From positions 1-64,000 of the forward strand of contig JAUPKJ010000257.1 in assembly GCA_030837505.1 (NCBI GenBank): a stretch of DNA of 64,000 bases. Reading direction: 5' to 3'. The DNA is from Actinomycetota bacterium. Its GTDB lineage: Bacteria; Actinomycetota; Actinomycetes; Actinomycetales; Kineosporiaceae. The position numbers and the translations under genes were made by a program. This document shows positions 1 through 64,000 of the stretch, piece by piece. Below the pieces are notes generated by a model. The model was not told where the DNA came from. It did not search any database and saw nothing but the letters and a program-made list of their open reading frames with translations. Positions within the stretch are counted from its first letter, which is position 1. Every line of letters starts with the position of its first letter.

Positions 1-240
1 CGGGCCCTCGGGCGGGCAACTCGCCGAGCAGCCGTCCCGGCGGACGACGGCCAGGATCCGGCAGGGGTGTTCCCGGCTGGCGTCGTTGGCCGCGCGCAGC
101 GCCCTCTCGGCGCAGGTCTCGTCCGTGACGACGACGAGGGTCATCACGCGGCCCAGGGCCACGACCCCGCCACTGTCTCGCAAGGACACCAGCCGGTCGT
201 TCAAGGCTTGTGTCGTGGTGTCCGGCAGGTCAATGATCAT
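1..240 (-). CDS. opcA: OpcA, glucose-6-phosphate dehydrogenase assembly protein (N-terminal part)
   Basis: Only the first 80 codons are in the window; the gene runs off the left edge. OpcA is the actinobacterial and cyanobacterial protein needed for full assembly or activation of glucose-6-phosphate dehydrogenase in the cytoplasm. The translated N-terminus starts MIIDLPDTTTQ and contains ALGRVMTLVVVT and ANDASREHPCRIL, which match the conserved start of the OpcA family. Its ATG overlaps the zwf stop codon as ATGA, so it is translationally coupled downstream of zwf. That is the usual zwf-opcA order in actinomycetes. Because the window ends here, completeness cannot be judged. Confidence 0.9.
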   Translation of the reverse strand, partial: MIIDLPDTTTQALNDRLVSLRDSGGVVALGRVMTLVVVTDETCAERALRAANDASREHPCRILAVVRRDGCSASCPPEGP

Positions 241-1778
241 GGACGTCTCCAGGCCCGGCCGTCCCTGGCCATCATCGCGTCTGCGGAGGGCGGGCCCCAC
301 GTGCCCGCGGAGTACGGTTCTGGCGCGCCCTCGCGGGCCCAGTGGTCGATGACGGGGTCGAGGATCCGCCAGGACAGGTCGACTTCCTCGTGGCGCGGGA
401 ACAGCGGTGGGTCCCCCAGGAGGACGTCGAGGATCAAACGTTCGTACGCCTCGGGACTGGACTCCGTGAAGGAGGTCCCGTACCCGAAGTCCATCGTGAC
501 GTCCCGGACCTCCAGGGACGTGCCCGGGACCTTGGAACCGAACCGGATGGTGACGCCCTCGTCGGGTTGGACCCGGATCACCAGGGCGTTCTGTCCGAGC
601 TCCTTGGTGGCGGAGTGATCGAAGGGCAGGTGGGGCGCTCGGGAGAACACCACAGCGATCTCCGTGACGCGCCGACCCAGGCGTTTCCCGGTGCGCAGGT
701 AGAACGGGACCCCGGCCCAGCGCCGGGTCTCGACGTTCAGACGCAGCGCCGCGTAGGTCTCGGTCGTGGACCCGGGGTCCGTGCCCTCCTCGTCGAGGTA
801 CCCGACGACCTCGCGGCCGCCCTGCCAACCGGCGGTGTACTGGCCGCGGGCGGCGCCCAGGGCCAGGTCGTCGGGCAGACGGACCGCGGAGAGGACCTTC
901 TCCTTCTCGGCGCGCAGGGCGTCGGCGTCGAAGGAGACCGGTTCCTCCATGGCCGTGAGGGCCAACAGCTGGAGCAGATGGTTCTGGATGACGTCGCGCG
1001 CGGCGCCGATGCCGTCGTAGTAACCGGCCCGCCCGCCGATGCCGATGTCCTCGGCCATCGTGATCTGGACGTGGTCGACGTGGTGCGCGTTCCACACCGG
1101 TTCGAACAGCTCGTTGGCGAAACGCAGGGCCAGGAGGTTCTGGACGGTCTCCTTGCCGAGGTAGTGGTCGATCCGGAAAACGCCCTCCGTGGGGAAGACC
1201 GACCCGATGAGGCCGTCGAGCTCCCGCGCGGAGGCCAGGTCGTGCCCGAAGGGTTTCTCCACGACGAGGCGTCGCCAGCCGGTCCCCTCTCGGGAGGCCA
1301 GACCGCTGCGGTGCAGCTGTTTGAGCACGACGGGGAAGGAACGCGGCGGCACCGACAGGTAGAAGGCGTGGTTGCCGCCGGTCCCGCGCTGACGGTCGAG
1401 GTCCTCCACGACGGTGCGCAGCCGGGCGAAGGCCGCGTCGTCGTCGAACTCGCCGGGGACGAAACGGAGACCCTCGGCCAGCTGTTCCCACACCGCCTCG
1501 GAGAAGGGAGTGCGGGACCGCGCCCGGACCGCATCGTGAACCACCTGGCTGAAGTCCTGGTCTGCCCAGTCCCGGCGGGCGAAACCGACCAGGGAGAACC
1601 CCGGCGGCAGCAGTCCCCGCTGGGACAGGTCGTACACGGCCGGCATCAGTTTCTTGCGGGCGAGGTCCCCGGTCACCCCGAAGATCACCAGGCCGCAGGG
1701 GCCCGCGATCCTGGGCAGACGACGGTCCCTGCTGTCCCGCAGCGGGTTGGTTCCCGGAGCGGTCCGGGCGTCGGTCAT
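237..1778 (-). CDS. zwf: Glucose-6-phosphate 1-dehydrogenase
   Basis: Cytoplasmic enzyme that oxidises glucose 6-phosphate to 6-phosphogluconolactone with NADP+, the entry step of the oxidative pentose-phosphate pathway. The 513-residue product has the normal family length. GVTGDLA near residues 34-40 is the dinucleotide-binding motif, and RIDHYLGKE near residue 200 carries the catalytic and substrate-binding residues. The ATG start lies 13 bp beyond the pgi stop codon, and a GAGGGG ribosome site overlaps that stop. The gene is third from the end of the tkt-tal-pgi-zwf-opcA operon, and its stop overlaps the opcA start by four bases. No damage is visible. This is the one complete pentose-phosphate gene without a mirror copy in view, because its partner position lies past base 64000. 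Confidence 0.96.
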   Translation of the reverse strand: MTDARTAPGTNPLRDSRDRRLPRIAGPCGLVIFGVTGDLARKKLMPAVYDLSQRGLLPPGFSLVGFARRDWADQDFSQVVHDAVRARSRTPFSEAVWEQLAEGLRFVPGEFDDDAAFARLRTVVEDLDRQRGTGGNHAFYLSVPPRSFPVVLKQLHRSGLASREGTGWRRLVVEKPFGHDLASARELDGLIGSVFPTEGVFRIDHYLGKETVQNLLALRFANELFEPVWNAHHVDHVQITMAEDIGIGGRAGYYDGIGAARDVIQNHLLQLLALTAMEEPVSFDADALRAEKEKVLSAVRLPDDLALGAARGQYTAGWQGGREVVGYLDEEGTDPGSTTETYAALRLNVETRRWAGVPFYLRTGKRLGRRVTEIAVVFSRAPHLPFDHSATKELGQNALVIRVQPDEGVTIRFGSKVPGTSLEVRDVTMDFGYGTSFTESSPEAYERLILDVLLGDPPLFPRHEEVDLSWRILDPVIDHWAREGAPEPYSAGTWGPPSADAMMARDGRAWRRP

Positions 1779-1791
1779 GGCCGCGAGCCCC

Positions 1792-3447
1792 TCAGGCGCC
1801 CAGGACCTCGCGCAGCAGGGCCAGGCCCGCCGCGCGGTCCGTCAGGTGCAGGCGCAGGACCGGACGGCCCAGGTCGGCGAGGACCTGGGCGTCACCGGCG
1901 GCCTGGGCCGCGATCAGCTGACCGAAGGTGAAGGGCCGCTCGGGGACCGCCAGGTCCTCGCCGGTCCCGCCCGTGATCTGCAGGTACACCCCGACGGCCG
2001 GGCCACCCTTGTGGTACTGGCCGGTGGAGTGCAGGAAACGCGGGCCCCACCCGAAGGTGACGGGGCGCTGCACGCGGGCCGCCAGCGGGTCTCGGACCTC
2101 GGCGAGATCGGCGTCGCCCAAGCGGTCGAGGTAGGCCATGACCGCGAGGTAACCGGTCGGGCCGACTTGTTTGCCCAGGGCCGCCACGGCGCCGGGCAGG
2201 TCGGTGACGCCGTCGAGCAGGCCCTCGGTCGCGCGGATCTCGACCGGGCCGTCGACGAGGTGGGCCGGGACGGGCTCGGGCCGGGCGTCCAGGAGGGACC
2301 GGGCGGCCTTCTTGGCGCTCTCGACGTCGGGCTGGTCGAAGGGGCTGATCCCCAGCAGGCGCCCGGAGACGGCCGTGGCGTACTCCCACAGCAGCAACTG
2401 GGCCCCCAGCGGACCGCTCACGGCGACGGCGCTCCCGCCCTCGCCGGCCGCGGGCTCGACCCCGGAGGGAACCAGCCGGACCAGGAGGGCGTCGTCGCCG
2501 GGGGAACGGACCTCCGGGGCTGCGGGACCGCTCACGACCACGGGGAGCAGCCCGGTGGAGTTCTTGCCCGTGGACTCGGCGATGAGCTGCTCGGCCCAGT
2601 CGGCGAAGCCGACGATCCCCGAGCCCTCGTCCACGAAGATCAACTTGTCGCGCAGGGGGGCCGTACCACCGAGGGCCGCGCCCAGGACCAGGCCGGGGTT
2701 GTCGGCCGTGTCGGCCGACAGCGGCCCCATGGCGGCCCGGGCCTCGTCCAGCAGACGGCCGACGTCGGCCCCCGCGAGCCCCGAGGGGACGAGCCCGAAG
2801 GCGCTCAGGGCCGAGAACCTGCCACCGACCTGCGGGTCGGCCGTGAACACCGCGCGGTACCCGGCCTCGAGGGACGCCTTCTCCAGGGGCGAGCCCGGAT
2901 CGGTGACCACGACGATCCGACGGAGCGGGTCGATCCCGGCCTCGCTGAAGGCCGCCTCGAAGGCCCGCCGCTGGCTGTCGGTCTCGACGGTCGAGCCGGA
3001 CTTGCTGGACACCACGACCACGGTGCGGGCGAGCTGTTCCTGGACGGCGGCCCGGACCTGCGCCGGGTCGGTGCCGTCGAGCACGACCAGGGGGACGTCC
3101 GCCGTCCGGGTGATCACCTCGGGGGCGAGGGAGGAACCGCCCATGCCGCACAGGACGACGCGGTCGATGCTCTCGGACGCCAGCTCGGCGCGCAGCCTCT
3201 GGATCCGCTCCACGAGGGGCCGGGAGTTCACGGCCAGGTCGACCCAGGCCAGGCGGATCTCGGACTCCGCGCGCGCGGCCTCACCCCACAGCCCGGGGTC
3301 CCTGCGGGAGATCTTTCCCGCGACGCCGTCGGCCACGAGAGCCGGCCCCCGGTCGGTGACGGCCCGGGCGGCCGCGCCGACGCATCTCACCTCAAGAGTC
3401 GAACCCTGGTCCACGTCGGCCGAAGCCACCAGCCATGCAGAGGTCAC
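1792..3447 (-). CDS. pgi: Glucose-6-phosphate isomerase
   Basis: Interconverts glucose 6-phosphate and fructose 6-phosphate, linking glycolysis to the pentose-phosphate genes around it. The 551-residue product has GMGGSS (101-106) and SSKSGSTVET (147-156), the phosphosugar-binding segments of SIS domains. It also has the isomerase segments GGRFSALSAFGLVP and ESTGKNSTG. The start is GTG, overlapping the tal stop as GTGA, with GAGGAGG about seven bases upstream. This is the actinobacterial type often found with tal and zwf, somewhat divergent from the enterobacterial enzyme. The left edge of the visible inverted repeat (base 2519) falls inside this gene only because the window ends in the other copy. 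Confidence 0.93.
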   Translation of the reverse strand: MTSAWLVASADVDQGSTLEVRCVGAAARAVTDRGPALVADGVAGKISRRDPGLWGEAARAESEIRLAWVDLAVNSRPLVERIQRLRAELASESIDRVVLCGMGGSSLAPEVITRTADVPLVVLDGTDPAQVRAAVQEQLARTVVVVSSKSGSTVETDSQRRAFEAAFSEAGIDPLRRIVVVTDPGSPLEKASLEAGYRAVFTADPQVGGRFSALSAFGLVPSGLAGADVGRLLDEARAAMGPLSADTADNPGLVLGAALGGTAPLRDKLIFVDEGSGIVGFADWAEQLIAESTGKNSTGLLPVVVSGPAAPEVRSPGDDALLVRLVPSGVEPAAGEGGSAVAVSGPLGAQLLLWEYATAVSGRLLGISPFDQPDVESAKKAARSLLDARPEPVPAHLVDGPVEIRATEGLLDGVTDLPGAVAALGKQVGPTGYLAVMAYLDRLGDADLAEVRDPLAARVQRPVTFGWGPRFLHSTGQYHKGGPAVGVYLQITGGTGEDLAVPERPFTFGQLIAAQAAGDAQVLADLGRPVLRLHLTDRAAGLALLREVLGA

Positions 3448-4634
3448 TGACCTGCCTCCTCGTCGGAATCTGTCGCGGCGATCCGGGCCAGCCCGTCGGA
3501 CACGGTCCGTACGAGCTGGTCCCAGCTCACCTGGAACTTGGCCACGCCCTCGTCACTGAGGACCTGAGCCACGGCGTCGCGGTCGAGGCCGAGCCGGTCC
3601 AACCGGTCCAGCACCTCGGCGGCGTCGTCGTCACCGCCGGGGACCTGTTCCCCGGGGACCTCGCCGTGGTCGGCGAAGGCCTCCAAGGTGGCCCTGGGCA
3701 GGGTGTTCACGGTGTCCCGGGCCACGAGCCCCGTCACGTAGAGCGTGTCGGGGTACGCGGGGTCCTTGACGCCCGTCGAAGCCCACAGCGGGCGCTGGGG
3801 CCGGGCCCCGGCCTCGGCCAGGGCCCGCCACCGCGCGGACGCGAGGGTGTCCCGGAAGGCTCGGTGGACGCTGCGCGCAGTGGCGAGGGCCGCCCGGCCG
3901 CGCAGTTCCAGGGCCTGCGGAGTCCCGATCTGCGACAGGCGACGGTCGATCTCGGTGTCGAGGCGCGAGACGAAGAACGACGCCACCGAGGCCAGACCCG
4001 ACAGGTCTGTTCCGCGCTGCGCGGCCTGCTCCAGGCCCGCCAGAGCGGCCTCGTGCACCTGCCGGTAACGCTCGACGGAGAAGATCAACGTGGCATTGAC
4101 GTTGATCCCCTCGGCCAGGCAGGTCGTGATGGCCGGCAGCCCCTCGGGGGTCGCAGGGATTTTGATCATGAGGTTGGGGCGGTCGACCCGCGCCCAGAGC
4201 CTGCGGGCCTCCACGAGGGTCCCGGCGGTGTCCCGCGCCAGCGCGGGGGAGACCTCCAGGGACACGAAACCGTCGCGTCCAGCGGTCCCGCGGTGCACCT
4301 CGCGCAGGACATCACAGGCACGCCTGACGTCCTCGCAGGTCAAAGCCTCCACGGCCTGTCGGACCGAGGCCCCCTGCCCCACGAGACGAACCAGCTGCCC
4401 CCGATACAGCTCGCTCGTCAACAGCGCCGTCGCGAAGATCGTGGGATTGCTCGTGAGACCGACGACGGCGCGCTCGGCCATCAGACGCACCAGTTCACCG
4501 CTCTCCAACAGCTCGCGGGAGAGATCGTCCAGCCACACCGAGACACCCTCGGCAACCAGCGCGGACAGGGCCTCGGGGACGGCGGACACCGTCGTCCCCG
4601 GAGGGATCGGATCTGGCGTGCTCGGACGGTTCAC
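3444..4634 (-). CDS. tal: Transaldolase
   Basis: Transfers a dihydroxyacetone unit between sugar phosphates in the non-oxidative pentose-phosphate pathway. TSNPTIF (61-67) is the family signature. Lys158 in LMIKIPATPEG is the expected Schiff-base lysine, and STGVKDP lies near the C-terminus. I chose the GTG that gives MNRPSTPD, because it has an AAGGA ribosome site at a suitable distance and gives 396 residues, slightly longer than most actinobacterial transaldolases. The frame stays open far upstream into tkt, but that extension is only antisense-like high-GC reading. The stop overlaps the pgi start by four bases, so the two are translationally coupled. Confidence 0.94.
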   Translation of the reverse strand: MNRPSTPDPIPPGTTVSAVPEALSALVAEGVSVWLDDLSRELLESGELVRLMAERAVVGLTSNPTIFATALLTSELYRGQLVRLVGQGASVRQAVEALTCEDVRRACDVLREVHRGTAGRDGFVSLEVSPALARDTAGTLVEARRLWARVDRPNLMIKIPATPEGLPAITTCLAEGINVNATLIFSVERYRQVHEAALAGLEQAAQRGTDLSGLASVASFFVSRLDTEIDRRLSQIGTPQALELRGRAALATARSVHRAFRDTLASARWRALAEAGARPQRPLWASTGVKDPAYPDTLYVTGLVARDTVNTLPRATLEAFADHGEVPGEQVPGGDDDAAEVLDRLDRLGLDRDAVAQVLSDEGVAKFQVSWDQLVRTVSDGLARIAATDSDEEAGQ

Positions 4635-4694
4635 GGGGCACTTCCTTGCCGGGCGGATGCTCCAACGGATGGGAACGCCGGTCGCCGAGGGACT

Positions 4695-4734
4695 CCCGGA
4701 CCGGCCCCCGCCGGCGTGCGGGGGCCGGTCCGGG
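4695..4734 (-). terminator. Strong GC hairpin between tkt and tal
   Basis: A 17-bp perfect stem with a 6-base loop (loop CGGCGT) lies between the tkt stop and the tal start. No T-tract follows in the direction of transcription, as is common for actinobacterial hairpins. It could be a partial terminator, or an RNA-stability element that lowers or sets tal-pgi-zwf expression relative to tkt. Confidence 0.6.
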
Positions 4735-4759
4735 CCTGACTTGAGAGGGCTTGCCCTCC

Positions 4760-6907
4760 TCAGCCCCGGAACGCGGCGAGCGCCTCTTCTGCGGCCTGCG
4801 CGATCGCCTCCGGGGTGAACCCGAACTCCTTGTACAACCGCTGGTAGTCGGCGGAGGCCCCGAAGCGGTCCAGGCTCACGCAGCGCCCGGCATCCCCGAC
4901 GATCTCCCGCCAGCCCTGTGCGATCCCGGCCTCGACCGACACCCGGACCTTCACCGACGGCGGCAGGACGCTGTCGCGGTACTCGGCGTCCTGCGCCTCG
5001 AACCACTCCCGGCAGGGCATCGACACCACGCGCGTGGGAGTGCCGGCGGCCTGCAACTGCTCCCGGGCCACGAGGGCGAGGTGGACCTCCGACCCCGTCG
5101 CGACGAGAACGACGGACGGCGTGCCGCCCTCGGCCTCGGCCAGCACGTAGCCGCCCCGGGCAGTTCCCTCGGCGCCCGCCAGCCCGGTGTGTTCCGAACG
5201 GTTGAGAATCGGCAGATTCTGACGGCTCAGGCACAGCCCGGCCGGCCGGTCGGTGTGCTCCAGCACTGCGCGCCACGCCCACGCGGTCTCGTTGGCGTCG
5301 CAGGGCCGCACGACGTCCAGGCCCGGGATCGCCCGCAGCGCCGCCAGGTGTTCGACCGGCTGGTGCGTCGGGCCGTCCTCGCCCAGGCCGATGGAGTCGT
5401 GGGTCCACACGTAGGTCACGGGCAGGCCCATGAGAGCGGCCAGACGGACGGCCGGACGCATGTAGTCGCTGAAGACCATGAACGTCCCGCCGTAGGGGCG
5501 GGTCCCGCCGTGCAGCGCGATCCCGTTGAGGATCGACCCCATGGCGTGCTCCCGGATGCCGAAGTGCAGGGTCCGTCCGTACGGCCCGCCCTTCCACGTG
5601 GAGGTCTGGTACTTCTCCGGCACGAACGACGGCTCACCGGCCATCGTGGTGTTGTTGCTCCCGGCCAGGTCGGCGGACCCTCCCCACAACTCGGGCAGGA
5701 CGTCCTTGAGGGCCGTGAGGACATCCCCGGACGCGACCCGGGTCGCCATGGTCTTCGTGGAGGAGAAGACGGGCAGGGCCTCGGTCCAGCCCCCGGGAAG
5801 CTCCCGCCGGGCCATCCGGTCGAACAGGGCGGCACGCTGCGGATCTGCGGCCCGCCACAGGGCCATGCGCTCGGCGTGCTCCGCGCTCAACGCGGCACCG
5901 CGCTCGCGGGCCTTCCGGGCGTGGGCGAGGGCCGCCGGATCGACCTCGAACTCCTGCTCGGGGTCGAAGCCCAGCAGGGACTTGGTCGCGGCGATCTCCG
6001 CAGCGCCCAGGGCCGAGCCGTGGGACTTGCCCGTGTTCTGGGCGTTCGGGGCCGGCCAGGTGATGACGGTGCGCAGCACCACGATCGAGGGACGGTCGGT
6101 CTCGGCCCGGGCCGCCGCCAACGCGCCGTGCAGGGCCTGCATGTCCTCGACGTACGTGCCGTCCTTGCCCGCGGTCGGGCCCTTGCCCCCGGTCCAGTCG
6201 ACGGTCTGCACGTGCCAGCCGTACGACTCGTAACGCTGGGCGGTGTCCTCGCTGAGGGCGACCATGGTGTCGTCCTCGATCGAGATCCGGTTGGCGTCGT
6301 ACAGGACGACCAGATTGCCCAGGCCCTGGTGCCCCGCGAGGGAACTGGCCTCGGCCGTGACCCCCTCCTGGATGTCGCCGTCGGAGGCCACGACCCAGAT
6401 GGTGTGGTCGAAGGGGCTGGTACCGGCGGGGGCCTGCGGATCGAACAGGCCGCGCTCGCGACGGGCGGCCATGGCCATGCCGACCGCGCTGGCCAGTCCC
6501 TGCCCCAACGGCCCGGTGGTGATCTCCACGCCGGGGGTGTGGTTGACCTCTGGGTGACCCGGGGTCAACGAGCCCCAGGTGCGCAGGGCTTTGAGGTCGT
6601 CAAGTTCCAGGCCGTAACCGGCCAGGAAGAGCTGGACGTACTGCGTGAGGCTGCTGTGCCCGCAGGACAGCACGAAACGGTCACGACCGGACCAGGCGGG
6701 GTTCGTGGGGTCGTGGCGCATGAGGTGCCGGTAGATCAAATACGCGACCGGCGCCAGGCTGACGGCGGTACCGGGGTGACCGTTGCCCGCCCGCTGCACG
6801 GCTTCCATGGCCAGCAACCGCGCGTTGTCGACAGCGCGTCGGTCGAGATCGGTCCACTCAAAATGGGTCGAATCGCTCACGTGGAACTCGGGTCCTCTCG
6901 TGGTCAT
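4760..6907 (-). CDS. tkt: Transketolase
   Basis: Thiamine-diphosphate enzyme moving two-carbon units between pentose-, tetrose- and triose-phosphates. The 715-residue product has NGHPGTA near residue 42, the thiamine-binding segment SDGDIQEG (175-182), GREHAMG-type residues in FGIREHAMG, and the pyrimidine-domain DSIGLGEDGPTHQP. I chose the ATG giving MTTRGPEF, which has GGAG just upstream; a GTG nine codons further in is an alternative. The open frame extends 46 codons upstream without homology-like sequence. It is the first gene of the tkt-tal-pgi-zwf-opcA operon, with a strong hairpin before tal. About 185 bp separate it from the glycosidase gene upstream on the same strand. Confidence 0.95.
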   Translation of the reverse strand: MTTRGPEFHVSDSTHFEWTDLDRRAVDNARLLAMEAVQRAGNGHPGTAVSLAPVAYLIYRHLMRHDPTNPAWSGRDRFVLSCGHSSLTQYVQLFLAGYGLELDDLKALRTWGSLTPGHPEVNHTPGVEITTGPLGQGLASAVGMAMAARRERGLFDPQAPAGTSPFDHTIWVVASDGDIQEGVTAEASSLAGHQGLGNLVVLYDANRISIEDDTMVALSEDTAQRYESYGWHVQTVDWTGGKGPTAGKDGTYVEDMQALHGALAAARAETDRPSIVVLRTVITWPAPNAQNTGKSHGSALGAAEIAATKSLLGFDPEQEFEVDPAALAHARKARERGAALSAEHAERMALWRAADPQRAALFDRMARRELPGGWTEALPVFSSTKTMATRVASGDVLTALKDVLPELWGGSADLAGSNNTTMAGEPSFVPEKYQTSTWKGGPYGRTLHFGIREHAMGSILNGIALHGGTRPYGGTFMVFSDYMRPAVRLAALMGLPVTYVWTHDSIGLGEDGPTHQPVEHLAALRAIPGLDVVRPCDANETAWAWRAVLEHTDRPAGLCLSRQNLPILNRSEHTGLAGAEGTARGGYVLAEAEGGTPSVVLVATGSEVHLALVAREQLQAAGTPTRVVSMPCREWFEAQDAEYRDSVLPPSVKVRVSVEAGIAQGWREIVGDAGRCVSLDRFGASADYQRLYKEFGFTPEAIAQAAEEALAAFRG

Positions 6908-7093
6908 CGGCTCCGTCGAACGGGTGGGTGGTACAGGCCGGCGGACGATCGCAGCGACGCTGCCGCGAGAGGGGCGTCCCGACCCGGACGCCGCAGGAGC
7001 TGCGACGCCGGTCACGACACCCCGGCCACCGATGGTGCGGAGCACTCGGGGAGCCCCGAGAGGGGCGAGCCCGACGCCCCGACCTGTCCGAGC

Positions 7094-10000
7094 CTATCCT
7101 TCCCGCAGCCGTCCCTCCGGTAGGCACCCGCCCCCTGTGGACGAGCCGGGCGGGTGTGGACGGCGGCGTTGATCCTTGCGGGATCCGGTACCACCAGACT
7201 GACAGTCGTCGGCCGACGCCCGAACCAGGGCGCCGACCTCCTGCCGCTTTGCCGGCCACCACCCGCCACGCCGCTCACCTGTCGAAGCCCCTTCTTGCCG
7301 GTAGCTCTTGGGTGTGATTTTTACCAGGGCGGACTCCGACATCTGCACGCCGGCACTGGTTGCTGTGACAGTGACCCGCACGTGACCGGTCCTGGCCGCG
7401 GTCAGGACTCCCGCCGAGGTCACCTTTGCTCCGGCGGTGTTGGTGTCCATCGGAGCGATCTGGTAGCTGTACGTCGCTGACCGGTTGGATGGGAACACGC
7501 TCGCGGACAGCTTCGTCCCCGAGGAGGCCTGGTCGAGGGTGACTGACCGGTCACCGAAGTTGACCAGCGACGTGTGGGCGTTCGCGAACGCCGAGCCGTT
7601 GGCGCTCGGTGCGCCGGAGGTCACCACGACCGGGAACGTGGTCGACGTGCTCTCTCCGCCGGCGGTGGCCTTGGCCGTGATCAGGGCGGTGCCGGTGCAG
7701 ACGGGCTTGACCGAGCCGCTGGCGTCGACTGCCGCGATCGACGGGTCGGAGGAGGTGTACTTCACCTCGAGCGCCTGATCGGACAGATCCCAGAACGTCA
7801 TGTCGTGCTTGGTGACCGACAGCTGGGCGTTGACCCGGTTGTCGGGAGTGTCCAGGCTCAACTCGGTGGCGTCCGGCTGGGCCGAGACCACCTCGACGCC
7901 GGCCGTGCGGTCACCGGTCACCCGCAGGCGCACCGACTTCAGGTCGGCGTCGGCCGAGCTCGGACCGGCCAGGATGGTCCAGTCGCCCGTGGGGAAGACC
8001 TTCTTGTGCAACACGTCGTCCCAGAACCACAGGTCACCGGCGTCAAGGGTGACCTTCACCGTCTCGGAAGTCCCAGGGCATGTCCCGGAACTCCGTCGGT
8101 GCTGTGCGTGCCGGTGCGGGGCGCGCACAGCACCTGGAGGAGTTCTGAGACACGCCCTAGAGATCAGGCCGCTCTTGACGAAGCCCTTCAGCTGTTTCAG
8201 CGGGCGCTGGTTTCCATCGGCACCTTCCGGAGCTTGGGCGTAGACCTCCACGACAGCCTTGCCCGGTTTGTTGGCGACCTTGTTCGACACGGGCACCGAG
8301 ACCGTCACCGCATCGTCGGGGGTGATGGTCGAGGAAGACAGTGTCGGGGTGCCGTAGACGAACGGCGAGTACGACAGACCGTGACCGAACACATAGTGGG
8401 GAGCCGCGCAATTGGACCCGACCTGGTAATAGAGGTACGTCCGGCCGCACTGGGCGCCTTCCGCCTTCGTCATCCGGTAGTCCTCGATCCCGAGGCTCGG
8501 AGCGGCCTCGGGCCCGAGCTGTGCGTCAACGTCGGAGTACCAGGTCAGCGGAAGCTTGCCGGAGAAGTTGGCCACAGCGGTACGCCCGTCCTCGAGCTTC
8601 ACCGCATCGTTGAACAGCAACTCGGCCATCGCCTTGCCCTGGTACATACCGTTGAAGGATGACCAGACGATCGCTCCGACGCCCGGTAGGTCCTTGAACA
8701 TGCTGACGTCGACCATGGTCTTGGCCTGGATCCACACCACGATCTTCTTGCCGTACTTCTGGGCGAGCGGTGCGATCGAGTCCCGGATCAGCTTGTCCTG
8801 CAGGCGTGGCAGGGCGACCGTGGAGCGGTCCGTGCCCTCGCCACCGTCATCGGTTCTGTGACCGGCGACGACCACGACATGGTCAGCCTGCGAGATCTGG
8901 TATTCGGCGGTCCCTGAGTCCGTTGCGGGATGGCAGGGGTTGCTGGAGCACAGCGAGGTCGTGACCGCGGTGCCGTCGGCGTCCAGGACGTCGGGGAACA
9001 CCGCGAGGTGGCTGGACAGGAACGGCCTGTCGGAGCCCGCGGTCACGGCCGAGGCTGCCGACCCCGTCCGCGCAGCCAAGGCCTGGGCGAAGGTGGTGTT
9101 GACAGCGGTGGGCCCGGAGTAGGAGCCCGCCTGGAACCCGTTGAGGGAGTCCACGTGCCCCAGAGCGACCGTCTTGCCGGTCGCCGCGCCCGCGAACGGA
9201 AGCTGGCCGCCGACGTTCTTCAACAGCACGGGCGCCTCGAGGGCAGATTCGTGCGCGACGGCACGGTGCGCCGGCGAAGCCGGCTTGACATCAGGATCTC
9301 CGGCCGCCGACAGCGAGTAGGACTTGCTGTTCCACGGGACCGAGGCGACGGGATCGAACTCACCGAGCTGGAACCGCGCGGTGAAGGCGCGCACGAGCGC
9401 GATGTCGACGTCGGCCTCACTGACAAAGCCTTGGAGTTGAGCCGCCGGGAGCCCCGTCGACGTCGGGTAATCACCGCCCGAGCAGTCAAGATCGGTGCCG
9501 GCCTTGAGCGCCCAGGCGTTGCCGAGGGGCTTGCTGATCTGCGTCTGCCCGCCGAGTTGAGCGGGGTGCCACGAGTGTCCTGACGTCCCGGTTCCGTGCA
9601 CGCGGGTGACCGCATCGCAGTCGGAGACGACGAAGCCGTCGAAGCCGTACGACCTGCGCAGCACGGTCTCAAGGGCGTACCGGCTCGCCGCAGCCGGCGT
9701 CCCGGGAGTACCGCCGGCGGTGGCATTGTCGCGAGGGCTCCACAGGGTCGGGTATCGAGAGGCCGACGGGTAGTCCGTGGTGTAGTCCTCCACCACGGAG
9801 AAGGCGTTGTAGGCGGACATGAGCGACCGCGCGCCCGCCTCGCCGGCCGAGGCCGCGAAAGGCGGCAGGAAGTACTCGTGCATCGAACGCTCGGTGAGGT
9901 TCGACGTGCCGTAGGCGCGGTTCGCCTCGGAGTTGTTCGCCAGGTAGTGCTTCGGCGTGGCGACCGCCTGAACATAACCGTTCCCCTTGGTGGGAATCGT

Positions 10001-10693
10001 GTGGGGACGCGACGAGGTGCCACCCTGCAAACCGGTCACGAAGGCCCCGGCCACCTGGCCTGCCAGGAAGGGATCCTCGGTGTAGGACTCGTCCGCCCGC
10101 CCCCACCGGGGATCGCGGTTGAGGTTCTGGTTCGGCGACCAATAGGTCAGGCCGTGACAGGCGCCACCGGAGGGGCTGGGATTCGTCACACCCGGCGGGC
10201 AGGACGTGTTGTAGGTCACGCGGGCCTCATCAGCGATACCGCCGGCGATCTGCTGAGTGATGCCCGGATTCCACGTCGATGCGATGGAGGTGCTCTGCGG
10301 ATACTGCGTGTAATTGTTGTTGCCGGGGACGGTCGGAAAATAGATCCCGTGATTCGCCTCCGCCCAGTACCCGTACGACTTCACGCCGAGCCGGTCGATT
10401 CCCTTCGGCTTCGCGCTCCAGGTCGCATGCGGCTGCATCGCGATGAGCTGGTCGTACTTTTCCTCCAGCGTCAGGCGCGAGACCAGGTCGGCCGCACGGA
10501 CACTGAACGGCAGCGAAACGTTCTTGTACGCGGGCGTGCCCTCGGCGGACGCCGTAGTCGGCCGCGCGAACGCGCCGAGCCCGCCCACCGCCACGGCCCA
10601 CGCCAGCCCGAGCGCCAGGAACCTGCGCCCAGGACTCCTGGTGCCCCTGCCGTGTCCTCTCCCTCGCGAGGACGCAAAACTGGTCTTCACCAT
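7094..10693 (-). CDS. Secreted glycoside hydrolase family 3 protein (beta-xylosidase/beta-glucosidase type)
   Basis: A 1199-residue exported glycosidase. Residues 1-50 form a signal peptide ending TTASA. The GH3 catalytic domain follows, with KHY at 248-250 and the nucleophile Asp358 in VVSDCDAV. Then come the GH3 C-terminal domain, a fibronectin-III-like domain, and two bacterial Ig-like domains. The start is ATG, with AAAGGAA eight bases upstream. Two oddities stand out. A 28-residue Arg/His-rich stretch (codons 846-873) comes from an inserted 84-bp palindromic element that keeps the frame. The last ~57 residues, after KITPKSY, are low-complexity and read like non-coding DNA, as if the original stop were lost. 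The esterase gene upstream suggests xylan-like substrates; exact specificity is inferred only. Confidence 0.88.
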   Translation of the reverse strand: MVKTSFASSRGRGHGRGTRSPGRRFLALGLAWAVAVGGLGAFARPTTASAEGTPAYKNVSLPFSVRAADLVSRLTLEEKYDQLIAMQPHATWSAKPKGIDRLGVKSYGYWAEANHGIYFPTVPGNNNYTQYPQSTSIASTWNPGITQQIAGGIADEARVTYNTSCPPGVTNPSPSGGACHGLTYWSPNQNLNRDPRWGRADESYTEDPFLAGQVAGAFVTGLQGGTSSRPHTIPTKGNGYVQAVATPKHYLANNSEANRAYGTSNLTERSMHEYFLPPFAASAGEAGARSLMSAYNAFSVVEDYTTDYPSASRYPTLWSPRDNATAGGTPGTPAAASRYALETVLRRSYGFDGFVVSDCDAVTRVHGTGTSGHSWHPAQLGGQTQISKPLGNAWALKAGTDLDCSGGDYPTSTGLPAAQLQGFVSEADVDIALVRAFTARFQLGEFDPVASVPWNSKSYSLSAAGDPDVKPASPAHRAVAHESALEAPVLLKNVGGQLPFAGAATGKTVALGHVDSLNGFQAGSYSGPTAVNTTFAQALAARTGSAASAVTAGSDRPFLSSHLAVFPDVLDADGTAVTTSLCSSNPCHPATDSGTAEYQISQADHVVVVAGHRTDDGGEGTDRSTVALPRLQDKLIRDSIAPLAQKYGKKIVVWIQAKTMVDVSMFKDLPGVGAIVWSSFNGMYQGKAMAELLFNDAVKLEDGRTAVANFSGKLPLTWYSDVDAQLGPEAAPSLGIEDYRMTKAEGAQCGRTYLYYQVGSNCAAPHYVFGHGLSYSPFVYGTPTLSSSTITPDDAVTVSVPVSNKVANKPGKAVVEVYAQAPEGADGNQRPLKQLKGFVKSGLISRACLRTPPGAVRAPHRHAQHRRSSGTCPGTSETVKVTLDAGDLWFWDDVLHKKVFPTGDWTILAGPSSADADLKSVRLRVTGDRTAGVEVVSAQPDATELSLDTPDNRVNAQLSVTKHDMTFWDLSDQALEVKYTSSDPSIAAVDASGSVKPVCTGTALITAKATAGGESTSTTFPVVVTSGAPSANGSAFANAHTSLVNFGDRSVTLDQASSGTKLSASVFPSNRSATYSYQIAPMDTNTAGAKVTSAGVLTAARTGHVRVTVTATSAGVQMSESALVKITPKSYRQEGASTGERRGGWWPAKRQEVGALVRASADDCQSGGTGSRKDQRRRPHPPGSSTGGGCLPEGRLREG
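8075..8158. mobile_element. 84-bp MITE-like palindromic insertion inside the GH3 gene
   Basis: On the gene strand the element begins AGGGCGTGTCTC and ends GGGACATGCCCT, imperfect terminal inverted repeats. Inner arms GAACTCC/GGAGTTC and the perfect 11-bp pair GGTGCTGTGCG/CGCACAGCACC fold into one long hairpin with a 15-base loop. It replaces no domain residues: removing it joins GLIS directly to GTSETVKV. Its length, 84, is a multiple of three, so the frame is kept. No clear target duplication is visible. No transposase is present, so it would be non-autonomous. Confidence 0.7.
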
Positions 10694-10810
10694 TGAAGGT
10701 TTCCTTTGTTCACGTTGGCGAACTCTGATCTCTCGATGGCGATGAACTGCTCCTCCCGCCTGGGTACGTGCCGGGTTCGGGGGGAGAGAGAACGACAGAC
10801 ACGGAGAGAA

Positions 10811-11905
10811 TCAGGAGGCCGTGCAGGTCAGGGAAGCGGGCGCGGTGTCATTTCCCTCGGCCACGAAACCGAAGGTGGTGGATCCGTTGCCCGCGAGCGT
10901 TCCGTTGTAACTGGCGTTGCGAACGGTGATCGCCCCGGATTTCCCGGTGGCCGTGCCGCCCCACAGGCTGCTGATGTTCTGCCCGGCCGCGAGGGTCATC
11001 CCCACGCTCCAGCTCTTGATCGGGGCCGTTCCCGAGTTCCGTACGGTGATTTCCCCCTGGAAGCCACCGCTCCAGCCATTGACCTTGCGGTGGATCGCGA
11101 CGCACCCGGATCCGGGATCGGTGGGGGTGCCGGACGGGGTCGGCGTGTCGGAGGGCGTCGGGGTTCCGGAGGGGGTGGGGGTTCCGGAGGGGGTGGGGGT
11201 GTTCGAACCGTCCGTGAGGCTGCCGGGGACGGAACGCAGGGCGTCGTACCAGACCGCTGCCATCTTCGCGTACCCGGTGGAGTTCGGGTGCACGTTGTCG
11301 GCCAGGTCGGAGGCGGTGAGGGCCTTGTACAGGTCGACCAGGTGCACGTGCTTACCCTCGGCGGCGCGCGTGCGCACGATGTCCGGTATCGCGGCGTTGA
11401 AGGAGCGTACCGCCGAATCGGCCATGGGCAACGGGATGATCGTCGAGACGAACACCTCCGTGTCCGGCGCCGTGCCGGTGATGCGGTCCAGCAGGCTCGC
11501 CAGCCGGCCCGAGGCCCCCGACGAGTTCTGGACCATGTCGTTCGTGCCGAGGTGGAGCAGCACCGTCCGCGGCTTGTAGGTCCGCAACCAGCTGACGATC
11601 TGCGCGTCGACCTGGTCGATCCGCCAACCGGAGTGACCCTCGTGATCGTGATCGCCCAGGTTCGTCGGACCGTTCGACAGCGAGCCCACGAAATCGATCG
11701 TGTGGCCGTCCGCGACGAGCTTCTGCCACAGGCTTATCCGGTACCCGCCCGGAACTGTGAGGCCATCCGTGATCGAATCACCGAGCGGCATGATCCTGAC
11801 ACCGCCGTTGGACTCGGCCTGCGCCGGGCTGACCGCCATCATCGTCCCCGCGAGCAGGGCGGCGCCGCACACGCCCGCTCCGAGAACACGGATGAACTTC
11901 TCCAT
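10811..11905 (-). CDS. Secreted SGNH/CE3-like esterase with C-terminal CBM2
   Basis: Probably an extracellular carbohydrate esterase such as acetylxylan esterase. The chosen ATG (MEKFIRVL) has an AAGGAGG ribosome site. Residues 1-30 are a signal peptide ending PAQA. The SGNH domain shows LGDSITDG with Ser44, LGTND at 119-123 and the catalytic pair Asp203/His206 in ADNVHPN. A Thr/Pro/Ser linker of about 30 residues (TPTPSG repeats) leads to a family-2 cellulose/xylan-binding module at about 268-364. The gene lies upstream of the GH3 gene on the same strand, 117 bp apart, and has its own good promoter. The gap before GH3 holds that gene's ribosome site. Substrate is inferred from the family and neighbour. 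Confidence 0.88.
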   Translation of the reverse strand: MEKFIRVLGAGVCGAALLAGTMMAVSPAQAESNGGVRIMPLGDSITDGLTVPGGYRISLWQKLVADGHTIDFVGSLSNGPTNLGDHDHEGHSGWRIDQVDAQIVSWLRTYKPRTVLLHLGTNDMVQNSSGASGRLASLLDRITGTAPDTEVFVSTIIPLPMADSAVRSFNAAIPDIVRTRAAEGKHVHLVDLYKALTASDLADNVHPNSTGYAKMAAVWYDALRSVPGSLTDGSNTPTPSGTPTPSGTPTPSDTPTPSGTPTDPGSGCVAIHRKVNGWSGGFQGEITVRNSGTAPIKSWSVGMTLAAGQNISSLWGGTATGKSGAITVRNASYNGTLAGNGSTTFGFVAEGNDTAPASLTCTAS

Positions 11906-12003
11906 GGTTCCTCCTTGCTGACCCGCCGAGGACTTCTCACCGGGTGGGTGACACCACCGCGAGCAAAGCATTTCGTGCACCGTGGACCCTGCAAACCGGT
12001 CGC

Positions 12004-12033
12004 AACCTATTCCGGAAATCAGAAAACGGTCAA
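12004..12033 (-). promoter_or_regulatory. Sigma-70-type promoter of the esterase gene
   Basis: TTGACC and TAGGTT are separated by 18 bp and read toward the esterase gene, about 100 bp before its ATG. Both boxes are close to actinobacterial housekeeping consensus. Confidence 0.6.
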
Positions 12034-12097
12034 TGGGCGCGCACTGTGCCCTGGGCCGCCCTGAGCCCTCCGTACGCCTTGCGAGCAGGGACGGAGA

Positions 12098-12137
12098 CCT
12101 AGGGGTTTGTCATGAAAAATTCGTGACGACCCTTAGG
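12098..12137. promoter_or_regulatory. Imperfect 40-bp inverted repeat, operator-like
   Basis: Outer halves CCTAGGGG and CCCTTAGG and inner halves GTCATGAA and TTCGTGAC are symmetric around an A-rich centre, with one-base slippage. It lies between the divergent esterase and ketosynthase genes, so it could bind a dimeric regulator or form an RNA hairpin. No regulator gene is adjacent. Confidence 0.45.
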
Positions 12138-12155
12138 ACCCTTGAAGATCGCCCG

Positions 12156-12176
12156 GGACCGTGAAAAGAACGGTCC
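12156..12176. other. Short hairpin in the esterase-ketosynthase intergenic region
   Basis: A perfect 7-bp stem, GGACCGT/ACGGTCC, with a 7-base loop. It lies in the expected 5' leader of the ketosynthase gene. It may be a second operator or leader structure. Confidence 0.4.
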
Positions 12177-12237
12177 GAAGTGCTTGGCTCGGTGGGCGAG
12201 GAGGAACGAGTCGGATCTCCTGCGGGCGACATCCCTG

Positions 12238-12281
12238 TCTTCCCGACCCAGGTCTTCCTGCCCTGGTCTTCCCGACCCAGG
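12238..12281 (+). repeat. Three tandem 14-15-bp repeats upstream of the ketosynthase gene
   Basis: Two identical copies of TCTTCCCGACCCAGG flank a degenerate copy, TCTTCCTGCCCTGG, head to tail. The array ends about 80 bp before the ketosynthase start. Direct repeats in this position can be sites for an activator, but no activator gene is seen nearby. Confidence 0.6.
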
Positions 12282-12358
12282 ACACCCACACGGACCCGGC
12301 GCTCCCCGCCCTCGCCGACCGTGCCCGTCGGGAGCGAGCGGCGAGAGAGGAACGAACG

Positions 12359-13366
12359 ATGCGGTGGGAAGGACTGCAGGTCGCGGGCACGGGAGCCTGG
12401 CTCCCCGAACGAGTGCCCTGTGCACAGGCTGTGGCCGAGGGCCTGTACGGGGCAGCGGAGTACGAGACGAACGAGATCGAATCGGTGTGCGTCGCAGAAG
12501 GCGTCTCACCCCCGCAGATGGCCGTCCGAGCTGCCGGGGAGGCGCTCGAACGGGCCGAACAGAACGACCTTCCCCCGGTGTCCGCCGTCTTCCACAGCCA
12601 CCTGGGGTTCCAGGGGGCAGAGATGTGGTCGGCCGCCGGACACATTTCCCACGCCGTGGGCGCCCCGGGCGCACCGGCCTACGACCTGAACCAGTCCTGC
12701 AACGGGGCGATGGCCGGCCTCGAACTCGCGGCGATGACGTTGGAACGGCAGGGAACGGGCACAGCCCTGCTGACGACGGCCGACCGGTTCGCCCTGCCGG
12801 CCTTCGACCGCTGGCGCAGCGACAGCGCAGCCGTGTACGGGGACGCCGGGACCGCCCTCGTCCTGACGACCGGGCGCGGATTCGCCCGGCTGGTGTGCAC
12901 CGTGAGCGGGGCCGATTCCACGCTGGAGGCCGAGAGCCGCGGGGCGGGTTTCCGGGAGGACCCCTGGGGGGAAAGGCCCCTGGACCTCGACACCCGCCGC
13001 GAGGACTTCCTGCGCGGGGGCCCCGGGCTGTGGGAGCACTACACCCGGATGGGGCGGACCCTGTCGGACGTCCTGGGGAGCACGCTCACCGAGGCGGGGA
13101 TCGACCTGGTCGACGTCACCTGGTTCGTGCCGGTGACCGCGACGTACCTCAACCTCAAGCGCATGGTCAAGGAGATCCTGCACGTCGAGGAGTCCAGGAC
13201 GACCTGGGACTTCGGCCGCACCGTCGGACACCTGGGCTCAGGGGACCAACTCGCCGGCCTGCACCATCTGGCGGCCACCGGCAGGCTCCGCAGCGGGGAC
13301 GTCGTGGCCCTCGTCGGTGGGGGCAGCGGGTACTTCTGCACCTGTGCCGTCCTGGAGATCCTGTGA
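12359..13366 (+). CDS. Ketoacyl-ACP synthase III family protein (specialised-metabolism type)
   Basis: A thiolase-fold protein of 335 residues. I chose the ATG giving MRWEGLQVAG, preceded by GAGAGG; the frame upstream is unlike the family. NQSCNGAMAG carries the acyl-accepting Cys114, and VGHLGSGD near residue 290 matches the C-terminal active-site region. The place where canonical FabH has HQAN reads VPVTATYL, so the usual histidine appears absent. This subgroup accompanies polyketide or peptide pathways in actinomycetes and may act as an acyltransferase rather than a condensing enzyme. It overlaps the next gene as GTGA. The adenylation partner is truncated, so the pathway may be broken. Confidence 0.82.
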   Translation: MRWEGLQVAGTGAWLPERVPCAQAVAEGLYGAAEYETNEIESVCVAEGVSPPQMAVRAAGEALERAEQNDLPPVSAVFHSHLGFQGAEMWSAAGHISHAVGAPGAPAYDLNQSCNGAMAGLELAAMTLERQGTGTALLTTADRFALPAFDRWRSDSAAVYGDAGTALVLTTGRGFARLVCTVSGADSTLEAESRGAGFREDPWGERPLDLDTRREDFLRGGPGLWEHYTRMGRTLSDVLGSTLTEAGIDLVDVTWFVPVTATYLNLKRMVKEILHVEESRTTWDFGRTVGHLGSGDQLAGLHHLAATGRLRSGDVVALVGGGSGYFCTCAVLEIL

Positions 13367-14274
13367 ACGCGGCGGACGGCGGGAACGCGGCAGGGCGCTC
13401 CCCGACGACCCTCCTGGGCTGGTTCCTCGCCTCCCGGGACCGCCACCCCCACGCCCCGGCACTGCGCGTGGGCGACCGCGTCTGGTCCTACTCGCAACTG
13501 GACGGTCTGGCCCGGGACCTCGCGGACCGGCTGACGGCCACCGGCCCAGTGCGGCGCGTCGGACTCCTGTGCCGCCGTGACGCGGGAGGGCTCGCCGGCT
13601 ACCTGGCCGCCCTGCACGCCGGGGCGGCAGTGGTGCCCCTGAATCCCGAGAACATGGTCGACCGGAACAGGAACATCGTTCGGCAGGCCCAGGTGGACTC
13701 CCTCATCGCGGACCCCGCCGACGCCGGACACCAGGACGCCCTCCTGCGGGCGCTCGCCGACACGGGCCGCCGGATCCCGGTCGTACACCCCCTCACGACA
13801 GAGCCCCGCCCTTCGACACGGATCCCCGTCGGCAGGAGCCGGGCCCGGCGCGTCCCACAGACCCGGGGACCGGGCGTCGGCGGACCACCGGAGGAGGGCG
13901 ACCTGGCCTGTCTCCTGTTCGACTCGGGCACGACCGGGCAGCCGAAGGGGGTTCCGATCACCCATCGCCAGGTCTGCGCCCATCTCGCGGCCCGGGGGCC
14001 CGAGGACGAGGTGGGTCCGGGGGACACCGTCAGCCAGATCCACGAACTCACCTCCGACCTGTCGGTGTTCGAACTGTGGACGGCCTGGGCCGGTGGAGCA
14101 TGTGTCCTGCCGCTGTCCCGGCCCCGGGACGCGCCGACAACGGCCCGCGTCCGTGACCTCGGGATCACCGTGAGGACGGCGACGGACCCCACGGTCTCGT
14201 GCCCGCAACACCGGTGGGCCCGCCCCGAGAAGATCGATTCCGACCCGGAGGTCCTTCCGGTCCCCGATCGGTGA
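13363..14274 (+). pseudogene. Truncated AMP-dependent ligase (adenylation) gene
   Basis: The 303-residue product covers only the N-terminal part of an AMP-binding enzyme, which is normally about 500 residues. FDSGTTGQPKG (186-196) is the phosphate-binding core motif, and SDLSVFELW resembles the A4 region of amino-acid-activating ligases. The downstream ATP-binding and hinge motifs and the C-terminal lid are missing. After the residues AWAGGACVLPL the sequence loses family character and stops, which suggests a deletion or recombination junction. GTG start overlaps the ketosynthase stop by four bases, so the two were once coupled. It is unlikely to be a working ligase. Confidence 0.72.
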
Positions 14275-14288
14275 TCCCCGGCCGGCCA

Positions 14289-14314
14289 CCCCGGATGCTC
14301 CGGACCGTCCGGGG
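14289..14314 (+). terminator. Possible terminator after the truncated ligase gene
   Basis: A 7-bp stem, CCCCGGA/TCCGGGG, with a 12-base loop begins 14 bases after the stop codon. No T-tract follows, so this is a weak call. Confidence 0.4.
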
Positions 14315-14397
14315 CTTCCGGGCGTCGGTCGCGACCCCGGCCTGCAGCCGAGGGGAAGCGAATCGATGAGGTATGCCCTGCCTTCGTGGGTGTTCCT

Positions 14398-14754
14398 ATG
14401 CTTCCACCGCAGGTCAATGACCTGATCGACACGCTGCGCGCCCATGAGGACGACCCGGCGTTCGCGGACGCGCCAGTCCTGGACGTCTACGGGCGCATCT
14501 CGATCAACCCCGAGACCGGGGAGACCGAGAAGTTCGACCGCCAGATCGAGGACACCCTGCGAGAGGTCCTCCTCCTCCGCGCCCGCCTCGGCGAGGTCCT
14601 GCGCGACGACGGCAAGTCCGCCTGGAAGGCGGGAGCGAAGCGCCCGGGGTGGGAACGCTCCCTGGTCCGTCCTCTCGTCCTGCACACCCCGGCGCCGAGC
14701 ATGCTGCCGGGGCGTCGTGCTCTTGCGACGCGGATCGCACCGGGCCCCGAGTAG
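14398..14754 (+). CDS. Small hypothetical protein
   Basis: I do not recognise this 118-residue frame. The first ~80 residues (MLPPQVNDLIDTLRAHEDDP...) look protein-like, with an acidic, helical character and the segment YGRISINPETGETEKF. The last ~35 residues are Pro/Arg-rich and may be readthrough. An in-frame GTG four codons upstream is an alternative start. It stands alone between the truncated ligase and the radical SAM gene and may itself be a fragment. Confidence 0.4.
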   Translation: MLPPQVNDLIDTLRAHEDDPAFADAPVLDVYGRISINPETGETEKFDRQIEDTLREVLLLRARLGEVLRDDGKSAWKAGAKRPGWERSLVRPLVLHTPAPSMLPGRRALATRIAPGPE

Positions 14755-14980
14755 CACGGCGGGCGCGGGAAATCCATCACTCATAACGGACTGTTGAACC
14801 CTCATGGCTCGAATACAACGATCTGGGCGTATCGCCTTGTCGTGACCGGCGTCCTAGAGGGAAAGGGACGTCCCGGCCTGCTCGACCCCGCGCCCGGCGC
14901 GCTCGACGACGTCGCCGAGGCGACGCGGCAGCCTTCCCCTCGCCATCCGACGTGGAGGGGCCTTGCGGCACGGGCTGGAC

Positions 14981-14999
14981 CCGGCCCGGTGCGGGCCGG
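14981..14999 (+). other. GC hairpin in the leader of the radical SAM gene
   Basis: A perfect 8-bp stem, CCGGCCCG/CGGGCCGG, with loop GTG ends 31 bases before the radical SAM start. The preceding ~225 bp after the small frame show no other structure. It could be an attenuator or the terminator of the gene upstream. Confidence 0.4.
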
Positions 15000-15030
15000 C
15001 GACACATCGCCCTGAAGGAGTGTGGTTCGC

Positions 15031-16110
15031 ATGTCCGACGTCCTCCCGCGGTGGGAGATCCTTGACTCCCGAGAGAAGCGCAGCAGGGACCTGCTGCCGT
15101 TCCTGACCTTCCCCGTGACCAAGTCCTGCAACTTCCGGTGCGGGTACTGCGGGGAGGGCGGGGAGCTGACGGCCAGCCGCCAGCGGGCCTGGGACGCCGC
15201 AGAGCTGCTGTCGTTCGCCAAGGCGGCCAAGGCCAGAGGGGTGACGAAACTGCGGGTCACGGGCGGCGAGCCGTTCATGCACCCGCAGATCGACGACATC
15301 CTTCGTGGCCTGGCCGACCTCGACGTGTACGTGCACGTGAACACCAACGGCTCCCTCGTCTCCCGCCACGTGGAGACCCTGGAGGACCTCGGACCCAACT
15401 TCCACTTCGCCGTCAGCCTCGACACCCTCGACGCCCAGGCCGCCCAGACGATGTCCGGCACCCGCGCCCGCTCCCCGCTGCCGGACATCCTCTGCGGCAC
15501 CGACCTGCTGCGCGGCCTGGGCCTGCTGCTGCGCGTGAACATGGTCGTCACCACGATCAACGCCCACGAGATCCCCGGCATCATCGACTTCTGCCGCGCC
15601 ACCGGGTGCGGGCTCAAGCTTCTCGACGTGGTCTCGGTTCCGCTGCCGTTCGGCGTCCGCCGCGACCTGCACGTGAGCCTGGAGCGCGTGGAGGCCGAAC
15701 TCGCCCGCGCGTCCGCCGCGATCGTGCACCACCAGTACGCGCGCTCCTTCGGCACACCGTGCCGGATCTACGACGTGGACGGCGTGCCGGTGACGGTGAA
15801 GAGCACCTGGAACGGGTCGCGCTACGACACCTCGGGCATCTGCTCTGGCTGCCCCTACTTCCCCTGTCACGAGGGCCTCTACGACATCTTCGCCCTGCCC
15901 GACCACCGCGTCATCGGCTGCCGCTGGTCCGAGACCTCCGTGGCCGGACAGCCCGTGCCCGAGGGCGACGCCGCCACGTTCGTCGCCCGACTGGAAGACC
16001 TGGCCGCCGTCTTCCAGGCCGCGGACCACGTCGCCCGGCAGTCGAACAACGCGATGCCCCCAAGACCCGCGTTCGTTCTCCGCTCCACAGCAGAGAGGAA
16101 CGCGCCGTGA
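15031..16110 (+). CDS. MoaA-like radical SAM enzyme with auxiliary cysteines
   Basis: A 359-residue cytoplasmic iron-sulfur enzyme that would cleave S-adenosylmethionine to start radical chemistry on an unknown substrate. Cys33, Cys37 and Cys40 in CNFRCGYC bind the catalytic [4Fe-4S] cluster, and TGGEPFMHP follows as the SAM-contacting GGE segment. The C-terminal CSGCPYFPC plus a later VIGCRW cysteine probably bind a second cluster, as in MoaA and SPASM/twitch enzymes. I chose ATG (MSDVLPRW) because GAAGGAG lies 10 bases upstream; a GTG nine bases earlier would sit on the ribosome site. It precedes a tRNA-synthetase-like gene. No molybdopterin genes are near, so true MoaA function is unlikely. 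Confidence 0.85.
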   Translation: MSDVLPRWEILDSREKRSRDLLPFLTFPVTKSCNFRCGYCGEGGELTASRQRAWDAAELLSFAKAAKARGVTKLRVTGGEPFMHPQIDDILRGLADLDVYVHVNTNGSLVSRHVETLEDLGPNFHFAVSLDTLDAQAAQTMSGTRARSPLPDILCGTDLLRGLGLLLRVNMVVTTINAHEIPGIIDFCRATGCGLKLLDVVSVPLPFGVRRDLHVSLERVEAELARASAAIVHHQYARSFGTPCRIYDVDGVPVTVKSTWNGSRYDTSGICSGCPYFPCHEGLYDIFALPDHRVIGCRWSETSVAGQPVPEGDAATFVARLEDLAAVFQAADHVARQSNNAMPPRPAFVLRSTAERNAP

Positions 16111-16179
16111 GCCCGCCGGCCTGCCCCATGAAGATACTCGGGGACAGGCTGGACCTGACACCCGAGAAATCAGGCGAGC

Positions 16180-17244
16180 ATGGGTGAGTACTTTCGAGTG
16201 CTTGCGGTTCGCCGTCACAAATCCTGCTGGTTTCTTGATGCGATGAACGCTGACGGCAGGCAGCAGCTTGCGGTTGATGCAACGCTCGCGCGCCAGAAAG
16301 AAATATCGCGGCTCTCCCTTCTGGAAGCCACCGTGCACCCTGCGGTGAACGACAGCGGCCAACCAATCCTGCAAGTAACTCATATCGGTTCATGCAGGAC
16401 CCCGAGAGGCGACTCGCCACGGAAGGCGGGACCGGATGACTTTCTTGTGGGCGCCATCGATCGGACCGTATTCATGAGCCTGTTTCTCGCCGCCATCTCG
16501 GAGCACCTTTCGGAGCAAGGGTATCTCCGCATCCTGAGTCGTTCGATGATGAATGAACGAGGAACAAGCCTGGCACCTCCGGCAAGAATCTGCGGGAGGC
16601 ATGTCAAAGGATTCCTCAAGATTACTCACGAACTGGAACTCAAGGAAGTGGTGGCCATCACCCTGCGGCCGGCCTTCGAAATCGGATATGTCGTCCGAGA
16701 TGTCCACAACAGGAGATCATCGCCGAACGAGTACTTGCTGCTCGAATTGGTTGACCCCGTCGTGGATGTTTCAGTCGTTCAGCGAGAAATACTCACCGTT
16801 GTGAGCCTTGCCGCGGAGGTGGCCGACCGACTCGACCTCCCCCATGCCGACTACTCGAATATGGAAGTTCGAGACGTGGACCAAGAGGTTCCCCACCTCG
16901 ACCATGCGCAAAGAACTGGATGGTTTCGGGAACAGAAGCCCATGACCGCCAATGCGATCTTCCTCAACTCCCCGGTGAACTCACCCCTGGCTCGATCAGT
17001 GCGCGGCCACCGAAAGGAAACGATATGGATTGTCAACGGAAAGAGTGTTGCCCATGGTTACCGTGACGAGACTGATTACGACAACTTCCACGAGGAATCT
17101 CTCCGGCAAGAAGCGAGACTCAGGGGCGGCGGGGTTTGCGGCGGCCCCTCTTCGCGTTTCCTGAACTTGCTGGATCTAGGGGCTCCGGAATCGGTGAGCA
17201 TGGGATTCGGGGTCGAGCGATTCATTCAGGGTTTCCTGACCTAG
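16180..17244 (+). CDS. Class II lysyl-tRNA-synthetase-like catalytic domain without anticodon domain
   Basis: A 354-residue protein matching the catalytic core of class II LysRS/AsxRS enzymes. FLKITHELELKEVV followed by AFEIGYVVRD (Arg173) aligns with motif 2. SPNEYLLLEL aligns with the HNPEF..MEL segment. NSPLARS and IVNGKSVAHGYRDE match the late core, and MGFGVERF (Arg347) is motif 3. The motif 1 proline and the motif 2 glutamate appear replaced. There is no N-terminal OB-fold, so it would not read an anticodon. Such proteins, for example EpmA/PoxA, activate amino acids for other acceptors. Base composition is lower than neighbours (57% GC in a 60-base sample), which suggests transfer. The ribosome site is weak. 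Function unknown. Confidence 0.78.
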   Translation: MGEYFRVLAVRRHKSCWFLDAMNADGRQQLAVDATLARQKEISRLSLLEATVHPAVNDSGQPILQVTHIGSCRTPRGDSPRKAGPDDFLVGAIDRTVFMSLFLAAISEHLSEQGYLRILSRSMMNERGTSLAPPARICGRHVKGFLKITHELELKEVVAITLRPAFEIGYVVRDVHNRRSSPNEYLLLELVDPVVDVSVVQREILTVVSLAAEVADRLDLPHADYSNMEVRDVDQEVPHLDHAQRTGWFREQKPMTANAIFLNSPVNSPLARSVRGHRKETIWIVNGKSVAHGYRDETDYDNFHEESLRQEARLRGGGVCGGPSSRFLNLLDLGAPESVSMGFGVERFIQGFLT

Positions 17245-17377
17245 CCGGGCTCTGACCTGCCTCGATCGTCAGGTGGTACACCGAGGGGGAGCCGGCGATT
17301 CGGGAGGCTGACCTCGGAGGTGCGTATGCGACAGAGGCAGCACTCGGTCGTGCGCGTATAGCGCAACGAGGGTCTGC

Positions 17378-17383
17378 TAAAAT
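17378..17383 (+). promoter_or_regulatory. -10 box for a probably leaderless lysK transcript
   Basis: TAAAAT ends seven bases before the lysK ATG, so transcription would begin at or next to the start codon. No ribosome site precedes that ATG. A matching -35 box is weak. Confidence 0.45.
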
Positions 17384-17390
17384 CACCAGC

Positions 17391-19121
17391 ATGGCGCATG
17401 AGGTCACTGGGCAATCAAATGGCCACGAAGACCGGGACTGGGTGGATCGGTTCGCGAGCGAGCTCATCGCCCAGGCTGATCGCAAAAAGCCCGGACAGGC
17501 CATCACCTGCGCCTCTGGACTCAGCCCCTCAGGTCCTGTGCACCTGGGGAATCTCCGGGAAGTGATGACGCCGCACCTTGTCGCCGACGAGGTGCGGCGT
17601 CGCGGGCGAGAGTGCGTCCACGTACTGTCCTGGGACGACTTCGACCGCTTCCGGAAGGTCCCGGCCGGGGTCGACCCGTCCTGGAACCAGCACATTGGCA
17701 AGCCACTTAGTCGCGTGCCGGCTCCGGCTGGAAGCGAGTACCCGAACTGGGCCGAACACTTCAAAGCCCCGATGCGTGCCGCCCTGGCCGAGCTTGGTGT
17801 CACGGTTCGCGAGGTCAGTCAAACCTCGATGTACACCTCAGGTGCCTACCGCGAGCAGATCTTTGCCGCAATGGCTCACCGGCACGCGATTGACGCCATT
17901 CTCGATCAGTACCGCACCAAGGGACGAACGGGCTCGGCTCCGGATCCCACCGTCAACGACGCGGAAGCCCTCGCAATCCAGGGATCAGGGGCCTCGACCG
18001 ACGACGACGGCAAGTCCACAACGGGGTACTTCCCCTACAAGCCGTTCTGTTCGCGCTGCGACAAAGACCTCACCACCGTCACCCACTACGACGACGACAC
18101 GACGGAACTCCACTACGTCTGCAATGCGTGCAGCTTTCAGGAAGCGGTCCGACTCGACAGCCACACCAACGGCAAACTGGTGTGGAAGGTCGACTGGCCG
18201 ATGCGATGGGCGTTCGAGGACGTCGACTTCGAGCCGTCCGGCGTGGACCACTCGTCACCAGGATCGTCGTACGTCGTCGGCAAGCAGATCGTCCGCAAGG
18301 TATTTCATGCCGAGCCACCGATCGGCCCCATGTACGCCTTCGTCGGTATCTCGGGAATGGCGAAGATGAGCAGTTCCCGCGGCGCCGTCCCAACCCCCAG
18401 CGACGCTCTGAAGGTCATGGAAGCTCCGGTGCTGCGCTGGCTTTACGCACGGCGTCGCCCGAACCAGTCGTTCAAAGTCGCTTTCGACGGCGAATTGGCG
18501 CGCCTCTACGACGAGTGGGACGCCGCCACCCGCCGCAAGAGCGGTCAAACGGCCGGAAGCGAGGATCCCTCCTACGGTCGAGCCCTGAACGCCGGTGGGC
18601 GGACGCTGACAACGACCCCGCACACGGTCCCCTTCCGGACATTGGCCTCGATCGTCGACGTGACGGCGGGCGACACGGATCAGGTCCTGCGCATCCTGCG
18701 CCAGCTCGATCCCCAGGACCCTGTCTCCGACCTGGCGGACGTGGAACCGCGGCTCTCTCGGGCCAGCTACTGGATCAACACACAGGTGCCACTCGAGGAA
18801 CGCACCCAGATCCGCGACGAACCGGACAAGGATCTCTTGGCGCAGCTGTCCGACAGCGAACGCGAAACGTTGACGCTGCTGGTTGACGGTCTCGACAGCC
18901 ACCAGTCCCTCGAACAGTTGACCACACTGGTGTATGCGGCGCCGAAAATCCAGGCCGGATTGCCGGTCGATGTTCAACCGACACCAGAGTTGAAGGCTAT
19001 TCAGCGGAAGTTTTTCTCCCTGGTGTACAGATTGCTGGTGACGCGAGACACCGGACCTCGGCTGCCCACGCTGCTGATCTCCATCGGGACAGAGCGCGCC
19101 AAGAAGTTCCTTACCCCCTGA
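17391..19121 (+). CDS. lysK: Lysyl-tRNA synthetase, class I
   Basis: Charges tRNA-Lys using the class I (Rossmann) fold found in archaea and some bacteria, unrelated to class II LysRS. The 576-residue product has HLGN (51-54) as the HIGH motif, KMSSS (325-329) as the KMSKS loop, and a zinc knuckle of Cys220, Cys223, Cys244 and Cys247 between them. The length fits the family. It starts at ATG with an apparent leaderless promoter. It directly follows a class II LysRS-like gene, so both unrelated lysine-activation folds sit together. It could be the cell's housekeeping LysRS, a second copy, or part of the neighbouring pathway; the window cannot decide. Confidence 0.93.
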   Translation: MAHEVTGQSNGHEDRDWVDRFASELIAQADRKKPGQAITCASGLSPSGPVHLGNLREVMTPHLVADEVRRRGRECVHVLSWDDFDRFRKVPAGVDPSWNQHIGKPLSRVPAPAGSEYPNWAEHFKAPMRAALAELGVTVREVSQTSMYTSGAYREQIFAAMAHRHAIDAILDQYRTKGRTGSAPDPTVNDAEALAIQGSGASTDDDGKSTTGYFPYKPFCSRCDKDLTTVTHYDDDTTELHYVCNACSFQEAVRLDSHTNGKLVWKVDWPMRWAFEDVDFEPSGVDHSSPGSSYVVGKQIVRKVFHAEPPIGPMYAFVGISGMAKMSSSRGAVPTPSDALKVMEAPVLRWLYARRRPNQSFKVAFDGELARLYDEWDAATRRKSGQTAGSEDPSYGRALNAGGRTLTTTPHTVPFRTLASIVDVTAGDTDQVLRILRQLDPQDPVSDLADVEPRLSRASYWINTQVPLEERTQIRDEPDKDLLAQLSDSERETLTLLVDGLDSHQSLEQLTTLVYAAPKIQAGLPVDVQPTPELKAIQRKFFSLVYRLLVTRDTGPRLPTLLISIGTERAKKFLTP

Positions 19122-19152
19122 ACGCTCGTCGCCACCGGTCGGTCATCGGGGG

Positions 19153-19983
19153 GTGAACACGAACGAGGCAAGCAGGGACGTGCGCGCGCACTACGACCGT
19201 GTCGCCCTGCGTGAGGGGACCCGGCTGCAGGACCCCTACCGCGCCAGTGAAGCTCTCGTACTGCGCGCCGTCGTGGGCGGCCTGCTGGCGGACCGTGGCC
19301 CGCTGAGCGTGGTGGCCGAGATCGGGTCAGGGCCAGGGCACTATGGGCCCTGGCTCCACTCGATCGCCGAGCGGGTGCTGTGCCTGGACCTGTCAGCGGT
19401 GGAACTGGCAGCGGTGCCCGGCGTCCGGGACACGGCACGGATCCAGGCCGACGCCTGCCGCCTGCCCGTGGCCGACGGACGGCTGGACGCGGTGTTCCTG
19501 CTCGGCCCGCACTACCACCTGCCTGAGGCCGTGGACCGACGGCGGATGATCAACGAGGCGGTGCGCGTGCTTGTCCCCGGTGGTCTGCTCGTGGTCGCTG
19601 GCCTGAACCGCACCGGGGCCAGCGTGAAGACGGTCTGGCGGTGTCCACGGCGCGCCTGGCGGACCCGCGTGCTCCTGGGGAAGGCCCTCCGCGCGTCGGT
19701 CGCGCTACCGGCCGGCGCGCTGGGAGACTTCCCACCCGCGTTCTTGTCGGACGGGCACGCACTGCGAGCGGAGCTGGAGACCGCCGGGCTGGTCGACGTG
19801 AGCGTGCACGGCTGCGAGTCGTTCACCGTTCTGGCCCCGGGACTGGCCCGCCGCGCCCGGCGGGGCCCGCGGGCCGGGCGGGCGCTGGACGCGCTCCTGG
19901 TCTCCTCCGCGCCCGGGCGCGTGTCGCTGGCCCTGTCGGAGCACCTGCTCGCCGTCGCCCGCAAACCGGGCCCGCCCGGCTGA
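19153..19983 (+). CDS. Class I SAM-dependent methyltransferase
   Basis: A 276-residue cytoplasmic methyltransferase. VVAEIGSGPGHYG near residues 53-65 is motif I of the Rossmann fold that binds S-adenosylmethionine. ARIQADACRLPVADGRLDAVFLL-type sequence gives the acidic loop and motif II region, and VLVPGGLLVVAGLNR is motif III. The substrate is not evident. It starts at GTG 31 bp after lysK, likely in the same transcript. Its TGA stop directly abuts the stop of the convergent B12 radical SAM gene, with no base between them. Confidence 0.85.
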   Translation: MNTNEASRDVRAHYDRVALREGTRLQDPYRASEALVLRAVVGGLLADRGPLSVVAEIGSGPGHYGPWLHSIAERVLCLDLSAVELAAVPGVRDTARIQADACRLPVADGRLDAVFLLGPHYHLPEAVDRRRMINEAVRVLVPGGLLVVAGLNRTGASVKTVWRCPRRAWRTRVLLGKALRASVALPAGALGDFPPAFLSDGHALRAELETAGLVDVSVHGCESFTVLAPGLARRARRGPRAGRALDALLVSSAPGRVSLALSEHLLAVARKPGPPG

Positions 19984-21774
19984 TCACAGAGCGGGCGGCC
20001 CCGGGGCGAACACCGCGCGCCGGTCCCGGAACATCGACACCGCCTCCTGCACCCGCTGGGGGGTCATCTCGTTGCCCACCAGGCCGCGCACGGCCAGCAG
20101 CCGGGAGAAGCCGTCCTCCAGACGCAGGCCGGGGAACTGTTCCTGCGCGGCACGGAAGTACTCCGTGCCGTACCGGGGCGTGGCCACGATCACGCTCTTG
20201 GTGTACGGCACGCGCAGCCGGGAGACCGTCGCCCGGGTCCGCTCGATCGTCGCCGGCGTCTCACCGGGAAGGCCGATCATGATGAAAGCGTGCGGGGAGA
20301 TCCCGGCCCGCGCGGTGTCCTCGATCGCCGACAGCATCGCCTCGTCCGAGCGGTACTTGTTCGCCGCCGCGACGATCCCCGCGTCGAAGGACTCCACGCC
20401 GAACCAGATGCCCTCGCACCCCGAGGCCGCCATCTCCGCGAGCACCGCCGGGGAGACGGCGTCGATGCGGGTCTCGCACACCCACGACACGCGCAGGCCC
20501 CGGCGCCGGTACTCGCGGCAGAACTCGTGCACCCACTCGTGGCTCGCGGTGAACGTGAAGTCGATGAAGAACACCGCCCGCACCTCGTGCCCGTCCTGCA
20601 ACCGGGCCAACTCCTCGACGACCGCGCCCGGCTCGCGGCGGCGCACCCGGCGTCCCCACGCGTTGAAGCAGAAGTCGCACCGCCACGGGCAGCCCCGGTT
20701 CGCCAGGACCGTGGCCCACCCGCGGCGCCGGTAGGGAAGCCCGTCGCGGTACCCGTCGCCGTAGTAGGCCGAGAAGTCCACCAGGTCCATCGCCGGGAAC
20801 GCCTCCGGCACCTCCGGGCGCCTCAGCACCTGCGGCGCCGGTCGGTGGAGGTCCACCACGGCGTCCCCCACCGTCTCCGGCGTGACGACGGAACCGGGCA
20901 GGTCGCCGCCCTGCGTCAGGGCCGTCACCAGGAACGGGACGAGGACGTCGTACTCGCCGCGCAGCACCATCGGCACGCCGAAGTCGCGCAGCACCAGATC
21001 GGGGCGCACCGTGGCGTGCGAGCCGCACACACACACCACCGCCCCCGGCAGCAGCCCGGTCAGGGCGCGCACCAGGCACACGCTCAGGGCGTACCGGTAG
21101 TCCAGGAAGTAGTTCTGCACCTGGTCGTACGGCGTCGTCGTCACCACGACCACCGCGCACCCGGCCAACCGTCGTGCTGCCTCCGCGTCGGTCATCGTCT
21201 CTGCGCGCAGGTCCAGCAGCACCACCTCGGCACCCTGAGCACGCAGCCTCGTCGCGGACAGCATCATGCCCAGCGGCGGCTGGAGGAACGAGTTCCCGCT
21301 CAGGTACGGCGGGACCACCAGCCCCACCCGCACCGGCGCACCCCCGGCGACCGGTCCCGGTGCGTGGGCCGAACAGCCGGGCGCCGCCACGGTGGGGGCG
21401 TCCGGCGCGGCGGCGAGCAGGGCCCCCACCACCTCGGCATCACGGTCGAGGTCCTCGATCCCGTTGCCGTCGCGGGAGCGCAAGTCCTCCCACGCCGCCA
21501 GCCACGCCCCGCGCAACCGCGCGTCCATGAGCCCCACGTGGTCGCGGAACGCCGAGACCACCCAGAACAGCGTGCCCGCATCCTGCTCCCGCGCCGCGTC
21601 CAGCACCCCGAGCGCCCGAGCGGACAGCCCTGCGTCGTGACGCGCTGCCTCGAACATGCCGCCCAGGAACCACGCGGCCCGGCGCCGGTCGGCAACCACG
21701 TCGCCGGTGGCGGGCCCGACGACCCCGGCCACGTCAGCGGCGACGTCCTGCGAAGAAGGCGCGACCTCGTCCAC
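19984..21774 (-). CDS. B12-binding domain radical SAM protein
   Basis: A 596-residue enzyme of the cobalamin-dependent radical SAM class, which often methylates unactivated carbons or rearranges substrates in specialised metabolism. An N-terminal helical region of about 140 residues precedes a B12-binding domain (VRVGLVVPPYLSGNSF through GEYDVLVPF). The radical SAM core follows, with Cys362, Cys366 and Cys369 in CPWRCDFC, FFIDFTFT and a GIWFGVESF strand. I chose the GTG giving VDEVAPSS, with AGAGGA eight bases upstream; a TTG 23 codons earlier is possible. It converges on the methyltransferase gene. TAGAAT about 75 bp before the start is a possible -10 box. Substrate unknown. Confidence 0.87.
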   Translation of the reverse strand: MDEVAPSSQDVAADVAGVVGPATGDVVADRRRAAWFLGGMFEAARHDAGLSARALGVLDAAREQDAGTLFWVVSAFRDHVGLMDARLRGAWLAAWEDLRSRDGNGIEDLDRDAEVVGALLAAAPDAPTVAAPGCSAHAPGPVAGGAPVRVGLVVPPYLSGNSFLQPPLGMMLSATRLRAQGAEVVLLDLRAETMTDAEAARRLAGCAVVVVTTTPYDQVQNYFLDYRYALSVCLVRALTGLLPGAVVCVCGSHATVRPDLVLRDFGVPMVLRGEYDVLVPFLVTALTQGGDLPGSVVTPETVGDAVVDLHRPAPQVLRRPEVPEAFPAMDLVDFSAYYGDGYRDGLPYRRRGWATVLANRGCPWRCDFCFNAWGRRVRRREPGAVVEELARLQDGHEVRAVFFIDFTFTASHEWVHEFCREYRRRGLRVSWVCETRIDAVSPAVLAEMAASGCEGIWFGVESFDAGIVAAANKYRSDEAMLSAIEDTARAGISPHAFIMIGLPGETPATIERTRATVSRLRVPYTKSVIVATPRYGTEYFRAAQEQFPGLRLEDGFSRLLAVRGLVGNEMTPQRVQEAVSMFRDRRAVFAPGPPAL

Positions 21775-21897
21775 CGGAAATGTCCTCTCGCCCGCGCGGA
21801 CAGTCGTGGGGCGCGGCCACACGACCGCGCCCCACAACTGCAATTCAGGCCATTCTATCCGGAAACGGTACTATTTGACCTCAGCGATTCGCATCAT

Positions 21898-22143
21898 TCA
21901 CCGGGTGGACAGGGCCTCCTCGGCGCTCTTGAGGGTCGCATCGAGCGCGGCATCGCACCCACCGACCAGCACGTTCTCCTTGTGACGCCCGAACCTGCCC
22001 CCGATCGCCTTCGTAACCGGGGCCATGATCTGCAAGGCGTCCAGACCACTGTCCTGCGCGACGATCACCGCGACCGCCGGGCGCCTCACTCCCGTGACCC
22101 CGCCGACGACCGCCGCGCGCAGCACGCCGTGAGTCAAGGCCAA
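21898..22143 (-). CDS. Small hypothetical protein or gene remnant
   Basis: I do not recognise this 81-residue frame. It has alternating small hydrophobic stretches (LRAAVVGGVTG, VAVIVAQDSGLDALQIM) and a charged C-terminus, so it looks like folded protein rather than random frame. The only start in frame is a TTG, and the frame stays open upstream, so it may be the C-terminal remnant of a longer gene. It lies upstream of the B12 radical SAM gene on the same strand. Confidence 0.35.
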   Translation of the reverse strand: MALTHGVLRAAVVGGVTGVRRPAVAVIVAQDSGLDALQIMAPVTKAIGGRFGRHKENVLVGGCDAALDATLKSAEEALSTR

Positions 22144-22254
22144 CTGCGTCGTCTTCAGCGCCTGCGGTCCGAGTAGGGGATCCCCATGCCCGGATTTATG
22201 CCTTTGCCATACCGGACCAACGCCCCCTGCGAAACCCGACGACGCGCCTCCGGA

Positions 22255-22575
22255 TCACCGGCGCAGCCGAGGCTGGTCACCGCCGAAGGGGTCGATGGAC
22301 GGGCGCCCGGGCTGCAGGGTCCCATCCCACCGGGGCACCTCCGGCTCGGCCTGCGGCCAGGGCTTGGGCACGCGGGCTGTGCCTCGGGGCTCGGCTGTAC
22401 CGGGCGCGCCCGCGGTGCGCCCAGGTACGCCGCCGGGCTGCCGCTCCTGCTCCTCCTGGGCGCGGTGTTCGCGTCGGTCACGTTCGGCGCGGGCAACGGG
22501 ATCCTCGGGCTCGGTCAGGTGCAGGTCTTCCAGGGCGGGCTCGGTCAGGTGGGCGGTATTGGCGGGGTGAGTCAT
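22255..22575 (-). CDS. Hypothetical charged protein, divergent from the DUF397 gene
   Basis: A 106-residue frame starting MTHPANTAHLTEPALEDL, with acidic and Arg/Glu/Gln-rich middle (ARAERDRREHRAQEEQER) and a Pro-rich tail. An ATG with CGAGG upstream supports it. No family is recognised. Its start overlaps the start region of the DUF397 gene on the other strand, so only one of the two may be real, or the pair is divergent. Confidence 0.35.
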   Translation of the reverse strand: MTHPANTAHLTEPALEDLHLTEPEDPVARAERDRREHRAQEEQERQPGGVPGRTAGAPGTAEPRGTARVPKPWPQAEPEVPRWDGTLQPGRPSIDPFGGDQPRLRR

Positions 22576-22866
22576 GGCCTCGTCGAGCGCGCGAGCTGCT
22601 GGTACACCGAGTGGGTCAAGGCCCGCCGCTCCGGCGACCAGGGCCAGTGTGTGGAGATGCGCCGCGACGGCGAGGCCGTGCAGGTGCGTGACTCCAAGAA
22701 CGTCGAGGGCGGGCGCCTCCCGGACGCCGCGAGCCGAAGCAACCTCTTGCCGGTCGCTCAAAATTCTCACTCGTCGTGGCAGATCTGCCACGGGACTGAG
22801 ACGCCCCGGGCCGAGGCCAGCCCTGCTGGCCCCATCGGGCGTGAACCTGAGCATGGGAGGACCTGA
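22567..22866 (+). CDS. DUF397 domain protein (C-terminus uncertain)
   Basis: Residues 15-50 (WVKARRSGDQGQCVEM, then VQVRDSKNVEG) match DUF397, a small domain found almost only in actinomycetes next to XRE-family regulators. No XRE gene is present here. After residue 51 the family pattern is lost and the frame runs on to overlap the ATPase start as TGATG, so a frameshift or degeneration is likely. The last third of the frame contains a perfect 18-bp palindrome, which fits a regulatory region better than coding DNA. The start is a GTG with weak support. Confidence 0.55.
   Translation: MSHGLVERASCWYTEWVKARRSGDQGQCVEMRRDGEAVQVRDSKNVEGGRLPDAASRSNLLPVAQNSHSSWQICHGTETPRAEASPAGPIGREPEHGRT
22775..22792. 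promoter_or_regulatory. Perfect 18-bp palindrome, possible operator of the ATPase gene
   Basis: CGTGGCAGA/TCTGCCACG is perfectly symmetric with no spacer and ends 73 bp before the ATPase start. Size and position fit a binding site for a dimeric repressor such as an XRE protein. Confidence 0.5.
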
Positions 22867-24266
22867 TGCTGCGGAGCTTCCGGTTGCAGAACCACCGCTC
22901 CTTCCTCGGCGAGGCCGAGTTCTCCTTGTTGCCCGCCTACTCAAGTTCACGGTCTGCTGTCACGGTGACAGCGATCTACGGTGCGAATGCTGCGGGGAAG
23001 TCCAACCTGCTGGACGGGCTGCGTTTCATGACCATGGCGGTCAGGAACTCCTACCGTCAGTGGGATCCCTCAGCCGGAGTGCCCCGTCAACCGTTCAAGC
23101 TGTCTGCCGAGGGACAGCAGGAACCATCTACCTTCGTCGTAGATCTGATGCTGGGCGGTGTCCAACACGTCTACGGGTTCGTGATCAACGACGAGACCGT
23201 GCTGGAGGAGTGGCTCTATACGTATCCTCATCGCCGCAAACGGATGCTGTTCGAAAGAGATGGTGACGGAATCCGGTTCGGCAGCACTGCGATCGACCAT
23301 CGCGGTAAGGTCGAGTTCCTGGCGGAGCTGACACGGCCCAATGCGCTTTTTTTGAGTGCAGCCGCCCAAGCAGGACTGAGAGAGTTCCTTCCTGTCCGGG
23401 AATGGCTGACGCACGACCTCCAGTGGGGCGGCCACCGTAGCTTCCCGATTCGTTCGGCGGGCATCGATTCACTGCCGGACCTCATCGCACACAGCGAGGA
23501 GAGCCGTGAAAGCGTCCTCCGATTGATCCGTGCGGCCGACCTCGGTATCACCGATATTGTGATGGAACCGGATGAGACCGCAAGGTCCTTCAGGAAGGAA
23601 CGGATCGAGAGGGATCTGACGACCTTGCGTCTCCAGTTCAAGCACATGGATCCGGACGATTCTTTGTTCTCCCAAAGGGAGGAGCGGCTGGCACAATTGT
23701 CTCTGTTGCTGGAGCAAGTGAACTCCCAACCGGTGCCTCAAAGGATGCTGTTCAGTCATGGGAACGACGTGCTATTCGACATGGACGAGGAATCGGCGGG
23801 AACTCGTTCCTGGATGACCAATCTTCCCCTTTTTCTCTGGGCCTTGAAGAAGGGGAAGACCCTGGTTGTCGATGAGATGGACACGAGTCTGCACCCGCAC
23901 CTCATGGCCTTCTTGATAGGGTTGTTCGCTTCCGAGGAAAGTAATACCGAAGGAGCCCAGCTCCTGTTCGCCACCCACAACGCGAGCCTTCTGGGAACAT
24001 CCCTCGGCGATGAGCTGTTGAAAAGGGATCAGATCTGGTTCATCGAAAAAGACGTTGGAGGAAACAGTATCCTGTACCCTTTGACCGATTTCCACCCCCG
24101 CAAGGGGGAGAACAGGGAACGTCGCTATCTCGCGGGAAGCTACGGCGCTGTGCCCGTGATCGATGACGTCCTTCATTCCTGCTGCTGGCCCGAGAATGGT
24201 TCGCCGGCTGTTGCGGGACCTGATGATCGGCTGGACGGAGGGGGGCATATCGATGACCCGGCGTGA
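22866..24266 (+). CDS. RloA/AbiL-like AAA ATPase
   Basis: A 466-residue ATPase of the SMC/OLD-like group used in phage defence. MLRSFRLQNHRSF is the typical start, GANAAGKSN (39-47) is Walker A, LVVDEMDTSLHP is Walker B with the signature, and FATHNASLL is the H-loop region. The size and C-terminus fit RloA/AAA_15 proteins with no extra nuclease domain. ATG start has GGGAGGA upstream and overlaps the preceding stop by one base. The next gene, overlapping by 14 bp, is an RloB start, the usual partner, but it is cut short. Base composition is visibly lower than flanking genes, consistent with horizontal transfer. Confidence 0.82.
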   Translation: MLRSFRLQNHRSFLGEAEFSLLPAYSSSRSAVTVTAIYGANAAGKSNLLDGLRFMTMAVRNSYRQWDPSAGVPRQPFKLSAEGQQEPSTFVVDLMLGGVQHVYGFVINDETVLEEWLYTYPHRRKRMLFERDGDGIRFGSTAIDHRGKVEFLAELTRPNALFLSAAAQAGLREFLPVREWLTHDLQWGGHRSFPIRSAGIDSLPDLIAHSEESRESVLRLIRAADLGITDIVMEPDETARSFRKERIERDLTTLRLQFKHMDPDDSLFSQREERLAQLSLLLEQVNSQPVPQRMLFSHGNDVLFDMDEESAGTRSWMTNLPLFLWALKKGKTLVVDEMDTSLHPHLMAFLIGLFASEESNTEGAQLLFATHNASLLGTSLGDELLKRDQIWFIEKDVGGNSILYPLTDFHPRKGENRERRYLAGSYGAVPVIDDVLHSCCWPENGSPAVAGPDDRLDGGGHIDDPA

Positions 24267-24507
24267 GAACTGTCCGAGGCGTCAAGGCCCATCGAGGCAT
24301 TCCAGAACCAGCGTTCTCGTTCTTTGCGGGGGCAGACGTACCGAGGTGGACTACCTGAACGCTCTGAGGACCTGGGCGAGAAATCCCGCAGTACGGGTCA
24401 AGGTGATAGGCCGCGGAGAGGCTCCCGATAATCTGGCTGATGCAGTGGGGCCGAATCCGTCCTCGGGGATGTGGAGGCTGGCTGAGCTGATGGTTGAACG
24501 GGGCTGA
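24253..24507 (+). pseudogene. Truncated RloB-like gene
   Basis: The 84-residue product begins with basic residues and then VLVLCGGRRTEVDYLNALR, the first strand and helix of the TOPRIM-like RloB domain. RloB proteins are usually near 200 residues. Here the frame stops soon after MWRLAELMVERG, and the later catalytic region is absent downstream. The next ~170 bp hold no recognisable gene. The RloAB defence pair is therefore probably inactive. Confidence 0.65.
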
Positions 24508-24678
24508 ATTCTCAACGACGCGGGCGTGGGTCGCTACGACCCCGACGTCCTCGCCGCCTCGCTGCCCGCTGATGGAATCACGATGACCTGTTCTGTGATG
24601 CGATCTTCGGCCAGGGGCACCGGACAGACCGTCCCCGGGGAACTCGGCCCGCCGATCCCGTTCTCCGGGACCGGCGGG

Positions 24679-25317
24679 TCAAGGGCCGGGGACCGGGTCG
24701 GGATCCGAACCGGGATCCGGGTCGACCTCGTCGAGCCACGCGGGGTGATGGTGGCGGGCCCAGGCTCGGTCGACCGAGCCGCGGACCATCCCGCGCAGGG
24801 CGGGACGGGTGGACGGGTTGACCACCGCCATGAAGACGTGCCCGGCCAGGACCAGCATCGTGGCCGCGAACAGGGGCGGGTGGATCGTCTTGCTCCCACT
24901 GATCGCATCGAACGCCCCGCTGAGGAGAAGCGCGACGACCAGCACGAGCAGAGCCCGGGCCGTGACCTTCTGCCCGGTGTTGAACTTGCCCCACCGGACC
25001 GGCCGGCTCTCGGCCCCCTTTCCCCGCAGCGAACGGACCCAGGCCCGGTCGGTGTCGTCGAACCGCAGCGCTCGCAGATCGGCGGCGAGAGCCTGGCGGT
25101 CGCCCCCCAGCAGCACGACGAGAGCCCCCACGATCAGCGCCGTGGCCGCGAGGACGTGCGCGACGAGGACCGCGGTGTGCCCACGCGCGTCCCCCGGCGC
25201 CGTCAGGATCGCGGCCGCGAAGAACACGGTCACCCACCAGTGGGCCAGGCGTTGCGTTCGACCATGTCGTTCGACGAACCGTTGTCCGTCCTTACCCTGC
25301 TGGGACTCCTGGTCCAC
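24679..25317 (-). CDS. Cytochrome b-like four-helix membrane protein
   Basis: A 212-residue membrane protein of the di-haem cytochrome b type (formate dehydrogenase gamma/hydrogenase b-type). Predicted helices lie at about 24-41, 47-70, 121-141 and 150-168. His26 (RLAHWW), His54 (VAHVL), His148 (KTIHPP) and a later His in LAGHVFM are candidate haem ligands. GKFNTGQK before helix 3 matches the conserved KFNxGQK loop. GTG start has GGAGG five bases upstream. No dehydrogenase partner is near. It follows the solute-binding gene on the same strand after 158 bp containing a hairpin and short repeats, so co-transcription is uncertain. Confidence 0.72.
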   Translation of the reverse strand: MDQESQQGKDGQRFVERHGRTQRLAHWWVTVFFAAAILTAPGDARGHTAVLVAHVLAATALIVGALVVLLGGDRQALAADLRALRFDDTDRAWVRSLRGKGAESRPVRWGKFNTGQKVTARALLVLVVALLLSGAFDAISGSKTIHPPLFAATMLVLAGHVFMAVVNPSTRPALRGMVRGSVDRAWARHHHPAWLDEVDPDPGSDPDPVPGP

Positions 25318-25412
25318 GGGGCCTCCGTTCAGCGGGTGGTCGGGCCCGTCGGGCCGGCCCGCAGCCCGGACCGCCGACAGCCCTCGGTGGGGCGAGCATA
25401 CCGACGAAGCCT

Positions 25413-25470
25413 TCCCCTGCCCTGACCTGCCCTGCTCTGCCCGGTGGCCGCAGCCGGCCCACCGGCCGGG
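25413..25470. repeat. Short tandem repeats and hairpin after the solute-binding gene
   Basis: Read on the minus strand, a CCGGCC/GGCCGG stem with loop GGTG follows the solute-binding gene's stop codon. Three 10-bp direct repeats of the form GGGCAGNKCA-like (GGGCAGAGCA, GGGCAGGTCA, GGGCAGGGGA) come next. The hairpin may be a terminator; the repeats have no obvious role. Confidence 0.4.
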
Positions 25471-25475
25471 CCGGG

Positions 25476-26849
25476 TCAGATCTCGCAGCGGAACTCGGTG
25501 ATCCGGCCCTCCCTGGCCCTGTCGAGCAGTTCACCGGTCTTTTCCGGCAGCTTCCCCTCCCCGGCCCGCGCACATTGCACGATCTGCCGGAACACGGAAC
25601 TGAAATGCCAGTAGTACGGGGTGGCCGGCCTCGGTCGCGCGTCCTTGACGGCCGTCAGGAGCTTGTCGGCGTAGGGGTACTTCTGGCGGATATCCGAGTC
25701 GGAATAGACCGACTCCCGGGTCGCGGCGAACCCTCCTTTTTCGAATAGTTTTTCCTGACTGGTTTCGCCCGTGAGAAACTCCGCCAGGGACTTGGCGGCC
25801 TCCGGATTCTCACTGCGTCGGGTGACCGCGATGTTCTGCCCTCCCAGGACCCCGTTCTTCACCGGCGCGACCCCCACCCAATCCTCGATCTTCTGGCCGC
25901 GGTCCTGGGCCTCGTCCTTCAAGGCCCGGTAGGCCACGGGCCAGTTCCGCATCAGAACGACCCTCTCGTCGACGAAGGCCGCCGTCGCGGCTGCCTCGGT
26001 GAAGTCGGAGGCGTCGAGGGACAGGACTTTGCCCTTGCTGAGGACATCGGTCACGGTATCCATCGCTACGGCACCCACAGCGCTGTCCAGTTCGAAAGCG
26101 TCCCCGTCCAGTTGAACCTTCTGCGACCGCAGCAGCTCCAGCATCGTCACGGTGTACCCCTCGTAATCCGCGAACTGACCGGCGAAGGCGGCCTCCGCCA
26201 CGGGCTGCTGCGCCGAATCGTTCCGATTCAGCATGGAGGCGATCTGGCCGATGGTTGCCGCCAGGGAATCTGTCTCCAGGCTTTGCTCCACGGACGATTT
26301 GTCCTGTGGGGTCCGCTTCGTCAGTGTTCGGAGCATCTGCCGGTTGTAGAACATCAGGCCCGCGTCGGTGTTCAACGGCAGGGCCCACAGCTTCCCCTCG
26401 TACCGGCAGGTCTCCAGGGGGCCCGCCATGAACCCCGAGGTGTCCACCCCCGTCATCCGACGCAGGTGCCCGGCCCGCGCGAACTCCGAGGTCTGGGTCA
26501 CGTCCATGACCACCAGATCCACCTGCTCCCCGGCCGTGAGGCGGGCTGCGGTCTCCACCCGTTGCTCGTCGCTGGACGCCGACAGCGACACCAGCCGTGC
26601 CTTCCACCCGTCCTTCGCACCGTGTACGCGATTCCAATGATCGATCTTGTCCTTCCGGGCGCCGCTGCGGTCCTCACCGGCCAGGATCACGATCTCCACC
26701 GGCCTGTGCTCGGCTTCCCTCGGCCACCAGCGGACACCCAGCGGAACGATCAGCGCCCCGACGAGCCCCACCGTGCCGAACAGAATCCACCGCCTTCTGC
26801 CGGACCGATGCCCGTGATTTTTCGTCCAGCCGACGGCCCCGTTCGCCAT
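25476..26849 (-). CDS. Membrane-anchored extracellular solute-binding protein
   Basis: A 457-residue protein with one N-terminal membrane helix (about 21-38) after a basic tail (RSGRRR), so the rest faces outside. The body resembles ABC-type family-1 solute-binding proteins: VDLVVMDVTQTSEFARAG, ALPLNTDAGLMFYNRQML, and an ENPEAAKSLAEFLTG segment. No lipobox is present and no permease or ATPase genes are near, which is odd for a transporter component. The ATG shares its first base with the stop of the SBP-VWA gene (TGATG), so the two are translationally coupled and probably work together. Ligand unknown. Confidence 0.78.
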   Translation of the reverse strand: MANGAVGWTKNHGHRSGRRRWILFGTVGLVGALIVPLGVRWWPREAEHRPVEIVILAGEDRSGARKDKIDHWNRVHGAKDGWKARLVSLSASSDEQRVETAARLTAGEQVDLVVMDVTQTSEFARAGHLRRMTGVDTSGFMAGPLETCRYEGKLWALPLNTDAGLMFYNRQMLRTLTKRTPQDKSSVEQSLETDSLAATIGQIASMLNRNDSAQQPVAEAAFAGQFADYEGYTVTMLELLRSQKVQLDGDAFELDSAVGAVAMDTVTDVLSKGKVLSLDASDFTEAAATAAFVDERVVLMRNWPVAYRALKDEAQDRGQKIEDWVGVAPVKNGVLGGQNIAVTRRSENPEAAKSLAEFLTGETSQEKLFEKGGFAATRESVYSDSDIRQKYPYADKLLTAVKDARPRPATPYYWHFSSVFRQIVQCARAGEGKLPEKTGELLDRAREGRITEFRCEI

Positions 26850-28855
26850 CACTGCCCTCCCAGGAGTTCGTCCAGCTCACTGGTGACGGCTCCCTGGACC
26901 GCGCTGCACGTGTCCGATGTCGAATCCGTCTCGACGATGCGTCGCAGTTTCTCCGAGCAAGCGCTGGTCCCCGTCACGAGAGCCAGTACCCGGACCTGGG
27001 ACTCCCGTGCCAGGGTCGCCAACTTTTTGATCTGAATCTCGGAATCGTCCAGGTGCAGGGCGAAGGAGCCGTCGGTGACCAACAGCAGTACCCCCTGGAA
27101 CGACGAGGACGAGGACAGATCGTTCAGAGCTTCGGCCAGGGGACCGGCCATCGGACTGCCACCGCCGGACTCCCAGCCCTCAAGAGCCGCCCGCAGCTCA
27201 ACCACCGTTGTCGAGGAATTCTCCTCGCCCCCGACCGGACCGAAGGGGACCCTCGGCCGGGTTCCCTTTACCTTCAGCGATCCGCCGACCAGATGCAGCC
27301 CCAGCTGGTCCCCCTTGGACAGCAGACGCGGGAGGTCGGTCCCGATCATCGTCGCCACCTGCCGGAAACGCGGCCCCATCGACTGGGACGCGTCCATCAT
27401 CACGAGGACCCGGCGGGGCAGTCGGTTCTGTTCGTGGACCTTCCGGGCGTACTTCGTCATGTCCAGCACCGCCTTTTCCCTGGCGCTGCCGGCCTGAGGA
27501 TCATCGGTGCAGGAGGAATCGCTGCACGGATTCAGATCCAGTCCCCTGAGCGTCCTGCGGCCGTCCTCGGTGCCCAACCATTCCCGGAACTTCCAGGCCG
27601 CACAGGACGAGGGGCGGTCGGCGGGGTCCGAGGCCTTGCACCTGGACCGGTCCCCCGATCGCCCGGACTCCGTTTCGAGGGAGAGCGTCAGGAAGGGAAA
27701 GGACACCTCCGGTCGGTTCGTTCCCCCGGAACCGGCCAGAGGGATGGTCTTCAACTGGGTCTCTGCCCCGGTGTTCTCGCCGAGGAGCAGCTCCGGGTGC
27801 TTCGCGAAAGGAGCGGTCATCAGGAGGGCCACGGGCTTTTTCGCGCGATCGGGATCGGAGAAGCGTTGGAGCAGTGCTTTCTCACCGCTGTCCGGGTACT
27901 GGGCCTCCTTGGCGCCGTCCAGCATGGTTTTTTCGAAATCCGACGACTCCTCGGACAGGGTCCCGCTCACGCTGCCCGGCGAGTACACGTAATGGGCCAG
28001 GACGCTGGCCTGTGACAACTCCGGTGCCGGACGGATCACAGGGATCCCCGCCCCGCTCAATTCCTTGATCTGATCGGACAGATTCTGCCCCGAGAGCCCC
28101 TCGGCCTGTGTTTTCCGGGCAGCGGCCGGGCTGAGGGCCAGGACCACCGGAGCCGAGGCGTAGATCCGAGCGTCCTGGACCACCCGGGAACGCACCTCGT
28201 CGAGGTTCGCCAGAGCGAGAAGGGAATCCGGCAGATAGGCGTCCGGCCGTGGGCCGTAACGGGCGACGTCGGAACTATCCGGATCAGCGTCGTCCCGCCA
28301 TCCGTTGCCCAGCGCGGTGCGGGCCTGTTCCTCCGACAAAGTCATGACGAACACCGAGTGGCGGGGGCAGCCGCGAGAATCGGCCGTCGATGTCTGGAAC
28401 GCCGTCGCCAAACGCTCCACCGTCCCGCTCATCGTCGGAGTGGTGAGCACCTTGGCGGGAACCGTCAGTGGGCACTCCCCGGTGACGTACCGCACCCACT
28501 CCGCGAAAGCTGCCAGACCCATTCCCGCCGGGAGGGAGACGACCGCCACGAGTATCCAGAGCAGAGGCGTGCGCAGCCTGCACCGGAAATCGGGCTGGTT
28601 CCACCGCCGACCCAACAGATCGAGGAAACCCGCCAGCGCATCGTCCATCGCGTGGATCCCCACGATCCCCCCGACGACGCCCCCCAGGCCCAGCAGCACC
28701 CACCCCCACCAGGCCAGGACCCGGTCCGTGGCCAGTGCCGGGCCCGTGACTCCCAGCGCCACGACGCAGAAGGCGACCGCCCTGCGTCGACCACCACCGG
28801 AGTCCTGCTGCAATCGGTGCTTCTGTGCGGAACCCGAACCGTCGGGCATCGCCAT
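26849..28855 (-). CDS. Membrane protein with solute-binding-like and VWA domains
   Basis: A 668-residue protein. Two helices at about 25-68 and one at 97-118 anchor it. Residues ~130-400 resemble a bacterial solute-binding domain (PDAYLPDSLLAL, then ASAPVVLALS). The C-terminal von Willebrand A domain has the metal-site motif DASQS at 488-492 in MMDASQSMG and a VTDG near 595. Eight or more cysteines in the exported part may form disulfides. The ATG has GGTGAGGAG upstream. It is the first gene of a pair with the solute-binding gene. Such pairs are known in actinomycetes but lack an assigned role. Ligand capture or adhesion at the cell surface is an inference. Confidence 0.8.
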   Translation of the reverse strand: MAMPDGSGSAQKHRLQQDSGGGRRRAVAFCVVALGVTGPALATDRVLAWWGWVLLGLGGVVGGIVGIHAMDDALAGFLDLLGRRWNQPDFRCRLRTPLLWILVAVVSLPAGMGLAAFAEWVRYVTGECPLTVPAKVLTTPTMSGTVERLATAFQTSTADSRGCPRHSVFVMTLSEEQARTALGNGWRDDADPDSSDVARYGPRPDAYLPDSLLALANLDEVRSRVVQDARIYASAPVVLALSPAAARKTQAEGLSGQNLSDQIKELSGAGIPVIRPAPELSQASVLAHYVYSPGSVSGTLSEESSDFEKTMLDGAKEAQYPDSGEKALLQRFSDPDRAKKPVALLMTAPFAKHPELLLGENTGAETQLKTIPLAGSGGTNRPEVSFPFLTLSLETESGRSGDRSRCKASDPADRPSSCAAWKFREWLGTEDGRRTLRGLDLNPCSDSSCTDDPQAGSAREKAVLDMTKYARKVHEQNRLPRRVLVMMDASQSMGPRFRQVATMIGTDLPRLLSKGDQLGLHLVGGSLKVKGTRPRVPFGPVGGEENSSTTVVELRAALEGWESGGGSPMAGPLAEALNDLSSSSSFQGVLLLVTDGSFALHLDDSEIQIKKLATLARESQVRVLALVTGTSACSEKLRRIVETDSTSDTCSAVQGAVTSELDELLGGQ

Positions 28856-29366
28856 CGATGCTCCTCACCCCGTCGCCCCGTGCCGGTGCCCGGAGCGCCC
28901 CGGGTCGTCCTTCCCGAGACTCACCCGGATCTTGGTGATGGCAACGATAATCCTACGGATACCCCTTCGTGTCGGAAAAGACCGAGGCCGGCACAGGAAC
29001 GTGACGTTCGGGGCACAGGAGCATGCTGAAGGGGATCAGGAACGGATCATCACGGTACCCGCTTTCAACATCCGAAGAGGTTCTCAGGGCTCGAACGGGC
29101 GATCGGTCGGAGCCGAGGCGACAAAGTCACGAAAAGACTGCTTTCCCGCTTCCGGACCTGCTACCGGCGGTGGGGAAGAACCGCAGCTCCGCCGACCGCC
29201 GCGCACTGTCCCTCTCCGTGACATTTCAGGCGAACATGGCCCGTAGCACTGACGGAGCGTGTTGCATGGACCTGCGGCGTCGATGCCGCCACGGGTTCTG
29301 CGTCCTGCGAGGCCGATGGGTCACCGGATCCCGTCGGCTCGAACACGGAGGAAGGGCGGGACGACC
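28856..29366. other. 511-bp divergent intergenic region
   Basis: Separates the divergent SBP-VWA and RCC1-type genes and should hold both promoters. On the minus strand a TAGGAT box with TTTCCG 17 bp upstream is a weak promoter candidate about 95 bp before the SBP-VWA start. The half nearest the RCC1 gene holds its GGAGGAAGG ribosome site. No convincing coding frame or RNA gene is seen. Confidence 0.5.
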
Positions 29367-31691
29367 ATGCAGTTTCTCTACCAAGGGCACCCTCACCGGC
29401 GTCGGGACTTCCGGGGATCGGCAGGACACCGTCCGGTCAGGGTCAGGGCCAGGGCCGCGGGACTCACGGGCGCGGTGCTGGCGATCGGGGCCCTCCAGCC
29501 CCTCCCCGGGGCGATCGCCGGGACCGCGGCCCCGGCAGAACCGTCGTGGTCGGCTGTTTCCGCCGGTGACAGGCACACCTGCGGGATCAGGACCGACGGG
29601 TCCCTGTGGTGCTGGGGGAACAACGAGTTCGGACGGCTCGGGGACGGCACGACGGTCTCGAGCCGACGGCCCGTGCGCGTGCGGACCGCCGGGTCCTGGG
29701 AACAGGTGACGGCCGGTGACACTCACACCTGTGGGATCGACGTCCGCGGCGACCTGTGGTGCTGGGGGAACAACGAGTTCGGACAGGTGGGGGACGGCAC
29801 CTCCTCTCAGCGGCGCACCCCGGTGAGGGTCGCTCCCGGGAGACGGTGGCGGAGTGTGTCCACGCTGGGCCTGCACACCTGCGGGATCGATGTCGGGGGA
29901 CGCCTGTGGTGCTGGGGGGCCAACTTCGAGGGCGAGCTGGGGGACGGGACCATCGAGCAGAGGACCGTGCCCGTTCCCGTGGCCCCGTCGATCCGGTGGC
30001 GCACCGTTTCCGCCGGCGAGCGGCACACGTGCGGGACCGACGTCGCGGGCAGCCTGTGGTGCTGGGGAACCAACTTCACCGGCCAACTGGGGGACGGCAC
30101 GACCGACAACCGGTTCGTCCCCGCCCGGATCGCCCGGGGGACACGGTGGTCGGGAGTTTCCTCGGGACGGTCCCACACCTGCGGCGTGCGTTCCGATCGC
30201 AGCGTGTGGTGCTGGGGTCTGAACGAAAGCGCCCAGCTGGGCCTACCCGGTCTGGGGATCCCCGGGGACCCGGTCACTCCGGGGCCCATGCAACTGACTC
30301 CTGTGAGGGTTCCCGTCCGGGGCACCTGGACGCAGGCGAGGGCCTCGGGCGGGTTCACGTGCGCCGTGCGTTCCGATCGCACCGTGTGGTGCTGGGGCGA
30401 CAACGACCAGCGTCAGATCACCGACCGGACGGAGGCCCCACAGGGGACCCCTGTCCTGGTCGACGGCCCCGGTCCCTGGCGCACCGTGTCCACCGGCAGA
30501 TCGCACACCTGTGGGATCCGTTCCGGCGGTGACCTGTGGTGCTGGGGGAACCCGGGAGATGGCCGCCTCGGCAGCGAGAGCCCCCCGGCCGCCGGGGTCC
30601 TCCCGCGGAGGGTCGCCCGGGGTCTGTCCTGGGGTGAGGTGGCCCTCACCGACGACTCGGCGTGCGCCGTCCGGGCCGACGGCACCCTGTTGTGCTGGGG
30701 GCGAAACTACAACGGGCAGGTGGGGGACGGCACGACGACGGACCGGTTCCTTCCCCGGCAGGTCACGGGCGATCCCCGCCTCCGCTGGACCGGGGTGTCC
30801 CTCGGCCGGCAGTTCGCCTGCGGGACCGGCGGTGACGGAATCCTGCGCTGCTGGGGGCGAAACGCTGACGGGCAGGTGGGGGACGGTTCGACGACGGACC
30901 GTCACCGTCCGGTGAAGGTCGACGATCCCGGTCCGCGGGCTGTCGTGCGGGCGGGGTCCGCGCACGCGTGCGTCCGGCGCACCGGGGGATCCCTGTGGTG
31001 CTGGGGCATCAACTTCGCCGGGCAACTCGGACACAGGATCTGGCCCCGGGCCCTGCGGCCGGCCCCCGTCCCGTCGGCGGGAGCCTGGACGGCCGTCGGG
31101 GCGGGGGACGAGCACACCTGCGCCGTGCGCACCGACCGTTCCCTGTGGTGCTGGGGGAACAGCCGGGCAGGCCAACTCGGCGTGCCACCGGAGAGAATCC
31201 CGGAACGGACGGGACCGGAGACCCCCGACGGCGCCCCACCGCTGCGGGTCACGGGCGGGAGCATCTGGCGGACCGTGTCGGCGGGGTACGTCCACACGTG
31301 CGCCGTGCGAACCGACGGGAGCCTGTGGTGCTGGGGGAACAACTCCGGCGGACAACTCGGGGACGGTACGACCACCGACAGGCCGACCCCTGTCCGGGTG
31401 GGGAACGGCACGAGCTGGCGGAGCGTTTCGGCGGGCTGGTCCCACACCTGTGCGGTGCGGACCGACGGGAGCCTGTGGTGCTGGGGCCGGAACGCGTCCG
31501 GGCAGCTCGGCGACGGCCGGACGGTGTCGCGGCTGCGGCCCGGCCCCGTGGCGGTCGGTACCTCGTGGCGCAGCGTGGTGGTCGCGACCCGGAACACCTG
31601 CGGGATCCGGACCGACGGGTCCCTGTGGTGCTGGGGGGACGCCCTGGGCCCGCTCGGGAGCACCGTGTCGTTCCGTGGTCGGGTGAGGTGA
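29367..31691 (+). CDS. Secreted RCC1-type beta-propeller protein with 14 cysteine-paired repeats
   Basis: A 774-residue exported protein. I chose the ATG giving MQFLYQGHP, with a GGAGGAAGG site upstream; an open extension of 36 codons before it looks non-coding. A basic stretch and hydrophobic segment near residues 28-50 act as the export signal. The rest is about 14 RCC1 repeats, each with a core like HTCGIRTDGSLWCWG and a GDGT segment. This is enough for two seven-bladed propellers. Every repeat has a matched pair of cysteines (TCG...WCW), suggesting a disulfide per blade outside the cell. The coding repeats are near-identical at DNA level, so the gene is prone to recombination. Function is probably binding; no partner is evident. 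Confidence 0.85.
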   Translation: MQFLYQGHPHRRRDFRGSAGHRPVRVRARAAGLTGAVLAIGALQPLPGAIAGTAAPAEPSWSAVSAGDRHTCGIRTDGSLWCWGNNEFGRLGDGTTVSSRRPVRVRTAGSWEQVTAGDTHTCGIDVRGDLWCWGNNEFGQVGDGTSSQRRTPVRVAPGRRWRSVSTLGLHTCGIDVGGRLWCWGANFEGELGDGTIEQRTVPVPVAPSIRWRTVSAGERHTCGTDVAGSLWCWGTNFTGQLGDGTTDNRFVPARIARGTRWSGVSSGRSHTCGVRSDRSVWCWGLNESAQLGLPGLGIPGDPVTPGPMQLTPVRVPVRGTWTQARASGGFTCAVRSDRTVWCWGDNDQRQITDRTEAPQGTPVLVDGPGPWRTVSTGRSHTCGIRSGGDLWCWGNPGDGRLGSESPPAAGVLPRRVARGLSWGEVALTDDSACAVRADGTLLCWGRNYNGQVGDGTTTDRFLPRQVTGDPRLRWTGVSLGRQFACGTGGDGILRCWGRNADGQVGDGSTTDRHRPVKVDDPGPRAVVRAGSAHACVRRTGGSLWCWGINFAGQLGHRIWPRALRPAPVPSAGAWTAVGAGDEHTCAVRTDRSLWCWGNSRAGQLGVPPERIPERTGPETPDGAPPLRVTGGSIWRTVSAGYVHTCAVRTDGSLWCWGNNSGGQLGDGTTTDRPTPVRVGNGTSWRSVSAGWSHTCAVRTDGSLWCWGRNASGQLGDGRTVSRLRPGPVAVGTSWRSVVVATRNTCGIRTDGSLWCWGDALGPLGSTVSFRGRVR

Positions 31692-31693
31692 GA

Positions 31694-31718
31694 ACGGCGC
31701 CGGGCCGCCCGGCGCCGT
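31694..31718. terminator. Bidirectional terminator between the RCC1-type and DUF2252 genes
   Basis: A perfect 11-bp stem, ACGGCGCCGGG/CCCGGCGCCGT, with loop CCG sits in the 44-bp gap between convergent stop codons. It can serve both genes. Confidence 0.7.
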
Positions 31719-31735
31719 GGCCTTCCCCCGGTAGG

Positions 31736-33118
31736 TCAGTCCTGGTGCTCGGCGGGGATCCGTCCGGCGGCGACGGCAGCGACGAGGGCGGCGTGGTCGG
31801 CCTCGGTCTGGTCGGCGTAGGCGTGGGCGTAGGTCACGAGGGCCGTGTCGGCCGCGTCCCCCCTGCCGAGGTAGCCGGTCAGGACCCGCGCATCGGCGGT
31901 GCGGGCGTGGGCCCGGGCCAGCAGGGCGCCCGTCAGCCGGGCGTAGTCGTCGAGCTGGTGTCCGGGCAGGCAGGATGGGTCGATGCTGCCCTTCATGTCG
32001 CGGAAGGTCCGCACGTAGTAGTCGTCCGCGCCGATCCGGGTCCAGCCCAGCAGGGCGTCGTGGGTCGTCTGCATGGCCTTCTGCCCCAGGACCACTCGGC
32101 GGCCCTGGTGTCCCCCGGTGCCGTCGAAGCCCTCGTACCCGGTGAACACGCCCGGCCGGGCCTGTTTGATCTGCAGGACGAGGGTGTCCTGGGGGCCGTT
32201 GCCCTCCAGCAGGGCGATGTAGGTCCGGTTCCCCACCGAGCCGACCCCCACGACCCGGAAGGCGACGTCGACCAGGTGGTAGCGGTTCAGGAGCAGCGCC
32301 CGCTCGTGGGCCAGGGTCGCGACGTAGTCCCCGAGGGCGTCGGCGATGATCTCCTCCTGCTCGCCGACGACCTGGGTGAGCAGCGGCGGCTGTTCGACGA
32401 ACAACCGGTCCGAGGCACAGGTCGCAACGGTCCATTTGGCTGCCACGGTGCGGGAGTCGTTGTTCTGCGCCTTGACCGTGGCTTTGCGCAGCACGGCGCT
32501 CAGGTGTTCGATGTCGATGGTGTCCAGGAGGTCCTCGTCGAACCTCAGGTGCCAGGCGTCCAGGACCCCCATCCCGGCCAGCCCCCGCAGCATCGTTCGA
32601 TACGAACGCACGGCGTCGCGCACGGCTTCCTCGGTCCGGGCCCGCGTTGCGCCGGCCTCCCGTCCGGCGACGACGACGGAGGCCCCGAGGCGCCGCAGGT
32701 CGACGTCGAAGGGGCCGCGCGCCGTCTCGTCGAAGTCGTTGATGTCCATGACGAGTCGGCGTTCGGGGGAGGCGTAGAACCCGAAATTGGACACGTGAGC
32801 GTCACCGCACACCTGGGCCGTCAGCTGTGTTCGGGGCCCGCAGGCCAGATCGTGGGCCATGACGGCGGCCGAACCCCGCAGGAAGGCGAACGGCGAGGCC
32901 GCCATCCGCCCCGTGCGTAGCGGCAGCAGGTGTTCGAGCCGCCCTCTGCCGGTCTCCTCCACGATCCGGACGGCGATCTGGGGATCGCGCGGGACATGCA
33001 CCGCCAGCAGGCGACGGGGGACCCGGGACCTCTCGGAGCGGCCACGTTCCCGAAGCTCCTGGGGATCGGCGACGGCTGTCCGGAGGAGTCCCCGAACGGG
33101 ACCTGCGGTCGTGCTCAC
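31736..33118 (-). CDS. DUF2252 family protein (kinase-like fold)
   Basis: A 460-residue cytoplasmic protein of the DUF2252 family. GDAHVSNFG (105-113) and MDINDFDET (124-132) resemble the catalytic HxxN and metal-binding DxD motifs of aminoglycoside-phosphotransferase-like kinases, and the family has no established substrate. The length is normal and no damage is visible. It starts at GTG with only a weak upstream GGAAGG. It is convergent with the RCC1-type gene. It is the innermost gene of the left arm: its start codon lies 141 bp from the axis and faces an identical copy across it. Confidence 0.88.
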   Translation of the reverse strand: MSTTAGPVRGLLRTAVADPQELRERGRSERSRVPRRLLAVHVPRDPQIAVRIVEETGRGRLEHLLPLRTGRMAASPFAFLRGSAAVMAHDLACGPRTQLTAQVCGDAHVSNFGFYASPERRLVMDINDFDETARGPFDVDLRRLGASVVVAGREAGATRARTEEAVRDAVRSYRTMLRGLAGMGVLDAWHLRFDEDLLDTIDIEHLSAVLRKATVKAQNNDSRTVAAKWTVATCASDRLFVEQPPLLTQVVGEQEEIIADALGDYVATLAHERALLLNRYHLVDVAFRVVGVGSVGNRTYIALLEGNGPQDTLVLQIKQARPGVFTGYEGFDGTGGHQGRRVVLGQKAMQTTHDALLGWTRIGADDYYVRTFRDMKGSIDPSCLPGHQLDDYARLTGALLARAHARTADARVLTGYLGRGDAADTALVTYAHAYADQTEADHAALVAAVAAGRIPAEHQD

Positions 33119-33400
33119 GCCGTGTGCCTGCCTTCCGCGAATGTTGTTACCTGGCTGCTACGGATCGTGTCCGGACCACAACCGTTCCGACATCGGCCTC
33201 GCGGTGGAGGATATGCCCACCCCGCCGACGCCGGACGGGCCGGTGGGCCGTGGGAAGGATCCTTCCCACGGCCCACCGGCCCGTCCGGCGTCGGCGGGGT
33301 GGGCATATCCTCCACCGCGAGGCCGATGTCGGAACGGTTGTGGTCCGGACACGATCCGTAGCAGCCAGGTAACAACATTCGCGGAAGGCAGGCACACGGC
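33119..33400. other. Axis of the giant palindrome, between two divergent DUF2252 starts
   Basis: The symmetry point lies between bases 33259 and 33260, inside GGATCC, and there is no spacer. Each 141-bp half-arm is the same sequence in opposite direction. Within each half a 7-bp pair GCCCACC/GGTGGGC could form a small hairpin next to the axis. The whole segment is a perfect inverted repeat and would form a long cruciform or fold-back. No clear promoter was identified for either DUF2252 copy. Confidence 0.85.
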
Positions 33401-34783
33401 GTGAGCACGACCGCAGGTCCCGTTCGGGGACTCCTCCGGACAGCCGTCGCCGATCCCCAGGAGCTTCGGGAACGTGGCCGCTCCGAGAGGTCCCGGGTCC
33501 CCCGTCGCCTGCTGGCGGTGCATGTCCCGCGCGATCCCCAGATCGCCGTCCGGATCGTGGAGGAGACCGGCAGAGGGCGGCTCGAACACCTGCTGCCGCT
33601 ACGCACGGGGCGGATGGCGGCCTCGCCGTTCGCCTTCCTGCGGGGTTCGGCCGCCGTCATGGCCCACGATCTGGCCTGCGGGCCCCGAACACAGCTGACG
33701 GCCCAGGTGTGCGGTGACGCTCACGTGTCCAATTTCGGGTTCTACGCCTCCCCCGAACGCCGACTCGTCATGGACATCAACGACTTCGACGAGACGGCGC
33801 GCGGCCCCTTCGACGTCGACCTGCGGCGCCTCGGGGCCTCCGTCGTCGTCGCCGGACGGGAGGCCGGCGCAACGCGGGCCCGGACCGAGGAAGCCGTGCG
33901 CGACGCCGTGCGTTCGTATCGAACGATGCTGCGGGGGCTGGCCGGGATGGGGGTCCTGGACGCCTGGCACCTGAGGTTCGACGAGGACCTCCTGGACACC
34001 ATCGACATCGAACACCTGAGCGCCGTGCTGCGCAAAGCCACGGTCAAGGCGCAGAACAACGACTCCCGCACCGTGGCAGCCAAATGGACCGTTGCGACCT
34101 GTGCCTCGGACCGGTTGTTCGTCGAACAGCCGCCGCTGCTCACCCAGGTCGTCGGCGAGCAGGAGGAGATCATCGCCGACGCCCTCGGGGACTACGTCGC
34201 GACCCTGGCCCACGAGCGGGCGCTGCTCCTGAACCGCTACCACCTGGTCGACGTCGCCTTCCGGGTCGTGGGGGTCGGCTCGGTGGGGAACCGGACCTAC
34301 ATCGCCCTGCTGGAGGGCAACGGCCCCCAGGACACCCTCGTCCTGCAGATCAAACAGGCCCGGCCGGGCGTGTTCACCGGGTACGAGGGCTTCGACGGCA
34401 CCGGGGGACACCAGGGCCGCCGAGTGGTCCTGGGGCAGAAGGCCATGCAGACGACCCACGACGCCCTGCTGGGCTGGACCCGGATCGGCGCGGACGACTA
34501 CTACGTGCGGACCTTCCGCGACATGAAGGGCAGCATCGACCCATCCTGCCTGCCCGGACACCAGCTCGACGACTACGCCCGGCTGACGGGCGCCCTGCTG
34601 GCCCGGGCCCACGCCCGCACCGCCGATGCGCGGGTCCTGACCGGCTACCTCGGCAGGGGGGACGCGGCCGACACGGCCCTCGTGACCTACGCCCACGCCT
34701 ACGCCGACCAGACCGAGGCCGACCACGCCGCCCTCGTCGCTGCCGTCGCCGCCGGACGGATCCCCGCCGAGCACCAGGACTGA
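33401..34783 (+). CDS. DUF2252 family protein, second copy
   Basis: Identical in translation to the 31736-33118 gene: 460 residues with GDAHVSNFG and DINDFDET kinase-like motifs. It begins at GTG 141 bp from the axis and points away from the first copy, so the two share one symmetric upstream region. It converges on the second RCC1-type gene. Confidence 0.88.
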   Translation: MSTTAGPVRGLLRTAVADPQELRERGRSERSRVPRRLLAVHVPRDPQIAVRIVEETGRGRLEHLLPLRTGRMAASPFAFLRGSAAVMAHDLACGPRTQLTAQVCGDAHVSNFGFYASPERRLVMDINDFDETARGPFDVDLRRLGASVVVAGREAGATRARTEEAVRDAVRSYRTMLRGLAGMGVLDAWHLRFDEDLLDTIDIEHLSAVLRKATVKAQNNDSRTVAAKWTVATCASDRLFVEQPPLLTQVVGEQEEIIADALGDYVATLAHERALLLNRYHLVDVAFRVVGVGSVGNRTYIALLEGNGPQDTLVLQIKQARPGVFTGYEGFDGTGGHQGRRVVLGQKAMQTTHDALLGWTRIGADDYYVRTFRDMKGSIDPSCLPGHQLDDYARLTGALLARAHARTADARVLTGYLGRGDAADTALVTYAHAYADQTEADHAALVAAVAAGRIPAEHQD

Positions 34784-34800
34784 CCTACCGGGGGAAGGCC

Positions 34801-34825
34801 ACGGCGCCGGGCGGCCCGGCGCCGT
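34801..34825. terminator. Bidirectional terminator, mirror copy
   Basis: The same 11-bp stem and CCG loop as at 31694, between the convergent DUF2252 and RCC1-type copies. Confidence 0.7.
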
Positions 34826-34827
34826 TC

Positions 34828-37152
34828 TCACCTCACCCGACCACGGAACGACACGGTGCTCCCGAGCGGGCCCAGGGCGTCCCCCCAGCACCACAGGGAC
34901 CCGTCGGTCCGGATCCCGCAGGTGTTCCGGGTCGCGACCACCACGCTGCGCCACGAGGTACCGACCGCCACGGGGCCGGGCCGCAGCCGCGACACCGTCC
35001 GGCCGTCGCCGAGCTGCCCGGACGCGTTCCGGCCCCAGCACCACAGGCTCCCGTCGGTCCGCACCGCACAGGTGTGGGACCAGCCCGCCGAAACGCTCCG
35101 CCAGCTCGTGCCGTTCCCCACCCGGACAGGGGTCGGCCTGTCGGTGGTCGTACCGTCCCCGAGTTGTCCGCCGGAGTTGTTCCCCCAGCACCACAGGCTC
35201 CCGTCGGTTCGCACGGCGCACGTGTGGACGTACCCCGCCGACACGGTCCGCCAGATGCTCCCGCCCGTGACCCGCAGCGGTGGGGCGCCGTCGGGGGTCT
35301 CCGGTCCCGTCCGTTCCGGGATTCTCTCCGGTGGCACGCCGAGTTGGCCTGCCCGGCTGTTCCCCCAGCACCACAGGGAACGGTCGGTGCGCACGGCGCA
35401 GGTGTGCTCGTCCCCCGCCCCGACGGCCGTCCAGGCTCCCGCCGACGGGACGGGGGCCGGCCGCAGGGCCCGGGGCCAGATCCTGTGTCCGAGTTGCCCG
35501 GCGAAGTTGATGCCCCAGCACCACAGGGATCCCCCGGTGCGCCGGACGCACGCGTGCGCGGACCCCGCCCGCACGACAGCCCGCGGACCGGGATCGTCGA
35601 CCTTCACCGGACGGTGACGGTCCGTCGTCGAACCGTCCCCCACCTGCCCGTCAGCGTTTCGCCCCCAGCAGCGCAGGATTCCGTCACCGCCGGTCCCGCA
35701 GGCGAACTGCCGGCCGAGGGACACCCCGGTCCAGCGGAGGCGGGGATCGCCCGTGACCTGCCGGGGAAGGAACCGGTCCGTCGTCGTGCCGTCCCCCACC
35801 TGCCCGTTGTAGTTTCGCCCCCAGCACAACAGGGTGCCGTCGGCCCGGACGGCGCACGCCGAGTCGTCGGTGAGGGCCACCTCACCCCAGGACAGACCCC
35901 GGGCGACCCTCCGCGGGAGGACCCCGGCGGCCGGGGGGCTCTCGCTGCCGAGGCGGCCATCTCCCGGGTTCCCCCAGCACCACAGGTCACCGCCGGAACG
36001 GATCCCACAGGTGTGCGATCTGCCGGTGGACACGGTGCGCCAGGGACCGGGGCCGTCGACCAGGACAGGGGTCCCCTGTGGGGCCTCCGTCCGGTCGGTG
36101 ATCTGACGCTGGTCGTTGTCGCCCCAGCACCACACGGTGCGATCGGAACGCACGGCGCACGTGAACCCGCCCGAGGCCCTCGCCTGCGTCCAGGTGCCCC
36201 GGACGGGAACCCTCACAGGAGTCAGTTGCATGGGCCCCGGAGTGACCGGGTCCCCGGGGATCCCCAGACCGGGTAGGCCCAGCTGGGCGCTTTCGTTCAG
36301 ACCCCAGCACCACACGCTGCGATCGGAACGCACGCCGCAGGTGTGGGACCGTCCCGAGGAAACTCCCGACCACCGTGTCCCCCGGGCGATCCGGGCGGGG
36401 ACGAACCGGTTGTCGGTCGTGCCGTCCCCCAGTTGGCCGGTGAAGTTGGTTCCCCAGCACCACAGGCTGCCCGCGACGTCGGTCCCGCACGTGTGCCGCT
36501 CGCCGGCGGAAACGGTGCGCCACCGGATCGACGGGGCCACGGGAACGGGCACGGTCCTCTGCTCGATGGTCCCGTCCCCCAGCTCGCCCTCGAAGTTGGC
36601 CCCCCAGCACCACAGGCGTCCCCCGACATCGATCCCGCAGGTGTGCAGGCCCAGCGTGGACACACTCCGCCACCGTCTCCCGGGAGCGACCCTCACCGGG
36701 GTGCGCCGCTGAGAGGAGGTGCCGTCCCCCACCTGTCCGAACTCGTTGTTCCCCCAGCACCACAGGTCGCCGCGGACGTCGATCCCACAGGTGTGAGTGT
36801 CACCGGCCGTCACCTGTTCCCAGGACCCGGCGGTCCGCACGCGCACGGGCCGTCGGCTCGAGACCGTCGTGCCGTCCCCGAGCCGTCCGAACTCGTTGTT
36901 CCCCCAGCACCACAGGGACCCGTCGGTCCTGATCCCGCAGGTGTGCCTGTCACCGGCGGAAACAGCCGACCACGACGGTTCTGCCGGGGCCGCGGTCCCG
37001 GCGATCGCCCCGGGGAGGGGCTGGAGGGCCCCGATCGCCAGCACCGCGCCCGTGAGTCCCGCGGCCCTGGCCCTGACCCTGACCGGACGGTGTCCTGCCG
37101 ATCCCCGGAAGTCCCGACGCCGGTGAGGGTGCCCTTGGTAGAGAAACTGCAT
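34828..37152 (-). CDS. Secreted RCC1-type propeller protein, second copy
   Basis: Same 774-residue product as the 29367-31691 gene, with export signal and about 14 Cys-paired repeats (core HTCGIRTDGSLWCWG). Identity extends through all repeats. That argues against independent drift, since repeat arrays usually diverge first by unequal recombination. Confidence 0.85.
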   Translation of the reverse strand: MQFLYQGHPHRRRDFRGSAGHRPVRVRARAAGLTGAVLAIGALQPLPGAIAGTAAPAEPSWSAVSAGDRHTCGIRTDGSLWCWGNNEFGRLGDGTTVSSRRPVRVRTAGSWEQVTAGDTHTCGIDVRGDLWCWGNNEFGQVGDGTSSQRRTPVRVAPGRRWRSVSTLGLHTCGIDVGGRLWCWGANFEGELGDGTIEQRTVPVPVAPSIRWRTVSAGERHTCGTDVAGSLWCWGTNFTGQLGDGTTDNRFVPARIARGTRWSGVSSGRSHTCGVRSDRSVWCWGLNESAQLGLPGLGIPGDPVTPGPMQLTPVRVPVRGTWTQARASGGFTCAVRSDRTVWCWGDNDQRQITDRTEAPQGTPVLVDGPGPWRTVSTGRSHTCGIRSGGDLWCWGNPGDGRLGSESPPAAGVLPRRVARGLSWGEVALTDDSACAVRADGTLLCWGRNYNGQVGDGTTTDRFLPRQVTGDPRLRWTGVSLGRQFACGTGGDGILRCWGRNADGQVGDGSTTDRHRPVKVDDPGPRAVVRAGSAHACVRRTGGSLWCWGINFAGQLGHRIWPRALRPAPVPSAGAWTAVGAGDEHTCAVRTDRSLWCWGNSRAGQLGVPPERIPERTGPETPDGAPPLRVTGGSIWRTVSAGYVHTCAVRTDGSLWCWGNNSGGQLGDGTTTDRPTPVRVGNGTSWRSVSAGWSHTCAVRTDGSLWCWGRNASGQLGDGRTVSRLRPGPVAVGTSWRSVVVATRNTCGIRTDGSLWCWGDALGPLGSTVSFRGRVR

Positions 37153-37663
37153 GGTCGTCCCGCCCTTCCTCCGTGTTCGAGCCGACGGGATCCGGTGACC
37201 CATCGGCCTCGCAGGACGCAGAACCCGTGGCGGCATCGACGCCGCAGGTCCATGCAACACGCTCCGTCAGTGCTACGGGCCATGTTCGCCTGAAATGTCA
37301 CGGAGAGGGACAGTGCGCGGCGGTCGGCGGAGCTGCGGTTCTTCCCCACCGCCGGTAGCAGGTCCGGAAGCGGGAAAGCAGTCTTTTCGTGACTTTGTCG
37401 CCTCGGCTCCGACCGATCGCCCGTTCGAGCCCTGAGAACCTCTTCGGATGTTGAAAGCGGGTACCGTGATGATCCGTTCCTGATCCCCTTCAGCATGCTC
37501 CTGTGCCCCGAACGTCACGTTCCTGTGCCGGCCTCGGTCTTTTCCGACACGAAGGGGTATCCGTAGGATTATCGTTGCCATCACCAAGATCCGGGTGAGT
37601 CTCGGGAAGGACGACCCGGGGCGCTCCGGGCACCGGCACGGGGCGACGGGGTGAGGAGCATCG
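37153..37663. other. Divergent intergenic region, mirror copy
   Basis: Contains the leaders of the RCC1-type and SBP-VWA copies. TAGGAT at 37564-37569 with TTTCCG 17 bp upstream is a weak promoter candidate for the SBP-VWA gene. No gene is seen. Confidence 0.5.
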
Positions 37664-39670
37664 ATGGCGATGCCCGACGGTTCGGGTTCCGCACAGAAGC
37701 ACCGATTGCAGCAGGACTCCGGTGGTGGTCGACGCAGGGCGGTCGCCTTCTGCGTCGTGGCGCTGGGAGTCACGGGCCCGGCACTGGCCACGGACCGGGT
37801 CCTGGCCTGGTGGGGGTGGGTGCTGCTGGGCCTGGGGGGCGTCGTCGGGGGGATCGTGGGGATCCACGCGATGGACGATGCGCTGGCGGGTTTCCTCGAT
37901 CTGTTGGGTCGGCGGTGGAACCAGCCCGATTTCCGGTGCAGGCTGCGCACGCCTCTGCTCTGGATACTCGTGGCGGTCGTCTCCCTCCCGGCGGGAATGG
38001 GTCTGGCAGCTTTCGCGGAGTGGGTGCGGTACGTCACCGGGGAGTGCCCACTGACGGTTCCCGCCAAGGTGCTCACCACTCCGACGATGAGCGGGACGGT
38101 GGAGCGTTTGGCGACGGCGTTCCAGACATCGACGGCCGATTCTCGCGGCTGCCCCCGCCACTCGGTGTTCGTCATGACTTTGTCGGAGGAACAGGCCCGC
38201 ACCGCGCTGGGCAACGGATGGCGGGACGACGCTGATCCGGATAGTTCCGACGTCGCCCGTTACGGCCCACGGCCGGACGCCTATCTGCCGGATTCCCTTC
38301 TCGCTCTGGCGAACCTCGACGAGGTGCGTTCCCGGGTGGTCCAGGACGCTCGGATCTACGCCTCGGCTCCGGTGGTCCTGGCCCTCAGCCCGGCCGCTGC
38401 CCGGAAAACACAGGCCGAGGGGCTCTCGGGGCAGAATCTGTCCGATCAGATCAAGGAATTGAGCGGGGCGGGGATCCCTGTGATCCGTCCGGCACCGGAG
38501 TTGTCACAGGCCAGCGTCCTGGCCCATTACGTGTACTCGCCGGGCAGCGTGAGCGGGACCCTGTCCGAGGAGTCGTCGGATTTCGAAAAAACCATGCTGG
38601 ACGGCGCCAAGGAGGCCCAGTACCCGGACAGCGGTGAGAAAGCACTGCTCCAACGCTTCTCCGATCCCGATCGCGCGAAAAAGCCCGTGGCCCTCCTGAT
38701 GACCGCTCCTTTCGCGAAGCACCCGGAGCTGCTCCTCGGCGAGAACACCGGGGCAGAGACCCAGTTGAAGACCATCCCTCTGGCCGGTTCCGGGGGAACG
38801 AACCGACCGGAGGTGTCCTTTCCCTTCCTGACGCTCTCCCTCGAAACGGAGTCCGGGCGATCGGGGGACCGGTCCAGGTGCAAGGCCTCGGACCCCGCCG
38901 ACCGCCCCTCGTCCTGTGCGGCCTGGAAGTTCCGGGAATGGTTGGGCACCGAGGACGGCCGCAGGACGCTCAGGGGACTGGATCTGAATCCGTGCAGCGA
39001 TTCCTCCTGCACCGATGATCCTCAGGCCGGCAGCGCCAGGGAAAAGGCGGTGCTGGACATGACGAAGTACGCCCGGAAGGTCCACGAACAGAACCGACTG
39101 CCCCGCCGGGTCCTCGTGATGATGGACGCGTCCCAGTCGATGGGGCCGCGTTTCCGGCAGGTGGCGACGATGATCGGGACCGACCTCCCGCGTCTGCTGT
39201 CCAAGGGGGACCAGCTGGGGCTGCATCTGGTCGGCGGATCGCTGAAGGTAAAGGGAACCCGGCCGAGGGTCCCCTTCGGTCCGGTCGGGGGCGAGGAGAA
39301 TTCCTCGACAACGGTGGTTGAGCTGCGGGCGGCTCTTGAGGGCTGGGAGTCCGGCGGTGGCAGTCCGATGGCCGGTCCCCTGGCCGAAGCTCTGAACGAT
39401 CTGTCCTCGTCCTCGTCGTTCCAGGGGGTACTGCTGTTGGTCACCGACGGCTCCTTCGCCCTGCACCTGGACGATTCCGAGATTCAGATCAAAAAGTTGG
39501 CGACCCTGGCACGGGAGTCCCAGGTCCGGGTACTGGCTCTCGTGACGGGGACCAGCGCTTGCTCGGAGAAACTGCGACGCATCGTCGAGACGGATTCGAC
39601 ATCGGACACGTGCAGCGCGGTCCAGGGAGCCGTCACCAGTGAGCTGGACGAACTCCTGGGAGGGCAGTGA
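37664..39670 (+). CDS. SBP-VWA membrane protein, second copy
   Basis: Same 668-residue protein as the 26849-28855 gene: three membrane helices, solute-binding-like domain and a C-terminal VWA domain with DASQS metal site. ATG is preceded by GGTGAGGAG. It overlaps the following solute-binding gene as TGATG. Confidence 0.8.
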   Translation: MAMPDGSGSAQKHRLQQDSGGGRRRAVAFCVVALGVTGPALATDRVLAWWGWVLLGLGGVVGGIVGIHAMDDALAGFLDLLGRRWNQPDFRCRLRTPLLWILVAVVSLPAGMGLAAFAEWVRYVTGECPLTVPAKVLTTPTMSGTVERLATAFQTSTADSRGCPRHSVFVMTLSEEQARTALGNGWRDDADPDSSDVARYGPRPDAYLPDSLLALANLDEVRSRVVQDARIYASAPVVLALSPAAARKTQAEGLSGQNLSDQIKELSGAGIPVIRPAPELSQASVLAHYVYSPGSVSGTLSEESSDFEKTMLDGAKEAQYPDSGEKALLQRFSDPDRAKKPVALLMTAPFAKHPELLLGENTGAETQLKTIPLAGSGGTNRPEVSFPFLTLSLETESGRSGDRSRCKASDPADRPSSCAAWKFREWLGTEDGRRTLRGLDLNPCSDSSCTDDPQAGSAREKAVLDMTKYARKVHEQNRLPRRVLVMMDASQSMGPRFRQVATMIGTDLPRLLSKGDQLGLHLVGGSLKVKGTRPRVPFGPVGGEENSSTTVVELRAALEGWESGGGSPMAGPLAEALNDLSSSSSFQGVLLLVTDGSFALHLDDSEIQIKKLATLARESQVRVLALVTGTSACSEKLRRIVETDSTSDTCSAVQGAVTSELDELLGGQ

Positions 39671-41043
39671 TGGCGAACGGGGCCGTCGGCTGGACGAAAA
39701 ATCACGGGCATCGGTCCGGCAGAAGGCGGTGGATTCTGTTCGGCACGGTGGGGCTCGTCGGGGCGCTGATCGTTCCGCTGGGTGTCCGCTGGTGGCCGAG
39801 GGAAGCCGAGCACAGGCCGGTGGAGATCGTGATCCTGGCCGGTGAGGACCGCAGCGGCGCCCGGAAGGACAAGATCGATCATTGGAATCGCGTACACGGT
39901 GCGAAGGACGGGTGGAAGGCACGGCTGGTGTCGCTGTCGGCGTCCAGCGACGAGCAACGGGTGGAGACCGCAGCCCGCCTCACGGCCGGGGAGCAGGTGG
40001 ATCTGGTGGTCATGGACGTGACCCAGACCTCGGAGTTCGCGCGGGCCGGGCACCTGCGTCGGATGACGGGGGTGGACACCTCGGGGTTCATGGCGGGCCC
40101 CCTGGAGACCTGCCGGTACGAGGGGAAGCTGTGGGCCCTGCCGTTGAACACCGACGCGGGCCTGATGTTCTACAACCGGCAGATGCTCCGAACACTGACG
40201 AAGCGGACCCCACAGGACAAATCGTCCGTGGAGCAAAGCCTGGAGACAGATTCCCTGGCGGCAACCATCGGCCAGATCGCCTCCATGCTGAATCGGAACG
40301 ATTCGGCGCAGCAGCCCGTGGCGGAGGCCGCCTTCGCCGGTCAGTTCGCGGATTACGAGGGGTACACCGTGACGATGCTGGAGCTGCTGCGGTCGCAGAA
40401 GGTTCAACTGGACGGGGACGCTTTCGAACTGGACAGCGCTGTGGGTGCCGTAGCGATGGATACCGTGACCGATGTCCTCAGCAAGGGCAAAGTCCTGTCC
40501 CTCGACGCCTCCGACTTCACCGAGGCAGCCGCGACGGCGGCCTTCGTCGACGAGAGGGTCGTTCTGATGCGGAACTGGCCCGTGGCCTACCGGGCCTTGA
40601 AGGACGAGGCCCAGGACCGCGGCCAGAAGATCGAGGATTGGGTGGGGGTCGCGCCGGTGAAGAACGGGGTCCTGGGAGGGCAGAACATCGCGGTCACCCG
40701 ACGCAGTGAGAATCCGGAGGCCGCCAAGTCCCTGGCGGAGTTTCTCACGGGCGAAACCAGTCAGGAAAAACTATTCGAAAAAGGAGGGTTCGCCGCGACC
40801 CGGGAGTCGGTCTATTCCGACTCGGATATCCGCCAGAAGTACCCCTACGCCGACAAGCTCCTGACGGCCGTCAAGGACGCGCGACCGAGGCCGGCCACCC
40901 CGTACTACTGGCATTTCAGTTCCGTGTTCCGGCAGATCGTGCAATGTGCGCGGGCCGGGGAGGGGAAGCTGCCGGAAAAGACCGGTGAACTGCTCGACAG
41001 GGCCAGGGAGGGCCGGATCACCGAGTTCCGCTGCGAGATCTGA
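39670..41043 (+). CDS. Membrane-anchored solute-binding protein, second copy
   Basis: Same 457-residue product as the 25476-26849 gene, with one N-terminal helix and a family-1 solute-binding fold. A GTG one codon upstream is an alternative start; the ATG is better spaced from GGGAGGG. No transporter partner lies nearby on this arm either. Confidence 0.78.
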   Translation: MANGAVGWTKNHGHRSGRRRWILFGTVGLVGALIVPLGVRWWPREAEHRPVEIVILAGEDRSGARKDKIDHWNRVHGAKDGWKARLVSLSASSDEQRVETAARLTAGEQVDLVVMDVTQTSEFARAGHLRRMTGVDTSGFMAGPLETCRYEGKLWALPLNTDAGLMFYNRQMLRTLTKRTPQDKSSVEQSLETDSLAATIGQIASMLNRNDSAQQPVAEAAFAGQFADYEGYTVTMLELLRSQKVQLDGDAFELDSAVGAVAMDTVTDVLSKGKVLSLDASDFTEAAATAAFVDERVVLMRNWPVAYRALKDEAQDRGQKIEDWVGVAPVKNGVLGGQNIAVTRRSENPEAAKSLAEFLTGETSQEKLFEKGGFAATRESVYSDSDIRQKYPYADKLLTAVKDARPRPATPYYWHFSSVFRQIVQCARAGEGKLPEKTGELLDRAREGRITEFRCEI

Positions 41044-41048
41044 CCCGG

Positions 41049-41106
41049 CCCGGCCGGTGGGCCGGCTGCGGCCACCGGGCAGAGCAGGGCAGGTCAGGGC
41101 AGGGGA
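41049..41106. repeat. Hairpin and tandem 10-bp repeats, mirror copy
   Basis: A CCGGCC/GGCCGG hairpin (41050-41065) just after the solute-binding gene, then three GGGCAG-initiated 10-bp repeats (41077-41106). The hairpin is a possible terminator. Confidence 0.4.
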
Positions 41107-41201
41107 AGGCTTCGTCGGTATGCTCGCCCCACCGAGGGCTGTCGGCGGTCCGGGCTGCGGGCCGGCCCGACGGGCCCGACCACCCGCTGAACGGAGGCCC
41201 C

Positions 41202-41840
41202 GTGGACCAGGAGTCCCAGCAGGGTAAGGACGGACAACGGTTCGTCGAACGACATGGTCGAACGCAACGCCTGGCCCACTGGTGGGTGACCGTGTTCTTC
41301 GCGGCCGCGATCCTGACGGCGCCGGGGGACGCGCGTGGGCACACCGCGGTCCTCGTCGCGCACGTCCTCGCGGCCACGGCGCTGATCGTGGGGGCTCTCG
41401 TCGTGCTGCTGGGGGGCGACCGCCAGGCTCTCGCCGCCGATCTGCGAGCGCTGCGGTTCGACGACACCGACCGGGCCTGGGTCCGTTCGCTGCGGGGAAA
41501 GGGGGCCGAGAGCCGGCCGGTCCGGTGGGGCAAGTTCAACACCGGGCAGAAGGTCACGGCCCGGGCTCTGCTCGTGCTGGTCGTCGCGCTTCTCCTCAGC
41601 GGGGCGTTCGATGCGATCAGTGGGAGCAAGACGATCCACCCGCCCCTGTTCGCGGCCACGATGCTGGTCCTGGCCGGGCACGTCTTCATGGCGGTGGTCA
41701 ACCCGTCCACCCGTCCCGCCCTGCGCGGGATGGTCCGCGGCTCGGTCGACCGAGCCTGGGCCCGCCACCATCACCCCGCGTGGCTCGACGAGGTCGACCC
41801 GGATCCCGGTTCGGATCCCGACCCGGTCCCCGGCCCTTGA
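41202..41840 (+). CDS. Cytochrome b-like membrane protein, second copy
   Basis: Same 212-residue four-helix protein as the 24679-25317 gene, with candidate haem histidines and the GKFNTGQK loop. GTG start follows GGAGG. The 171 bp after its stop hold no recognisable gene before the RloB fragment. Confidence 0.72.
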   Translation: MDQESQQGKDGQRFVERHGRTQRLAHWWVTVFFAAAILTAPGDARGHTAVLVAHVLAATALIVGALVVLLGGDRQALAADLRALRFDDTDRAWVRSLRGKGAESRPVRWGKFNTGQKVTARALLVLVVALLLSGAFDAISGSKTIHPPLFAATMLVLAGHVFMAVVNPSTRPALRGMVRGSVDRAWARHHHPAWLDEVDPDPGSDPDPVPGP

Positions 41841-42011
41841 CCCGCCGGTCCCGGAGAACGGGATCGGCGGGCCGAGTTCCCCGGGGACGGTCTGTCCGGT
41901 GCCCCTGGCCGAAGATCGCATCACAGAACAGGTCATCGTGATTCCATCAGCGGGCAGCGAGGCGGCGAGGACGTCGGGGTCGTAGCGACCCACGCCCGCG
42001 TCGTTGAGAAT

Positions 42012-42266
42012 TCAGCCCCGTTCAACCATCAGCTCAGCCAGCCTCCACATCCCCGAGGACGGATTCGGCCCCACTGCATCAGCCAGATTATCGGGAGCCT
42101 CTCCGCGGCCTATCACCTTGACCCGTACTGCGGGATTTCTCGCCCAGGTCCTCAGAGCGTTCAGGTAGTCCACCTCGGTACGTCTGCCCCCGCAAAGAAC
42201 GAGAACGCTGGTTCTGGAATGCCTCGATGGGCCTTGACGCCTCGGACAGTTCTCACGCCGGGTCAT
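42012..42266 (-). pseudogene. Truncated RloB-like gene, second copy
   Basis: Carries the same 84-residue N-terminal fragment and the same premature end as the 24253-24507 copy. The truncation therefore predates the inverted duplication, if the duplication is real. It overlaps the ATPase stop by 14 bp. Confidence 0.65.
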
Positions 42267-43653
42267 CGATATGCCCCCCTCCGTCCAGCCGATCATCAGG
42301 TCCCGCAACAGCCGGCGAACCATTCTCGGGCCAGCAGCAGGAATGAAGGACGTCATCGATCACGGGCACAGCGCCGTAGCTTCCCGCGAGATAGCGACGT
42401 TCCCTGTTCTCCCCCTTGCGGGGGTGGAAATCGGTCAAAGGGTACAGGATACTGTTTCCTCCAACGTCTTTTTCGATGAACCAGATCTGATCCCTTTTCA
42501 ACAGCTCATCGCCGAGGGATGTTCCCAGAAGGCTCGCGTTGTGGGTGGCGAACAGGAGCTGGGCTCCTTCGGTATTACTTTCCTCGGAAGCGAACAACCC
42601 TATCAAGAAGGCCATGAGGTGCGGGTGCAGACTCGTGTCCATCTCATCGACAACCAGGGTCTTCCCCTTCTTCAAGGCCCAGAGAAAAAGGGGAAGATTG
42701 GTCATCCAGGAACGAGTTCCCGCCGATTCCTCGTCCATGTCGAATAGCACGTCGTTCCCATGACTGAACAGCATCCTTTGAGGCACCGGTTGGGAGTTCA
42801 CTTGCTCCAGCAACAGAGACAATTGTGCCAGCCGCTCCTCCCTTTGGGAGAACAAAGAATCGTCCGGATCCATGTGCTTGAACTGGAGACGCAAGGTCGT
42901 CAGATCCCTCTCGATCCGTTCCTTCCTGAAGGACCTTGCGGTCTCATCCGGTTCCATCACAATATCGGTGATACCGAGGTCGGCCGCACGGATCAATCGG
43001 AGGACGCTTTCACGGCTCTCCTCGCTGTGTGCGATGAGGTCCGGCAGTGAATCGATGCCCGCCGAACGAATCGGGAAGCTACGGTGGCCGCCCCACTGGA
43101 GGTCGTGCGTCAGCCATTCCCGGACAGGAAGGAACTCTCTCAGTCCTGCTTGGGCGGCTGCACTCAAAAAAAGCGCATTGGGCCGTGTCAGCTCCGCCAG
43201 GAACTCGACCTTACCGCGATGGTCGATCGCAGTGCTGCCGAACCGGATTCCGTCACCATCTCTTTCGAACAGCATCCGTTTGCGGCGATGAGGATACGTA
43301 TAGAGCCACTCCTCCAGCACGGTCTCGTCGTTGATCACGAACCCGTAGACGTGTTGGACACCGCCCAGCATCAGATCTACGACGAAGGTAGATGGTTCCT
43401 GCTGTCCCTCGGCAGACAGCTTGAACGGTTGACGGGGCACTCCGGCTGAGGGATCCCACTGACGGTAGGAGTTCCTGACCGCCATGGTCATGAAACGCAG
43501 CCCGTCCAGCAGGTTGGACTTCCCCGCAGCATTCGCACCGTAGATCGCTGTCACCGTGACAGCAGACCGTGAACTTGAGTAGGCGGGCAACAAGGAGAAC
43601 TCGGCCTCGCCGAGGAAGGAGCGGTGGTTCTGCAACCGGAAGCTCCGCAGCAT
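42253..43653 (-). CDS. RloA/AbiL-like AAA ATPase, second copy
   Basis: Same 466-residue ATPase as the 22866-24266 gene, with Walker A GANAAGKSN, Walker B LVVDEMD and FATHNASLL. Low base composition relative to flanks is seen here too. Confidence 0.82.
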   Translation of the reverse strand: MLRSFRLQNHRSFLGEAEFSLLPAYSSSRSAVTVTAIYGANAAGKSNLLDGLRFMTMAVRNSYRQWDPSAGVPRQPFKLSAEGQQEPSTFVVDLMLGGVQHVYGFVINDETVLEEWLYTYPHRRKRMLFERDGDGIRFGSTAIDHRGKVEFLAELTRPNALFLSAAAQAGLREFLPVREWLTHDLQWGGHRSFPIRSAGIDSLPDLIAHSEESRESVLRLIRAADLGITDIVMEPDETARSFRKERIERDLTTLRLQFKHMDPDDSLFSQREERLAQLSLLLEQVNSQPVPQRMLFSHGNDVLFDMDEESAGTRSWMTNLPLFLWALKKGKTLVVDEMDTSLHPHLMAFLIGLFASEESNTEGAQLLFATHNASLLGTSLGDELLKRDQIWFIEKDVGGNSILYPLTDFHPRKGENRERRYLAGSYGAVPVIDDVLHSCCWPENGSPAVAGPDDRLDGGGHIDDPA

Positions 43654-43952
43654 CAGGTCCTCCCATGCTCAGGTTCACGCCCGATGGGGCCAGCAGGGCT
43701 GGCCTCGGCCCGGGGCGTCTCAGTCCCGTGGCAGATCTGCCACGACGAGTGAGAATTTTGAGCGACCGGCAAGAGGTTGCTTCGGCTCGCGGCGTCCGGG
43801 AGGCGCCCGCCCTCGACGTTCTTGGAGTCACGCACCTGCACGGCCTCGCCGTCGCGGCGCATCTCCACACACTGGCCCTGGTCGCCGGAGCGGCGGGCCT
43901 TGACCCACTCGGTGTACCAGCAGCTCGCGCGCTCGACGAGGCCATGACTCAC
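43653..43952 (-). CDS. DUF397 domain protein, second copy
   Basis: Same frame as the 22567-22866 copy: DUF397 core, then an atypical C-terminal part overlapping the ATPase start by one base. No XRE regulator lies next to it. Confidence 0.55.
   Translation of the reverse strand: MSHGLVERASCWYTEWVKARRSGDQGQCVEMRRDGEAVQVRDSKNVEGGRLPDAASRSNLLPVAQNSHSSWQICHGTETPRAEASPAGPIGREPEHGRT
43727..43744. promoter_or_regulatory. Perfect 18-bp palindrome, mirror copy
   Basis: Same operator-like CGTGGCAGA/TCTGCCACG palindrome, 73 bp before the second ATPase gene. Confidence 0.5.
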
Positions 43953-44264
43953 CCCGCCAATACCGCCCACCTGACCGAGCCCGCCCTGGAAGACCTGCAC
44001 CTGACCGAGCCCGAGGATCCCGTTGCCCGCGCCGAACGTGACCGACGCGAACACCGCGCCCAGGAGGAGCAGGAGCGGCAGCCCGGCGGCGTACCTGGGC
44101 GCACCGCGGGCGCGCCCGGTACAGCCGAGCCCCGAGGCACAGCCCGCGTGCCCAAGCCCTGGCCGCAGGCCGAGCCGGAGGTGCCCCGGTGGGATGGGAC
44201 CCTGCAGCCCGGGCGCCCGTCCATCGACCCCTTCGGCGGTGACCAGCCTCGGCTGCGCCGGTGA
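43944..44264 (+). CDS. Hypothetical charged protein, second copy
   Basis: Same 106-residue Arg/Glu/Gln-rich frame as at 22255-22575, starting MTHPANTAHL after CGAGG. It overlaps the DUF397 start on the other strand. No family recognised. Confidence 0.35.
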   Translation: MTHPANTAHLTEPALEDLHLTEPEDPVARAERDRREHRAQEEQERQPGGVPGRTAGAPGTAEPRGTARVPKPWPQAEPEVPRWDGTLQPGRPSIDPFGGDQPRLRR

Positions 44265-44375
44265 TCCGGAGGCGCGTCGTCGGGTTTCGCAGGGGGCGTT
44301 GGTCCGGTATGGCAAAGGCATAAATCCGGGCATGGGGATCCCCTACTCGGACCGCAGGCGCTGAAGACGACGCAG

Positions 44376-44621
44376 TTGGCCTTGACTCACGGCGTGCTGC
44401 GCGCGGCGGTCGTCGGCGGGGTCACGGGAGTGAGGCGCCCGGCGGTCGCGGTGATCGTCGCGCAGGACAGTGGTCTGGACGCCTTGCAGATCATGGCCCC
44501 GGTTACGAAGGCGATCGGGGGCAGGTTCGGGCGTCACAAGGAGAACGTGCTGGTCGGTGGGTGCGATGCCGCGCTCGATGCGACCCTCAAGAGCGCCGAG
44601 GAGGCCCTGTCCACCCGGTGA
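44376..44621 (+). CDS. Small hypothetical protein or remnant, second copy
   Basis: Same 81-residue frame as at 21898-22143. The TTG start is forced, and the frame is open for at least 20 codons upstream without an ATG or GTG that fits, so a lost N-terminus is plausible. Confidence 0.35.
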   Translation: MALTHGVLRAAVVGGVTGVRRPAVAVIVAQDSGLDALQIMAPVTKAIGGRFGRHKENVLVGGCDAALDATLKSAEEALSTR

Positions 44622-44744
44622 ATGATGCGAATCGCTGAGGTCAAATAGTACCGTTTCCGGATAGAATGGCCTGAATTGCAGTTGTGGGGCGCGGTCGTGT
44701 GGCCGCGCCCCACGACTGTCCGCGCGGGCGAGAGGACATTTCCG

Positions 44745-46535
44745 GTGGACGAGGTCGCGCCTTCTTCGCAGGACGTCGCCGCTGACGTGGCCGGGGTCGT
44801 CGGGCCCGCCACCGGCGACGTGGTTGCCGACCGGCGCCGGGCCGCGTGGTTCCTGGGCGGCATGTTCGAGGCAGCGCGTCACGACGCAGGGCTGTCCGCT
44901 CGGGCGCTCGGGGTGCTGGACGCGGCGCGGGAGCAGGATGCGGGCACGCTGTTCTGGGTGGTCTCGGCGTTCCGCGACCACGTGGGGCTCATGGACGCGC
45001 GGTTGCGCGGGGCGTGGCTGGCGGCGTGGGAGGACTTGCGCTCCCGCGACGGCAACGGGATCGAGGACCTCGACCGTGATGCCGAGGTGGTGGGGGCCCT
45101 GCTCGCCGCCGCGCCGGACGCCCCCACCGTGGCGGCGCCCGGCTGTTCGGCCCACGCACCGGGACCGGTCGCCGGGGGTGCGCCGGTGCGGGTGGGGCTG
45201 GTGGTCCCGCCGTACCTGAGCGGGAACTCGTTCCTCCAGCCGCCGCTGGGCATGATGCTGTCCGCGACGAGGCTGCGTGCTCAGGGTGCCGAGGTGGTGC
45301 TGCTGGACCTGCGCGCAGAGACGATGACCGACGCGGAGGCAGCACGACGGTTGGCCGGGTGCGCGGTGGTCGTGGTGACGACGACGCCGTACGACCAGGT
45401 GCAGAACTACTTCCTGGACTACCGGTACGCCCTGAGCGTGTGCCTGGTGCGCGCCCTGACCGGGCTGCTGCCGGGGGCGGTGGTGTGTGTGTGCGGCTCG
45501 CACGCCACGGTGCGCCCCGATCTGGTGCTGCGCGACTTCGGCGTGCCGATGGTGCTGCGCGGCGAGTACGACGTCCTCGTCCCGTTCCTGGTGACGGCCC
45601 TGACGCAGGGCGGCGACCTGCCCGGTTCCGTCGTCACGCCGGAGACGGTGGGGGACGCCGTGGTGGACCTCCACCGACCGGCGCCGCAGGTGCTGAGGCG
45701 CCCGGAGGTGCCGGAGGCGTTCCCGGCGATGGACCTGGTGGACTTCTCGGCCTACTACGGCGACGGGTACCGCGACGGGCTTCCCTACCGGCGCCGCGGG
45801 TGGGCCACGGTCCTGGCGAACCGGGGCTGCCCGTGGCGGTGCGACTTCTGCTTCAACGCGTGGGGACGCCGGGTGCGCCGCCGCGAGCCGGGCGCGGTCG
45901 TCGAGGAGTTGGCCCGGTTGCAGGACGGGCACGAGGTGCGGGCGGTGTTCTTCATCGACTTCACGTTCACCGCGAGCCACGAGTGGGTGCACGAGTTCTG
46001 CCGCGAGTACCGGCGCCGGGGCCTGCGCGTGTCGTGGGTGTGCGAGACCCGCATCGACGCCGTCTCCCCGGCGGTGCTCGCGGAGATGGCGGCCTCGGGG
46101 TGCGAGGGCATCTGGTTCGGCGTGGAGTCCTTCGACGCGGGGATCGTCGCGGCGGCGAACAAGTACCGCTCGGACGAGGCGATGCTGTCGGCGATCGAGG
46201 ACACCGCGCGGGCCGGGATCTCCCCGCACGCTTTCATCATGATCGGCCTTCCCGGTGAGACGCCGGCGACGATCGAGCGGACCCGGGCGACGGTCTCCCG
46301 GCTGCGCGTGCCGTACACCAAGAGCGTGATCGTGGCCACGCCCCGGTACGGCACGGAGTACTTCCGTGCCGCGCAGGAACAGTTCCCCGGCCTGCGTCTG
46401 GAGGACGGCTTCTCCCGGCTGCTGGCCGTGCGCGGCCTGGTGGGCAACGAGATGACCCCCCAGCGGGTGCAGGAGGCGGTGTCGATGTTCCGGGACCGGC
46501 GCGCGGTGTTCGCCCCGGGGCCGCCCGCTCTGTGA
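44745..46535 (+). CDS. B12-binding radical SAM protein, second copy
   Basis: Same 596-residue cobalamin/radical SAM enzyme as the 19984-21774 gene, with CPWRCDFC cluster motif. GTG start with AGAGGA eight bases upstream; TAGAAT at 44662 is a possible -10 box. Its stop abuts that of the methyltransferase copy. Confidence 0.87.
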   Translation: MDEVAPSSQDVAADVAGVVGPATGDVVADRRRAAWFLGGMFEAARHDAGLSARALGVLDAAREQDAGTLFWVVSAFRDHVGLMDARLRGAWLAAWEDLRSRDGNGIEDLDRDAEVVGALLAAAPDAPTVAAPGCSAHAPGPVAGGAPVRVGLVVPPYLSGNSFLQPPLGMMLSATRLRAQGAEVVLLDLRAETMTDAEAARRLAGCAVVVVTTTPYDQVQNYFLDYRYALSVCLVRALTGLLPGAVVCVCGSHATVRPDLVLRDFGVPMVLRGEYDVLVPFLVTALTQGGDLPGSVVTPETVGDAVVDLHRPAPQVLRRPEVPEAFPAMDLVDFSAYYGDGYRDGLPYRRRGWATVLANRGCPWRCDFCFNAWGRRVRRREPGAVVEELARLQDGHEVRAVFFIDFTFTASHEWVHEFCREYRRRGLRVSWVCETRIDAVSPAVLAEMAASGCEGIWFGVESFDAGIVAAANKYRSDEAMLSAIEDTARAGISPHAFIMIGLPGETPATIERTRATVSRLRVPYTKSVIVATPRYGTEYFRAAQEQFPGLRLEDGFSRLLAVRGLVGNEMTPQRVQEAVSMFRDRRAVFAPGPPAL

Positions 46536-47366
46536 TCAGCCGGGCGGGCCCGGTTTGCGGGCGACGGCGAGCAGGTGCTCCGACAGGGCCAGCGACACGC
46601 GCCCGGGCGCGGAGGAGACCAGGAGCGCGTCCAGCGCCCGCCCGGCCCGCGGGCCCCGCCGGGCGCGGCGGGCCAGTCCCGGGGCCAGAACGGTGAACGA
46701 CTCGCAGCCGTGCACGCTCACGTCGACCAGCCCGGCGGTCTCCAGCTCCGCTCGCAGTGCGTGCCCGTCCGACAAGAACGCGGGTGGGAAGTCTCCCAGC
46801 GCGCCGGCCGGTAGCGCGACCGACGCGCGGAGGGCCTTCCCCAGGAGCACGCGGGTCCGCCAGGCGCGCCGTGGACACCGCCAGACCGTCTTCACGCTGG
46901 CCCCGGTGCGGTTCAGGCCAGCGACCACGAGCAGACCACCGGGGACAAGCACGCGCACCGCCTCGTTGATCATCCGCCGTCGGTCCACGGCCTCAGGCAG
47001 GTGGTAGTGCGGGCCGAGCAGGAACACCGCGTCCAGCCGTCCGTCGGCCACGGGCAGGCGGCAGGCGTCGGCCTGGATCCGTGCCGTGTCCCGGACGCCG
47101 GGCACCGCTGCCAGTTCCACCGCTGACAGGTCCAGGCACAGCACCCGCTCGGCGATCGAGTGGAGCCAGGGCCCATAGTGCCCTGGCCCTGACCCGATCT
47201 CGGCCACCACGCTCAGCGGGCCACGGTCCGCCAGCAGGCCGCCCACGACGGCGCGCAGTACGAGAGCTTCACTGGCGCGGTAGGGGTCCTGCAGCCGGGT
47301 CCCCTCACGCAGGGCGACACGGTCGTAGTGCGCGCGCACGTCCCTGCTTGCCTCGTTCGTGTTCAC
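46536..47366 (-). CDS. Class I methyltransferase, second copy
   Basis: Same 276-residue S-adenosylmethionine-dependent methyltransferase as the 19153-19983 gene (AEIGSGPGHYG motif). GTG start 31 bp after the lysK copy; its stop touches that of the B12 radical SAM copy. Confidence 0.85.
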   Translation of the reverse strand: MNTNEASRDVRAHYDRVALREGTRLQDPYRASEALVLRAVVGGLLADRGPLSVVAEIGSGPGHYGPWLHSIAERVLCLDLSAVELAAVPGVRDTARIQADACRLPVADGRLDAVFLLGPHYHLPEAVDRRRMINEAVRVLVPGGLLVVAGLNRTGASVKTVWRCPRRAWRTRVLLGKALRASVALPAGALGDFPPAFLSDGHALRAELETAGLVDVSVHGCESFTVLAPGLARRARRGPRAGRALDALLVSSAPGRVSLALSEHLLAVARKPGPPG

Positions 47367-47397
47367 CCCCCGATGACCGACCGGTGGCGACGAGCGT

Positions 47398-49128
47398 TCA
47401 GGGGGTAAGGAACTTCTTGGCGCGCTCTGTCCCGATGGAGATCAGCAGCGTGGGCAGCCGAGGTCCGGTGTCTCGCGTCACCAGCAATCTGTACACCAGG
47501 GAGAAAAACTTCCGCTGAATAGCCTTCAACTCTGGTGTCGGTTGAACATCGACCGGCAATCCGGCCTGGATTTTCGGCGCCGCATACACCAGTGTGGTCA
47601 ACTGTTCGAGGGACTGGTGGCTGTCGAGACCGTCAACCAGCAGCGTCAACGTTTCGCGTTCGCTGTCGGACAGCTGCGCCAAGAGATCCTTGTCCGGTTC
47701 GTCGCGGATCTGGGTGCGTTCCTCGAGTGGCACCTGTGTGTTGATCCAGTAGCTGGCCCGAGAGAGCCGCGGTTCCACGTCCGCCAGGTCGGAGACAGGG
47801 TCCTGGGGATCGAGCTGGCGCAGGATGCGCAGGACCTGATCCGTGTCGCCCGCCGTCACGTCGACGATCGAGGCCAATGTCCGGAAGGGGACCGTGTGCG
47901 GGGTCGTTGTCAGCGTCCGCCCACCGGCGTTCAGGGCTCGACCGTAGGAGGGATCCTCGCTTCCGGCCGTTTGACCGCTCTTGCGGCGGGTGGCGGCGTC
48001 CCACTCGTCGTAGAGGCGCGCCAATTCGCCGTCGAAAGCGACTTTGAACGACTGGTTCGGGCGACGCCGTGCGTAAAGCCAGCGCAGCACCGGAGCTTCC
48101 ATGACCTTCAGAGCGTCGCTGGGGGTTGGGACGGCGCCGCGGGAACTGCTCATCTTCGCCATTCCCGAGATACCGACGAAGGCGTACATGGGGCCGATCG
48201 GTGGCTCGGCATGAAATACCTTGCGGACGATCTGCTTGCCGACGACGTACGACGATCCTGGTGACGAGTGGTCCACGCCGGACGGCTCGAAGTCGACGTC
48301 CTCGAACGCCCATCGCATCGGCCAGTCGACCTTCCACACCAGTTTGCCGTTGGTGTGGCTGTCGAGTCGGACCGCTTCCTGAAAGCTGCACGCATTGCAG
48401 ACGTAGTGGAGTTCCGTCGTGTCGTCGTCGTAGTGGGTGACGGTGGTGAGGTCTTTGTCGCAGCGCGAACAGAACGGCTTGTAGGGGAAGTACCCCGTTG
48501 TGGACTTGCCGTCGTCGTCGGTCGAGGCCCCTGATCCCTGGATTGCGAGGGCTTCCGCGTCGTTGACGGTGGGATCCGGAGCCGAGCCCGTTCGTCCCTT
48601 GGTGCGGTACTGATCGAGAATGGCGTCAATCGCGTGCCGGTGAGCCATTGCGGCAAAGATCTGCTCGCGGTAGGCACCTGAGGTGTACATCGAGGTTTGA
48701 CTGACCTCGCGAACCGTGACACCAAGCTCGGCCAGGGCGGCACGCATCGGGGCTTTGAAGTGTTCGGCCCAGTTCGGGTACTCGCTTCCAGCCGGAGCCG
48801 GCACGCGACTAAGTGGCTTGCCAATGTGCTGGTTCCAGGACGGGTCGACCCCGGCCGGGACCTTCCGGAAGCGGTCGAAGTCGTCCCAGGACAGTACGTG
48901 GACGCACTCTCGCCCGCGACGCCGCACCTCGTCGGCGACAAGGTGCGGCGTCATCACTTCCCGGAGATTCCCCAGGTGCACAGGACCTGAGGGGCTGAGT
49001 CCAGAGGCGCAGGTGATGGCCTGTCCGGGCTTTTTGCGATCAGCCTGGGCGATGAGCTCGCTCGCGAACCGATCCACCCAGTCCCGGTCTTCGTGGCCAT
49101 TTGATTGCCCAGTGACCTCATGCGCCAT
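47398..49128 (-). CDS. lysK: Lysyl-tRNA synthetase, class I, second copy
   Basis: Same 576-residue class I enzyme as the 17391-19121 gene, with HLGN, KMSSS and four zinc-knuckle cysteines. If the inverted repeat is physical, the cell carries two identical lysK genes. Confidence 0.93.
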   Translation of the reverse strand: MAHEVTGQSNGHEDRDWVDRFASELIAQADRKKPGQAITCASGLSPSGPVHLGNLREVMTPHLVADEVRRRGRECVHVLSWDDFDRFRKVPAGVDPSWNQHIGKPLSRVPAPAGSEYPNWAEHFKAPMRAALAELGVTVREVSQTSMYTSGAYREQIFAAMAHRHAIDAILDQYRTKGRTGSAPDPTVNDAEALAIQGSGASTDDDGKSTTGYFPYKPFCSRCDKDLTTVTHYDDDTTELHYVCNACSFQEAVRLDSHTNGKLVWKVDWPMRWAFEDVDFEPSGVDHSSPGSSYVVGKQIVRKVFHAEPPIGPMYAFVGISGMAKMSSSRGAVPTPSDALKVMEAPVLRWLYARRRPNQSFKVAFDGELARLYDEWDAATRRKSGQTAGSEDPSYGRALNAGGRTLTTTPHTVPFRTLASIVDVTAGDTDQVLRILRQLDPQDPVSDLADVEPRLSRASYWINTQVPLEERTQIRDEPDKDLLAQLSDSERETLTLLVDGLDSHQSLEQLTTLVYAAPKIQAGLPVDVQPTPELKAIQRKFFSLVYRLLVTRDTGPRLPTLLISIGTERAKKFLTP

Positions 49129-49135
49129 GCTGGTG

Positions 49136-49141
49136 ATTTTA
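49136..49141 (-). promoter_or_regulatory. -10 box for leaderless lysK, mirror copy
   Basis: TAAAAT on the minus strand ends seven bases before the lysK ATG, as in the other arm. Confidence 0.45.
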
Positions 49142-49274
49142 GCAGACCCTCGTTGCGCTATACGCGCACGACCGAGTGCTGCCTCTGTCGCATACGCACC
49201 TCCGAGGTCAGCCTCCCGAATCGCCGGCTCCCCCTCGGTGTACCACCTGACGATCGAGGCAGGTCAGAGCCCGG

Positions 49275-50339
49275 CTAGGTCAGGAAACCCTGAATGAATC
49301 GCTCGACCCCGAATCCCATGCTCACCGATTCCGGAGCCCCTAGATCCAGCAAGTTCAGGAAACGCGAAGAGGGGCCGCCGCAAACCCCGCCGCCCCTGAG
49401 TCTCGCTTCTTGCCGGAGAGATTCCTCGTGGAAGTTGTCGTAATCAGTCTCGTCACGGTAACCATGGGCAACACTCTTTCCGTTGACAATCCATATCGTT
49501 TCCTTTCGGTGGCCGCGCACTGATCGAGCCAGGGGTGAGTTCACCGGGGAGTTGAGGAAGATCGCATTGGCGGTCATGGGCTTCTGTTCCCGAAACCATC
49601 CAGTTCTTTGCGCATGGTCGAGGTGGGGAACCTCTTGGTCCACGTCTCGAACTTCCATATTCGAGTAGTCGGCATGGGGGAGGTCGAGTCGGTCGGCCAC
49701 CTCCGCGGCAAGGCTCACAACGGTGAGTATTTCTCGCTGAACGACTGAAACATCCACGACGGGGTCAACCAATTCGAGCAGCAAGTACTCGTTCGGCGAT
49801 GATCTCCTGTTGTGGACATCTCGGACGACATATCCGATTTCGAAGGCCGGCCGCAGGGTGATGGCCACCACTTCCTTGAGTTCCAGTTCGTGAGTAATCT
49901 TGAGGAATCCTTTGACATGCCTCCCGCAGATTCTTGCCGGAGGTGCCAGGCTTGTTCCTCGTTCATTCATCATCGAACGACTCAGGATGCGGAGATACCC
50001 TTGCTCCGAAAGGTGCTCCGAGATGGCGGCGAGAAACAGGCTCATGAATACGGTCCGATCGATGGCGCCCACAAGAAAGTCATCCGGTCCCGCCTTCCGT
50101 GGCGAGTCGCCTCTCGGGGTCCTGCATGAACCGATATGAGTTACTTGCAGGATTGGTTGGCCGCTGTCGTTCACCGCAGGGTGCACGGTGGCTTCCAGAA
50201 GGGAGAGCCGCGATATTTCTTTCTGGCGCGCGAGCGTTGCATCAACCGCAAGCTGCTGCCTGCCGTCAGCGTTCATCGCATCAAGAAACCAGCAGGATTT
50301 GTGACGGCGAACCGCAAGCACTCGAAAGTACTCACCCAT
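49275..50339 (-). CDS. Class II LysRS-like catalytic protein, second copy
   Basis: Same 354-residue protein as the 16180-17244 gene: class II motif 2 arginine (Arg173), NSPLAR, VNGKSVAHGY and motif 3 MGFGVER, but no anticodon-binding domain. Confidence 0.78.
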   Translation of the reverse strand: MGEYFRVLAVRRHKSCWFLDAMNADGRQQLAVDATLARQKEISRLSLLEATVHPAVNDSGQPILQVTHIGSCRTPRGDSPRKAGPDDFLVGAIDRTVFMSLFLAAISEHLSEQGYLRILSRSMMNERGTSLAPPARICGRHVKGFLKITHELELKEVVAITLRPAFEIGYVVRDVHNRRSSPNEYLLLELVDPVVDVSVVQREILTVVSLAAEVADRLDLPHADYSNMEVRDVDQEVPHLDHAQRTGWFREQKPMTANAIFLNSPVNSPLARSVRGHRKETIWIVNGKSVAHGYRDETDYDNFHEESLRQEARLRGGGVCGGPSSRFLNLLDLGAPESVSMGFGVERFIQGFLT

Positions 50340-50408
50340 GCTCGCCTGATTTCTCGGGTGTCAGGTCCAGCCTGTCCCCGAGTATCTTCATGGGGCAGGC
50401 CGGCGGGC

Positions 50409-51488
50409 TCACGGCGCGTTCCTCTCTGCTGTGGAGCGGAGAACGAACGCGGGTCTTGGGGGCATCGCGTTGTTCGACTGCCGGGCGACGTGGTCCGCGG
50501 CCTGGAAGACGGCGGCCAGGTCTTCCAGTCGGGCGACGAACGTGGCGGCGTCGCCCTCGGGCACGGGCTGTCCGGCCACGGAGGTCTCGGACCAGCGGCA
50601 GCCGATGACGCGGTGGTCGGGCAGGGCGAAGATGTCGTAGAGGCCCTCGTGACAGGGGAAGTAGGGGCAGCCAGAGCAGATGCCCGAGGTGTCGTAGCGC
50701 GACCCGTTCCAGGTGCTCTTCACCGTCACCGGCACGCCGTCCACGTCGTAGATCCGGCACGGTGTGCCGAAGGAGCGCGCGTACTGGTGGTGCACGATCG
50801 CGGCGGACGCGCGGGCGAGTTCGGCCTCCACGCGCTCCAGGCTCACGTGCAGGTCGCGGCGGACGCCGAACGGCAGCGGAACCGAGACCACGTCGAGAAG
50901 CTTGAGCCCGCACCCGGTGGCGCGGCAGAAGTCGATGATGCCGGGGATCTCGTGGGCGTTGATCGTGGTGACGACCATGTTCACGCGCAGCAGCAGGCCC
51001 AGGCCGCGCAGCAGGTCGGTGCCGCAGAGGATGTCCGGCAGCGGGGAGCGGGCGCGGGTGCCGGACATCGTCTGGGCGGCCTGGGCGTCGAGGGTGTCGA
51101 GGCTGACGGCGAAGTGGAAGTTGGGTCCGAGGTCCTCCAGGGTCTCCACGTGGCGGGAGACGAGGGAGCCGTTGGTGTTCACGTGCACGTACACGTCGAG
51201 GTCGGCCAGGCCACGAAGGATGTCGTCGATCTGCGGGTGCATGAACGGCTCGCCGCCCGTGACCCGCAGTTTCGTCACCCCTCTGGCCTTGGCCGCCTTG
51301 GCGAACGACAGCAGCTCTGCGGCGTCCCAGGCCCGCTGGCGGCTGGCCGTCAGCTCCCCGCCCTCCCCGCAGTACCCGCACCGGAAGTTGCAGGACTTGG
51401 TCACGGGGAAGGTCAGGAACGGCAGCAGGTCCCTGCTGCGCTTCTCTCGGGAGTCAAGGATCTCCCACCGCGGGAGGACGTCGGACAT
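50409..51488 (-). CDS. MoaA-like radical SAM enzyme, second copy
   Basis: Same 359-residue enzyme as the 15031-16110 gene with CNFRCGYC and auxiliary CSGCPYFPC cysteines. ATG chosen by its GAAGGAG ribosome site. Confidence 0.85.
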   Translation of the reverse strand: MSDVLPRWEILDSREKRSRDLLPFLTFPVTKSCNFRCGYCGEGGELTASRQRAWDAAELLSFAKAAKARGVTKLRVTGGEPFMHPQIDDILRGLADLDVYVHVNTNGSLVSRHVETLEDLGPNFHFAVSLDTLDAQAAQTMSGTRARSPLPDILCGTDLLRGLGLLLRVNMVVTTINAHEIPGIIDFCRATGCGLKLLDVVSVPLPFGVRRDLHVSLERVEAELARASAAIVHHQYARSFGTPCRIYDVDGVPVTVKSTWNGSRYDTSGICSGCPYFPCHEGLYDIFALPDHRVIGCRWSETSVAGQPVPEGDAATFVARLEDLAAVFQAADHVARQSNNAMPPRPAFVLRSTAERNAP

Positions 51489-51519
51489 GCGAACCACACT
51501 CCTTCAGGGCGATGTGTCG

Positions 51520-51538
51520 CCGGCCCGCACCGGGCCGG
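51520..51538 (-). other. GC hairpin before the radical SAM gene, mirror copy
   Basis: Same 8-bp stem and GTG loop; possible attenuator or terminator. Confidence 0.4.
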
Positions 51539-51764
51539 GTCCAGCCCGTGCCGCAAGGCCCCTCCACGTCGGATGGCGAGGGGAAGGCTGCCGCGTCGCC
51601 TCGGCGACGTCGTCGAGCGCGCCGGGCGCGGGGTCGAGCAGGCCGGGACGTCCCTTTCCCTCTAGGACGCCGGTCACGACAAGGCGATACGCCCAGATCG
51701 TTGTATTCGAGCCATGAGGGTTCAACAGTCCGTTATGAGTGATGGATTTCCCGCGCCCGCCGTG

Positions 51765-52121
51765 CTACTCGGGGCCCGGTGCGATCCGCGTCGCAAGAGC
51801 ACGACGCCCCGGCAGCATGCTCGGCGCCGGGGTGTGCAGGACGAGAGGACGGACCAGGGAGCGTTCCCACCCCGGGCGCTTCGCTCCCGCCTTCCAGGCG
51901 GACTTGCCGTCGTCGCGCAGGACCTCGCCGAGGCGGGCGCGGAGGAGGAGGACCTCTCGCAGGGTGTCCTCGATCTGGCGGTCGAACTTCTCGGTCTCCC
52001 CGGTCTCGGGGTTGATCGAGATGCGCCCGTAGACGTCCAGGACTGGCGCGTCCGCGAACGCCGGGTCGTCCTCATGGGCGCGCAGCGTGTCGATCAGGTC
52101 ATTGACCTGCGGTGGAAGCAT
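51765..52121 (-). CDS. Small hypothetical protein, second copy
   Basis: Same unrecognised 118-residue frame as at 14398-14754, starting MLPPQVNDLID, with a Pro/Arg-rich tail that may be readthrough. Confidence 0.4.
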   Translation of the reverse strand: MLPPQVNDLIDTLRAHEDDPAFADAPVLDVYGRISINPETGETEKFDRQIEDTLREVLLLRARLGEVLRDDGKSAWKAGAKRPGWERSLVRPLVLHTPAPSMLPGRRALATRIAPGPE

Positions 52122-52204
52122 AGGAACACCCACGAAGGCAGGGCATACCTCATCGATTCGCTTCCCCTCGGCTGCAGGCCGGGGTCGCGACCGACGCCCG
52201 GAAG

Positions 52205-52230
52205 CCCCGGACGGTCCGGAGCATCCGGGG
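52205..52230 (-). terminator. Possible terminator, mirror copy
   Basis: CCCCGGA/TCCGGGG stem with a 12-base loop after the truncated ligase copy. Confidence 0.4.
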
Positions 52231-52244
52231 TGGCCGGCCGGGGA

Positions 52245-53156
52245 TCACCGATCGGGGACCGGAAGGACCTCCGGGTCGGAATCGATCTTCTCGGGGCGGG
52301 CCCACCGGTGTTGCGGGCACGAGACCGTGGGGTCCGTCGCCGTCCTCACGGTGATCCCGAGGTCACGGACGCGGGCCGTTGTCGGCGCGTCCCGGGGCCG
52401 GGACAGCGGCAGGACACATGCTCCACCGGCCCAGGCCGTCCACAGTTCGAACACCGACAGGTCGGAGGTGAGTTCGTGGATCTGGCTGACGGTGTCCCCC
52501 GGACCCACCTCGTCCTCGGGCCCCCGGGCCGCGAGATGGGCGCAGACCTGGCGATGGGTGATCGGAACCCCCTTCGGCTGCCCGGTCGTGCCCGAGTCGA
52601 ACAGGAGACAGGCCAGGTCGCCCTCCTCCGGTGGTCCGCCGACGCCCGGTCCCCGGGTCTGTGGGACGCGCCGGGCCCGGCTCCTGCCGACGGGGATCCG
52701 TGTCGAAGGGCGGGGCTCTGTCGTGAGGGGGTGTACGACCGGGATCCGGCGGCCCGTGTCGGCGAGCGCCCGCAGGAGGGCGTCCTGGTGTCCGGCGTCG
52801 GCGGGGTCCGCGATGAGGGAGTCCACCTGGGCCTGCCGAACGATGTTCCTGTTCCGGTCGACCATGTTCTCGGGATTCAGGGGCACCACTGCCGCCCCGG
52901 CGTGCAGGGCGGCCAGGTAGCCGGCGAGCCCTCCCGCGTCACGGCGGCACAGGAGTCCGACGCGCCGCACTGGGCCGGTGGCCGTCAGCCGGTCCGCGAG
53001 GTCCCGGGCCAGACCGTCCAGTTGCGAGTAGGACCAGACGCGGTCGCCCACGCGCAGTGCCGGGGCGTGGGGGTGGCGGTCCCGGGAGGCGAGGAACCAG
53101 CCCAGGAGGGTCGTCGGGGAGCGCCCTGCCGCGTTCCCGCCGTCCGCCGCGTTCAC
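52245..53156 (-). pseudogene. Truncated adenylation gene, second copy
   Basis: Same 303-residue fragment as at 13363-14274, with FDSGTTGQPKG but no later motifs. The break point is identical in both arms. Confidence 0.72.
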
Positions 53157-54160
53157 AGGATCTCCAGGACGGCACAGGTGCAGAAGTACCCGCTGCCCCC
53201 ACCGACGAGGGCCACGACGTCCCCGCTGCGGAGCCTGCCGGTGGCCGCCAGATGGTGCAGGCCGGCGAGTTGGTCCCCTGAGCCCAGGTGTCCGACGGTG
53301 CGGCCGAAGTCCCAGGTCGTCCTGGACTCCTCGACGTGCAGGATCTCCTTGACCATGCGCTTGAGGTTGAGGTACGTCGCGGTCACCGGCACGAACCAGG
53401 TGACGTCGACCAGGTCGATCCCCGCCTCGGTGAGCGTGCTCCCCAGGACGTCCGACAGGGTCCGCCCCATCCGGGTGTAGTGCTCCCACAGCCCGGGGCC
53501 CCCGCGCAGGAAGTCCTCGCGGCGGGTGTCGAGGTCCAGGGGCCTTTCCCCCCAGGGGTCCTCCCGGAAACCCGCCCCGCGGCTCTCGGCCTCCAGCGTG
53601 GAATCGGCCCCGCTCACGGTGCACACCAGCCGGGCGAATCCGCGCCCGGTCGTCAGGACGAGGGCGGTCCCGGCGTCCCCGTACACGGCTGCGCTGTCGC
53701 TGCGCCAGCGGTCGAAGGCCGGCAGGGCGAACCGGTCGGCCGTCGTCAGCAGGGCTGTGCCCGTTCCCTGCCGTTCCAACGTCATCGCCGCGAGTTCGAG
53801 GCCGGCCATCGCCCCGTTGCAGGACTGGTTCAGGTCGTAGGCCGGTGCGCCCGGGGCGCCCACGGCGTGGGAAATGTGTCCGGCGGCCGACCACATCTCT
53901 GCCCCCTGGAACCCCAGGTGGCTGTGGAAGACGGCGGACACCGGGGGAAGGTCGTTCTGTTCGGCCCGTTCGAGCGCCTCCCCGGCAGCTCGGACGGCCA
54001 TCTGCGGGGGTGAGACGCCTTCTGCGACGCACACCGATTCGATCTCGTTCGTCTCGTACTCCGCTGCCCCGTACAGGCCCTCGGCCACAGCCTGTGCACA
54101 GGGCACTCGTTCGGGGAGCCAGGCTCCCGTGCCCGCGACCTGCAGTCCTTCCCACCGCAT
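53153..54160 (-). CDS. Ketoacyl-ACP synthase III family protein, second copy
   Basis: Same 335-residue protein as the 12359-13366 gene, with Cys114 and VGHLGSGD, and lacking the usual HQAN histidine. Overlaps the truncated ligase copy as GTGA. Confidence 0.82.
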   Translation of the reverse strand: MRWEGLQVAGTGAWLPERVPCAQAVAEGLYGAAEYETNEIESVCVAEGVSPPQMAVRAAGEALERAEQNDLPPVSAVFHSHLGFQGAEMWSAAGHISHAVGAPGAPAYDLNQSCNGAMAGLELAAMTLERQGTGTALLTTADRFALPAFDRWRSDSAAVYGDAGTALVLTTGRGFARLVCTVSGADSTLEAESRGAGFREDPWGERPLDLDTRREDFLRGGPGLWEHYTRMGRTLSDVLGSTLTEAGIDLVDVTWFVPVTATYLNLKRMVKEILHVEESRTTWDFGRTVGHLGSGDQLAGLHHLAATGRLRSGDVVALVGGGSGYFCTCAVLEIL

Positions 54161-54237
54161 CGTTCGTTCCTCTCTCGCCGCTCGCTCCCGACGGGCACGG
54201 TCGGCGAGGGCGGGGAGCGCCGGGTCCGTGTGGGTGT

Positions 54238-54281
54238 CCTGGGTCGGGAAGACCAGGGCAGGAAGACCTGGGTCGGGAAGA
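54238..54281 (-). repeat. Three tandem 14-15-bp repeats, mirror copy
   Basis: Same TCTTCCCGACCCAGG-type array (minus strand), about 80 bp before the ketosynthase copy. Confidence 0.6.
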
Positions 54282-54342
54282 CAGGGATGTCGCCCGCAGG
54301 AGATCCGACTCGTTCCTCCTCGCCCACCGAGCCAAGCACTTC

Positions 54343-54363
54343 GGACCGTTCTTTTCACGGTCC
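54343..54363. other. Short hairpin, mirror copy
   Basis: GGACCGT/ACGGTCC stem with a 7-base loop in the ketosynthase leader. Confidence 0.4.
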
Positions 54364-54381
54364 CGGGCGATCTTCAAGGGT

Positions 54382-54421
54382 CCTAAGGGTCGTCACGAAT
54401 TTTTCATGACAAACCCCTAGG
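54382..54421. promoter_or_regulatory. Imperfect 40-bp inverted repeat, mirror copy
   Basis: Same operator-like element as at 12098-12137, between the divergent ketosynthase and esterase copies. Confidence 0.45.
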
Positions 54422-54485
54422 TCTCCGTCCCTGCTCGCAAGGCGTACGGAGGGCTCAGGGCGGCCCAGGGCACAGTGCGCGCCCA

Positions 54486-54515
54486 TTGACCGTTTTCTGA
54501 TTTCCGGAATAGGTT
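54486..54515 (+). promoter_or_regulatory. Promoter of the esterase gene, mirror copy
   Basis: TTGACC, 18-bp spacer, TAGGTT, reading toward the esterase copy. Confidence 0.6.
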
Positions 54516-54613
54516 GCGACCGGTTTGCAGGGTCCACGGTGCACGAAATGCTTTGCTCGCGGTGGTGTCACCCACCCGGTGAGAAGTCCTCGGCGGGTCA
54601 GCAAGGAGGAACC

Positions 54614-55708
54614 ATGGAGAAGTTCATCCGTGTTCTCGGAGCGGGCGTGTGCGGCGCCGCCCTGCTCGCGGGGACGATGATGGCGGTCAGCCCGGCGCAG
54701 GCCGAGTCCAACGGCGGTGTCAGGATCATGCCGCTCGGTGATTCGATCACGGATGGCCTCACAGTTCCGGGCGGGTACCGGATAAGCCTGTGGCAGAAGC
54801 TCGTCGCGGACGGCCACACGATCGATTTCGTGGGCTCGCTGTCGAACGGTCCGACGAACCTGGGCGATCACGATCACGAGGGTCACTCCGGTTGGCGGAT
54901 CGACCAGGTCGACGCGCAGATCGTCAGCTGGTTGCGGACCTACAAGCCGCGGACGGTGCTGCTCCACCTCGGCACGAACGACATGGTCCAGAACTCGTCG
55001 GGGGCCTCGGGCCGGCTGGCGAGCCTGCTGGACCGCATCACCGGCACGGCGCCGGACACGGAGGTGTTCGTCTCGACGATCATCCCGTTGCCCATGGCCG
55101 ATTCGGCGGTACGCTCCTTCAACGCCGCGATACCGGACATCGTGCGCACGCGCGCCGCCGAGGGTAAGCACGTGCACCTGGTCGACCTGTACAAGGCCCT
55201 CACCGCCTCCGACCTGGCCGACAACGTGCACCCGAACTCCACCGGGTACGCGAAGATGGCAGCGGTCTGGTACGACGCCCTGCGTTCCGTCCCCGGCAGC
55301 CTCACGGACGGTTCGAACACCCCCACCCCCTCCGGAACCCCCACCCCCTCCGGAACCCCGACGCCCTCCGACACGCCGACCCCGTCCGGCACCCCCACCG
55401 ATCCCGGATCCGGGTGCGTCGCGATCCACCGCAAGGTCAATGGCTGGAGCGGTGGCTTCCAGGGGGAAATCACCGTACGGAACTCGGGAACGGCCCCGAT
55501 CAAGAGCTGGAGCGTGGGGATGACCCTCGCGGCCGGGCAGAACATCAGCAGCCTGTGGGGCGGCACGGCCACCGGGAAATCCGGGGCGATCACCGTTCGC
55601 AACGCCAGTTACAACGGAACGCTCGCGGGCAACGGATCCACCACCTTCGGTTTCGTGGCCGAGGGAAATGACACCGCGCCCGCTTCCCTGACCTGCACGG
55701 CCTCCTGA
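54614..55708 (+). CDS. Secreted SGNH/CE3-like esterase with CBM2, second copy
   Basis: Same 364-residue exported esterase as the 10811-11905 gene, with LGDSITDG, LGTND, DNVHPN, a TPTPSG linker and a family-2 binding module. AAGGAGG precedes its ATG. Confidence 0.88.
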   Translation: MEKFIRVLGAGVCGAALLAGTMMAVSPAQAESNGGVRIMPLGDSITDGLTVPGGYRISLWQKLVADGHTIDFVGSLSNGPTNLGDHDHEGHSGWRIDQVDAQIVSWLRTYKPRTVLLHLGTNDMVQNSSGASGRLASLLDRITGTAPDTEVFVSTIIPLPMADSAVRSFNAAIPDIVRTRAAEGKHVHLVDLYKALTASDLADNVHPNSTGYAKMAAVWYDALRSVPGSLTDGSNTPTPSGTPTPSGTPTPSDTPTPSGTPTDPGSGCVAIHRKVNGWSGGFQGEITVRNSGTAPIKSWSVGMTLAAGQNISSLWGGTATGKSGAITVRNASYNGTLAGNGSTTFGFVAEGNDTAPASLTCTAS

Positions 55709-55825
55709 TTCTCTCCGTGTCTGTCGTTCTCTCTCCCCCCGAACCCGGCACGTACCCAGGCGGGAGGAGCAGTTCATCGCCATCGAGAGATCAGAGTTCG
55801 CCAACGTGAACAAAGGAAACCTTCA

Positions 55826-58800
55826 ATGGTGAAGACCAGTTTTGCGTCCTCGCGAGGGAGAGGACACGGCAGGGGCACCAGGAGTCCTGGGCGCAGGTTC
55901 CTGGCGCTCGGGCTGGCGTGGGCCGTGGCGGTGGGCGGGCTCGGCGCGTTCGCGCGGCCGACTACGGCGTCCGCCGAGGGCACGCCCGCGTACAAGAACG
56001 TTTCGCTGCCGTTCAGTGTCCGTGCGGCCGACCTGGTCTCGCGCCTGACGCTGGAGGAAAAGTACGACCAGCTCATCGCGATGCAGCCGCATGCGACCTG
56101 GAGCGCGAAGCCGAAGGGAATCGACCGGCTCGGCGTGAAGTCGTACGGGTACTGGGCGGAGGCGAATCACGGGATCTATTTTCCGACCGTCCCCGGCAAC
56201 AACAATTACACGCAGTATCCGCAGAGCACCTCCATCGCATCGACGTGGAATCCGGGCATCACTCAGCAGATCGCCGGCGGTATCGCTGATGAGGCCCGCG
56301 TGACCTACAACACGTCCTGCCCGCCGGGTGTGACGAATCCCAGCCCCTCCGGTGGCGCCTGTCACGGCCTGACCTATTGGTCGCCGAACCAGAACCTCAA
56401 CCGCGATCCCCGGTGGGGGCGGGCGGACGAGTCCTACACCGAGGATCCCTTCCTGGCAGGCCAGGTGGCCGGGGCCTTCGTGACCGGTTTGCAGGGTGGC
56501 ACCTCGTCGCGTCCCCACACGATTCCCACCAAGGGGAACGGTTATGTTCAGGCGGTCGCCACGCCGAAGCACTACCTGGCGAACAACTCCGAGGCGAACC
56601 GCGCCTACGGCACGTCGAACCTCACCGAGCGTTCGATGCACGAGTACTTCCTGCCGCCTTTCGCGGCCTCGGCCGGCGAGGCGGGCGCGCGGTCGCTCAT
56701 GTCCGCCTACAACGCCTTCTCCGTGGTGGAGGACTACACCACGGACTACCCGTCGGCCTCTCGATACCCGACCCTGTGGAGCCCTCGCGACAATGCCACC
56801 GCCGGCGGTACTCCCGGGACGCCGGCTGCGGCGAGCCGGTACGCCCTTGAGACCGTGCTGCGCAGGTCGTACGGCTTCGACGGCTTCGTCGTCTCCGACT
56901 GCGATGCGGTCACCCGCGTGCACGGAACCGGGACGTCAGGACACTCGTGGCACCCCGCTCAACTCGGCGGGCAGACGCAGATCAGCAAGCCCCTCGGCAA
57001 CGCCTGGGCGCTCAAGGCCGGCACCGATCTTGACTGCTCGGGCGGTGATTACCCGACGTCGACGGGGCTCCCGGCGGCTCAACTCCAAGGCTTTGTCAGT
57101 GAGGCCGACGTCGACATCGCGCTCGTGCGCGCCTTCACCGCGCGGTTCCAGCTCGGTGAGTTCGATCCCGTCGCCTCGGTCCCGTGGAACAGCAAGTCCT
57201 ACTCGCTGTCGGCGGCCGGAGATCCTGATGTCAAGCCGGCTTCGCCGGCGCACCGTGCCGTCGCGCACGAATCTGCCCTCGAGGCGCCCGTGCTGTTGAA
57301 GAACGTCGGCGGCCAGCTTCCGTTCGCGGGCGCGGCGACCGGCAAGACGGTCGCTCTGGGGCACGTGGACTCCCTCAACGGGTTCCAGGCGGGCTCCTAC
57401 TCCGGGCCCACCGCTGTCAACACCACCTTCGCCCAGGCCTTGGCTGCGCGGACGGGGTCGGCAGCCTCGGCCGTGACCGCGGGCTCCGACAGGCCGTTCC
57501 TGTCCAGCCACCTCGCGGTGTTCCCCGACGTCCTGGACGCCGACGGCACCGCGGTCACGACCTCGCTGTGCTCCAGCAACCCCTGCCATCCCGCAACGGA
57601 CTCAGGGACCGCCGAATACCAGATCTCGCAGGCTGACCATGTCGTGGTCGTCGCCGGTCACAGAACCGATGACGGTGGCGAGGGCACGGACCGCTCCACG
57701 GTCGCCCTGCCACGCCTGCAGGACAAGCTGATCCGGGACTCGATCGCACCGCTCGCCCAGAAGTACGGCAAGAAGATCGTGGTGTGGATCCAGGCCAAGA
57801 CCATGGTCGACGTCAGCATGTTCAAGGACCTACCGGGCGTCGGAGCGATCGTCTGGTCATCCTTCAACGGTATGTACCAGGGCAAGGCGATGGCCGAGTT
57901 GCTGTTCAACGATGCGGTGAAGCTCGAGGACGGGCGTACCGCTGTGGCCAACTTCTCCGGCAAGCTTCCGCTGACCTGGTACTCCGACGTTGACGCACAG
58001 CTCGGGCCCGAGGCCGCTCCGAGCCTCGGGATCGAGGACTACCGGATGACGAAGGCGGAAGGCGCCCAGTGCGGCCGGACGTACCTCTATTACCAGGTCG
58101 GGTCCAATTGCGCGGCTCCCCACTATGTGTTCGGTCACGGTCTGTCGTACTCGCCGTTCGTCTACGGCACCCCGACACTGTCTTCCTCGACCATCACCCC
58201 CGACGATGCGGTGACGGTCTCGGTGCCCGTGTCGAACAAGGTCGCCAACAAACCGGGCAAGGCTGTCGTGGAGGTCTACGCCCAAGCTCCGGAAGGTGCC
58301 GATGGAAACCAGCGCCCGCTGAAACAGCTGAAGGGCTTCGTCAAGAGCGGCCTGATCTCTAGGGCGTGTCTCAGAACTCCTCCAGGTGCTGTGCGCGCCC
58401 CGCACCGGCACGCACAGCACCGACGGAGTTCCGGGACATGCCCTGGGACTTCCGAGACGGTGAAGGTCACCCTTGACGCCGGTGACCTGTGGTTCTGGGA
58501 CGACGTGTTGCACAAGAAGGTCTTCCCCACGGGCGACTGGACCATCCTGGCCGGTCCGAGCTCGGCCGACGCCGACCTGAAGTCGGTGCGCCTGCGGGTG
58601 ACCGGTGACCGCACGGCCGGCGTCGAGGTGGTCTCGGCCCAGCCGGACGCCACCGAGTTGAGCCTGGACACTCCCGACAACCGGGTCAACGCCCAGCTGT
58701 CGGTCACCAAGCACGACATGACGTTCTGGGATCTGTCCGATCAGGCGCTCGAGGTGAAGTACACCTCCTCCGACCCGTCGATCGCGGCAGTCGACGCCAG

Positions 58801-59425
58801 CGGCTCGGTCAAGCCCGTCTGCACCGGCACCGCCCTGATCACGGCCAAGGCCACCGCCGGCGGAGAGAGCACGTCGACCACGTTCCCGGTCGTGGTGACC
58901 TCCGGCGCACCGAGCGCCAACGGCTCGGCGTTCGCGAACGCCCACACGTCGCTGGTCAACTTCGGTGACCGGTCAGTCACCCTCGACCAGGCCTCCTCGG
59001 GGACGAAGCTGTCCGCGAGCGTGTTCCCATCCAACCGGTCAGCGACGTACAGCTACCAGATCGCTCCGATGGACACCAACACCGCCGGAGCAAAGGTGAC
59101 CTCGGCGGGAGTCCTGACCGCGGCCAGGACCGGTCACGTGCGGGTCACTGTCACAGCAACCAGTGCCGGCGTGCAGATGTCGGAGTCCGCCCTGGTAAAA
59201 ATCACACCCAAGAGCTACCGGCAAGAAGGGGCTTCGACAGGTGAGCGGCGTGGCGGGTGGTGGCCGGCAAAGCGGCAGGAGGTCGGCGCCCTGGTTCGGG
59301 CGTCGGCCGACGACTGTCAGTCTGGTGGTACCGGATCCCGCAAGGATCAACGCCGCCGTCCACACCCGCCCGGCTCGTCCACAGGGGGCGGGTGCCTACC
59401 GGAGGGACGGCTGCGGGAAGGATAG
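55826..59425 (+). CDS. Secreted GH3 glycosidase, second copy
   Basis: Same 1199-residue protein as the 7094-10693 gene, including the catalytic Asp358, the 28-residue insertion and the low-complexity C-terminal extension. Both defects are identical in the two arms, so they arose before any duplication. Confidence 0.88.
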   Translation: MVKTSFASSRGRGHGRGTRSPGRRFLALGLAWAVAVGGLGAFARPTTASAEGTPAYKNVSLPFSVRAADLVSRLTLEEKYDQLIAMQPHATWSAKPKGIDRLGVKSYGYWAEANHGIYFPTVPGNNNYTQYPQSTSIASTWNPGITQQIAGGIADEARVTYNTSCPPGVTNPSPSGGACHGLTYWSPNQNLNRDPRWGRADESYTEDPFLAGQVAGAFVTGLQGGTSSRPHTIPTKGNGYVQAVATPKHYLANNSEANRAYGTSNLTERSMHEYFLPPFAASAGEAGARSLMSAYNAFSVVEDYTTDYPSASRYPTLWSPRDNATAGGTPGTPAAASRYALETVLRRSYGFDGFVVSDCDAVTRVHGTGTSGHSWHPAQLGGQTQISKPLGNAWALKAGTDLDCSGGDYPTSTGLPAAQLQGFVSEADVDIALVRAFTARFQLGEFDPVASVPWNSKSYSLSAAGDPDVKPASPAHRAVAHESALEAPVLLKNVGGQLPFAGAATGKTVALGHVDSLNGFQAGSYSGPTAVNTTFAQALAARTGSAASAVTAGSDRPFLSSHLAVFPDVLDADGTAVTTSLCSSNPCHPATDSGTAEYQISQADHVVVVAGHRTDDGGEGTDRSTVALPRLQDKLIRDSIAPLAQKYGKKIVVWIQAKTMVDVSMFKDLPGVGAIVWSSFNGMYQGKAMAELLFNDAVKLEDGRTAVANFSGKLPLTWYSDVDAQLGPEAAPSLGIEDYRMTKAEGAQCGRTYLYYQVGSNCAAPHYVFGHGLSYSPFVYGTPTLSSSTITPDDAVTVSVPVSNKVANKPGKAVVEVYAQAPEGADGNQRPLKQLKGFVKSGLISRACLRTPPGAVRAPHRHAQHRRSSGTCPGTSETVKVTLDAGDLWFWDDVLHKKVFPTGDWTILAGPSSADADLKSVRLRVTGDRTAGVEVVSAQPDATELSLDTPDNRVNAQLSVTKHDMTFWDLSDQALEVKYTSSDPSIAAVDASGSVKPVCTGTALITAKATAGGESTSTTFPVVVTSGAPSANGSAFANAHTSLVNFGDRSVTLDQASSGTKLSASVFPSNRSATYSYQIAPMDTNTAGAKVTSAGVLTAARTGHVRVTVTATSAGVQMSESALVKITPKSYRQEGASTGERRGGWWPAKRQEVGALVRASADDCQSGGTGSRKDQRRRPHPPGSSTGGGCLPEGRLREG
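58361..58444. mobile_element. 84-bp MITE-like insertion, mirror copy
   Basis: Same hairpin-forming element with AGGGCGTGTC / GACATGCCCT ends inside the second GH3 gene, spanning exactly codons 846-873. Confidence 0.7.
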
Positions 59426-59611
59426 GCTCGGACAGGTCGGGGCGTCGGGCTCGCCCCTCTCGGGGCTCCCCGAGTGCTCCGCACCATCGGTGGCCGGGGT
59501 GTCGTGACCGGCGTCGCAGCTCCTGCGGCGTCCGGGTCGGGACGCCCCTCTCGCGGCAGCGTCGCTGCGATCGTCCGCCGGCCTGTACCACCCACCCGTT
59601 CGACGGAGCCG

Positions 59612-61759
59612 ATGACCACGAGAGGACCCGAGTTCCACGTGAGCGATTCGACCCATTTTGAGTGGACCGATCTCGACCGACGCGCTGTCGACAACGCGCG
59701 GTTGCTGGCCATGGAAGCCGTGCAGCGGGCGGGCAACGGTCACCCCGGTACCGCCGTCAGCCTGGCGCCGGTCGCGTATTTGATCTACCGGCACCTCATG
59801 CGCCACGACCCCACGAACCCCGCCTGGTCCGGTCGTGACCGTTTCGTGCTGTCCTGCGGGCACAGCAGCCTCACGCAGTACGTCCAGCTCTTCCTGGCCG
59901 GTTACGGCCTGGAACTTGACGACCTCAAAGCCCTGCGCACCTGGGGCTCGTTGACCCCGGGTCACCCAGAGGTCAACCACACCCCCGGCGTGGAGATCAC
60001 CACCGGGCCGTTGGGGCAGGGACTGGCCAGCGCGGTCGGCATGGCCATGGCCGCCCGTCGCGAGCGCGGCCTGTTCGATCCGCAGGCCCCCGCCGGTACC
60101 AGCCCCTTCGACCACACCATCTGGGTCGTGGCCTCCGACGGCGACATCCAGGAGGGGGTCACGGCCGAGGCCAGTTCCCTCGCGGGGCACCAGGGCCTGG
60201 GCAATCTGGTCGTCCTGTACGACGCCAACCGGATCTCGATCGAGGACGACACCATGGTCGCCCTCAGCGAGGACACCGCCCAGCGTTACGAGTCGTACGG
60301 CTGGCACGTGCAGACCGTCGACTGGACCGGGGGCAAGGGCCCGACCGCGGGCAAGGACGGCACGTACGTCGAGGACATGCAGGCCCTGCACGGCGCGTTG
60401 GCGGCGGCCCGGGCCGAGACCGACCGTCCCTCGATCGTGGTGCTGCGCACCGTCATCACCTGGCCGGCCCCGAACGCCCAGAACACGGGCAAGTCCCACG
60501 GCTCGGCCCTGGGCGCTGCGGAGATCGCCGCGACCAAGTCCCTGCTGGGCTTCGACCCCGAGCAGGAGTTCGAGGTCGATCCGGCGGCCCTCGCCCACGC
60601 CCGGAAGGCCCGCGAGCGCGGTGCCGCGTTGAGCGCGGAGCACGCCGAGCGCATGGCCCTGTGGCGGGCCGCAGATCCGCAGCGTGCCGCCCTGTTCGAC
60701 CGGATGGCCCGGCGGGAGCTTCCCGGGGGCTGGACCGAGGCCCTGCCCGTCTTCTCCTCCACGAAGACCATGGCGACCCGGGTCGCGTCCGGGGATGTCC
60801 TCACGGCCCTCAAGGACGTCCTGCCCGAGTTGTGGGGAGGGTCCGCCGACCTGGCCGGGAGCAACAACACCACGATGGCCGGTGAGCCGTCGTTCGTGCC
60901 GGAGAAGTACCAGACCTCCACGTGGAAGGGCGGGCCGTACGGACGGACCCTGCACTTCGGCATCCGGGAGCACGCCATGGGGTCGATCCTCAACGGGATC
61001 GCGCTGCACGGCGGGACCCGCCCCTACGGCGGGACGTTCATGGTCTTCAGCGACTACATGCGTCCGGCCGTCCGTCTGGCCGCTCTCATGGGCCTGCCCG
61101 TGACCTACGTGTGGACCCACGACTCCATCGGCCTGGGCGAGGACGGCCCGACGCACCAGCCGGTCGAACACCTGGCGGCGCTGCGGGCGATCCCGGGCCT
61201 GGACGTCGTGCGGCCCTGCGACGCCAACGAGACCGCGTGGGCGTGGCGCGCAGTGCTGGAGCACACCGACCGGCCGGCCGGGCTGTGCCTGAGCCGTCAG
61301 AATCTGCCGATTCTCAACCGTTCGGAACACACCGGGCTGGCGGGCGCCGAGGGAACTGCCCGGGGCGGCTACGTGCTGGCCGAGGCCGAGGGCGGCACGC
61401 CGTCCGTCGTTCTCGTCGCGACGGGGTCGGAGGTCCACCTCGCCCTCGTGGCCCGGGAGCAGTTGCAGGCCGCCGGCACTCCCACGCGCGTGGTGTCGAT
61501 GCCCTGCCGGGAGTGGTTCGAGGCGCAGGACGCCGAGTACCGCGACAGCGTCCTGCCGCCGTCGGTGAAGGTCCGGGTGTCGGTCGAGGCCGGGATCGCA
61601 CAGGGCTGGCGGGAGATCGTCGGGGATGCCGGGCGCTGCGTGAGCCTGGACCGCTTCGGGGCCTCCGCCGACTACCAGCGGTTGTACAAGGAGTTCGGGT
61701 TCACCCCGGAGGCGATCGCGCAGGCCGCAGAAGAGGCGCTCGCCGCGTTCCGGGGCTGA
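59612..61759 (+). CDS. tkt: Transketolase, second copy
   Basis: Same 715-residue enzyme as the 4760-6907 gene, with SDGDIQEG thiamine-binding motif. It heads the mirrored tkt-tal-pgi operon. Confidence 0.95.
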   Translation: MTTRGPEFHVSDSTHFEWTDLDRRAVDNARLLAMEAVQRAGNGHPGTAVSLAPVAYLIYRHLMRHDPTNPAWSGRDRFVLSCGHSSLTQYVQLFLAGYGLELDDLKALRTWGSLTPGHPEVNHTPGVEITTGPLGQGLASAVGMAMAARRERGLFDPQAPAGTSPFDHTIWVVASDGDIQEGVTAEASSLAGHQGLGNLVVLYDANRISIEDDTMVALSEDTAQRYESYGWHVQTVDWTGGKGPTAGKDGTYVEDMQALHGALAAARAETDRPSIVVLRTVITWPAPNAQNTGKSHGSALGAAEIAATKSLLGFDPEQEFEVDPAALAHARKARERGAALSAEHAERMALWRAADPQRAALFDRMARRELPGGWTEALPVFSSTKTMATRVASGDVLTALKDVLPELWGGSADLAGSNNTTMAGEPSFVPEKYQTSTWKGGPYGRTLHFGIREHAMGSILNGIALHGGTRPYGGTFMVFSDYMRPAVRLAALMGLPVTYVWTHDSIGLGEDGPTHQPVEHLAALRAIPGLDVVRPCDANETAWAWRAVLEHTDRPAGLCLSRQNLPILNRSEHTGLAGAEGTARGGYVLAEAEGGTPSVVLVATGSEVHLALVAREQLQAAGTPTRVVSMPCREWFEAQDAEYRDSVLPPSVKVRVSVEAGIAQGWREIVGDAGRCVSLDRFGASADYQRLYKEFGFTPEAIAQAAEEALAAFRG

Positions 61760-61784
61760 GGAGGGCAAGCCCTCTCAAGTCAGG

Positions 61785-61824
61785 CCCGGACCGGCCCCCG
61801 CACGCCGGCGGGGGCCGGTCCGGG
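61785..61824 (+). terminator. Strong tkt-tal hairpin, mirror copy
   Basis: Same 17-bp perfect stem with a 6-base loop between the tkt and tal copies, without T-tract. Confidence 0.6.
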
Positions 61825-61884
61825 AGTCCCTCGGCGACCGGCGTTCCCATCCGTTGGAGCATCCGCCCGGCAAGGAAGTGCCCC

Positions 61885-63075
61885 GTGAACCGTCCGAGCA
61901 CGCCAGATCCGATCCCTCCGGGGACGACGGTGTCCGCCGTCCCCGAGGCCCTGTCCGCGCTGGTTGCCGAGGGTGTCTCGGTGTGGCTGGACGATCTCTC
62001 CCGCGAGCTGTTGGAGAGCGGTGAACTGGTGCGTCTGATGGCCGAGCGCGCCGTCGTCGGTCTCACGAGCAATCCCACGATCTTCGCGACGGCGCTGTTG
62101 ACGAGCGAGCTGTATCGGGGGCAGCTGGTTCGTCTCGTGGGGCAGGGGGCCTCGGTCCGACAGGCCGTGGAGGCTTTGACCTGCGAGGACGTCAGGCGTG
62201 CCTGTGATGTCCTGCGCGAGGTGCACCGCGGGACCGCTGGACGCGACGGTTTCGTGTCCCTGGAGGTCTCCCCCGCGCTGGCGCGGGACACCGCCGGGAC
62301 CCTCGTGGAGGCCCGCAGGCTCTGGGCGCGGGTCGACCGCCCCAACCTCATGATCAAAATCCCTGCGACCCCCGAGGGGCTGCCGGCCATCACGACCTGC
62401 CTGGCCGAGGGGATCAACGTCAATGCCACGTTGATCTTCTCCGTCGAGCGTTACCGGCAGGTGCACGAGGCCGCTCTGGCGGGCCTGGAGCAGGCCGCGC
62501 AGCGCGGAACAGACCTGTCGGGTCTGGCCTCGGTGGCGTCGTTCTTCGTCTCGCGCCTCGACACCGAGATCGACCGTCGCCTGTCGCAGATCGGGACTCC
62601 GCAGGCCCTGGAACTGCGCGGCCGGGCGGCCCTCGCCACTGCGCGCAGCGTCCACCGAGCCTTCCGGGACACCCTCGCGTCCGCGCGGTGGCGGGCCCTG
62701 GCCGAGGCCGGGGCCCGGCCCCAGCGCCCGCTGTGGGCTTCGACGGGCGTCAAGGACCCCGCGTACCCCGACACGCTCTACGTGACGGGGCTCGTGGCCC
62801 GGGACACCGTGAACACCCTGCCCAGGGCCACCTTGGAGGCCTTCGCCGACCACGGCGAGGTCCCCGGGGAACAGGTCCCCGGCGGTGACGACGACGCCGC
62901 CGAGGTGCTGGACCGGTTGGACCGGCTCGGCCTCGACCGCGACGCCGTGGCTCAGGTCCTCAGTGACGAGGGCGTGGCCAAGTTCCAGGTGAGCTGGGAC
63001 CAGCTCGTACGGACCGTGTCCGACGGGCTGGCCCGGATCGCCGCGACAGATTCCGACGAGGAGGCAGGTCAGTGA
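61885..63075 (+). CDS. tal: Transaldolase, second copy
   Basis: Same 396-residue enzyme as the 3444-4634 gene: TSNPTIF and Schiff-base Lys158. GTG start after AAGGA; stop overlaps pgi as GTGA. Confidence 0.94.
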   Translation: MNRPSTPDPIPPGTTVSAVPEALSALVAEGVSVWLDDLSRELLESGELVRLMAERAVVGLTSNPTIFATALLTSELYRGQLVRLVGQGASVRQAVEALTCEDVRRACDVLREVHRGTAGRDGFVSLEVSPALARDTAGTLVEARRLWARVDRPNLMIKIPATPEGLPAITTCLAEGINVNATLIFSVERYRQVHEAALAGLEQAAQRGTDLSGLASVASFFVSRLDTEIDRRLSQIGTPQALELRGRAALATARSVHRAFRDTLASARWRALAEAGARPQRPLWASTGVKDPAYPDTLYVTGLVARDTVNTLPRATLEAFADHGEVPGEQVPGGDDDAAEVLDRLDRLGLDRDAVAQVLSDEGVAKFQVSWDQLVRTVSDGLARIAATDSDEEAGQ

Positions 63076-64000
63076 CCTCTGCATGGCTGGTGGCTTCGGC
63101 CGACGTGGACCAGGGTTCGACTCTTGAGGTGAGATGCGTCGGCGCGGCCGCCCGGGCCGTCACCGACCGGGGGCCGGCTCTCGTGGCCGACGGCGTCGCG
63201 GGAAAGATCTCCCGCAGGGACCCCGGGCTGTGGGGTGAGGCCGCGCGCGCGGAGTCCGAGATCCGCCTGGCCTGGGTCGACCTGGCCGTGAACTCCCGGC
63301 CCCTCGTGGAGCGGATCCAGAGGCTGCGCGCCGAGCTGGCGTCCGAGAGCATCGACCGCGTCGTCCTGTGCGGCATGGGCGGTTCCTCCCTCGCCCCCGA
63401 GGTGATCACCCGGACGGCGGACGTCCCCCTGGTCGTGCTCGACGGCACCGACCCGGCGCAGGTCCGGGCCGCCGTCCAGGAACAGCTCGCCCGCACCGTG
63501 GTCGTGGTGTCCAGCAAGTCCGGCTCGACCGTCGAGACCGACAGCCAGCGGCGGGCCTTCGAGGCGGCCTTCAGCGAGGCCGGGATCGACCCGCTCCGTC
63601 GGATCGTCGTGGTCACCGATCCGGGCTCGCCCCTGGAGAAGGCGTCCCTCGAGGCCGGGTACCGCGCGGTGTTCACGGCCGACCCGCAGGTCGGTGGCAG
63701 GTTCTCGGCCCTGAGCGCCTTCGGGCTCGTCCCCTCGGGGCTCGCGGGGGCCGACGTCGGCCGTCTGCTGGACGAGGCCCGGGCCGCCATGGGGCCGCTG
63801 TCGGCCGACACGGCCGACAACCCCGGCCTGGTCCTGGGCGCGGCCCTCGGTGGTACGGCCCCCCTGCGCGACAAGTTGATCTTCGTGGACGAGGGCTCGG
63901 GGATCGTCGGCTTCGCCGACTGGGCCGAGCAGCTCATCGCCGAGTCCACGGGCAAGAACTCCACCGGGCTGCTCCCCGTGGTCGTGAGCGGTCCCGCAGC
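63072..64000 (+). CDS. pgi: Glucose-6-phosphate isomerase, second copy, cut by window end
   Basis: The first 309 codons of the pgi mirror copy, with GMGGSS, SSKSGSTVET and GGRFSALSAFG, running off the right edge. Nothing marks the end of the inverted repeat here. Confidence 0.92.
   Translation, partial: MTSAWLVASADVDQGSTLEVRCVGAAARAVTDRGPALVADGVAGKISRRDPGLWGEAARAESEIRLAWVDLAVNSRPLVERIQRLRAELASESIDRVVLCGMGGSSLAPEVITRTADVPLVVLDGTDPAQVRAAVQEQLARTVVVVSSKSGSTVETDSQRRAFEAAFSEAGIDPLRRIVVVTDPGSPLEKASLEAGYRAVFTADPQVGGRFSALSAFGLVPSGLAGADVGRLLDEARAAMGPLSADTADNPGLVLGAALGGTAPLRDKLIFVDEGSGIVGFADWAEQLIAESTGKNSTGLLPVVVSGPA

Follow-up and report, generated by a model that had tools for sequence, protein, structure and literature searches.

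What does a class II LysRS-like (LysRS2-like) protein of 354 residues do when its gene lies between a radical SAM (rSAM) gene and a complete class I LysRS (LysRS1), in a genome that has its own normal class II LysRS (43.5% identical to LysU)? The initial annotation of the 64-kb window, that is, of the whole stretch of DNA analysed, had suggested for the protein a role beyond normal translation and had compared it with EpmA; as set out below, our analysis supports such a role and contradicts the comparison. The features of the locus are collected in Table 1. The whole contig (66,518 bp) is one perfect palindrome centred between positions 33259 and 33260. Its arms, as far as the window shows them, match at every position and meet with neither spacer nor loop, and on these grounds it is probably an assembly fold-back, a real hairpin end being a conceivable alternative. 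Because of the palindrome the two copies of the LysRS2-like ORF count as one gene, and positions 1–33259 were taken as the real sequence.

Table 1. Coordinates of the LysRS2-like gene, its predicted domains and its neighbours (positions in the window)
Feature	Position	Strand	Remarks
Radical SAM protein (P0002), MoaA/PqqE-like core	15022..16110	+	upstream of LysRS2-like ORF
LysRS2-like ORF, 354 aa (P0001)	16180..17244	+	GC 57%, GC3 0.65; intact frame
Predicted OB-fold anticodon-binding domain, residues 2–75	16183..16404	+	alignment, OB profile, AF2 model
Predicted class II catalytic core, residues 85–354	16432..17241	+	alignment with LysRS
Motif 2 region, residues 165–190	16672..16749	+	R173, E189 kept; E265 to V175, H271 to S181, F275 to Y185
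Motif 3 region, residues 335–353	17182..17238	+	R347 kept
Class I LysRS, complete, 576 aa (P0003)	17391..19121	+	downstream of LysRS2-like ORF
SAM-dependent methyltransferase	19153..19983	+	31 bp past class I LysRS
Second, identical copy of LysRS2-like ORF	49275..50339	-	other palindrome arm; counted as same gene

Judged by its sequence, the ORF encodes a distant, highly diverged and truncated class II LysRS paralogue. Its product is remote from LysRS (18–25% identity), and no Pfam or NCBIfam match reaches a curated family cut-off: the NCBIfam LysRS model gives 19.3 bits (E 3.6e-4; cut-off 468 bits), the NCBIfam EpmA model 18.6 bits (cut-off 264 bits) and Pfam PF00152 13.7 bits (cut-off 25). 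The matches in these two collections are nevertheless confined to LysRS, EpmA and the class II D/K/N core, the top PDB chain is a LysRS (3a74, E 3.5e-5), and a profile that we built from 16 LysRS gives 39 bits over two colinear stretches, all of which bears out the class II LysRS likeness first proposed. PADLOC returned no defence-system match for the protein. Modelling by AF2 with LysRS homologues gave low overall confidence (pLDDT 60, pTM 0.54); prediction from the single sequence was uninformative (pLDDT 32), with a strand pattern in the OB and late-core parts that matches the alignment-based model. Foldseek with the latter model ranked LysRS first (E 6e-15), a result that is not independent, the model having been built on a LysRS alignment.

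The protein had been described as lacking an OB-fold or anticodon domain, and here the data point the other way. In an alignment with E. coli LysU, EpmA and 15 other LysRS, residues 2–75 are colinear with the LysRS OB fold, the stretch EYFRVLAVRRHKSCWFLDAMNADGRQQLAV aligning with VAGRVMARRGHGKLTFLDLVDRSGRIQLLC of the LysRS L029. An OB-only profile outscores all of 2000 shuffles, by the small margin of 6.9 bits versus 5.8 for the best shuffle, and in the AF2 model this region, the best-scoring part of the protein (pLDDT about 70–84), forms a five-stranded barrel. Based on alignment and model, then, an OB fold is predicted to be present; the N-terminal helical extension of LysRS is missing. Residue roles were taken from the anticodon, tRNA 3′ end and adenine contacts of human LysRS (PMC11878792). 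Three of the four anticodon contacts are kept, namely R11, F18 and Q29 (R78, F85 and Q96 in LysU; R136, F144 and Q155 in the human enzyme), and the fourth, E135, has become Q61.

From the catalytic core a segment of some 40 residues that in LysRS separates motif 2 from motif 3 is missing, as is the C-terminal IRDVILFPxxRP tail after motif 3. Of 119 alignment columns with a conservation of 90% or more among LysRS, the protein agrees with 35 and departs from 84. The class II arginines of motifs 2 and 3 already recognised in the initial annotation, which form the arginine tweezers (R173, R347), are in place. So are both glutamates for the α-amino group (E151, E189) and, at Y294, an aromatic side chain, and conservative changes affect the acid for the lysine ε-amine (E429 to D296) and the adenine-stacking Phe (Y185). 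Lost are the motif 2 Glu (V175) and His (S181), the lysine-packing Tyr (V191), the motif 1 Pro (R121) and one of the glutamates that we take, from LysU structures, to bind Mg (S289); the second is ambiguous, since the alignment places I282 at this position and E280 is just two residues away. The replacement of motif 1 and motif 2 positions was thus correctly noted from the start. Loss of ATP-binding residues had been named as a finding that would count against the assignment as a class II aaRS-like enzyme, and it is partial: the motif 2 Glu/His pair and one Mg-binding Glu are gone, and both class II arginines stay. Compared with bacterial LysS/LysU, the protein shares a colinear OB fold and class II core and keeps the counterparts of R263, R481, E241, E279 and the anticodon R/F/Q; both termini are lost, together with residues of the Mg site, of motif 1 and of motif 2. 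We infer that it no longer makes lysyl-adenylate efficiently and hence is not a tRNA-charging enzyme; with several residues for ATP use lost, it probably does not load tRNA itself.

Both flanking genes are real by their family matches, as initially annotated. The rSAM gene has a better start at ATG 15031, preceded by AGGAG, and its description as MoaA-like holds for the MoaA/PqqE-like core and not for the whole protein: it scores 113 bits against the MoaA model (cut-off 284) in a match that stops at residue 233, gives no match to the MoaA C-terminal domain Mob_synth_C, and lies under every family cut-off shown. LysRS1 is 65% identical to homologues from another family of the same class. The rSAM, LysRS2-like, LysRS1 and methyltransferase genes follow one another on the same strand, separated by 69, 146 and 31 bp, and the methyltransferase is a possible member of the cluster. 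A TAAAAT sequence, read by eye and not called by the scan, ends 7 bases 5′ of the LysRS1 ATG, and LysRS1 may be transcribed separately. Spanning the first gap is a 26-codon ORF (16107–16187, VSPPACPMKILGDRLDLTPEKSGEHG) that begins in the rSAM stop (GTGA) and terminates within the start of the LysRS2-like gene (ATGGGTGA); it could reflect translational coupling, a small peptide or chance.

Further out, a KASIII-like gene (12360–13366) is followed by an AMP-binding/adenylation ORF (13363–14274) that covers the first two thirds of the domain and looks like a fragment, and by a 122-aa ORF (14386–14754) that has no family match and whose DNA recurs at 85% identity on contig C4 of this genome. On the other side a B12-binding radical SAM protein (19984–21843, minus strand) converges on the methyltransferase. 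An AAA_21 ATPase (22866–24266; 295 bits to the PADLOC AbiLi model) is overlapped by a short ORF (24163–24507) that may be a truncated partner, and the two may represent an abortive-infection pair that has been broken. Within 22704–22762 lies a stretch of about 55 bp that belongs to a dispersed repeat family, with copies of 86–95% identity on over 15 further contigs of the genome. No tRNA or known RNA was found within the window.

In base composition the LysRS2-like ORF stands out (57% GC, versus 70% for the rSAM gene and 63% for LysRS1; GC3 0.65 versus 0.78–0.94 in the flanking genes of the stretch), and this suggests lateral acquisition into the GC-rich, apparently actinobacterial host genome. 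We found no orthologue of the protein in 198 relatives, 396 genomes of the phylum and 395 of the class, in viral contigs, plasmids or phages, or in genome contigs searched with the single sequence, nor, in the alignment search of these contigs, among the matches listed. The non-self matches fit canonical LysRS, and all that were extracted are LysRS, one of them a LysX-type fusion (L079). The rSAM neighbour likewise has no orthologue in the genomes searched, and no related rSAM or aaRS-like neighbour accompanies 20 other class I LysRS loci or, judged from its ORF list, the same-family locus L088. Conservation of the rSAM–LysRS2-like pair in other genomes, suggested at the outset as a check, is therefore not shown, and the association rests on one genome. 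This genome also combines LysRS of classes I and II, a coexistence known for some prokaryotes (PMC1475646). Bacillus cereus likewise has both classes, with a laterally acquired LysRS1; its LysRS2, however, is complete and unlinked to LysRS1.

Taken together, the loss of Mg and motif 2 residues with retention of residues for tRNA reading and amino acid holding resembles AcmF of ascamycin biosynthesis, and for this reason our preferred reading, to which we assign a probability of about 0.35, is that the LysRS2-like protein would be a Lys-tRNA-dependent transferase working in the same manner. AcmF, an AlaRS-like protein of class II, is truncated, lacks most ATP-binding residues and has D232E as a further change; it uses Ala-tRNA as donor and moves the Ala to dealanylascamycin, and its cluster also encodes a second AlaRS-like protein, AcmD (PMC12945691). 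The protein studied here is similarly a truncated class II aaRS lacking residues for ATP activation, its conservative E429 to D296 change may be compared with D232E, and a second synthetase-type gene is nearby. Unlike AcmD, this neighbour belongs to the other class; it is a complete LysRS, in a genome with a normal LysRS2 besides. By analogy, Lys-tRNA would be charged by the neighbouring LysRS1 or by the housekeeping LysRS2, the LysRS2-like protein would bind the charged tRNA, and the lysyl group would then be passed to an acceptor, either a peptide or a small molecule, that is produced or altered by the rSAM and methyltransferase neighbours, with which LysRS1 and the LysRS2-like gene share strand and short gaps. 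The small-molecule aminoacylation considered in the initial annotation thus stays open, and is more likely to be tRNA-dependent than ATP-dependent. AcmF differs in being built on AlaRS, in having a demonstrated activity and in belonging to a proven antibiotic cluster, whereas here an rSAM and a methyltransferase gene adjoin and the nearby AMP-ligase is a fragment, so that an intact biosynthetic cluster is not evident. The main objection comes from the loss of the motif 2 Glu and His: in human LysRS these residues are located at the adenine and at the 3′ end of the tRNA (PMC11878792), and a user of aminoacyl-tRNA might be expected to retain them. Also against the transferase reading, there are no orthologues and hence no conserved association with rSAM or LysRS1, the GC content of the three genes differs and may indicate separate origins, and LysRS1 may have its own transcript.

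The same pattern of kept ligand-holding residues and anticodon contacts and lost ATP/Mg residues would suit a LysRS2-derived pseudo-synthetase with no chemistry of its own. Such a protein would bind tRNA-Lys, lysine or both and act as a sensor of charging or as a regulator of some other enzyme, for which HisZ and SLIMP are precedents in principle. We regard such a regulator as doubtful, though as the next most likely reading, since neither a partner gene nor an orthologue speaks for it and it makes no prediction about the rSAM gene. In either case the protein may use or sense tRNA loaded by the complete LysRS next door.

Truncation at both ends, the internal deletion, the foreign base composition and occurrence in a single genome could alternatively mark the gene as the remnant of a laterally acquired LysRS2 losing its function beside a complete LysRS1. 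This we consider unlikely, because a freshly decaying gene should be much nearer its source than about 20% identity, and yet the frame stays open over all 354 codons (a chance of about 2e-6 by base composition; none of 3000 base shuffles gave more than 289 codons free of stops), GC per codon position has a coding-like pattern and the structural pattern is colinear. In a tree the end branch of the protein is saturated at 8.5–10 changes per site, and its placement failed; such a branch together with an open frame argues for long selection as a protein.

Somewhat less likely still is an ATP-dependent aminoacyl ligase, EpmA- or AsnA-like, that would activate a lysine-like acid and attach it to a protein or small molecule. 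With the arginine tweezers, E151, E189, Y294 and D296 in place, the site might still accommodate an amino acid that bears an amine, but one Mg-binding Glu and the motif 2 Glu/His, all kept by EpmA, are gone. EpmA (PoxA/GenX) is itself LysRS-derived, of about the same length and active outside normal tRNA charging; it lacks the OB fold that the LysRS2-like protein has, and it retains a full ATP/Mg/lysine site, with R100, E102, H108, F112, Y118, E237, E244 and E251, that is, every active-site position listed, most of which are lost or changed in the degraded site of the LysRS2-like protein. The genome, about 96% complete, carries an EF-P with the loop PGKGG and gives no match to lysine 2,3-aminomutase/EpmB (TIGR00238). 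With the OB fold, the lost active-site residues and no EpmB-type partner found in this genome, a role in EF-P modification was rejected, and with it the EpmA analogy.

Least probable is a tRNA-binding partner of LysRS1 in a LysRS1/LysRS2-like complex charging an unusual tRNA. Such charging has been reported with Bacillus cereus tRNA-Other and with Methanosarcina tRNA-Pyl (PMC2916919, PMC1475646), and the adjoining LysRS1 and the kept OB contacts would suit the idea, but no tRNA was found in the window and the 20 other class I LysRS loci have no such neighbour.

Should the gene prove a silent remnant or a regulator, it would be a modest addition to the known aaRS paralogues. That paralogues using charged tRNA in place of ATP chemistry, such as AcmF and SbzA, contribute to natural-product chemistry has been recognised recently. 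SbzA (SB-203208) is an extra, IleRS-like class I aaRS for tRNA-dependent aminoacyl transfer; it differs from the LysRS2-like protein in class and in being a near-complete synthetase with weak charging activity. We know of no LysRS-based transferase that has an opposite-class LysRS as its partner. It is a tentative prospect that the protein described here is the first LysRS-derived aminoacyl-tRNA-dependent transferase, one that would take lysine from LysRS1-charged tRNA, without ATP activation, to give a lysylated natural product or peptide; such a pairing would be new if true, and easy to test.
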